Of a stretch of DNA of 29,153 nucleotides, positions 1-29,153 are shown piece by piece (the stretch's first letter is position 1; every line of letters starts with the position of its first letter). The notes beneath the pieces are model-generated. The model was not told where the DNA came from. It searched no databases and saw only the letters and a program-made list of their open reading frames with translations. The DNA is taken from positions 1 to 29,153 of IMG/VR virus record IMGVR_UViG_3300022707_000867. One strand, 5' to 3'. This DNA comes from a virus. The translations under genes were made by a program, and so were the position numbers.

Positions 1-2
1 AA

Positions 3-1223
3 AAACCTTCAGTAGCATATAAAACAAAACTATATTATCAAGCCCCTACTAATTTAAAATTTGAAACCGCAACAATGCGAGAAATATTTAATTTGTTTAA
101 ATCAGAATACTTTATTGTTGGTAAGTCAGGCCATGTTGAAATTAAAACAGGTAACTATCAAACTGATGAATACGGGGAATTTCTATTAAATAAGAAAGGT
201 AACAAGATTGAAGTAAAGCATCTTTTAAATAATAAAAAATTCAAGATAGGTGCAACTACTTATAAGGTAGGCATGGGTGGTTTACATAGTTGTGAAAAGA
301 AAGTGGCACATGTTAAAGGTAAATATATTTTAAAAGAATATGATGTTGCCAGTTATTACCCTTATATTATTCTTAACAATAAATTGTTTCCAAAGCATAT
401 AGGCGAAGCGTTTTTAAAAATATATCGCTCATTAGTTAAGCTTAGATTAAAAGCTAAAAAAGAAGGTAATAAAACGGTTGCTGATAGTTTGAAAATCACA
501 ATTAACGGTTTGTTTGGCAAGTTAGCATCTAAATATTCTTTTGTTTATTCTCCTGATTTAATGATGCAGGTAACTATTACAGGTCAGCTTTCTTTATTAA
601 TGTTGGTTGAGAGATTAGAAGAAAAAGGTGTTAGTGTTGTCAGTGGTAATACTGATGGGATCGTTGTTAAAATGTTGCCTGAACAAGAAACATTAGTTGA
701 AGATATTGTTTTTGATTGGGAACTTGACACTAACTATACAATGGAATCTACAGAATATTTAGGTTTATATAGTCGCGATGTGAATAATTACATAGCCATC
801 AGTAAAGATAAGATTAAAACTAAAGGCGCGTATGCTGACACTCAAGATAAAAAAGGCGTTGTTAATCTCCACATCAATCCTACTAATTCGATATGCACCG
901 ATGCGGTTAAAGCTTACTTGCAACATAAAACACCAATCATTAAAACAATTAACACCTGTAAAGATATTACCAAGTTTACCAGCATTAGAACGGTAAACGG
1001 TGGCGCATTAAAAGACGGTAAAGAAATTGGTAAAGTGATTCGATGGTATTATGGCAAAAATGAACTGACTGACATTTATTATAAAACGAGTGGTAACAAA
1101 GTGCCTCGATCAGATGGAGCAGTACCATTAATGGATTTGCCTAAACAGTTACCAGATGATATTGATTACAATTGGTACATCGACGAAAGTAATAAATTTT
1201 TAAAAGAAATAGGAGCTGTTTAA
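3..1223 (+). CDS. Family B DNA polymerase, C-terminal part (5' end outside window)
   Basis: Phage replicative DNA polymerase, polymerase (palm/fingers) part. The frame is open to the left edge, before the first ATG at 75, so the start and the 3'-5' exonuclease domain lie outside the window. Numbering from the ATG at 75: a GGLHS segment (68-72) of the kind found between exonuclease and polymerase domains in phage enzymes; motif A DVASYYP (90-96) with the catalytic Asp; motif B KITINGLFGKLAS (140-152); motif C as NTDG (192-195) instead of the canonical DTD, keeping the metal-binding Asp. It is the first visible gene of a plus-strand module; the next gene starts directly after its stop. Family B is well supported by the three motifs. 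Whether it is protein-primed or RNA-primed cannot be judged without the N-terminus. Confidence 0.9.
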   Translation, partial: KPSVAYKTKLYYQAPTNLKFETATMREIFNLFKSEYFIVGKSGHVEIKTGNYQTDEYGEFLLNKKGNKIEVKHLLNNKKFKIGATTYKVGMGGLHSCEKKVAHVKGKYILKEYDVASYYPYIILNNKLFPKHIGEAFLKIYRSLVKLRLKAKKEGNKTVADSLKITINGLFGKLASKYSFVYSPDLMMQVTITGQLSLLMLVERLEEKGVSVVSGNTDGIVVKMLPEQETLVEDIVFDWELDTNYTMESTEYLGLYSRDVNNYIAISKDKIKTKGAYADTQDKKGVVNLHINPTNSICTDAVKAYLQHKTPIIKTINTCKDITKFTSIRTVNGGALKDGKEIGKVIRWYYGKNELTDIYYKTSGNKVPRSDGAVPLMDLPKQLPDDIDYNWYIDESNKFLKEIGAV

Positions 1224-1565
1224 ATGAGTGTCAATGATTTTGTAAAACGTGCAACAAAAACAGAAAATAAAAAGATTGAAATCCCTGAAGCTAATATTGA
1301 AAATGCTTTTGTTAAAGATGCTAAAAAGAAAGGATGTAAAGCAATAAAATTAGTTTTTCTAGCCGGTCGAGGTTGGCCTGATAGAACTATACTTTGTCCA
1401 GGTGGAAGGATCTTTTTTATTGAGTTTAAACGTAAAGGTAAAACCCTTAGTCCTAAACAAATATTAGTGAAGCGAATGATAGAAGGATTGGGTTTTAAAT
1501 ACCATATGTGCGATGAAATAGGGCAAGCTGAACAAATTTTAGAAACATTCTTAAAAGGAGTATAA
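1224..1565 (+). CDS. VRR-NUC domain nuclease
   Basis: Small stand-alone nuclease of the VRR-NUC group (PD-(D/E)xK superfamily), about 113 aa, the usual size for phage single-domain members. Visible signature: conserved Glu near ENAF (26-29), GRGWPDR (49-54) with the catalytic Asp53, and IEFKRKG (66-72) with Glu67 and Lys69, followed by SPKQ (76-79). The start ATG directly follows the polymerase TAA and has AGGAG 8 nt upstream. Its place between the DNA polymerase and helicase points to DNA replication, recombination or host-DNA processing. The exact substrate (for example branched DNA) is family-level inference. Confidence 0.85.
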   Translation: MSVNDFVKRATKTENKKIEIPEANIENAFVKDAKKKGCKAIKLVFLAGRGWPDRTILCPGGRIFFIEFKRKGKTLSPKQILVKRMIEGLGFKYHMCDEIGQAEQILETFLKGV

Positions 1566-1568
1566 CCG

Positions 1569-1988
1569 ATGATGGCAATTAAGAAAAAAGGCAATCCAGT
1601 ATTAAAGCAAGTTGCTCAAAAAGTACCTGAAAAAGAAAATGTAATAGCTTTGATTTCAGCAATGTTTTTAACAATGCGAAGCCATCAGGGGATTGGTTTA
1701 GCCGCTAATCAAGTTGGTGAGTTAAAACGGGTCATTGTTATTGGTAACAGTGGTTTTAATCAAGCTATTATTAATCCCGTGATAATTAAACGATATGGAA
1801 GAAAAGGTGTAAGCTGTGAGGGTTGTTTATCCTATCCCGGTAAAGTAGTTAAAATGAAACGGTATAAACAAATTATTGTTGAAGGTTTTGATCAGGATTG
1901 GCAACCCGTCAGATTCAAATTAAAAGGATTGAATGCGTACATTGTTCAACATGAAGTAGACCACTTAAACGGGATCACAATAGGATGA
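1569..1988 (+). CDS. def: Peptide deformylase, phage type
   Basis: Metalloenzyme that removes the N-terminal formyl group from nascent proteins in the cytoplasm. All three signature motifs are present and in order: GIGLAANQ (41-48), EGCLS (84-88, metal ligand Cys86) and HEVDH (128-132, two His ligands and catalytic Glu129). The protein is 139 aa and ends seven residues after motif III, so it lacks the C-terminal helix of bacterial PDFs, as is known for phage and cyanophage PDFs. AAGGAG lies about 8 nt before the ATG at 1569; a second ATG follows immediately at 1572. It overlaps the next gene by an ATGA junction. It probably supports fast maturation of phage proteins; no defect is seen in the active site. 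Confidence 0.95.
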   Translation: MMAIKKKGNPVLKQVAQKVPEKENVIALISAMFLTMRSHQGIGLAANQVGELKRVIVIGNSGFNQAIINPVIIKRYGRKGVSCEGCLSYPGKVVKMKRYKQIIVEGFDQDWQPVRFKLKGLNAYIVQHEVDHLNGITIG

Positions 1989-2329
1989 TTAAATTAATAT
2001 ATGTAGCTGCCCCATACACAAGCAGCGATCCAAATGAAAAGAAAATGAATGTTGAAGTCGCGCGTTTCATTGGATACAAATTAGCTAAGGCGGGGTTTTA
2101 TCCTGTCATGCCAACAGTCAATACTAATGGTTTTTGTGAAGCAAATAATGAAGAATTTTGGTATGCTGCTACATTAGAATTAATGACAAGGTGTAATGCC
2201 GTTTATGTATGTGATGGATCGCATAACAGCAAAGGTGTTGCAGGTGAATGTTTTGAAGCTGAACAATTAAATATGCCTCTTTTTCATTCTATTGAGCAAT
2301 TAATAGAATGGTTTAAGCATAATGATTAA
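1985..2329 (+). CDS. DUF4406-type / nucleoside deoxyribosyltransferase-like protein
   Basis: 114-aa protein with a Rossmann-like N-terminus, MIKLIYVAAPYTS, then a central VMPTVNTNGF segment and a C-terminal SKGVAGECFEAEQ segment. This layout (start of the form YVAxPYT, late S-x-G-x-x-x-E-x-x-x-A) is that of DUF4406 proteins, related to nucleoside 2-deoxyribosyltransferases. Glu at GECFEAE is the candidate catalytic residue. It starts inside the deformylase stop codon (ATGA) and overlaps the helicase gene by 8 nt, so it is translated as part of the replication block. A role in nucleotide salvage or base modification is inferred from family and context, not shown. Confidence 0.7.
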   Translation: MIKLIYVAAPYTSSDPNEKKMNVEVARFIGYKLAKAGFYPVMPTVNTNGFCEANNEEFWYAATLELMTRCNAVYVCDGSHNSKGVAGECFEAEQLNMPLFHSIEQLIEWFKHND

Positions 2330-3749
2330 ATGGGAACCCCACAATTATCAAATAACAGCCATATCATTTCTATTAAACAATCCTAGATCAGGTCTATTTT
2401 TAGATCCCGGTTTAGGTAAAACTTCAACTTCATTATCCACGGCAAGAATTTTAAAGTATATCAAGAAAACAAAAGGTGTTTTAATAATTGCCCCGCTTCG
2501 AGTGTGTCATTCTGTTTGGCCTGAAGAGATCCAGAAATGGAGCAATTTTAAAAATCTAACCTGTACTATTTTGCATGAGGATATGAAGACCTCATTACAC
2601 TGGAAGAAAAAAGATATTTATTTGATTAACCCTGAAGGTCTAGAATGGCTTCATAAGGAATTACTAGCATTAGCCAAAAAGAATAAACCAATGCCTTTTG
2701 ATACGTTATGGATCGATGAATCAACTAAATTTAAAAGCCCTAAAATAGAAACCAAATCTAAACGCCGTACTCGTTTCGGGTTGTTAGTTAACATGCTCCC
2801 CTTATTTAAACGCCGCCATATAATGACAGGTACACCCGCTCCAAAATCATTACAAGATCTATGGTCTCAAATCTATATTCTAGACGAAGGTAAAGCGTTA
2901 GGATCTAATTTTTATCAATTCAGAAATAGGTACTACACCCGTAACCAATATAATAAATATCAGTATGATTTAAGGGAAGGGGCCGCTGATAAAATACACA
3001 AGGCAATTGCTCATTTAGTTTTAGAAATGTCATCAAAAGACTATTTAGATTTACCTGAATTAGTGTTCAATAACATCAATATTGATCTATCTAAAAAAGC
3101 AATGAAAGTTTACAAGGAAATGGAAAAGAAATTTTTCATTCAAATTGATAACCAAGAAGCTTCAGCATCACAAACCGCCATTGCTGCAATGAAATGCCAA
3201 CAGATTGCCAATGGCAAAATATATGAAGATTTGATTGATGATGAACCTAAACCCGCTAATAGAAAAATAATCAATGTCCATAAGTCAAAACAAGAAGCAT
3301 TAATTGACTTAGTCGATGAATTGAATGGTAAGCCCCTTTTAATTGCCTATCATTATAAGCATGACCTGGAAGCTATCAACGAGGCTCTAGGGTACAAAGT
3401 TCCTTACATTGGATCAAAGGTATCAACCAAACGCGCTAAACAGCTTGTGAAAGCCTGGAACAAAGGAGAGTTGCCAATATTGGCAGGACATCCTTCAAGT
3501 ATGGCCCACGGTTTAAATATGCAAGACGGGGGTAATGATATTTGTTGGTACTCTTTAACATGGAATTTAGAAGAATACTTGCAATTCATTGCGCGTATTT
3601 ATAGGCAGGGAGTAAGTGACCAGGTAAGGGTGCACCATTTAATAGCTAGAAAGACCGTTGATCAGGCTATGCTGCTTCGATTAGGGCAACGAGCAGAACA
3701 ACAGCAGGATCTAAGAACGGCGCTTAAACGGTATCGTCAGAGTCTTTAG
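2322..3749 (+). CDS. SNF2-type DEAD/DEAH helicase
   Basis: 475-aa superfamily 2 helicase/translocase of the SNF2-like type common in phages. Motif I is DPGLGKTSTS (28-37), motif Ia IAPLR (56-60), motif II IDESTKF (131-137, a DES variant of DEAH), motif III TGTPAP (169-174), and the C-terminal RecA-like lobe has GHPSSMAHGLNMQ (389-401) and QFIARIYRQG (421-430) with the arginine finger. The length and gapless domain order suggest an intact enzyme. It closes the plus-strand module; its last 26 nt overlap the convergent membrane-protein gene on the other strand. Likely role: remodelling of DNA or protein-DNA complexes during replication or recombination. Confidence 0.9.
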   Translation: MIKWEPHNYQITAISFLLNNPRSGLFLDPGLGKTSTSLSTARILKYIKKTKGVLIIAPLRVCHSVWPEEIQKWSNFKNLTCTILHEDMKTSLHWKKKDIYLINPEGLEWLHKELLALAKKNKPMPFDTLWIDESTKFKSPKIETKSKRRTRFGLLVNMLPLFKRRHIMTGTPAPKSLQDLWSQIYILDEGKALGSNFYQFRNRYYTRNQYNKYQYDLREGAADKIHKAIAHLVLEMSSKDYLDLPELVFNNINIDLSKKAMKVYKEMEKKFFIQIDNQEASASQTAIAAMKCQQIANGKIYEDLIDDEPKPANRKIINVHKSKQEALIDLVDELNGKPLLIAYHYKHDLEAINEALGYKVPYIGSKVSTKRAKQLVKAWNKGELPILAGHPSSMAHGLNMQDGGNDICWYSLTWNLEEYLQFIARIYRQGVSDQVRVHHLIARKTVDQAMLLRLGQRAEQQQDLRTALKRYRQSL

Positions 3750-3966
3750 GGTCAGATTTTCTAATAGCAAATTCAAAAATAAATTTACATAGGCCAACTA
3801 ATGCACCTGTTACACCTGTAACAGCTACTCCATCCCCTATAGAACTTGGATCTGATTGTGTAGTAACCCACATGATAACTACGTACAAAAGATAAGCAGT
3901 AAAGATGAATGCCCCTATGCTGAACAATCGTAACTTCCTTACTGCTTTTTCTATTTTATCAATCAT
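3724..3966 (-). CDS. Small two-TM membrane protein, holin-like
   Basis: 80-aa protein with two predicted membrane segments: one around LFSIGAFIFTAYLLYVVIMW and a shorter one around VAVTGVTGALVGLCKFIF, with a basic N-terminus and an acidic C-terminal tail (KSDPKDSDDTV). The start is taken at the ATG at 3966, which overlaps the stop of the upstream gene as ATGA; an in-frame GTG lies nine nt earlier. It is the last gene of the lysis/tail transcription unit and sits two genes downstream of the endolysin, so holin or antiholin is the natural reading. No family was recognised from sequence alone. Confidence 0.6.
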   Translation of the reverse strand: MIDKIEKAVRKLRLFSIGAFIFTAYLLYVVIMWVTTQSDPSSIGDGVAVTGVTGALVGLCKFIFEFAIRKSDPKDSDDTV

Positions 3967-4472
3967 GGATGCCACTTATCCAAAAGCTTATCAAATTGTT
4001 TACTTGACCGGGCTGCAAAATACCAACCTACCGCAGTAGCCGTTAGCCCTGTGACAGACAAAACAACAATTCTATATAATCCTAATACTTCTTCAGGTTT
4101 AAAAGCTTTAAGCCCACCGCTGATAGTTTCTAACGCATCAATAATCAGATATGACTGGTACATTAACAAACCTAAAATGATAGGTCTGATCATTGATTTA
4201 ATGTTATCAGCAAAATTACTTGTTGATTTTTGGCTTCTTTCAAATGCCTTAGCTTCAATTTTATCAACCAATAACAAACCTGCATTTTTAGCTTCTTCAA
4301 TTCCCATTTTAGCAACTTCAATAGCAGCGTCAGTTTTAGCATTGAGCATATTTAAATCGTGCTCAAATTTCATTTTTATGTTGGCCCGTTCTTCACGTTT
4401 ACCAAGCCAACCGAAAACGCCGCCTACAATTGAACCTAGACCCGCTGATCCTAAAACGTCAAGTAACCACAT
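3963..4472 (-). CDS. Putative holin, 3-TM gene-transfer-release type
   Basis: 169-aa protein with a glycine-rich hydrophobic N-terminus (about 3-24), a long charged, coiled-coil-prone middle (about 25-90, rich in E, K and A) and two C-terminal membrane segments near IRPIILGLLMYQSYLIIDAL and LTATAVGWYFAARSSKQF. The closing pattern (IRP before the second segment, W-F/Y-x-x-R-S-x-K after the third) resembles the 3TM holins described for gene transfer agents. It starts after a GGGG element 9 nt before the ATG, two nt after the endolysin gene stop, and overlaps the next small membrane gene by ATGA. It likely permeabilises the inner membrane to release the M15 endolysin; this is inference from topology and position. 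Confidence 0.6.
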   Translation of the reverse strand: MWLLDVLGSAGLGSIVGGVFGWLGKREERANIKMKFEHDLNMLNAKTDAAIEVAKMGIEEAKNAGLLLVDKIEAKAFERSQKSTSNFADNIKSMIRPIILGLLMYQSYLIIDALETISGGLKAFKPEEVLGLYRIVVLSVTGLTATAVGWYFAARSSKQFDKLLDKWHP

Positions 4473-4474
4473 AC

Positions 4475-4834
4475 TTATTTACCCCATCTTGCCATTGTTG
4501 ATCGCGTGTCGATATGCGTAAATGAATGATATTTACCAATGCCATATTGATCAGGATATTTAGTAACTAAGTATGCATAAACATCATCAGGCATAACACC
4601 TGCAACCTGAACATCAGCAGCGCGCCCCCTGGGATGATATGAATTTTTAGCACCCCCTACTTTAATATTATAATCAGGGCAACGATTACCTGACGTTACT
4701 TTTACAGGAGCATTGAAATGATCGCGCAGACCCTGAACTACAACTACTAATTCAGCATCAACGGTATCATAATCGCATTTCCCGCAATTGCATTTAAATT
4801 CATTGCGGGTTAAGTTTTCAGATAATTTAAACAT
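4475..4834 (-). CDS. M15-family peptidase endolysin
   Basis: 119-aa zinc peptidase of the Peptidase_M15_3 / VanY-like type that cuts peptidoglycan stem peptides. The metal-binding set is clear: SYHPRGRAADV (65-75) gives His67 and Asp74, and HIDTR (107-111) gives His107. A CNCGKC cluster near the N-terminus (15-20) and TSGNRCPDYN (47-56) are usual for this group. There is no signal peptide, so export needs a holin, and two membrane-protein genes follow directly. The start ATG at 4834 lies six nt after the tailspike stop. Identification as the lysis enzyme is strong; whether it cuts D-Ala-D-Ala or L-Ala-D-Glu bonds is not visible. Confidence 0.88.
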   Translation of the reverse strand: MFKLSENLTRNEFKCNCGKCDYDTVDAELVVVVQGLRDHFNAPVKVTSGNRCPDYNIKVGGAKNSYHPRGRAADVQVAGVMPDDVYAYLVTKYPDQYGIGKYHSFTHIDTRSTMARWGK

Positions 4835-4839
4835 AATAT

Positions 4840-6948
4840 TTAACCTAAATACATAATAGTTATTGCTCTTGATGAGCCTAATCTATTTTTAATATTTACT
4901 GCCCCAGTTGCATCAACCCACAAATTTAGTTTTCCGTCTGTGTCGGGGTTACTACCTGCTACGGAAAAATCTATATTTGTTGCTGTGTTGGCGTTTTTAC
5001 TAATTACATTCCCGCTTGGCCCTTCACAACCTAATAGAGCCTGTGTTGTATGAGTACCAAAAGTTGCATTAACCATTATCATATGGTTACCCTTAGCAAA
5101 ACCTCTAATATCAAATACATGGGTAGCATCATCAGCAAGAAATACAGATTGAACAGATACAGCACCACCTGAATTTTTATTACCATCAGCTAACGCCCCT
5201 CCCGCCAGCATAGGTGTTTGACCTGTTGTGGCACCTTTTTCATACTTCTGAGTGATACCCGTCAAACCTAACCCGCCACTAAATACGCCGTTAAATCCGC
5301 GACTACCGCCGCCAACATCGTTAGAGAGTGGTACATCGCTACCACTAGTATTTTCAATGTTATTAGCATTTAAGGTTACATCAACACAGTCATCTTGAAT
5401 AGCAATCGGGTTAAAGTTAAAGTTACCCATAATGTTGTCTAATTTAACAGTCCCCTTACCCCCTGTCCCATAGGGTAAGATAACAGCATGATCAACATTA
5501 CCGTTAGGCATTGAAATATTAGTTATACTAACCTGCCCAAAAGATTTTGTTGATGAAGTAGCATTTAATTGCAAGCCCACATAAACAGCAACCTTATTAT
5601 CTAATGAATCTTTAATATCATTATGAATATCAATATTGTCAACAGTTACCGATCCTCGTTTCTCACCATAATCAGTACCTTGAAAATAATTGATAGGGTT
5701 GTATGATGTGGATATTGGGCTAGTCGTTGATCCTCTCAACCATATAGATTGATTCTTACAAGTACCAACACCCCATTGAAAATTAAAATCAATAGAGCCG
5801 CCGTCTATTGTTCTACTTCCTGTGTCGCCATTTCTAATAACAACATTGTCATGAGAGTTTGCGACACACTGATATTTTTCACATCGTCCTATCGGATTTA
5901 AATATGTATTTCCATAACTTTCAGATACCATTTGAGCATAAGAAACTTCATCCCCTCCGTTAGGGAAATTAGTTGGATCAGGCATATTAACAAAGAAGTA
6001 ATCAGTATCGTTATCGGCTGCCCCTGTATCATCGGTATCAATACCTGAATAAGTATTATTAAAATGTTTTACGCTAACAGGAAATAAAGTAGTACCAATA
6101 CCCTGAACAACAATACTTTGAGTTGCTACAGTTCCTAATCCATCAGACCTAGTAGGGCCATCGCAAACATTACCTTCAATCTCCGCAATAATATTTCCTC
6201 TAGCAAAAAAGTTAGTATTAAATAAAGTAGCAAGGGTTGCTCTAAATCCGCTAAATTTACCCGCTACCATTTTAATTACTGATGTTGTTGTTAGGCTATT
6301 ATTTTCAATCAACCATCCCGCACACATCAGGCTATTACCTTTTGATTCTATGTTCAAATAACTAAAATCAAAACCAGCGCATTCTACTTTTACCATATTG
6401 CCAGTGGTGGCTATTCCTGACCATCTAATAACACCAGGGCCAACAAAATGTAAATCGTCAGTTAATGTTGCATCTACAACCGAATCTACTGCGTATGTAC
6501 CCTTTGGCAAATAAATATCTGTGGTTCCTGATTGCAATAATGATAACAAAGCCGCAGAATTATCAGTACTGTCATCGTTTATCATGCCAAATTCAGTAGC
6601 ACTAACGACACCCTCTTTATAAATGATCCAGTTAGTACCAATATCACTTGCGGGATCATTTCCTGATTGTTCTAAAACAGCTTTATAAACCTTACCGTCA
6701 GACCCTTTTGCTAATCCGTCAACAGGATAAGTAGAGTCGGTATCCCATACCATGATCCCCTGTTCATTTGCATGTGCAAGACCTTGTGTAAACCATTGTT
6801 GCAAAAAATTAAAATGCTCAAACGGTGGTACTTCTGCTTGCCAACCCGCCGTAACTTTACCGGGGGTAGTAACATCAGGATCAACTACATTTGCACCGGG
6901 GGCAGTAGCCGCCCAAACGCGAGTTAGATCAGGTTTTAATGTAGACAT
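4840..6948 (-). CDS. Tailspike/tail fibre with pectate-lyase-like beta-helix
   Basis: 702-aa receptor-binding protein. Residues 1-115 form a virion-anchoring region seen in other tail fibres (LTRVWAATAPGANVVDPD, then PPFEHFNFLQQW and GLAKGSDGKVYKA). From about 120 comes a pectate-lyase-3-like segment, EFGMINDDSTDNSAAL followed by IYLPKGTYAVDS, the usual entry into a right-handed beta-helix. The remaining residues are Asn/Gly/Thr-rich with beta-strand periodicity, as in polysaccharide-binding or -degrading tailspikes. GGAG lies 9 nt before the ATG. It is the last tail gene before the lysis cassette. No catalytic residues could be assigned, so depolymerase activity against capsule or exopolysaccharide is inferred. 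No chaperone gene is obvious downstream. Confidence 0.85.
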   Translation of the reverse strand: MSTLKPDLTRVWAATAPGANVVDPDVTTPGKVTAGWQAEVPPFEHFNFLQQWFTQGLAHANEQGIMVWDTDSTYPVDGLAKGSDGKVYKAVLEQSGNDPASDIGTNWIIYKEGVVSATEFGMINDDSTDNSAALLSLLQSGTTDIYLPKGTYAVDSVVDATLTDDLHFVGPGVIRWSGIATTGNMVKVECAGFDFSYLNIESKGNSLMCAGWLIENNSLTTTSVIKMVAGKFSGFRATLATLFNTNFFARGNIIAEIEGNVCDGPTRSDGLGTVATQSIVVQGIGTTLFPVSVKHFNNTYSGIDTDDTGAADNDTDYFFVNMPDPTNFPNGGDEVSYAQMVSESYGNTYLNPIGRCEKYQCVANSHDNVVIRNGDTGSRTIDGGSIDFNFQWGVGTCKNQSIWLRGSTTSPISTSYNPINYFQGTDYGEKRGSVTVDNIDIHNDIKDSLDNKVAVYVGLQLNATSSTKSFGQVSITNISMPNGNVDHAVILPYGTGGKGTVKLDNIMGNFNFNPIAIQDDCVDVTLNANNIENTSGSDVPLSNDVGGGSRGFNGVFSGGLGLTGITQKYEKGATTGQTPMLAGGALADGNKNSGGAVSVQSVFLADDATHVFDIRGFAKGNHMIMVNATFGTHTTQALLGCEGPSGNVISKNANTATNIDFSVAGSNPDTDGKLNLWVDATGAVNIKNRLGSSRAITIMYLG

Positions 6949-6963
6949 TGTTCATTACTCCAA

Positions 6964-7668
6964 TTATATTAAATTGCCAAATTTACCGCCCATATTAGGG
7001 TCAGTTAACGATCCAAGTCCGGCGCTATTTGGCACACCTTGGAAACCAAAGAAATTATTAAAATCATATTCTGTTACATAGCTTGCATTAACACCAACTG
7101 TTTTAGGTACAATATCAGTATCATTTAAAATTGATTTCTCATTGGCGGTTAATAGTCTACCAATGCTAACTTCATAGCTAGTATCTCCATCAACAAATAA
7201 GATTTGTTCTGTACCAAATAAAAATTGAAACTTAGCAATTATTTCTTCAGGTGTTGACGTTGTATTATTTCTTGTTATTCTTGCTCGAATAAATGATCGG
7301 TATTCGTCATCGTTTAATTTTCTAATACCGGTTATAGGTTCGCCAACTGCCTTAAAACGACCGCCTATAGAAGGGTCAGATAAATCACCGAATGATTGTG
7401 ATTGTGCATTAATAGCAAAACCAAAATATTCAAATAAAGTAGCATCAATAAATTCACGAGTCTGACCAACAATCAAACCTAAAATATCAAGTTGAACACC
7501 TTCAGCTTCATCAATCGTTCTTTTAACTAACAGATCTTGAAACACTTGTTCTAGTGGGTTAGCTTCAGAAAGCAACGCTTCAGTGTATGCAATTAAATTA
7601 GCCGATTCTCTAAACTGAGTAGCAAACCTGCTTATCGCTAATTTTTTATGATCAATTTGGTCAGCCAT
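6964..7668 (-). CDS. Baseplate protein, DUF2612 (P2 gpI-like position)
   Basis: 234-aa protein with the DUF2612 layout: an N-terminal helical part (SRFATQFRESANLIAYTEALL), a LDILGLIVGQTRE segment near 60-72, an FGFAINAQSQSFGDLSDPS repeat-like stretch, and DEYRSFIRARITRNNTTSTPEE around 120-140. The C-terminus repeats the F-G-F-x-G...G-L-G-S-L-T-D-P-x-x-G-G-x-F pattern seen in the middle, suggesting an internal duplication. It starts within the stop of the baseplate J gene (TAATG) and precedes the tailspike, the position of P2 gpI-type proteins that link baseplate wedge and fibre. The assignment is from family and synteny. Confidence 0.8.
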   Translation of the reverse strand: MADQIDHKKLAISRFATQFRESANLIAYTEALLSEANPLEQVFQDLLVKRTIDEAEGVQLDILGLIVGQTREFIDATLFEYFGFAINAQSQSFGDLSDPSIGGRFKAVGEPITGIRKLNDDEYRSFIRARITRNNTTSTPEEIIAKFQFLFGTEQILFVDGDTSYEVSIGRLLTANEKSILNDTDIVPKTVGVNASYVTEYDFNNFFGFQGVPNSAGLGSLTDPNMGGKFGNLI

Positions 7669-8846
7669 TACGAGTTAACCACTATGTTAGCAATTGTGAA
7701 TAATGAAATTTCTGTTGCTGAAATTGGGATATTGATCACCCCTGTGGCAGGGGCAGATAACCCAATTTGTAGATCATCTATCTCATGCCCCGGCACAGAA
7801 TTGATAGGTGTATACAACCTCGTATAAATAACATCTTCAGCCAGTGAAAAACCCCGACCAGGGACTAAGATCCCGTTAGCATAATCAACAATCGCTTGTT
7901 TAATTAAGTCATCACCATTGGCAGGATACGCAGCAAATGTTGTTACATCAACTTCAACAAAAATAGGTATTTCCGTTGCCCGTGAAAAAGAAATGGTATG
8001 TGATATACCCTGACTATCTAAAATAGGAGTTGAAGTATTACCAAACGAAGTGATCCCCGCAGGTTTTTTTAACCAAATAGCAAGACCTATCTCAGCATCA
8101 ACGCCGCCGATTACAATCACCTGAAATGAATGCGGGGGCAAACCCGCTGCATCAGTTATATCAGTATCATTTTCTAAAACAACCGTTCGAGTAACCCCAT
8201 CAAGATCAGCAACTGCTGCAAATAAAGCATCAATAACAGACTGTGCATTGCTAGCGGTTGATTGTATTCGTCTCGCCCTTAAATCAGGATCGGTTTCTTC
8301 ATTAGTGCCTTTATCAGCATCAGCAACGTTAGTAACTGTTGCCCATCCTGTAACGGGGGTATCAATAACAGTTAGTGTACCTGCTAGCGCTTCAGTCGGC
8401 CCAGTAATAACCGATGAAGCAAATACAGTGCCATTACCTGCGCCGTCTAAAGTAACTTCTGTTTCAGTAGCAAACTGATCACCCGTATCTGAAGTACTGA
8501 CTAAACTACCTAATGGGATCACGGTTAACGCTGTGCCTGTTAATGTGAGTTGAGTTCTAGAACTAGTTGCCGCATTTCGAGTAATAGCGTTCAATTGAAC
8601 AAGATTAGATAATGTAACCCCCGCTGCTGCTGATGGGTTGAAAGCGTTGTAAGCTTCTTCTGCAATCTCCCATAACAAGGCATCAGATTCAGATAGTGAT
8701 CCGTTGATCTGACCATCAGGCGATTCAGGTGCAACGTTAAAGTTTTCGCCAAAAACAGCTTTAACATCTGAATTTTTATCAGCGAGTATTTGATCTAATC
8801 TTTTACGATTAAATCCCGTTGCAGATATTCCGAAATCTTCAGACAT
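7668..8846 (-). CDS. Baseplate J-like wedge protein
   Basis: 392-aa protein of the baseplate J / Mu gp47 family, the core of the baseplate wedge in contractile tails. Typical landmarks are the N-terminal PESPDGQINGSLSE region (40-53), the Asn-x-AATSS middle start, GTNEETDPDLRARR (180-193), which is the family's signature helix, and a C-terminal IPIFVEVDV segment followed by P-G-H-E-I-D-D-L-Q. Length matches the family. It overlaps the gp25-like gene upstream by 8 nt and the DUF2612 gene downstream by TAATG. No disruption seen. Confidence 0.9.
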   Translation of the reverse strand: MSEDFGISATGFNRKRLDQILADKNSDVKAVFGENFNVAPESPDGQINGSLSESDALLWEIAEEAYNAFNPSAAAGVTLSNLVQLNAITRNAATSSRTQLTLTGTALTVIPLGSLVSTSDTGDQFATETEVTLDGAGNGTVFASSVITGPTEALAGTLTVIDTPVTGWATVTNVADADKGTNEETDPDLRARRIQSTASNAQSVIDALFAAVADLDGVTRTVVLENDTDITDAAGLPPHSFQVIVIGGVDAEIGLAIWLKKPAGITSFGNTSTPILDSQGISHTISFSRATEIPIFVEVDVTTFAAYPANGDDLIKQAIVDYANGILVPGRGFSLAEDVIYTRLYTPINSVPGHEIDDLQIGLSAPATGVINIPISATEISLFTIANIVVNS

Positions 8847-9204
8847 TGATAGTCACCTGCTCATTGTTAATAATACCAAAAGTAGTTTCTGCTGAAAAAG
8901 TAACTGTTAATAAGCGCTTAGATCCACCATCAAAATTAAGTGCAAATTCAGTAAGTTTCAATACTCCGGGTGTTGTTAAAATTGTGGTCTTTAAAATAGA
9001 TTCGATATTAGCTAAATTTACAGGTTTTGTAAATACTTGTTGAAGCCAAGGTACACCTGCAAAAAGATCTAAAAAATATTCTTCTGAATAAAACTGTAAT
9101 CTGGTTCTAACATGTTGCACAACTTCAGCACCGTCTTCAACTGTCTGTAAGCTCGCACCCTTAACAATTAAATCATTATTTTTGTCTAATGCTCGACCTA
9201 TCAT
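8839..9204 (-). CDS. Baseplate wedge protein, gp25/W-like
   Basis: 121-aa protein in the place of T4 gp25 / P2 gpW. It has a variable N-terminal strand (MIGRALDKNNDLIVKG), an R-x-R-L-Q-F-Y-S-E-E-Y-F-L-D segment near the middle and a C-terminal NIESILKTTILTTPGVLKL segment of the type that seals the wedge against the hub. The family is diverse and I assign it from size, this layout and position between the spike and the J-like gene. It overlaps the spike gene by ATGA (9201-9204) and the J-like gene by 8 nt. Confidence 0.75.
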   Translation of the reverse strand: MIGRALDKNNDLIVKGASLQTVEDGAEVVQHVRTRLQFYSEEYFLDLFAGVPWLQQVFTKPVNLANIESILKTTILTTPGVLKLTEFALNFDGGSKRLLTVTFSAETTFGIINNEQVTINV

Positions 9205-10013
9205 AATACACCGCTTATATTTACTTGAGTGTCACCGCCTGAATCATTTGCTTGAGCATGACCGTGCCCATCACTAATATCTTTACCATTTGCAGTTACT
9301 GTGCCTGTGATAGCAGCCCCGCCGTTAAGATTAGCCGCGCCCGATATATTAACAATACCATTCAAATTAATAGCAGGGGCTGTAATATCACAAGTTGTGA
9401 CAGCATCAATAGTAGCCTTACCACCTGCATCAATATCAACGTCACCAGCGGCATTAATAACCGCGTTACCGTCACAATTTAGATCAATGTTTCCGTCAGC
9501 ATGCCCAACTAAATCACCGTTTGCTTTTAATGTTAGAAACACTGAATCATCATCTTTTTTCAACTGCACATTTACATTGTCATAATTAGGAACTTTATTA
9601 GGTAATGAAGATAACCCAACAAAAGCGGTTGCATCAGAGAGGGCATGAAAACGTTTAGCCCCTGGTATTTTAATTGTGCCGAACTGATGCCAATTATCAA
9701 TAGACCTTTCACAAAAAGTAAGCAAACACTCATCACCTTTTTTAACGGGAAAGGTTAACGAGAAACCACCGCCACGAGGAAAAATAACAGGAACATTAAT
9801 TAAAATCGGTAATTCAGTTGGTGTTAATATTTCTTTCTCACCATCGTTAGTTTTAAATACTCTTTTAATTGCAGGTTGAATACTTGCTGTTTGTGCAACA
9901 GGATCAAAAGTTTCTACAATACCGGGCATTGCAGTATGCAATTCTTTTAAGCGTTCATTGATGCCCTTCTTTATAACTGAAGGAAGGGTTGCTAAATTAG
10001 ATGACTTATCCAT
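9201..10013 (-). CDS. Membrane-puncturing baseplate spike, gp138/gpV-like
   Basis: 270-aa central spike. Residues 1-115 look like the OB-fold N-terminal domain of the gp138/gpV group (GIVETFDP, then VPVIFPRGGGFSLTFPVKKGDECLLTF). Residues 165-245 are a run of short Asp/Asn/Gly/Ala repeats with valine/isoleucine spacing, as in a triple-stranded beta-helix needle. The C-terminal HGH at 250-252 (in GHGHAQAN) matches the H-x-H apex that binds an iron ion at the spike tip in known P2 gpV and phi92 gp138 structures. A trimer is expected to sit under the tube and pierce the outer membrane. It overlaps both neighbours (8 nt upstream, 4 nt downstream). Confidence 0.88.
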   Translation of the reverse strand: MDKSSNLATLPSVIKKGINERLKELHTAMPGIVETFDPVAQTASIQPAIKRVFKTNDGEKEILTPTELPILINVPVIFPRGGGFSLTFPVKKGDECLLTFCERSIDNWHQFGTIKIPGAKRFHALSDATAFVGLSSLPNKVPNYDNVNVQLKKDDDSVFLTLKANGDLVGHADGNIDLNCDGNAVINAAGDVDIDAGGKATIDAVTTCDITAPAINLNGIVNISGAANLNGGAAITGTVTANGKDISDGHGHAQANDSGGDTQVNISGVL

Positions 10014-10872
10014 TTAAAACCCTCCCTTTAACTGATGATAGCCAATCACCTTCTCTAGAGTCACCTCTAAAACTTACCTCTTGAATCTTGTAAGTACCTT
10101 CTGCATTGGTACGCGGAATGCTTCTAAAAAATAAATTACCTAATTGAATGTCGGCGTTAACCGATTCAATTTTAAAAGCGCTATTAGGAAACAAACGAGG
10201 ATTTAATAACGTTGTAACATCAGCACCGATTTCAGTTACAATAGGCGATCCGATCATACCTGTTGCACTCGTAATTAATACCGCTTCAGTTCCTTTCAAA
10301 GCTTGTTCTACCGGGGTAGTAATGACTTCCCCATCTTGAATACTCCACGTAAAACCATACTCATCTGCAAATTGATCCATAATATCTTTAGATGATCCTG
10401 ATAATGTTTGACCGCGTAACTTATCGGCAATAGTAGGAATACCTTCTAAAGCACCTATAACACTATCTTTAAATGTTTTTAATACTTCATCGATTGCGGC
10501 ACTAATAGAAACGTTTTCAGTAAATGTTTTGTTGAAGCTTGCATTTTGCCAATCGCGTTGACCGTCACCAGCGAAAACAGTTATAGTGCGATCAGTGCTT
10601 GTTTTACCTTGAAAAGCATTTCTAACTTCACCTTTGAATAACAGTCTTATATTGCCTTCATATCCAGCATTCAAAACAACTTTAGTAAATTTACCTTCAA
10701 GAGCGTCTATAGTTTCTTTGCTAGGATTAAAGATAATAAGCTTCGCTAAATTAGGAAAACTTAAAACACTTTTAGTAATTTCAAAACGTATTTTTAATTC
10801 ACGTATAACGCGGCTCTCCCCGTTAACCGGGATGATAGTTAAATCATAAGCGCGTTTAAATAATCTAGACAC
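10006..10872 (-). CDS. Baseplate hub protein (late-control-D/gp27-like)
   Basis: About 288-aa hub protein that should form the ring between spike and tail tube. It has the paired beta-domain pattern of hub proteins: ELKIRFEITKSVLSFPNLAKL (strand-rich N-terminus), KVVLNAGYEG and LFKGEVRNAFQG (about 60-90), then a helical insert and a C-terminal part ending EVSFRGDSREGDW. The start is uncertain: I prefer the GTG at 10872, with GAGG 6 nt upstream and an 8-nt overlap with the previous stop, the junction type used by neighbouring genes. Two ATGs at 10887 and 10884 are in frame but have no clear ribosome binding site. Confidence 0.78.
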   Translation of the reverse strand: MSRLFKRAYDLTIIPVNGESRVIRELKIRFEITKSVLSFPNLAKLIIFNPSKETIDALEGKFTKVVLNAGYEGNIRLLFKGEVRNAFQGKTSTDRTITVFAGDGQRDWQNASFNKTFTENVSISAAIDEVLKTFKDSVIGALEGIPTIADKLRGQTLSGSSKDIMDQFADEYGFTWSIQDGEVITTPVEQALKGTEAVLITSATGMIGSPIVTEIGADVTTLLNPRLFPNSAFKIESVNADIQLGNLFFRSIPRTNAEGTYKIQEVSFRGDSREGDWLSSVKGRVLNG

Positions 10873-11179
10873 CTGCGACCTCATCATCAGTTAAAATAAA
10901 TAATTTGGCAATAGTTCCTAAACCAAGTTTACTTGGATCTAAATCTGGATTTTCAAGATTAATAACAAAAGCATTAGCAATAGGAATATTGAATTGTCGT
11001 AAAATATCCATGCCGCCGACCAATGCAATCCCGTTCAAAAGATCCGTTCCACTCTGAGCAAAAGCAATTGTCCAAATTCCCGTTCTAGAATTAAGAACTA
11101 TACGTATATCATACACATCACCCGAAATTGTTATAGAAAATTCCTGTTCAGGGCTCGCTGTTAATGGGATCTCAAACAT
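10865..11179 (-). CDS. Baseplate plug-like protein (DUF6983 type)
   Basis: 104-aa all-beta protein, MFEIPLTASPEQEFSITISG followed by YDIRIVLNSRTGIWTIAF and GIALVGGMDILRQF. This matches the short phage baseplate 'plug' proteins found between the Dit-like and hub genes. The W-T-I-A-F core after a charged R-T-G turn and a D-L-L-x-G-I-x-L-V-G-G-x-D stretch are the parts I recognise. The ATG at 11179 sits in the stop codon of the preceding gene (TAATG). Its precise place in the baseplate is inferred from gene order. Confidence 0.72.
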   Translation of the reverse strand: MFEIPLTASPEQEFSITISGDVYDIRIVLNSRTGIWTIAFAQSGTDLLNGIALVGGMDILRQFNIPIANAFVINLENPDLDPSKLGLGTIAKLFILTDDEVAGV

Positions 11180-11793
11180 TAGCTACCTACCCAATCTATA
11201 ACAGTTTTTAATACTGATTTATTAGTTGCTTCTGTTGGGGTTACTTGTTCCTGTCTTCCCCGTTTTTCAGCAGATGATCCTTGCTCAGTTGGCGACCCCG
11301 CTGCTAATTGTTCTGGTGAAAGTTGTACAATTTCTGATTCAACAATTAGAACTTCTTTTAAAGTAATAAACATATCAACAATGCGCGAACTATCTTTATC
11401 CTGATTGGTATCAATGCTAGTAATCATCATATTGGTATACAATTTTAATTTCGTTTGTACATCAATCGGTTCACGTTGTTCTTGTAATTGAACTAATGCA
11501 TTATATGCGGCATTACTTCTTGTGATATTTTCATCATTAGAAGTACCAAACAACCCGGTAACGAGATCAACTATTTGACCCAAAGCAGCAACGCCTAAAG
11601 GGGTATCAGAAACAACTGCATTGATGTTTATTACTTTAGGTTCAATAACAGCATGGTCAGTAATGTCAGCGCCGAATTCAACAGGGTTATTAGTTAATCT
11701 AACAACAGAGCTGTGCGCCTCAGTTATTACTGCATCGAGGGTAATACCCCCTAATGATTTTTGTGTGCGTATGAATAGATTTTCAAAAGCCAT
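11179..11793 (-). CDS. Dit-like baseplate protein
   Basis: 204-aa protein starting MAFENLFIRTQKSLGGITLDAVITE, with NPVEFGADITDHAVIEPKVI in the first third: the layout of Dit-like N-terminal domains in myovirus baseplate proteins (a beta domain with a 'D-H-x-x-x-x-P' element). The middle has LQEQREPIDVQTKLKLYTNMMITSI and the last 45 residues are low-complexity, polar and probably flexible. Start ATG in TAATG overlap with the tape-measure stop. It likely forms the ring where tube meets baseplate. Confidence 0.72.
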   Translation of the reverse strand: MAFENLFIRTQKSLGGITLDAVITEAHSSVVRLTNNPVEFGADITDHAVIEPKVININAVVSDTPLGVAALGQIVDLVTGLFGTSNDENITRSNAAYNALVQLQEQREPIDVQTKLKLYTNMMITSIDTNQDKDSSRIVDMFITLKEVLIVESEIVQLSPEQLAAGSPTEQGSSAEKRGRQEQVTPTEATNKSVLKTVIDWVGS

Positions 11794-13166
11794 TATTGTT
11801 CAACCGTACCTTCTAAATTTTCCGCTGTTTGTTGAAAAATATTAAATACAGCGTTAGCCACTGCTTGAGGATCTCCTGCACCGGGTACTGATATTTCAAT
11901 TTTATCTACTCTAATACCTGCACTAGATCCCTTAGAAGGTATCAAAGTTGGTGCTAGTACTTGTGCAGCTAGTATATCGGCTTCAGTTTGACCGCCAAAT
12001 ACACCCGTTACAAAATCAGGTAAATTACTAAAAAATTCGCCAATATCCAAATCAAATATTTTAGACCACCCGTCAAATATTACCTGCGTAAAATCAGCTA
12101 GTAGTCCAAATGTACCCGCCACTATTTTTAATTCTTTATTCCATTCAGGAAACTTTTCAAGCATATCCCCTATAAAACTTTCACCGCCTTCAAAAAAGGT
12201 TTTAGCATCTTCTATTAATGCAACAAAAGCAACAGCCGCTGCTGCAAGTAAAGCGGGTAATAAGAAAGCGGCAGCAGTAGCAGCTAGCGTGACTACTGTT
12301 AGTCCTTTAAATAAAGTTATCAGCGCTACAAGGTGTCCCACTAATCTAAAGGCAAGAAAACCGCCTACGGCAATCGTTAACAATTTAATACCCGATGTAA
12401 TTTTATCAATCCATTCAGGTAATTTTAATTTAATTAAATCTTTGTTTGTTTTCCACCATTCAGTAAAATTATTATTTAATTCTTTCATTCCAGGGGCCAA
12501 CGCTTTAGCAATAGTACGGGTAACATCTTTCGTTATTTGCCAAACGTCAGTTAATGAATCTTGAAAGTCAGCAGCAATTAAAGCATCTTCAGCAGTGGTA
12601 ACACCTAATGCCCGCGCTTCAGCAGTTAAGGCTGCTATTGATCCTCTACCTTGTTGGAGTAATCGTATTGAATCTCGAATGCCTAACTTATCAGCTAATT
12701 CGATTTGTTTTGATTTACCTAATGTTTCAAATTGTTTAGCCACTTCTGACATCAGATCAGTAGTTGTTTTTAAATTACCATTTGCATCGAGTACTTCTAT
12801 ACCTAATAAACCGAATGCTTCAACGCCTGAACCTACCCCCCTTGCCGCTTCTGATGCTCTAACGGCTAAACTCCTAAGACTATTAGTCATCCCGTCAGCA
12901 GTACCACCTGACCGTTTTAAAGCAAATTGCAATGCATCAATATTTTCAACAGTGTCACCTATTTCAGCAGCAAGTTTACCCTGTTCATCTGATGCCAAAG
13001 TAGAGGCTACAACAAGACCTGTAATAGCAGCAGCCCCTGCTACCGCCGCCCTAGTTAAACCTTTAACTAAGTCAACGCTTTTTTTGATATCGTCATTGAA
13101 CTTTTTAGATTCTTTTGGATCATATTCAAATCCTAAGCCTACTAATAGTTCATCGAGAAGGGGCAT
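11793..13166 (-). CDS. Tail tape measure protein
   Basis: 457-aa protein that sets tail length and probably helps DNA passage. The N-terminus is helical with an alanine-rich hydrophobic stretch (about 36-56). Residues 70-225 are soluble and rich in Leu/Ala heptads; residues 261-318 form a long hydrophobic region (IAVGGFLAFRLVGHLVALI, then LAATAAAFLLPALLAAAAVAF) typical of tape measures. It is short for the family; at the common rule of about 0.15 nm per residue it would correspond to a tail near 70 nm, an estimate only. It follows the frameshifted tail chaperone gene directly, the position where a tape measure is expected. Confidence 0.88.
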   Translation of the reverse strand: MPLLDELLVGLGFEYDPKESKKFNDDIKKSVDLVKGLTRAAVAGAAAITGLVVASTLASDEQGKLAAEIGDTVENIDALQFALKRSGGTADGMTNSLRSLAVRASEAARGVGSGVEAFGLLGIEVLDANGNLKTTTDLMSEVAKQFETLGKSKQIELADKLGIRDSIRLLQQGRGSIAALTAEARALGVTTAEDALIAADFQDSLTDVWQITKDVTRTIAKALAPGMKELNNNFTEWWKTNKDLIKLKLPEWIDKITSGIKLLTIAVGGFLAFRLVGHLVALITLFKGLTVVTLAATAAAFLLPALLAAAAVAFVALIEDAKTFFEGGESFIGDMLEKFPEWNKELKIVAGTFGLLADFTQVIFDGWSKIFDLDIGEFFSNLPDFVTGVFGGQTEADILAAQVLAPTLIPSKGSSAGIRVDKIEISVPGAGDPQAVANAVFNIFQQTAENLEGTVEQ

Positions 13167-13168
13167 TT

Positions 13169-13788
13169 TTAAGACTTTCCTTTTTTAGGCTTAGGTGCTA
13201 AATGAATTTTTAAATCTAGTAACTCATTTAATAAAAATAAATCATTAAAAGAATAAGTTCCATCTTGCAATTCTTTTAATGTACACATCGGCGGATCAGT
13301 TAATAACGGACGATGCAAAAAAGAATCCACATTTGGAAACAGTTTAGGATCTATAGTTTGTCCTTTACTTTGTCCAGAAAGCGATCCGCTAACTTTCCTT
13401 TCATTAAATTTGCATAGTTGACTTTAATGACAAAAATAAAGATTTTGTAAGCATCTATTAAATCATCACCTGAAAATAATTCTTCAAAGGAGGGTGCTGT
13501 TATCCTGGCATCATCACAGCCAACACCTATAACAAAGCTTTTAATTAGTTTAACCATATCTTCAGGATCATTTTTATCGAATAAAGCTGATAACCCTTTT
13601 GCTAAAGCTTCAGCATCTTCAGCATCAGTTGCTTTTCCTTTTAGATTCAATTGAGCCGCAATTATAGCCAATGTTGATCCAAAGGTTTTAGCTAATCTAA
13701 ATTTATTAGTCATTGCTGTTGTTGCGGGCCATTGGGTAACGCTTATTTCATGATCGCCTATTACTTTTGTTTCAGTCTTACAAGTCAT
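13169..13788 (-). CDS. Tail assembly chaperone, -1 frameshift fusion product
   Basis: Predicted 206-aa fusion: 128 zero-frame residues, then a slip back by one base at AAATTTA (13411-13405 on the minus strand) and 78 residues in the -1 frame, ending at TAA 13171-13169, two nt before the tape measure ATG. The extension has no stop from the slip site onward and looks protein-like: TIDPKLFPNVDSFLHRPLL, a TLKELQDGTYSFNDLFLLNELL stretch and a basic end PKPKKGKS. No ATG with a ribosome binding site could express it alone. Such two-product chaperones (gpG/gpGT, E/E') are usual before tape measure genes. The slip itself is a prediction. Confidence 0.8.
13351..13788 (-). CDS. Tail assembly chaperone, zero-frame product
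   Basis: 145-aa cytosolic protein in the place of lambda gpG / P2 gpE, which keep the tape measure soluble while the tube assembles around it. It begins MTCKTETKVIGDHEISVTQW, has an AEDAEALAKGLSALFDKNDPE helix pair in the middle and ends DKVKDKL at an in-frame TAG. GGGAG lies 8 nt before the ATG. A -1 frame extension runs from codon 128 to just before the tape measure start (see separate entry). The family is assigned from position, length and the frameshift arrangement. Confidence 0.82.
   Translation of the reverse strand: MTCKTETKVIGDHEISVTQWPATTAMTNKFRLAKTFGSTLAIIAAQLNLKGKATDAEDAEALAKGLSALFDKNDPEDMVKLIKSFVIGVGCDDARITAPSFEELFSGDDLIDAYKIFIFVIKVNYANLMKGKLADRFLDKVKDKL
13405..13411 (-). promoter_or_regulatory. 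Slippery heptamer for -1 ribosomal frameshift
   Basis: Minus-strand 5'-A AAT TTA-3', in the correct phase (zero-frame codons gca-aat-tta), fits X XXY YYZ. Both tRNAs can re-pair after slipping. A weak downstream stem AGCG-GAT-CGCT (13390-13380) follows about 14 nt later; a stronger stimulator is not evident. Confidence 0.75.
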
Positions 13789-13816
13789 TTTAAAATCTCC
13801 CGGTCAAATAACTTTT

Positions 13817-13893
13817 CCGGCCTTAACTAATTCTGAAAAAGAGCTATTACATTAAGGCCGGGGTCAATGCAATATCAGCGCTCTTTTTCAGAA
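13817..13893 (-). repeat. Two interleaved perfect inverted repeats between tube and chaperone genes
   Basis: Arm A CCGGCCTTAA (13817-13826) pairs with 13852-13861, 10 bp perfect. Arm B TTCTGAAAAAGAGC (13831-13844) pairs with 13880-13893, 14 bp perfect. The order A-B-A'-B' means the two stems are interleaved: a pseudoknot, or two mutually exclusive hairpins, in the minus-strand transcript. Read on that strand: B arm, 18 nt, A arm, 7 nt, B arm, 4 nt, A arm, then 28 nt to the chaperone ATG. Neither stem is followed by a T-run, so it is not a simple intrinsic terminator. It fills most of the 118-nt gap between tail tube and chaperone, where expression must drop from a major to a minor protein. 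Confidence 0.9.
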
Positions 13894-13906
13894 ACTGGTT
13901 TAAATC

Positions 13907-14320
13907 TTATCCATGTAGCATATCAAGTCTTTCAATGACAACAGACCACTCTTGAGCGTTCGCATTTTCACCTCTTGACATATCAGCAGGTCGCTTTAAA
14001 TATCCCTGTGTACCTGATGCCAAATCATTACCTTTAACATCTTTAAATTGTGCAAAGATAGGAACAAAAGCGCCGTTTTCTTGAGCAGCAATAAGACCTG
14101 ATAAAAAGGCATTTGAATCTGATGATTGCATTAAACGAAAAGCCATCATTCCCGATCTATCAGCACTTATTGATAACGTCATTTCGCCGTCATTACCAAT
14201 TTTGTGTGATGCTGAATCATTTAATCTAGCGATGTCAATAGAAGCATCACCTTCATCAAAACCGCTGATTTCAATACCTTGAATTAGCAATAAGGTATTT
14301 AAAAAACTATACTCTTTCAT
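13907..14320 (-). CDS. Tail tube protein (DUF3277)
   Basis: 137-aa inner tube protein. The DUF3277 pattern is clear: RLNDSASHKIGNDGEMTLSI, SADRSGMMAFRLMQSSDSN, then VPIFAQFKDVKGNDLASGTQ, YLKRPADMSRGENAN and a final QEWSVVIERLDMLHG. Length is as expected. AAGGAG 8 nt before the ATG gives a strong ribosome binding site, fitting a protein needed in many copies. It follows the sheath gene by 12 nt and precedes the structured 118-nt gap. Confidence 0.9.
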   Translation of the reverse strand: MKEYSFLNTLLLIQGIEISGFDEGDASIDIARLNDSASHKIGNDGEMTLSISADRSGMMAFRLMQSSDSNAFLSGLIAAQENGAFVPIFAQFKDVKGNDLASGTQGYLKRPADMSRGENANAQEWSVVIERLDMLHG

Positions 14321-14332
14321 TTCATTTTCTCC

Positions 14333-15808
14333 TTATCGCTCAAATACACCATTGATTTGAACACCGTGAATTGCACCCGCACCAAGTATAACAAAACTTA
14401 ATCCGTTATATTGACGAGCAGTTTTATTTGACGCGCTAACATCAGCAACAGCAATCAAAGTAGTTTTATAACCTAATGGTAAAAACTCATCATCGATAGT
14501 CGTACCAGGGGCGATAAAACCATTTACAACAGCTTCATCTAACGCCTTGATTGTCTGCTGCTCTAGCGCTGCTGTACCTTTATCAGTAAAGGGTACTTTA
14601 GTTGTGCGGGTTAATAAGTATCCAAAGACATTAGTTTCAATTGCATCAGTTAACCAATCGACACCATGCACTTCATCAAAGAAAACCCCATCAGCCATAA
14701 ACGATTCAGCAAACATAACACTTGCGCCAACGGTAATTAACGCATTAGCACTTTTAGAATCTAAAACGGCCTTTTGATTTTGGGTTAATGCTTCAACCGT
14801 GATCCCTGGCATCTGTTTAAACTTCAATGTGATCGTGCTATTAGGCTGATCAAAATTAACCGTGAATGCTCGACCTAAAATAGATGCTGAAGGATACTGA
14901 GCAGCAAAAGAACTAAAGGTTGTCATTGTTCTACGATATTTTGCCGTTTGTAAAACAGAAGCAATATCATTAGTTGTTACACTATCCAATACATCTAAAT
15001 CATTTGAAGTATTACCGAAAACTTTAACCCTTGCTTCAGCCCAGGATGCAGCAGCGTCAACTGCATTTTCAGCATTGATAACAACAAGATCTCGAACCTC
15101 TTTGGTAAACATAAAACCGTACCAATCAGGATCAACATTTTGGATGGCATCTAATGACGCGGTAATTGTTTCAGCTGCAAAACCATCGGCTTTCGTTCCT
15201 TCACCCTGTTGCATTTGCAATAGTGAAGAAATGTCAGTACCTGTCGCAGGGCTAACAACGGTTAAAAAACTAATCGTTGAAGTGACACCTGTTGTACCCG
15301 ATGTAATAAAGAATCTTGAGCCGTCATGAATACAAGTGGATAAAGTATAACCGCCTGTTGCAACCACCCGTAACGCCGTCTGAATTGATGCGGCAATATC
15401 ATCTAAAGTAGTTTCGGTATCAGTAAAATCTAAAGCAGTAATATCTTGCGCATCCCCATCAATTGAAATAGCAAAACTACCATCTGAAATAAGTAATAAT
15501 GCCGTAGCACTAACAACCGATCCACCGCGTAACTCAGCAGCTTGATCCGTTGGGTATCGTGTAGAAACTTTTAACGATGTTGGTTTAGGTTGTTGACCAA
15601 AATAAGCAGTAGCTGCTTTATTAACTTCGGTTGTCGCATCCCAATCAGCCACAACACCATCAATATTTGAATATGATCTAATGCGTTCAGCAGTTCCAAT
15701 AACACCCGTTTCAGCCGTGACTATGTTAAGGGTTCCGAACCCTTTCCTAGCCGGAAACGTTGCACCGATTGCAATACTAACATTAACCACGCTTGAAACT
15801 GGAATCAT
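14333..15808 (-). CDS. Tail sheath protein (DUF3383)
   Basis: 491-aa contractile sheath protein of the DUF3383 family. N-terminus MIPVSSVVNVSIAIGATFPA, then FGTLNIVTAETGV and a YFGQQPKPTSLKV element near 75, all typical. The C-terminal third carries DEAVVNGFIAPGTTIDD and an aromatic end GLSFVILGAGAIHGVQINGVF, as in sheath proteins that exchange C-terminal strands. AGAGG lies 9 nt before the ATG, one nt after the upstream stop. Presence of sheath and tube together fixes the virion as a myovirus type. Confidence 0.9.
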   Translation of the reverse strand: MIPVSSVVNVSIAIGATFPARKGFGTLNIVTAETGVIGTAERIRSYSNIDGVVADWDATTEVNKAATAYFGQQPKPTSLKVSTRYPTDQAAELRGGSVVSATALLLISDGSFAISIDGDAQDITALDFTDTETTLDDIAASIQTALRVVATGGYTLSTCIHDGSRFFITSGTTGVTSTISFLTVVSPATGTDISSLLQMQQGEGTKADGFAAETITASLDAIQNVDPDWYGFMFTKEVRDLVVINAENAVDAAASWAEARVKVFGNTSNDLDVLDSVTTNDIASVLQTAKYRRTMTTFSSFAAQYPSASILGRAFTVNFDQPNSTITLKFKQMPGITVEALTQNQKAVLDSKSANALITVGASVMFAESFMADGVFFDEVHGVDWLTDAIETNVFGYLLTRTTKVPFTDKGTAALEQQTIKALDEAVVNGFIAPGTTIDDEFLPLGYKTTLIAVADVSASNKTARQYNGLSFVILGAGAIHGVQINGVFER

Positions 15809-15809
15809 G

Positions 15810-16343
15810 TTATTGTACCTCTATTGTAAAATTATATTCTAAACCGCGAGCCTGAAATGCACCCGCAATATCAACCGCTAGTATTGATGTAACTATATCA
15901 CTATCACTACCAACAGCACTTAACACAATATCAAATTGCGCTCTTTCTTCCCATCCGTTTTCTAATGCTTCAGAAATTGAACGGACTTCAGATCGTCTAG
16001 TTAACCCAATGCCAGCAGTACCAAACAATTCTTGAATAGATTCACGGATAAAACCAATTCTAGCTTTTTCAGCATTATCAATTGATCCATCTCTATAAAA
16101 TCCAATTGAAAACATTAGTTCCCTCATACCTTCAATTGTTTCAGTTAAATCTTCATCGCCTGTATTATTTTTTAATGTTCTTTGTTCCCAACCTAAAGTA
16201 ATATTATTTACAATCGAAACATCAGCATAAGATCCCGTTGGTCTAGGTGCATCTTTTTGTTTAGCTCTAATTGTAAAGTTAGACGTATCTAAAATTAAAT
16301 TAACAGAATCACGTAATAACTTATTAACAGCTTCTTCAACAAT
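15810..16343 (-). CDS. Neck terminator / tail completion protein (LIC_12616-like)
   Basis: 177-aa protein from the ATG at 16343, which forms an ATGA overlap with the preceding gene; an open extension to 16391 exists but would overlap more. Visible pattern: MIVEEAVNKLLRD at the start, PRPTGSYADVSIVNNITLGWEQRT in the middle and a C-terminal YNFTIEVQ strand. The 'P-R-P-x-G-x-Y' element and position immediately before the sheath fit phage neck terminator proteins that cap the tail and join it to the head. Function is from family resemblance and synteny. Confidence 0.68.
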   Translation of the reverse strand: MVEEAVNKLLRDSVNLILDTSNFTIRAKQKDAPRPTGSYADVSIVNNITLGWEQRTLKNNTGDEDLTETIEGMRELMFSIGFYRDGSIDNAEKARIGFIRESIQELFGTAGIGLTRRSEVRSISEALENGWEERAQFDIVLSAVGSDSDIVTSILAVDIAGAFQARGLEYNFTIEVQ

Positions 16344-16696
16344 CATTGATCGCGTACTCCAAACGCCATTGTATGCCCGTATGACTCCCAATTACCAACA
16401 GCTATAATTTTAAATTGTTGACCTTTAAAAGTAACAATATCTGCAATTATGCCGTCTTTATCATTTGTTGTTTGTAATGCTTTTTTAGAAATAAATAGGC
16501 GAGGATTTTTAGATCGTTCACCTTCAGGTAATATTTCTAATTGCTTTGGCGTTGGCTGTTGAACACTTGCCAAAGTATTAAAAAGTACAGGAGTGCCTTT
16601 AACAAATAAACCATCTACAAAAGATCCGGGAGTTCTTTTAACTGCTATTTTTTCAGCAGTGTCACTATCGATTGCTTCTGATACATTAATAGGCAT
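16343..16696 (-). CDS. Head closure / neck protein
   Basis: 117-aa protein: N-terminus MPINVSEAIDSDTAEKIAV, then RTPGSFVDGLFVKGTP and LASVQQPTPKQLEILPEGER, ending GNWESYGHTMAFGVRDQ. The central V-Q-P-T-P-K-Q-L-E-I-L-P-E-G-E-R run is shared by small proteins found next to virion-morphogenesis genes in myoviruses, which act as head-closure (stopper) components. It overlaps the upstream gene by TAATG (16696) and the downstream one by ATGA. Role inferred from position. Confidence 0.62.
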   Translation of the reverse strand: MPINVSEAIDSDTAEKIAVKRTPGSFVDGLFVKGTPVLFNTLASVQQPTPKQLEILPEGERSKNPRLFISKKALQTTNDKDGIIADIVTFKGQQFKIIAVGNWESYGHTMAFGVRDQ

Positions 16697-17151
16697 TAAT
16701 CACCAACCTGGAAAGTTATTGATTGCTGTAAATGGCTTGTATCAACTAATGGATTACCTTCACGATGTTTTAATGGGGGCGTTTTTATATCCCTTATCTT
16801 TTGCTTAACATCTGATTCAACTTGTAAGCCAATTAATGACAATCCCTTTTTAGTATCAATTTTTCCGTCAATAATTTTTTTAGCAACTGTTCTAAATAAC
16901 TTTTTATAAGCCCTACGTTTGTCTTGAACGGTTGATCTTAAAAAACTTCTTTCGGGTACATTACGGGCAGGGCTTCCAAACTCATGAACAGCACCAACCA
17001 TAATAACAGAAGTGCCATCGGGGTAATCATTGCTGCCTTTTGGTAATCCTACCTTTACGGTATCCGGCCCTGTCATCGTTTTAGCTAATTGCTCAATACG
17101 TTTGATACCGTCTATAGGGCTTTTAATTATGCGGGTTTTAGATTTAGTCAT
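16696..17151 (-). CDS. Tail completion / virion morphogenesis protein (HK97 gp10-like)
   Basis: 151-aa basic protein. The hallmark is VGAVHEFGSPARNVPERSFLR (about 52-72), the H-E-F/Y-G-x-P-x-x-x-I/V-P-x-R-P/S-F-L-R core of HK97 gp10-like and Mu gpG-like proteins that finish the head-tail joint. The C-terminus has the usual HREGNPLVDTSHLQQSI segment. It overlaps both neighbours. Assignment to the family is strong, and its stage (tail terminator or connector) is inferred. Confidence 0.8.
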   Translation of the reverse strand: MTKSKTRIIKSPIDGIKRIEQLAKTMTGPDTVKVGLPKGSNDYPDGTSVIMVGAVHEFGSPARNVPERSFLRSTVQDKRRAYKKLFRTVAKKIIDGKIDTKKGLSLIGLQVESDVKQKIRDIKTPPLKHREGNPLVDTSHLQQSITFQVGD

Positions 17152-17543
17152 AATACGTTAGCCACTAATACACCAGCAAAACACATATTACGGGTTAATA
17201 AAAACTGTTGACCGTAAGAAGTGCCACGATAAAAATCATCACCTTCACCCGTGTCTTTAGCAACTACGGCGCGAGTAACAGAAACGCCCCCTGCTGATTT
17301 AGATGATATCGGGCCTGACTTAGAATTGGCATCACCTAGTTCAGTATTAGTACCTGCTGTTAATCTGTGAGCGGCGGCGTATGCTTGAGCAAAATCATAT
17401 TTACCATTCCAACGTAATTCATCAGAACCAACATCAAGCAACACCGCATCATCTAAAAATAATTGTATACGGGCATCTAGAAATTCAGCGATATCTGAAA
17501 ATTCAGGAAATCTAGCTCTAAACGTTGTGATGTCAGTAGCCAT
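17148..17543 (-). CDS. Head-tail adaptor, DUF4054
   Basis: 131-aa helical protein from the ATG at 17543 (TAATG overlap; the reading frame remains open upstream to 17594 but the DUF4054 homology-like part begins at MATDITTFRARFPEF). Typical elements: FRARFPEFSDI, ARIQLFLDDAV, W-N-G-K-Y-D-F-A-Q-A-Y-A-A-A-H and G-P-I-S-S-K-S-A-G-G-V-S-V-T-R. These match DUF4054 connectors, helical-bundle proteins that dock below the portal. Confidence 0.82.
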   Translation of the reverse strand: MATDITTFRARFPEFSDIAEFLDARIQLFLDDAVLLDVGSDELRWNGKYDFAQAYAAAHRLTAGTNTELGDANSKSGPISSKSAGGVSVTRAVVAKDTGEGDDFYRGTSYGQQFLLTRNMCFAGVLVANVL

Positions 17544-17992
17544 TACTTTGTGTATCTCCAAATTAAAACAGCTGCTACAATCCCAAAAACCCATTTAATA
17601 ACAGGTTCCATCACGCCCTTTTTACCGATGATCCTATCTTTGGTTGATTCTAATTGATCTATTTTTTTGTTTACTTTTTCAATTTCAGCATGCACATCTT
17701 TTTTAATTTCTTTTAAATCAGTATGCATATCTTTTCTAAACGTACTAACGTCTTTTTGAACATGAGATATTAGGCGCTCAACTGAAGAACGATCACCATA
17801 ATTAGCTTGCCACAATTCAGACTCTCTTAATCGTTTGCCGTGGCTATCCAATCTAAGCCCGTATCGATCTAAAACTTCATCATGATTTTTCACTCGTTCT
17901 TCAAGCCTAACCACCTTATCTAATTTAGATTCAATACCACTGAGCCGCCCCGAAATGTCGTCAAGGACTTTGTATATCCTTGCTACATCCAT
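17543..17992 (-). CDS. Tail-anchored coiled-coil protein of unknown function
   Basis: 149-aa protein from the ATG at 17992 (AAGGGG 10 nt upstream). A GTG at 18028 with AAAGGG 7 nt upstream would add 12 residues; both are possible. Nearly the whole protein is heptad-like coiled coil rich in E, K, D and R, and it ends in one membrane segment, VIKWVFGIVAAVLIW, with a short YTK tail. This build resembles XhlA-type or other C-terminally anchored coiled-coil proteins. It is the first gene after the capsid terminator, placed among connector genes where a membrane protein is unexpected. No family is recognised; lysis, superinfection or assembly roles are all open. Confidence 0.7.
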   Translation of the reverse strand: MDVARIYKVLDDISGRLSGIESKLDKVVRLEERVKNHDEVLDRYGLRLDSHGKRLRESELWQANYGDRSSVERLISHVQKDVSTFRKDMHTDLKEIKKDVHAEIEKVNKKIDQLESTKDRIIGKKGVMEPVIKWVFGIVAAVLIWRYTK

Positions 17993-18085
17993 ATCAGATA
18001 CACCCCTTATATTGGTCTTAGCTTCCACGGCATTACCCTTTAATTATTCTTTTAAATTACCTACTAGTTTCTAATAAATAATTTA

Positions 18086-18117
18086 AAAGAACCTCAACGG
18101 TTAAATTGAGGTTCTTT
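18086..18117 (-). terminator. Intrinsic terminator after capsid genes
   Basis: Perfect 12-bp stem (18086-18097 with 18106-18117) and 8-nt loop. On the minus strand the stem runs AAAGAACCTCAA / TTGAGGTTCTTT and continues into TTTTAAATTATT. It lies just after the last capsid-unit gene, which stops at 18140. On the plus strand the following bases (AGTTACG) give no T-run, so the direction is minus. Confidence 0.85.
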
Positions 18118-18139
18118 AGTTACGTTACTTTATCAAAAT

Positions 18140-18442
18140 TTACTTGTCTTTTTTCGCCTTTGTCGGAGGCGGTGTAGCTTTGGATTTTGATTTAGTATCT
18201 GGTTCTATTTCAAGTTCCATTTCATCGTAATCATCACCAAATGAGATTTTATTCTCATCTACTAAAGATTGAAGGTAAGGATCGGTTTTACGCTTCTTAC
18301 CTTCGCCCCTAAAAAAATGACTCCAATGATCATCATCAACAGCATTAAATCCAGGTGCAATTCTTACTGTTACACGATGCCCGTTTTCACTCATACATTT
18401 TAAATTGTATTGTCGAGCGGTTTTATTAAGTACTCCGGCCAT
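18140..18442 (-). CDS. Small protein with basic C-terminal tail, unknown
   Basis: 100-aa protein following the major capsid gene by 4 nt. N-terminal two thirds: TARQYNLKCMSENGHRVTVR and an IAPGFNAVDDDHWSHFF stretch, then an acidic patch (DDYDEMELEIEP) and a Lys/Pro-rich tail (KSKSKATPPPTKAKKDK). It could be a head-associated or capsid-stabilising protein judging from location, but I do not recognise a family. The charged tail could bind DNA or the inner capsid surface. GGGG lies about 10 nt before the ATG. Confidence 0.68.
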   Translation of the reverse strand: MAGVLNKTARQYNLKCMSENGHRVTVRIAPGFNAVDDDHWSHFFRGEGKKRKTDPYLQSLVDENKISFGDDYDEMELEIEPDTKSKSKATPPPTKAKKDK

Positions 18443-18446
18443 GACC

Positions 18447-19487
18447 TTAAATCCCCGTTACAATGTTTAAAGAAAGTGGATAGTAAATGTTCAATCCACC
18501 AAGGCGCGATCTACCTGGAATAATAAATTCTAAATTCTTAAGCTGAACAGGTAACATTTCAAGTTCAACAGGAATTTCTAATTGCAATTTATCCGGGTTA
18601 CGATCATAAAACACCATCGCGTCAGTAGACAGTTCAGGATTGTTAACCGCCGCACATTCATTAACAGGGATGATATCTTCAATACTATTTATATAAGGGC
18701 TATTTTGCACAATATACATCGCAATAGTAGTGTCACTGTTAGCTGAACGTGGCGTAGACATAATGAAAGACCACTGGTTAGGTGGAAGCATCAAGGTGTT
18801 ACCCTGTTCAACCATCTTAGTAGTTTCAAAAATATCAGCAAAACCGTCATTAATATCAAATAAAATTTGATCAGGTGTTTTGTTAACAAATTCAGTACCT
18901 GCCCCAGGGTCAACAGCTGCCCCGGTTGGAATATTAGGATTATCAAATAGCCCGCCTAGACCAGATTCAGCATCACCGAAAAATGCAACATCATTAACAA
19001 CTTGCTCGTTAGATCGTCTTGCCGCATTTGCACGGCGTTGATCCAATGGGAAACCTGTTAACTGAGCCGCTTGAATTTCATCGAGATTATAACCATAAGA
19101 AATACCAACTGAACGTACAGGGATCGTTGTTTCTTTACCTGCAATATCAGCACGTGGTAAATCATCAGCATAAGCATTGATAATTTTAGCAGCGCCCGCT
19201 TGATCATAAGTACGATATGTAATTGAAGTAACACCAATACCACCATCATTTGAAACTGGAAATAATTGACGCGCCTTTAATTCGGCATAACGTACATCAT
19301 AACTTTTAGCTTTAATATGCTCTAATTGACGTTGAAAGAATACAGCCCCATCAGCATCAAGATGCATATCGTTTAGGGCACGAGTGATCGCGCCATCTAA
19401 TGTGAGTTTTGTTGTGCCTTGTATAACGGTAGCCATAAGCCCGTCAAGAGTAACAACAGAACCATCGCGAAGTTTAAAATTTTTCAT
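18447..19487 (-). CDS. Major capsid protein (DUF2184)
   Basis: 346-aa HK97-fold-type capsid subunit. The DUF2184 pattern is clear: LEHIKAKSYDVRYAELKARQ, then FPVSNDGGIGVTSITYRTYD, PVRSVGISYGYNLDEIQAAQ and RRSNEQVVNDVAFFGD. The second half has the QWSFIMSTPRSANSDTT segment and ends RLGGLNIYYPLSLNI. GAGG lies 9 nt before the ATG. It forms a unit with the protease-scaffold and cement genes upstream. No cleavage site is evident from the sequence alone. Confidence 0.9.
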   Translation of the reverse strand: MKNFKLRDGSVVTLDGLMATVIQGTTKLTLDGAITRALNDMHLDADGAVFFQRQLEHIKAKSYDVRYAELKARQLFPVSNDGGIGVTSITYRTYDQAGAAKIINAYADDLPRADIAGKETTIPVRSVGISYGYNLDEIQAAQLTGFPLDQRRANAARRSNEQVVNDVAFFGDAESGLGGLFDNPNIPTGAAVDPGAGTEFVNKTPDQILFDINDGFADIFETTKMVEQGNTLMLPPNQWSFIMSTPRSANSDTTIAMYIVQNSPYINSIEDIIPVNECAAVNNPELSTDAMVFYDRNPDKLQLEIPVELEMLPVQLKNLEFIIPGRSRLGGLNIYYPLSLNIVTGI

Positions 19488-19500
19488 CTGTTATATCCTC

Positions 19501-19989
19501 TTATGTTCCGGCTGTGATTTTGTCAGGATTTCTAACTCGCAACACAGCTAATTCACCAGCCGCCGCAGTTGAGTCAAAAAAGAAATCGTCAAGACCTGTT
19601 TCACCTACGCCCACTGGTGCACCCGAATCTATAACCCCTGTTGCTTCAACGAAATTAGCCGGATCACCAGGAACACAACCAGTCGGGCAAACAACCCAAA
19701 TGTAACCGTTTCGCATGATGGCGGCTGTGTCTTTTTCGTCATATTTAATTGCGCCAGTATTCGCAGCACCTTCTTGATCAAGAGCGCGAACCGTGACACC
19801 TAAAATGCCAGTAGTACCACCGATAACCGCTTGCTTATCTTTATCAGTACCACGACTAACAATGACACCAAAGCCGACACCAGCAACACCTTCAATGGAA
19901 CGTGAGATAACATTGCGCGGCGCTAAGTCAACAATTAAACCCGCATACGCGATAGGCTGTAAAATTGTATATGAAGTTTGGGCAACCAT
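19501..19989 (-). CDS. Capsid cement/decoration protein (gp24-like)
   Basis: 162-aa Gly/Ala/Val-rich beta protein beginning MVAQTSYTILQPIAYAGLIVD. Motifs GVGFGVIVSRGTDKD, GTTGILGVTVR and a late GELAVLRVRNP are those of structural cement proteins that sit at capsid threefold or quasi-threefold points. It overlaps the protease-scaffold gene by TAATG and is followed 13 nt later by the capsid gene: protease-scaffold, cement, capsid is a common head order. Confidence 0.78.
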   Translation of the reverse strand: MVAQTSYTILQPIAYAGLIVDLAPRNVISRSIEGVAGVGFGVIVSRGTDKDKQAVIGGTTGILGVTVRALDQEGAANTGAIKYDEKDTAAIMRNGYIWVVCPTGCVPGDPANFVEATGVIDSGAPVGVGETGLDDFFFDSTAAAGELAVLRVRNPDKITAGT

Positions 19990-20576
19990 TATTTATTCCC
20001 CTTTGGTTTCCAAGCGTTCTGACTATCGTTCATCATTTTTTCACGAGCAATAACAGATTCAGGACGGTTGTCATCACCTTTGTCAATTACTTTTTTCTTT
20101 ACCAAATCAGTAAAAGCATTGTCAAGATGATGCTGTGAGTTATCTGAATCTTCAGTTAACATATCAAAACGTACACTGATGTAATCAGCTGATTTTGAAT
20201 CTAATTGAAGTTCAGGACATTTAAGAGCAACAACTTCTTTCATTAATGTTGCAGCATCTTTACCTTTCCATTCGATTTGTGGACAAACTTTTCTAACCAT
20301 ATCAACAACGGCCAAACGATCAGCAATCAACTTATCAAGTGAATCAGTATTAGGGATTTTTGAAGTGGCATCATCAAGCTTGGCTTTCAAAGAGTCTTCT
20401 GTTTTAGCCGCTTTCTTTTCGGCTTCTTCAGCATCCTCTTTTTTCTTTTTAGCTTTCAAAATTTCTTCTTCGGTTTCATGTTCAGCATCTTTTACTCGTG
20501 CTTGCAGTTTTCTAACCGCCTGAGCAGCTTGATCAGATACTTCGTAATCAACCGCGTCAATAGTAATGTTACCCAT
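19989..20576 (-). CDS. Possible nested scaffold product (internal start)
   Basis: In-frame ATG at codon 189 of the protease-scaffold gene, preceded by AAGGA about 10 nt upstream (minus strand, around 20587-20591). It would give a 195-aa protein, MGNITIDAVDYEVSDQAAQAV onward, carrying the entire coiled coil without the protease. The lambda C/Nu3 and similar genes use this arrangement to make extra scaffold. The start falls exactly in the linker between the two domains. Expression is a prediction; the ribosome binding site is fair, not strong. Confidence 0.4.
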   Translation of the reverse strand: MGNITIDAVDYEVSDQAAQAVRKLQARVKDAEHETEEEILKAKKKKEDAEEAEKKAAKTEDSLKAKLDDATSKIPNTDSLDKLIADRLAVVDMVRKVCPQIEWKGKDAATLMKEVVALKCPELQLDSKSADYISVRFDMLTEDSDNSQHHLDNAFTDLVKKKVIDKGDDNRPESVIAREKMMNDSQNAWKPKGNK

Positions 20577-21140
20577 TGGCTTAGTTTCCTTTTTTGGTGG
20601 TAAATTATCAGCCACCCTGCAAGCAGATCCAGCGCGGCCACGCTCGACAATCGCAATGTGATTGCCTTTGATGTTTCTCTGAATAGCATCAAATTTTAAA
20701 CCATTCGGAGTAACTCCTGATACCCATTCAATATCCGCTGTGTACCCGTTAGAAAGTTCTACTTTTCCGCTTTCTATTTTGGCAATTGTATCAGCGTCTA
20801 TTACATGGAGAATTGTTTTTACTTTGTCACCATCACGGGTAACTTCTGGCCCTGAATGACCTACAGAAAACTTCTTAGAATTTTTGGCAGTGACTAACTC
20901 AGGGGGGTGATTATCGGTGACGGGTTTGTTAGCAAAAGAGGATAACGACTCTTCAGAAAATACTTCTTCTTCAGGTCTAAATACATGGATTACATCACCG
21001 GGTTCCCGATCAGTTAATCCCATTTCAACGGCTAGATATGATTGAATACCAACACGCGAAATATGTGCAGGGACTTCTAAAAATCCTTCATCAGTGTATT
21101 TTCGTTGAGAGGTAATATCAAGACGGTCTTTAAGGAACAT
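19989..21140 (-). CDS. Prohead protease (DUF2213) fused to scaffold
   Basis: 383 aa in two parts. Residues 1-178 form a DUF2213 prohead-protease-like domain: NKPVTDNHPPE (71-81, His78 as probable catalytic His), VELSNGYTADIEW (127-139, Ser130 as probable nucleophile) and NHIAIVERGRAG (160-171). Residues about 205-265 are a long Lys/Glu/Ala coiled coil (KKKKEDAEEAEKKAAK), as in scaffolding proteins, followed by a charged tail. Protease and scaffold in one chain is known for head modules of this kind. AAGGG lies 7 nt before the ATG, inside a small hairpin. A nested start for the scaffold half is proposed separately. Confidence 0.82.
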   Translation of the reverse strand: MFLKDRLDITSQRKYTDEGFLEVPAHISRVGIQSYLAVEMGLTDREPGDVIHVFRPEEEVFSEESLSSFANKPVTDNHPPELVTAKNSKKFSVGHSGPEVTRDGDKVKTILHVIDADTIAKIESGKVELSNGYTADIEWVSGVTPNGLKFDAIQRNIKGNHIAIVERGRAGSACRVADNLPPKKETKPMGNITIDAVDYEVSDQAAQAVRKLQARVKDAEHETEEEILKAKKKKEDAEEAEKKAAKTEDSLKAKLDDATSKIPNTDSLDKLIADRLAVVDMVRKVCPQIEWKGKDAATLMKEVVALKCPELQLDSKSADYISVRFDMLTEDSDNSQHHLDNAFTDLVKKKVIDKGDDNRPESVIAREKMMNDSQNAWKPKGNK

Positions 21141-21147
21141 TGGCTAA

Positions 21148-21164
21148 CCCTTAAGCAATAAGGG
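21148..21164 (-). promoter_or_regulatory. Hairpin sequestering the protease-scaffold ribosome binding site
   Basis: Minus strand CCCTTA-TTGCT-TAAGGG, 6-bp perfect stem with 5-nt loop. The 3' arm contains the AAGGG that serves as Shine-Dalgarno for the ATG at 21140 (7 nt away). It could damp translation of the protease. The stem is short, so the effect may be small. Confidence 0.5.
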
Positions 21165-21191
21165 CTAATATAATTGAAACCTAATATAAAA

Positions 21192-21220
21192 ACAATAGCT
21201 TAACACTAAATAATGGTCAA
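21192..21220 (-). promoter_or_regulatory. Candidate sigma70-type promoter for capsid unit
   Basis: Minus strand TTGACC (21220-21215), 17-nt spacer, TATTGT (21197-21192); transcript would start near 21185, about 45 nt before the protease-scaffold ATG. The -35 region lies in one arm of an imperfect 15-bp inverted repeat (21205-21219 with 21283-21297, 13 of 15 matching), a possible operator. With the terminator at 18086 this would bound a four-gene capsid unit. The rest of the 165-nt gap shows no coding frame. Confidence 0.45.
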
Positions 21221-21305
21221 AGTAGCCAAATACAGGTACATAACCCCACTATTTAGCCCCGTATGCCTACTAATAGTGTAACTGACCACTGTTTAGTCAA
21301 TTACA

Positions 21306-22112
21306 TTAGACGTTGATTATAGGCTGAGCCACACACCGACATTGGATATCTTGCCCAGGGTGGCCTGTATCCTTCGGGGGAGAGTCCCATCTAAACGTTC
21401 TACCGTTCTTGCTTCTATGGTTATCCCTTACCCTTTCATCGCCAGCGGTGCGCCACACGTATTCCGTGACGCCTAAATTTTGTTGTCTCTGTTGGCTCAG
21501 TGCAGAATTTAATTTTGAAGACTGATCACGGGCAATTAATTTAGCTCTTTTAGCGGTCACTTTGCCGATGCGCTGAATTTCTTTAATCATTGACCCGGCA
21601 GTATTACCTTGTGTGGTTCCTGTAAAAACTAACGTTTCAATTTTCTTAAAATATTCATCAGGAATAGATTTAATCAGCCCTACATTTTCACGAGTCGTAG
21701 CAACTAAAATATCTTCTAACCCTTCGTTCTGAATGATGGTTGAAAGGTCAACACCAATAGCACTTTCAATAGCCGAATAGAACCGCTGTTTATTAGCATT
21801 ATTTGCACCACTAACAAAGGTATCAGAAACCGATCTAGCTTCAACAGCAATACCAATGTACCCCCGTCTAAGATTATCAAAAACTTCTTCTAACGTTCTC
21901 GCATAAGCATCATTAACATATTCAGGTTCAAACGATCTGAGTACAGGAATTATATTAGTATTGATATCATTCTTAAGACGTTTTACCAACCTTTCTAAAG
22001 ATTTTCTGTAACGCACTTCCGGGTTTTTCGGGGTCTTCACCGGGCGCGCTTTTCGTGTTCTCTTCTTCGATTTCTTCATTCTCAAAGTTGTTGGGATCGG
22101 TATCAAAGCCAT
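21306..22112 (-). CDS. MuF-like minor head protein (SPP1 gp7 group)
   Basis: 268-aa minor head protein bound near the portal. The C-terminal MuF core is clear: AKLIARDQSSKLNSALSQQR, then VTEYVWRTAGDERVRDNH, RTFRWDSPP and GHPGQDIQCRCVAQPI with the C-R-C motif. The N-terminus is highly basic (KKSKKRTRKARPVK). Start chosen at 22112, which has GAGGA 8 nt upstream; this gives a 140-nt overlap with the portal gene in another frame. An internal ATG at 22079 lacks a clear ribosome binding site. It may carry signals for packaging or be injected with DNA, as described for some relatives. Confidence 0.88.
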   Translation of the reverse strand: MALIPIPTTLRMKKSKKRTRKARPVKTPKNPEVRYRKSLERLVKRLKNDINTNIIPVLRSFEPEYVNDAYARTLEEVFDNLRRGYIGIAVEARSVSDTFVSGANNANKQRFYSAIESAIGVDLSTIIQNEGLEDILVATTRENVGLIKSIPDEYFKKIETLVFTGTTQGNTAGSMIKEIQRIGKVTAKRAKLIARDQSSKLNSALSQQRQQNLGVTEYVWRTAGDERVRDNHRSKNGRTFRWDSPPKDTGHPGQDIQCRCVAQPIINV

Positions 22113-23442
22113 CTTCTAAATCCTCTAATTCATCAATATGGTCATCGGTTATATTGGTATACGTTCCGGTTTGTTTTAATTCTTTAGCAACAATAACTTC
22201 AGTAACAACATCATTAGTTAAATAAATTTGATCACGTTGGGCGTTAGTGAAAGCAATTTCAGATTCTTCTTTTGGTGTCATCTGGAACAGAGAATTAAAT
22301 TTATAACTATAGTCATCGTCTTCAGGTAAACCTAAACTTCTAACCATTATCTGATCAAAGTTATCTAACTTGGGTTTGTATTCTTTCTTCTGATCAGAAC
22401 TTATTTTGTCATAATAATTTTTTAAATCACCTTCACCCGTTGCATTTAAACCCTGGGGTGCTGTGCCTAAAAAACGGGTTGCAGGAACATCAGCAGCTGA
22501 TGCTAGAATTTGTCCATACTTATCTATTAAATCGGGTAGTCCTGTAAAACTATTAGTTTTCTGATCAAAATCTTCTTCTTTATCTAACAGCAACATATTG
22601 TTAAAGCTTTTAAATAACTTAGCTAGTGTAAATCTTTTTCTTAATAAGCTTTCACCTTCAGGCGTTTGAAGATAGGTCATTAGCCCTTTAATTTTCATAA
22701 CATCAACAGTCGATTCATAGATCATACTTGCCGCGCCATTTGTTGCAGTAACAAAATTGGTTAGCGTTTCATATAATCGATCTAGTACTGAATCTGAAAA
22801 ATAATTATTTCTTCTGAATTCCTCAAAAGGCAGCAACACACCATCAAATCGAATAACCCTAGTATGGTGAATAACAACAGAGGTTTCATTAATACGGTAA
22901 CTTTCAGGAAAACCAAAATTAGGATCAAGCGGATTAGCAATAATTTGAACATCAGCGTGATTCAAACGATGGCGATCTATTACTTTAATATGCCGTAATC
23001 CACCCGGTTTAATTCTATCAATTTCTAAAGGCTCATTCGGTTGACCTCCGTCATCAATAGACATCACTATAAAAGCAGTGCCGTATAACCTGGCCCATTT
23101 GTGCGCTAGATTAAAAGCAGTTGATAGCATTAATCGATCTTCTTCAGCAACTAATTGCTTGACTATTTCGGGTTCAATGTCACCGTTAAAATCACGCCAT
23201 TCGCGGGTCATATCATTAGGGATAATATCAACGACTTTACCCGCTACCCAATCGGTACGATATAATGAATTAAGTTCTTCTTGATTACCCGTAGCTGATA
23301 AACGTTTAGCATTAACAAAACGTGAAGCATTACGTTTATCTTGAGCAGTGCCTAATTCAGCAATAAGATTTTCTAAACCATCTTTTAATTCATACTCTTC
23401 ATCAATATGAATCTTTGCTTTTTCTAATGTGTGAACGGTCAT
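21973..23442 (-). CDS. Portal protein (DUF1073 family)
   Basis: 489-aa dodecameric portal through which DNA enters the head. DUF1073 landmarks: LYRTDWVAGKVVDIIPNDMT (about 60-80), W-A-R-L-Y-G-T-A-F-I-V-M, IKVIDRHRLNH, and the late P-A-T-R-F-L-G-T-A-P-Q-G-L-N-A-T-G-E-G-D element followed by NYYDKISSDQKKEYKPKL. The last 50 residues are strongly acidic then basic, and overlap the MuF gene for 140 nt. AAAAGG lies 9 nt before the ATG. Databases sometimes name this family after the anti-CBASS protein Acb1; the context here is portal. Confidence 0.9.
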   Translation of the reverse strand: MTVHTLEKAKIHIDEEYELKDGLENLIAELGTAQDKRNASRFVNAKRLSATGNQEELNSLYRTDWVAGKVVDIIPNDMTREWRDFNGDIEPEIVKQLVAEEDRLMLSTAFNLAHKWARLYGTAFIVMSIDDGGQPNEPLEIDRIKPGGLRHIKVIDRHRLNHADVQIIANPLDPNFGFPESYRINETSVVIHHTRVIRFDGVLLPFEEFRRNNYFSDSVLDRLYETLTNFVTATNGAASMIYESTVDVMKIKGLMTYLQTPEGESLLRKRFTLAKLFKSFNNMLLLDKEEDFDQKTNSFTGLPDLIDKYGQILASAADVPATRFLGTAPQGLNATGEGDLKNYYDKISSDQKKEYKPKLDNFDQIMVRSLGLPEDDDYSYKFNSLFQMTPKEESEIAFTNAQRDQIYLTNDVVTEVIVAKELKQTGTYTNITDDHIDELEDLEDGFDTDPNNFENEEIEEENTKSAPGEDPEKPGSALQKIFRKVGKTS

Positions 23443-23455
23443 TATTTTTTACCTT

Positions 23456-23995
23456 TTAAATACTGGTTAGTAATTCACCAATTCGGGCATTGAAATCAAG
23501 TACTCCAATTACACCGCGATTAGTAACCCTCAATAGCACACTAATATTAGGATTAATTAAACTTAAAGCCTCTTTAGCCCCTTCTGAAAGACCTGCTTTA
23601 TTCCCTTGGCCAGCAATGCCGCGAACAACAGAAATTGATCCGGGTGTACCAACATCGGTTACTGTTGGATTTAAAAGAGCTGATGCCAATGCGGGTCGAG
23701 TACTACCCACTAATTGATTAATTAATGTGATTGGTGTCCCGGCAGAAAAAACAGGGTTAGCAAAAAACTGCACTTCAAACTCTTCAGAATCTGATTGTAA
23801 ATCAATAAAATTACTAGCTATTGCATCATCTCCTGCTTTAATAATAAAATCTACAACAACATCCGTACCAAAGGCTATATCAATTACGGTACCTCGATAT
23901 ATTCGCCCCAATGATAATAATAACTCTTCATTATCAAAAACGCCTTGATTAGTTTGATCCGTAATTTTTCTATATGATGCTAACAAACTTGACAT
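23456..23995 (-). CDS. Probable virion protein, tandem copy 1, unknown
   Basis: 179-aa protein between terminase and portal genes. N-terminus MSSLLASYRKITD resembles that of the next upstream gene product (MSSLRNAYSRVTD), and the two are almost equal in length, while the rest has diverged. The body is beta-rich (GTVIDIAFGTDVVVDFIIKA, FEVQFFANPVFSAGTP) and ends with a hydrophobic NISVLLRVTNRGVIGVLDF. No membrane segment or enzyme motif. AAGGGG lies 8 nt before the ATG. A virion decoration, head fibre or portal-associated protein is likely from location; no family recognised. Confidence 0.7.
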   Translation of the reverse strand: MSSLLASYRKITDQTNQGVFDNEELLLSLGRIYRGTVIDIAFGTDVVVDFIIKAGDDAIASNFIDLQSDSEEFEVQFFANPVFSAGTPITLINQLVGSTRPALASALLNPTVTDVGTPGSISVVRGIAGQGNKAGLSEGAKEALSLINPNISVLLRVTNRGVIGVLDFNARIGELLTSI

Positions 23996-24007
23996 TATAA
24001 ATACCCC

Positions 24008-24550
24008 TTATACATTAATTAATCTGATGTTACCTTTACAACTAATACTATGATCCACCAATGACGAAAGATTATCTTGAACAATAACACCAAATTTATC
24101 AAATGTATTACCGTTCAATCGTATAGGTGATTTAGAGTGCGCTAATACATCAAAGGTATACACCCTTAACTCAATTGATCCTGCGAACATCACTTCCTGG
24201 AAATTAGGGAATAATTGGATTACTTCCCTATTCGATTTTAAAGGCCCACCGAAATCGGCTTCTACCCCGTCAATTTCTGTAAAAAACTGTAACCCATTTG
24301 TAAGCGGCCCCGTAATGCTACCGTAATCATCTATTCCGGGATTACCTGAACTACTGATTTCAATTGCAACTTGAGAAACTAAAAATTCAGTTGTTTGTAA
24401 AGGTTGTATGAAAAACTTTACAGGTGTAGAAGAACCGTCTACCGCTGCATTACTATTAGTGCCTATTATACCGTCATCGGTCATTGCTCTAAGTAAAATA
24501 CCCGCTTCACTATCTGTAACCCGGCTATACGCATTCCGTAATGAACTCAT
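24008..24550 (-). CDS. Probable virion protein, tandem copy 2, unknown
   Basis: 180-aa protein, first of the tandem pair. It shares the MSSL-x3-Y-x3-T-D start with its neighbour. The body is beta-rich: VKFFIQPLQTTEFLVSQVAI, NGLQFFTEIDGVEAD and IELRVYTFDVLAHS. This looks like a single jelly-roll-like or beta-sandwich domain, but I cannot name a family. AAGGAAG precedes the ATG by 7 nt, 30 nt after the terminase C-terminal ORF. Likely a structural component expressed with the portal. Confidence 0.7.
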   Translation of the reverse strand: MSSLRNAYSRVTDSEAGILLRAMTDDGIIGTNSNAAVDGSSTPVKFFIQPLQTTEFLVSQVAIEISSSGNPGIDDYGSITGPLTNGLQFFTEIDGVEADFGGPLKSNREVIQLFPNFQEVMFAGSIELRVYTFDVLAHSKSPIRLNGNTFDKFGVIVQDNLSSLVDHSISCKGNIRLINV

Positions 24551-24580
24551 TTTGTAACTTCCTTTTAAGTGAATCCGGCC

Positions 24581-25321
24581 TTAAATGTTGTTGCCAGTAT
24601 ATAACATATCCTCGAAAACTAACATATCTTCAACAGCGTCAACCGTGGGATCTATTTGGTCATCGTGGGCATGTGTCATTAATGGCGTAAATTTTCTAAA
24701 CTCTTCTTTGTAATCATGTAACCAAGGAACATTAACAGGTAAATGAATAAAACCACTAGCAAAGTATTTAACAACTGCCATCGACCTTAAAATTTTATCA
24801 GTGTTACGTTGAATACCTTCTATCGGGATCGTGTAATCTTTTTTAATTGATTGTATTAGCCCTGTTCCTGAAACCTTATCTTCAATCTTTACACACTGAG
24901 CACCAAACGGTTTGTATTGAGTCGGTTTATGTTTATTCCAAAACTCAACTAATGTACTTTCTAATTCGGGGGCTTCCCATTTACCCCTAACCTGATCAAT
25001 TAAAAATACACCCATTGATTGCGAATGTGCCCAACATTGAAAAACACTGTAATCGTTATGCTCCTTTGTTTTTTGTGCAGTATCACCATAGATCCTAATC
25101 ACATCAATATCAGCAGGTAACACATCATAAGTTTTAAACCATTTGGTCTTAAACATTCCCCCGCCTAATTGCGTTTCATTTTGCTGCATCTGTGTATTAT
25201 AAGTATAGGGATCACCAACCTCTAAGATGCGTAATTGTTCTAACGTATGTTTAAAAGGCCATAGTGCGCCAACAGTTAAAACATCAGGTACAACGCCCAT
25301 ACATCTAGAGTTCAAAATCAT
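24581..25321 (-). CDS. Large terminase, C-terminal nuclease part (separate ORF)
   Basis: 246-aa ORF holding the end of the ATPase linker and the RNase H-like nuclease of the large terminase. It has the linker signature GALWPFKHTLEQL (18-30) and DPYTYNTQMQQN (37-48), then the nuclease: RIYGDTAQ (Asp80), CVKIEDKVSG (Glu147) and THAHDDQID (Asp220/221). All three acidic clusters are kept. It begins at ATG 25321 with GAGGG 8 nt upstream and overlaps the end of the ATPase ORF by 17 nt in the +1 frame. It is either a genuine second polypeptide or one half of a frame-disrupted gene. Confidence 0.85.
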   Translation of the reverse strand: MILNSRCMGVVPDVLTVGALWPFKHTLEQLRILEVGDPYTYNTQMQQNETQLGGGMFKTKWFKTYDVLPADIDVIRIYGDTAQKTKEHNDYSVFQCWAHSQSMGVFLIDQVRGKWEAPELESTLVEFWNKHKPTQYKPFGAQCVKIEDKVSGTGLIQSIKKDYTIPIEGIQRNTDKILRSMAVVKYFASGFIHLPVNVPWLHDYKEEFRKFTPLMTHAHDDQIDPTVDAVEDMLVFEDMLYTGNNI

Positions 25322-26171
25322 ATTGATCGCCCTCTTTAATGCATCTTAAAAGTTCATTAATATCTAATTGCATACCATGCGTATAATCTTCACTATATTT
25401 TTCATTTAAAAATTCTTCAGTAATGTTTGCAGGTAATGTTAAATGATGCCACATATCACCTGATCCGCCCCGTAATAAAAACCCGGATAGATCGCTTTCA
25501 TGTATTCGCTGCATGATGTTAATCATTGGTACTGACTCAACCGCTAAACGTGAACGCATTGTGTTATTAAATCGATTGTTAATTGCATTTCTTTTTGAAT
25601 CTGAAAAAGCGTCATCAGGTTTAACCGGATCATCATTAATAAATGCACCCGTAAAACCGGGCTCCATTCTTCCCGCTCTAAATCCTGTTATCTGACCTGC
25701 TGAAGGTGCTGCCATCATGCCTCCGCCAAATTCAGTAAACCAACGCTTCTTACCTTTCGTATCCATTCTAATTTTCATCGGCCAAATTTCTTGAAACTCG
25801 CCGCTTTCAATTGTGTCTTTAATTGTGCCTGAATTGAGTTTCACTAGGTCACCTGAATAAGAAGTGTGTATAAATTTAGCACGATGATTAATCGCTAACC
25901 CTCTTGCAATAAAATTTAGTACCGCCTGTTCTGTTTTTGTGTAACCAGGGCTAACATTAATTATTAATCGGTTTATATGACCGTCGATAACTGCTTGCAA
26001 AACATATTCAATAAGGTAGTGATGCCAATTTAAAATCATTCTGGTATTTTCACGCAACTTAAAAAAGTAACGCATGAATAACATACCGTCTGTTTCAAAC
26101 ATGTATTTTAACATTCGCCGTTCGTTATCAGACCAATCAAATTCTAGATCTTCAGCAGGTAAGGCAAGCAT
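25305..26171 (-). CDS. Large terminase, N-terminal ATPase part (separate ORF)
   Basis: 288-aa packaging motor ATPase, start chosen at ATG 26171 (TAATG overlap with the small ORF upstream; the frame is open to ATG 26216 but with no ribosome binding site). Walker A variant SPGYTKTE (74-81), Walker B region GAFINDD (175-181), and a coupling motif region NIMQRIHESDLSGFLL further on. It stops at TAG 25307-25305 after GDQYDFEL, before the nuclease domain, which continues at once in the +1 frame. Both halves are well kept, so the split is recent, functional or a sequence error. Confidence 0.85.
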   Translation of the reverse strand: MLALPAEDLEFDWSDNERRMLKYMFETDGMLFMRYFFKLRENTRMILNWHHYLIEYVLQAVIDGHINRLIINVSPGYTKTEQAVLNFIARGLAINHRAKFIHTSYSGDLVKLNSGTIKDTIESGEFQEIWPMKIRMDTKGKKRWFTEFGGGMMAAPSAGQITGFRAGRMEPGFTGAFINDDPVKPDDAFSDSKRNAINNRFNNTMRSRLAVESVPMINIMQRIHESDLSGFLLRGGSGDMWHHLTLPANITEEFLNEKYSEDYTHGMQLDINELLRCIKEGDQYDFEL

Positions 26172-26377
26172 TACGTTTCTTTTACTATTGGATAATAAGC
26201 ATTCGGCCATTCGCATGTTTCATGAGGAAAGGCTTTGTTTAGTTCTAATGGGCCAATAAAATAACGATAATTAAGGCATTCTTTTTTAGCTAACTGTTCA
26301 CAATCAAAAACCCCGCACATTTCCCATTCATTATTATCTTCGTTATCAAGATGTTTACCTACTGCAAATAATTTCAT
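26171..26377 (-). CDS. Small protein between terminase genes, unknown
   Basis: 68-aa acidic protein MKLFAVGKHLDNEDNNEWEM followed by GVFDCEQLAKKECLNYRYF and a Trp/Tyr-rich end. Both ends overlap neighbours by TAATG, so it belongs to the terminase transcript and is translationally coupled. Three Cys residues are spread without a clear metal motif. The compact beta-alpha style resembles many phage small proteins of unknown role; no function is assigned. Confidence 0.62.
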   Translation of the reverse strand: MKLFAVGKHLDNEDNNEWEMCGVFDCEQLAKKECLNYRYFIGPLELNKAFPHETCEWPNAYYPIVKET

Positions 26378-26769
26378 TAAAACTCACCTTCATAGATTTT
26401 CAAAAATGCTTTTATTTCTGCTTTCTTTAACGGTTGTACTTCAGCTATTGCGCCGCCTTCTTTCGTTTCAATTTGTTTACGTTTGGCATGGAGATATTCA
26501 GATATTGTTTTGGCAGCACTGGTTGATTCAGATAAGGAAACTGATTGATATTTGAAATGCATCCTGATCATATCGTACATTTCAGCCCAATCATCAGCAG
26601 ACGGCGCGCCATCACTGAATTCATCAATATCAATGGCTAAGGTGTATAAATCAGATTGTTTACGGGGGTCTTGACCGTTCATCACCGACTCAAGGAAGAC
26701 TAACGGATCTTTGGCCTCCCCTTTGTGTATAAGGTCTCTCAGCTGTTCTATTGATAGTGTTTCAGACAT
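26377..26769 (-). CDS. Probable small terminase subunit
   Basis: 130-aa protein from ATG 26769 (GGGGAA about 11 nt upstream; a longer frame reaches into the terminator hairpin and can be dismissed). Mostly helical: LSIEQLRDLIHKGEAKDPLVF, ADDWAEMYDMIRMHF and SAAKTISEYLHAKRKQIET, then KKAEIKAFLKIYEGEF. Size, helical content and place directly upstream of the large terminase ORFs fit a small terminase, which recognises phage DNA. No clear N-terminal HTH can be read, so the call depends on synteny. Confidence 0.6.
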   Translation of the reverse strand: MSETLSIEQLRDLIHKGEAKDPLVFLESVMNGQDPRKQSDLYTLAIDIDEFSDGAPSADDWAEMYDMIRMHFKYQSVSLSESTSAAKTISEYLHAKRKQIETKEGGAIAEVQPLKKAEIKAFLKIYEGEF

Positions 26770-26809
26770 ATGTAATACAATTCCCCGATGAATTAGGAGA
26801 ATAGTACAT

Positions 26810-26841
26810 AAAAAAGCCCCGCTGAACAAGTCAAGCGGGGC
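26810..26841 (-). terminator. Strong intrinsic terminator upstream of small terminase
   Basis: Minus strand GCCCCGCT (26841-26834), 10-nt loop, AGCGGGGC (26823-26816), then TTTTTT (26815-26810): a GC-rich 8-bp stem with a U-run. It closes the right-hand cluster of small genes. Because a candidate promoter lies just upstream (26907-26935), it could also act as an attenuator for the terminase operon. Confidence 0.9.
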
Positions 26842-26906
26842 CGAGGGGAATCTAAGCGGAGATCAACCAGGGAAGATTTTTAGGACTTAGACACCCTGAG
26901 AAAGTA

Positions 26907-26935
26907 ATACTATATGTAAAAGGGTACATTGTAAA
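26907..26935 (-). promoter_or_regulatory. Candidate sigma70-type promoter upstream of terminase operon
   Basis: Minus strand TTTACA (26935-26930), 17-nt spacer, TAGTAT (26912-26907); the start would be near 26900. The leader of about 130 nt then passes through the terminator at 26841-26810 before reaching the small terminase ATG. The rest of the gap (26842-26941) shows no coding frame. Confidence 0.45.
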
Positions 26936-26941
26936 GCCCTC

Positions 26942-27160
26942 TTAATGAATGGTGTTAGCAGGTATATTATCAACGGGTTCAGCAATAATAGCATCAGCAA
27001 GCATGTTCAGTTTACTAGCAATTGTCAGTTTGTTATCGTCTTTAGAAACTGATATTGAATACCCTCTTGTGTCTTGAAAAGTGATGATCATTACATCAGA
27101 TTCACCCGATTGATGCGGTTCAAAATAGATACCTTCTAATTTAATATCATGGTTACTCAT
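26942..27160 (-). CDS. Small protein, unknown
   Basis: 72-aa protein MSNHDIKLEGIYFEPHQSGE with a strand-rich middle (DVMIITFQDTRGYSISVSKD) and helical end LASKLNMLADAIIAE-like. It is the last gene of the right-hand cluster, ending about 100 nt before the terminator. It overlaps the preceding gene by ATGA (27157-27160). The order strand-strand-helix could be a small alpha/beta fold. No family recognised; probably a host-takeover or accessory protein of the early region. Confidence 0.6.
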   Translation of the reverse strand: MSNHDIKLEGIYFEPHQSGESDVMIITFQDTRGYSISVSKDDNKLTIASKLNMLADAIIAEPVDNIPANTIH

Positions 27161-27396
27161 TTTTCTTTCACTATTTCGTCAGGGAATTCTATATTGTATA
27201 TTTCAAACCATCGGACAGCCGCTTGTTTATCAGATCCATAAGTATATAAAAATGATTTATAAACAGGTTTGTATCCTCCATCAAGCGCAACTAAAGCAAC
27301 CTCATCAACGGCGTGTTTCATCCAACCGCAAACAACACCTTTTACTTGTTGTTTATTAGGAATAGAAACAAGAACCTTATCACCAAATTTAATCAT
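27157..27396 (-). CDS. Small protein with SH3/KOW-like start, unknown
   Basis: 79-aa protein. The start, MIKFGDKVLVSIPNKQQVKGVVCGW, has the G-D-x-V ... G-x-V pattern of a small SH3-like or KOW-type beta-barrel; the remaining part (RWFEIYNIEFPDEIVKEK) is charged. This resemblance is weak and based on a few residues. It overlaps both neighbours by 4 nt. Unknown function. Confidence 0.6.
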   Translation of the reverse strand: MIKFGDKVLVSIPNKQQVKGVVCGWMKHAVDEVALVALDGGYKPVYKSFLYTYGSDKQAAVRWFEIYNIEFPDEIVKEK

Positions 27397-27716
27397 TTTG
27401 ATTTCTCCTTTTGTGATATTCGTTCGGCTTCAATTATTGTATCAGCAAAAGTTGAAGTATCTGCACTACCTGTTTCTAACATTTCTTCTAAATAACAATC
27501 TGCTTCAGTTGCTAACTTACGTAACATCTGTTTAAGTTCTTTGATTTGGTTTCTATCTTTTATTTGTGAACGATGCCAATCAACTACATTATGTTCAAGC
27601 TTTTTAACTCTATGGTCAGCAAACGTTAACATTTGAGTTGCTTTATCAGTACACGTTCTAGTAGTCGATTGCAAATTATTCATTAAAAATAAATGATAAT
27701 CTTGTTGGTAACTCAT
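27393..27716 (-). CDS. Small helical protein, unknown
   Basis: 107 aa from ATG 27716, which has GGGAG 6 nt upstream. Almost entirely helical and charged: MSYQQDYHLFLMNNLQSTTR, then RVKKLEHNVVDWHRSQIKD and QIKELKQMLRKLATEADCYL. It probably forms a coiled coil. Overlaps the upstream gene by ATGA and the downstream one by 4 nt. No family recognised. It may be a small regulatory or nucleic-acid-binding protein. Confidence 0.6.
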   Translation of the reverse strand: MSYQQDYHLFLMNNLQSTTRTCTDKATQMLTFADHRVKKLEHNVVDWHRSQIKDRNQIKELKQMLRKLATEADCYLEEMLETGSADTSTFADTIIEAERISQKEKSK

Positions 27717-27940
27717 TTTAATCTCCCTGGTTGCCAATTAGTTACGTTATAAATTTCATCCCATGTGCCCGTTAGTACTAAATCTAATTCTAGTTGCTTA
27801 GGCTCAAAATAGAAAGTACCTTTTATAGTAACCGGATGAATTACACCGGGTAATAAAATAGGGGTGAGTGAGTGAGTGAGTGAGCATTTACAATTAATAA
27901 AATCAAAAGGAATAGGTGGATAAATACGTTTATTGCTCAT
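27713..27940 (-). CDS. Small protein carrying a tetranucleotide repeat, unknown
   Basis: 75 aa from ATG 27940. N-terminus MSNKRIYPPIPFDFINCKC, then SLTHSLTP encoded by the (GTGA)5 microsatellite, then a beta-strand-rich part (HPVTIKGTFYFEPKQLELDL). The repeat sits near codon 20; gain or loss of one 4-bp unit would shift the frame. The start follows the stop of the gene upstream by one nt. No family recognised. Confidence 0.6.
   Translation of the reverse strand: MSNKRIYPPIPFDFINCKCSLTHSLTPILLPGVIHPVTIKGTFYFEPKQLELDLVLTGTWDEIYNVTNWQPGRLK
27864..27884. repeat. Tetranucleotide microsatellite (GTGA)5
   Basis: Five perfect GTGA units plus one base, 21 bp, inside a coding sequence (TCAC on the coding strand). 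No other tandem repeat of this kind was seen in the window. Confidence 0.95.
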
Positions 27941-27941
27941 T

Positions 27942-28109
27942 TCAGTACTCAACCTCAAATGCTACGTATTCTTTAAATTCACAATATGCCGCATCATGGT
28001 CATGTTGATTAGGGTATATCATTTCACCATCATGAGGTTCACTAAACCGTACCTCAACATTATCAGGTTCTTCAGGATGTGTTGCTATCCAAATCTTTTT
28101 AGCTTTCAT
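27942..28109 (-). CDS. Small acidic protein, unknown
   Basis: 55 aa from ATG 28109, with GGGGAG 8 nt upstream; overlaps the previous gene by 11 nt. MKAKKIWIATHPEEPDNVEV, then RFSEPHDGEMIYPNQHDHDA and EFKEYVAFEVEY. The pattern of a short strand followed by H-P-E-E-P and an F-K-E-Y end is common in small phage proteins that resemble single alpha/beta folds. Nothing more can be said about function. Confidence 0.58.
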   Translation of the reverse strand: MKAKKIWIATHPEEPDNVEVRFSEPHDGEMIYPNQHDHDAAYCEFKEYVAFEVEY

Positions 28110-28329
28110 TTTCAACACTCCCCGATTCATCATAACCTAATTCATGAGGGCCGCCTAATATACCGCATTGTGGACAACTAAAATTATCACCTGCTTTAGG
28201 TTGAGTGCAATCAAGTAATACCGTTGATTCTGCAAATACTGAACCGTGTACTTCAGGTTGTTCTTTAAAGTAAAATAATACTGTTCCACATGCGCGATGC
28301 CAAATAGGATACATTTTATTAACTGACAT
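28099..28329 (-). CDS. Small zinc-ribbon-like protein
   Basis: 76 aa from ATG 28329 (GGGGAG 9 nt upstream). Candidate zinc ligands are His11 and Cys14 in HRACG, Cys41 (LLDC) and a CPQCG knuckle (52-56), giving a probable zinc ribbon. The C-terminus is acidic. Such small zinc-finger proteins are frequent in phage early regions and may bind nucleic acid or host proteins. Family not recognised. Confidence 0.62.
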   Translation of the reverse strand: MSVNKMYPIWHRACGTVLFYFKEQPEVHGSVFAESTVLLDCTQPKAGDNFSCPQCGILGGPHELGYDESGSVENES

Positions 28330-28347
28330 TTTCAATTACTCCCCTGG

Positions 28348-28683
28348 TTAACTACCAAACCATTCTAAAGCATCTGATAATAAAAGTCCTCTAAAACCTA
28401 CAACATTTTGTGCAAGGTTAACACGTGTTACTAATTCACTATTCACCCTTTCAGAAAACAAATGTTTACCGATTGCGTCCCTCGTATTTTCACGACACCA
28501 ATTAAGATAAATTTGATACAACTCAGCTAACGTGATCACATCAGAAGGAACATTAGTTACAATAACTAACTTAACAAACTTTCTAAACGATCCGCTTCTT
28601 TGATATTTACGATAATAAGAATTCAATTTTTTTAGATCCTTTCTGTAATCACCTGTTAGATGTAAATTGTTATTAGTTATCAT
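28348..28683 (-). CDS. Small basic protein with primase-tail-like helix, unknown
   Basis: 111 aa from ATG 28683; an in-frame ATG at 28695 is the alternative, and neither has a good ribosome binding site. Basic N-terminal half (DYRKDLKKLNSYYRKYQRSG, FRKFVKLVIV), then ITLAELYQIYLNWCRENTRD followed by IGKHLFSERVNSEL. This second part resembles the winged-helix tail of P4/D5-type primases (E-x-Y-x-x-Y-x-x-W-C-x-E-N...F-x-x-x-x). A stand-alone DNA-binding role is possible. The resemblance rests on a short stretch. Confidence 0.58.
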   Translation of the reverse strand: MITNNNLHLTGDYRKDLKKLNSYYRKYQRSGSFRKFVKLVIVTNVPSDVITLAELYQIYLNWCRENTRDAIGKHLFSERVNSELVTRVNLAQNVVGFRGLLLSDALEWFGS

Positions 28684-28885
28684 GACTAACACCATAATAT
28701 TGATTCAAATCAATCACCCTTTCTCGTATTACCGTTCTTGTATGACAAAAGTCTTTATTAAATTTGTCTTTAGCCTTTTGTATTGTACCTTCATACTGAG
28801 AATTAAACACCCCTATAAATATAGTTTTGCTTGTGCCGTACTGATCCGAAATTTCAACTTTGCCGGTTAACAATACCATTTTCAT
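28673..28885 (-). CDS. Small protein, unknown
   Basis: 70 aa from ATG 28885, overlapping the upstream stop as ATGA, with AAAAAGG 8 nt upstream. Strand-rich: MVLLTGKVEISDQYGTSKT, then IFIGVFNSQYEGTIQKAK and a charged RTVIRERVIDLNQYYG. Looks like a compact alpha/beta protein. No family recognised. Overlaps the next gene by 11 nt. Confidence 0.58.
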   Translation of the reverse strand: MKMVLLTGKVEISDQYGTSKTIFIGVFNSQYEGTIQKAKDKFNKDFCHTRTVIRERVIDLNQYYGVSHDN

Positions 28886-29153
28886 AGTGCTGACCTTTTT
28901 AAGAAATCGGTAAATTCTTTTTCTGCTGTGCGTATTTCTTCTAATGCTTTAATGCGCAAGCGGTCATCAGCTGCTTCTAATTGCAATTTCCGTATCTCCT
29001 TTTGATGATGGCTAGTGTTATCCCTAATAACCCATTTGATAAACTCAATTTCAACAGCGATCACCATAATAGCAGCCGCCGTATACCATCCTGCTTCAAT
29101 ACCGACAAAGTACGATACAAAACAAATGAAGATAAACCTTAATATAAAATAAA
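28882..29153 (-). CDS. Membrane-anchored coiled-coil protein, partial (start outside window)
   Basis: The frame is open from the stop at 28882 to the right edge. An ATG exists at 29067, but it has no ribosome binding site and the upstream translation is protein-like: a first membrane segment (FILRFIFICFVSYFVGI), then AGWYTAAAIMVIAVEIEFI as a second one, so the gene probably starts beyond the window. The C-terminal half is a charged coiled coil (HHQKEIRKLQLEAADDRLR). Topology suggests two membrane helices and a cytoplasmic helix. It might be a lysis-inhibition or host-interaction protein; that is a guess from topology. Confidence 0.6.
   Translation of the reverse strand, partial: YFILRFIFICFVSYFVGIEAGWYTAAAIMVIAVEIEFIKWVIRDNTSHHQKEIRKLQLEAADDRLRIKALEEIRTAEKEFTDFLKRSAL

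Follow-up and report, generated by a model that had tools for sequence, protein, structure and literature searches.

A hairpin with two downstream loop complements between the tail tube and tail chaperone genes of uncultured phages: a candidate translational switch

The production of hundreds of tail tube subunits alongside little tail assembly chaperone from neighbouring genes of contractile-tailed phages is usually ascribed to weak ribosome-binding sites. The window, the whole 29,153-nt stretch analysed here, is a 29-kb fragment of an uncultured virus in which these two genes are separated by a 118-nt gap containing interleaved inverted repeats, which raises the question of what the gap contributes to chaperone expression. 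A comparison of the gap with those of its relatives indicates that the intergenic element probably sets the amount of tail assembly chaperone made.

Anatomy of the tube-chaperone gap

The tube gene product matches PHROG 280 (virion structural protein, E 4e-34), relatives of which carry the tail tube annotation in Chaseviridae records, and the product of the downstream cistron matches PHROG 1613 (tail assembly chaperone, E 7e-15). The flanking genes and the features of the gap are listed in Table 1. The sequence-only reading had described two perfect inverted repeats of 10 and 14 bp, arranged in the order A-B-A'-B', and had considered a chance origin very unlikely. Both repeats are exact, with 4 nt (13827-13830) separating A and B. 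Dinucleotide shuffles of the 118-nt gap produce a perfect inverted repeat of at least 14 bp in 1 of 20,000 cases and one of at least 10 bp in 201 of 20,000, in agreement with that judgement. The minus-strand gap folds at -33.6 kcal/mol, compared with -21.3 kcal/mol for its shuffles (z -3.8).

Table 1. Flanking genes and RNA features of the tube-chaperone gap, in the order of the minus strand
Feature	Position	Strand	Remark
Sheath gene	14333-15808		with the tape measure gene, brackets the tube and chaperone pair
Tail tube gene, upstream cistron	13907-14320	minus	stop codon 13909-13907
Outer stem 5' arm (B')	13880-13893	minus	pairs perfectly with 13831-13844 over 14 bp; arms co-vary
One-sided 5' bulge GCTGA	13875-13879	minus	between outer and inner stem
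Inner stem 5' arm	13864-13874	minus	from the fold; 11 bp with 13845-13855
Terminal loop CCCCGGCC	13856-13863	minus	overlaps A' (13852-13861); covaries with copy 1 and copy 2
Inner stem 3' arm	13845-13855	minus	from the fold
Outer stem 3' arm (B)	13831-13844	minus	perfect repeat and fold
Copy 1 TTAAGGCCGG (A)	13817-13826	minus	loop complement; perfect 10-bp repeat with A'
Copy 2 GACCGGGAG	13797-13805	minus	chaperone Shine-Dalgarno and second loop complement
Tail assembly chaperone gene, downstream cistron	13351-13788	minus	AUG 13788-13786
Tape measure gene	11793-13166		see sheath gene

In the RNA, B and B' account for the outer stem only, and the A/A' repeat represents the complementarity of copy 1 with the loop, which extends to the first bases of the inner stem 3' arm. 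A second complement, copy 2, lies about 12-15 nt downstream of copy 1 and covers the chaperone Shine-Dalgarno sequence ACCGGGAG; its CCGGG (13799-13803) is complementary to CCCGG of the loop. The earlier description is therefore accurate for the two repeats and incomplete for the RNA, as it lacked the 11-bp inner stem and the copy on the Shine-Dalgarno sequence. It had also proposed a choice between two alternative hairpins, whereas the data point to a single constitutive hairpin, the loop of which switches between copy 1 and copy 2. The full 10-bp A/A' pairing would need partial opening of the inner stem, whereas a 6-bp helix of the loop with copy 1, or a helix of the loop with the Shine-Dalgarno sequence, need not open it.

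A descriptor comprising a hairpin plus two complements of its loop matches only the tube-chaperone gap in the window. In the relatives, it matches the tube-chaperone gap on the sense strand only, plus one chance site in relative L146. A DNA search of the gap against its own record returns only the gap itself, and this single-copy sequence rules out a dispersed repeat or mobile element.

Layout and compensatory change in relatives

Searching IMG/VR with protein profiles of the tube and the chaperone yielded about 70 distinct contigs carrying the gene pair, and the element is found in 41 different gap sequences among them (about 40 distinct relatives). Its primary sequence varies, whereas its layout is nearly invariant; only the pairing rules and two core Cs are shared by all. 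The outer stem is mostly 9-15 bp and the inner stem mostly 5-13 bp among the 41 members. Of the 41 members folded, 40 have a one-sided 5' bulge facing 0-1 nt; it measures 3-8 nt except in L038 (11 nt), and L027 has no single large bulge. The stem base lies 3-7 nt past the tube stop in most of the 41 members and 13 nt past it in the window, and copy 2 is located 5-10 nt upstream of the AUG in 40 of 40 members; L039 has no clear copy 2.

The element is missing entirely from other members of the tube clade. There is no gap in L037, L043, L145 and L006, where tube stop and chaperone start are no more than about 4-30 nt apart, and the isolated Chaseviridae relatives VPs20 and PVN03 have 19-nt gaps from which the element is absent. 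L005 and Shewanella phage Spp001 carry a different, terminator-like hairpin at the junction. Because some relatives are gapless and others have this different hairpin, control at the tube-chaperone junction seems to recur in several different forms. A search of genome contigs for relatives of the tube protein found none. Scans of the genome and viral collections for a DNA pattern of three CCGG-type motifs returned mostly chance matches in high-GC genomes and are not taken as evidence.

Whole-gap alignment with MAFFT loses the register of the stem, and stem covariation was therefore tested by swapping arms. In this alignment-free test, own partners were compared with swapped partners for 30 gaps less than 80% identical, with 20,000 permutations for each pairing. 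The mean energies are -28.1 kcal/mol (own) and -13.1 kcal/mol (swapped) for the stem arms (z -18.8), -14.7 and -11.2 kcal/mol for the loop with copy 1 (z -8.3), and -12.2 and -9.7 kcal/mol for the loop with copy 2 (z -6.1), and 0 of 20,000 permutations reach the own value in any of the three (n=30). The positions of the loop and of both copies were partly picked by eye; the copy 2 region used in the swap test was preset as the last 20 nt upstream of the AUG.

Examination of the aligned columns of 29 sequences gives the same picture. For copy 1, 77.9% of the cells are paired over 10 positions and both partners have changed in 32 of the cells; for copy 2, the corresponding values are 80.6% and 23. 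None of 500 shuffles attains the observed percentage or covariation score for either copy; because the shuffles keep relatedness, phylogeny matters for these counts. Sliding either pairing by one base sharply lowers the signal. The loop core CCGG has changed to CCAG in L038, L141 and L137/L142 and to CCGA in L027, L050 and L103, each in about three events on the tube-protein tree, and both copies changed with the core every time (Table 2). As this tree is poorly resolved, the figure of about six core changes is an estimate.

Table 2. Loop and copy sequences of relatives with a changed loop core
Relative	Loop	Copy 1	Copy 2
L038	ACCAGCC	GGCTGGT	GACTGG
L141	CCCAGCC	GGCTGGG	GCTGGG
L137	ACCAGCCTT	GGCTGG	AAGGCTGGT
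L050	CCGACAC	GTGTCGG	GTCGG
L027	ACCCGACA	TGTCGGG	TCGGGT
L103	CCGATC	GATCGG	GATCGG

Individual relatives show how closely the loop follows the ribosome-binding site. The Shine-Dalgarno sequence of L137 has shifted to TAAGG, and its loop has acquired the matching CCTT. In L046 and L054, the pairing of the loop with the Shine-Dalgarno region spans about 14 and 10 contiguous positions, respectively, and is better than that with copy 1. In most members, it is the copy 1 pairing that is the stronger. The two copies also use the loop differently: positions l7 and l8 are paired with copy 1 in 34/41 and 38/41 members and with copy 2 in 16/40 and 25/40, whereas l1 is paired with copy 2 in 30/40 and with copy 1 in 23/41. 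Position l7 is mismatched in 24 of 40 copy 2 pairings, and the resulting helix is often only 4-6 bp.

Sense and antisense versions of the hairpin were compared in the 41 members. In 35 of them, the sense RNA forms the stabler hairpin (p 1e-6; mean difference -3.8 kcal/mol), which is what tolerance of G-U pairs in the transcript would predict. The same comparison for the loop-copy duplexes alone gives no sense-strand preference, and at one copy 2 position A-C mismatches outnumber G-U pairs; the strand polarity consequently rests on the hairpin. A protein-binding repeat or palindrome acting at the DNA level, which had been listed as a candidate, is not supported, because the stem sequences vary freely, to the point of complete divergence, and the sense fold is preferred. 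Additionally, the chaperone Shine-Dalgarno sequence is weaker than that of the tube gene in 25 of 36 cases, which is consistent with lower chaperone synthesis.

The comparison among relatives shows that the hairpin exists, that it belongs to the minus-strand transcript and that its loop pairs with both copies, and it is virtually certain that the gap encodes a conserved structured RNA. The compensatory changes occur for both repeats of the original description and back its suggestion of a functional minus-strand RNA placed for control of the chaperone. Pairing of the loop with the Shine-Dalgarno region is very likely a part of what the element does.

A candidate switch and its alternatives

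We consider, with a probability of roughly two in three, that the intergenic RNA is a cis-acting translational switch of the chaperone. The long hairpin just past the tube stop would display its GC-rich loop, and pairing of the loop with copy 2 would cover the chaperone Shine-Dalgarno sequence and block initiation (OFF). Copy 1 would act as a decoy partner, and its pairing with the loop would free the Shine-Dalgarno sequence (ON). The two pairings are mutually exclusive because both use the central four bases of the loop. We infer the repression by copy 2, the relief by copy 1 and the trigger discussed below from this arrangement. The outcome would be a low and regulated supply of the chaperone and its frameshift product beside abundant tube protein. 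The pairing of copy 1 is extended mainly on the 3' side of the loop, and copy 2 pairs somewhat more often at l1, which is the layout of a strand-exchange switch. ON could be the resting state, given that the copy 1 pairing is the stronger of the two in most members. A translation switch had been one of several functions suggested earlier and is the best-fitting of them, because the loop follows the Shine-Dalgarno region by compensatory change. Such an element provides a specific, testable RNA mechanism at the tube-chaperone step, conserved in a diverse clade of uncultured phages, and a loop with two mutually exclusive partners, the Shine-Dalgarno sequence among them, would constitute a compact RNA switch portable to reporters.

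The favoured trigger is translation termination on the tube gene: the ribosome would melt the hairpin base, and copy 1 could then reach and capture the loop, turning the chaperone on. We regard this ribosome-gated exchange as less likely than not. While the hairpin is intact, only the Shine-Dalgarno copy would reach the loop and the chaperone would be off; after melting, branch migration across the shared core would transfer the loop to copy 1. The reach of each copy was estimated roughly from lengths (6.2 A per nt, straight A-form stem). With an intact straight stem, the linker would let copy 2 reach the loop in all 40 members and copy 1 in 16 of 41. If a ribosome halted at the tube stop occupies about 10 nt beyond it and opens the base of the stem, copy 1 would reach the loop in 34 of 37 members, compared with 14 of the same 37 with the stem intact. 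Alternatively, the conserved one-sided bulge, which sits roughly one turn of the helix above the stem base, may bend the hairpin and so bring copy 1 within reach of the loop. In the window, the 13 nt between stop and stem mean that a terminating ribosome would hardly touch the stem, a poor fit to gating. If gating holds, chaperone synthesis would be metered by tube translation with no protein factor.

The same geometry can be read in the opposite sense, with pairing of the loop to copy 1 (or copy 2) promoting chaperone translation, for example by handing on ribosomes that terminate on the tube gene, in the manner of the repZ/repA pseudoknots of I-complex plasmids. In the repZ/repA system, the loop of a hairpin is complementary to a short stretch near the downstream start, with which it pairs, and the upstream ORF ends near the hairpin; the pseudoknot activates translation, with an antisense RNA as competitor for the loop. 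The present element resembles that layout in the loop pairing beside the downstream start, in the upstream ORF ending near the hairpin (a translated ORF ends at the hairpin base in most of the 41 members, where the stem starts 3-7 nt past the stop) and in a pseudoknot serving as the translational switch. It differs in having two downstream complements, one on the Shine-Dalgarno sequence, and in that the upstream ORF is a structural gene. L103 and L027 keep copy 2 despite a very weak Shine-Dalgarno sequence, which also favours activation. However, copy 2 lies on the Shine-Dalgarno sequence itself, where pairing should block 30S binding, and an antisense promoter pattern was not found in the region: a consensus promoter scan, which is weak evidence, detected no plus-strand promoter reading into the hairpin. 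An activating pseudoknot is considered improbable.

The nearly continuous stem of about 16-25 bp, with its asymmetric bulge, is compatible with the sizes of phage RNase III sites, and the element may be imagined as a site at which RNase III or another endonuclease splits the tube and chaperone messages, the loop complementarity being secondary. However, this leaves the compensatory tracking of two downstream sequences by the loop unexplained, and we give the proposal very little weight. An autogenous operator, in which the tube protein, the chaperone or another phage protein binds hairpin and pseudoknot and represses the chaperone, in the way of gp32 or ribosomal proteins, is similarly far from probable. 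The layout matches known pseudoknot operators (PMC3014915, PMC10931766), and the proposal is compatible with the translational-switch reading; however, almost no stem or bulge sequence is conserved outside the pairing rules, and there is no obvious protein recognition site. A transcription attenuator or terminator, also among the functions first suggested, is highly unlikely: L005 and Spp001 have the hairpins mentioned above and a few members have T-rich stretches past the stem, but 13300-14400 of the window contains 0 terminator-like sites (GC-rich stem, short loop, T run), and the stem is followed by AATTAGTTAAGG.

Comparison with known RNA elements and other observations

The element is a new RNA family that would work like known translational pseudoknots. 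In Rfam 15, the window has no match at the gathering threshold, and searches with the window element and 7 relatives at E up to 5 gave one chance match only, elsewhere in L039. A search of openly accessible papers found no described RNA element at the tail tube-chaperone junction. The general feature of pseudoknots that sequester a Shine-Dalgarno sequence, a loop that pairs with the downstream ribosome-binding site, is present and supported by covariation. The repZ/repA pseudoknot of the I-complex plasmids (IncI-alpha, IncB, IncL/M) is represented by titles in the reference list of PMC10724649. In the E. coli bL20 (infC-rpmI-rplT), uS4 and uS15 operators, a pseudoknot at the ribosome-binding site sets translation of the next gene (PMC10931766). 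These intercistronic or leader pseudoknots resemble the present element in involving the ribosome-binding site, but they are bound by a ribosomal protein through rRNA mimicry, whereas the element has no conserved recognition sequence.

Very few phage mRNA pseudoknots controlling translation initiation have been described, and gene 32 is the standard example; according to a 2010 review, that of T4, T2 and RB69 was perhaps the only viral pseudoknot in translational autoregulation (PMC3014915). Like the present element, it is a phage mRNA pseudoknot that precedes a ribosome-binding site. The pseudoknot of gene 32, which nucleates gp32, is located 67 nt upstream, whereas the element described here covers the Shine-Dalgarno sequence and has a competitor. 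Sequestration of the Shine-Dalgarno sequence in a pseudoknot is likewise seen in preQ1-type translational riboswitches. Unlike these, the element has no conserved aptamer nucleotides, and its loop and stems vary as long as pairing is kept; a riboswitch is rejected because no ligand-binding nucleotides are conserved, the pairing rules and the two core Cs being the only invariants.

The chaperone gene contains an in-frame slippery heptamer, A_AAT_TTA, at 13411-13405 on the minus strand, and its -1 frame is open until a stop at 13169, directly before the tape measure start. The heptamer and the open frame (13169-13411) likely represent a programmed frameshift of the lambda G/GT type. A role of the element as a -1 frameshifting pseudoknot is rejected because the element is intergenic, after the tube stop and before the chaperone start, at the other end of the gene from this likely slippery site.

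Several further observations were made in the relatives. In the Chaseviridae phage Spp001 (contig L011), the terminator-like hairpin at the tube-chaperone junction, at about 1957-2062, is followed by a promoter-like sequence. The gap of L005, after 3408, contains a hairpin of the same shape as the element with a U-rich 3' side and no loop complement at the Shine-Dalgarno sequence, possibly a decayed element or a terminator. In L103, where a Shine-Dalgarno sequence is almost lacking, ATGATCGGTAATTTAAA occurs twice in tandem upstream of 2501 and includes copy 1 and copy 2; this hints that either copy can arise by duplication of the other.

Elsewhere in the window, the gap between two structural genes at 18029-18139 contains a perfect 12-bp hairpin (AAGAACCTCAAT..GTTGAGGTTCTT) that precedes TT and looks like an intrinsic terminator; the remainder of that gap can form a second long AT-rich hairpin. 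The 165-nt gap between the head protease and head morphogenesis genes (21141-21305) has an unusually good fold (-49 kcal/mol) with several hairpins. The terminase large subunit is split on the minus strand into two ORFs, 25305-26216 and 24581-25321, which overlap by 17 nt and match adjacent parts of PHROG 38; the split may be due to a frameshift, to an error in the assembly or to a programmed event.
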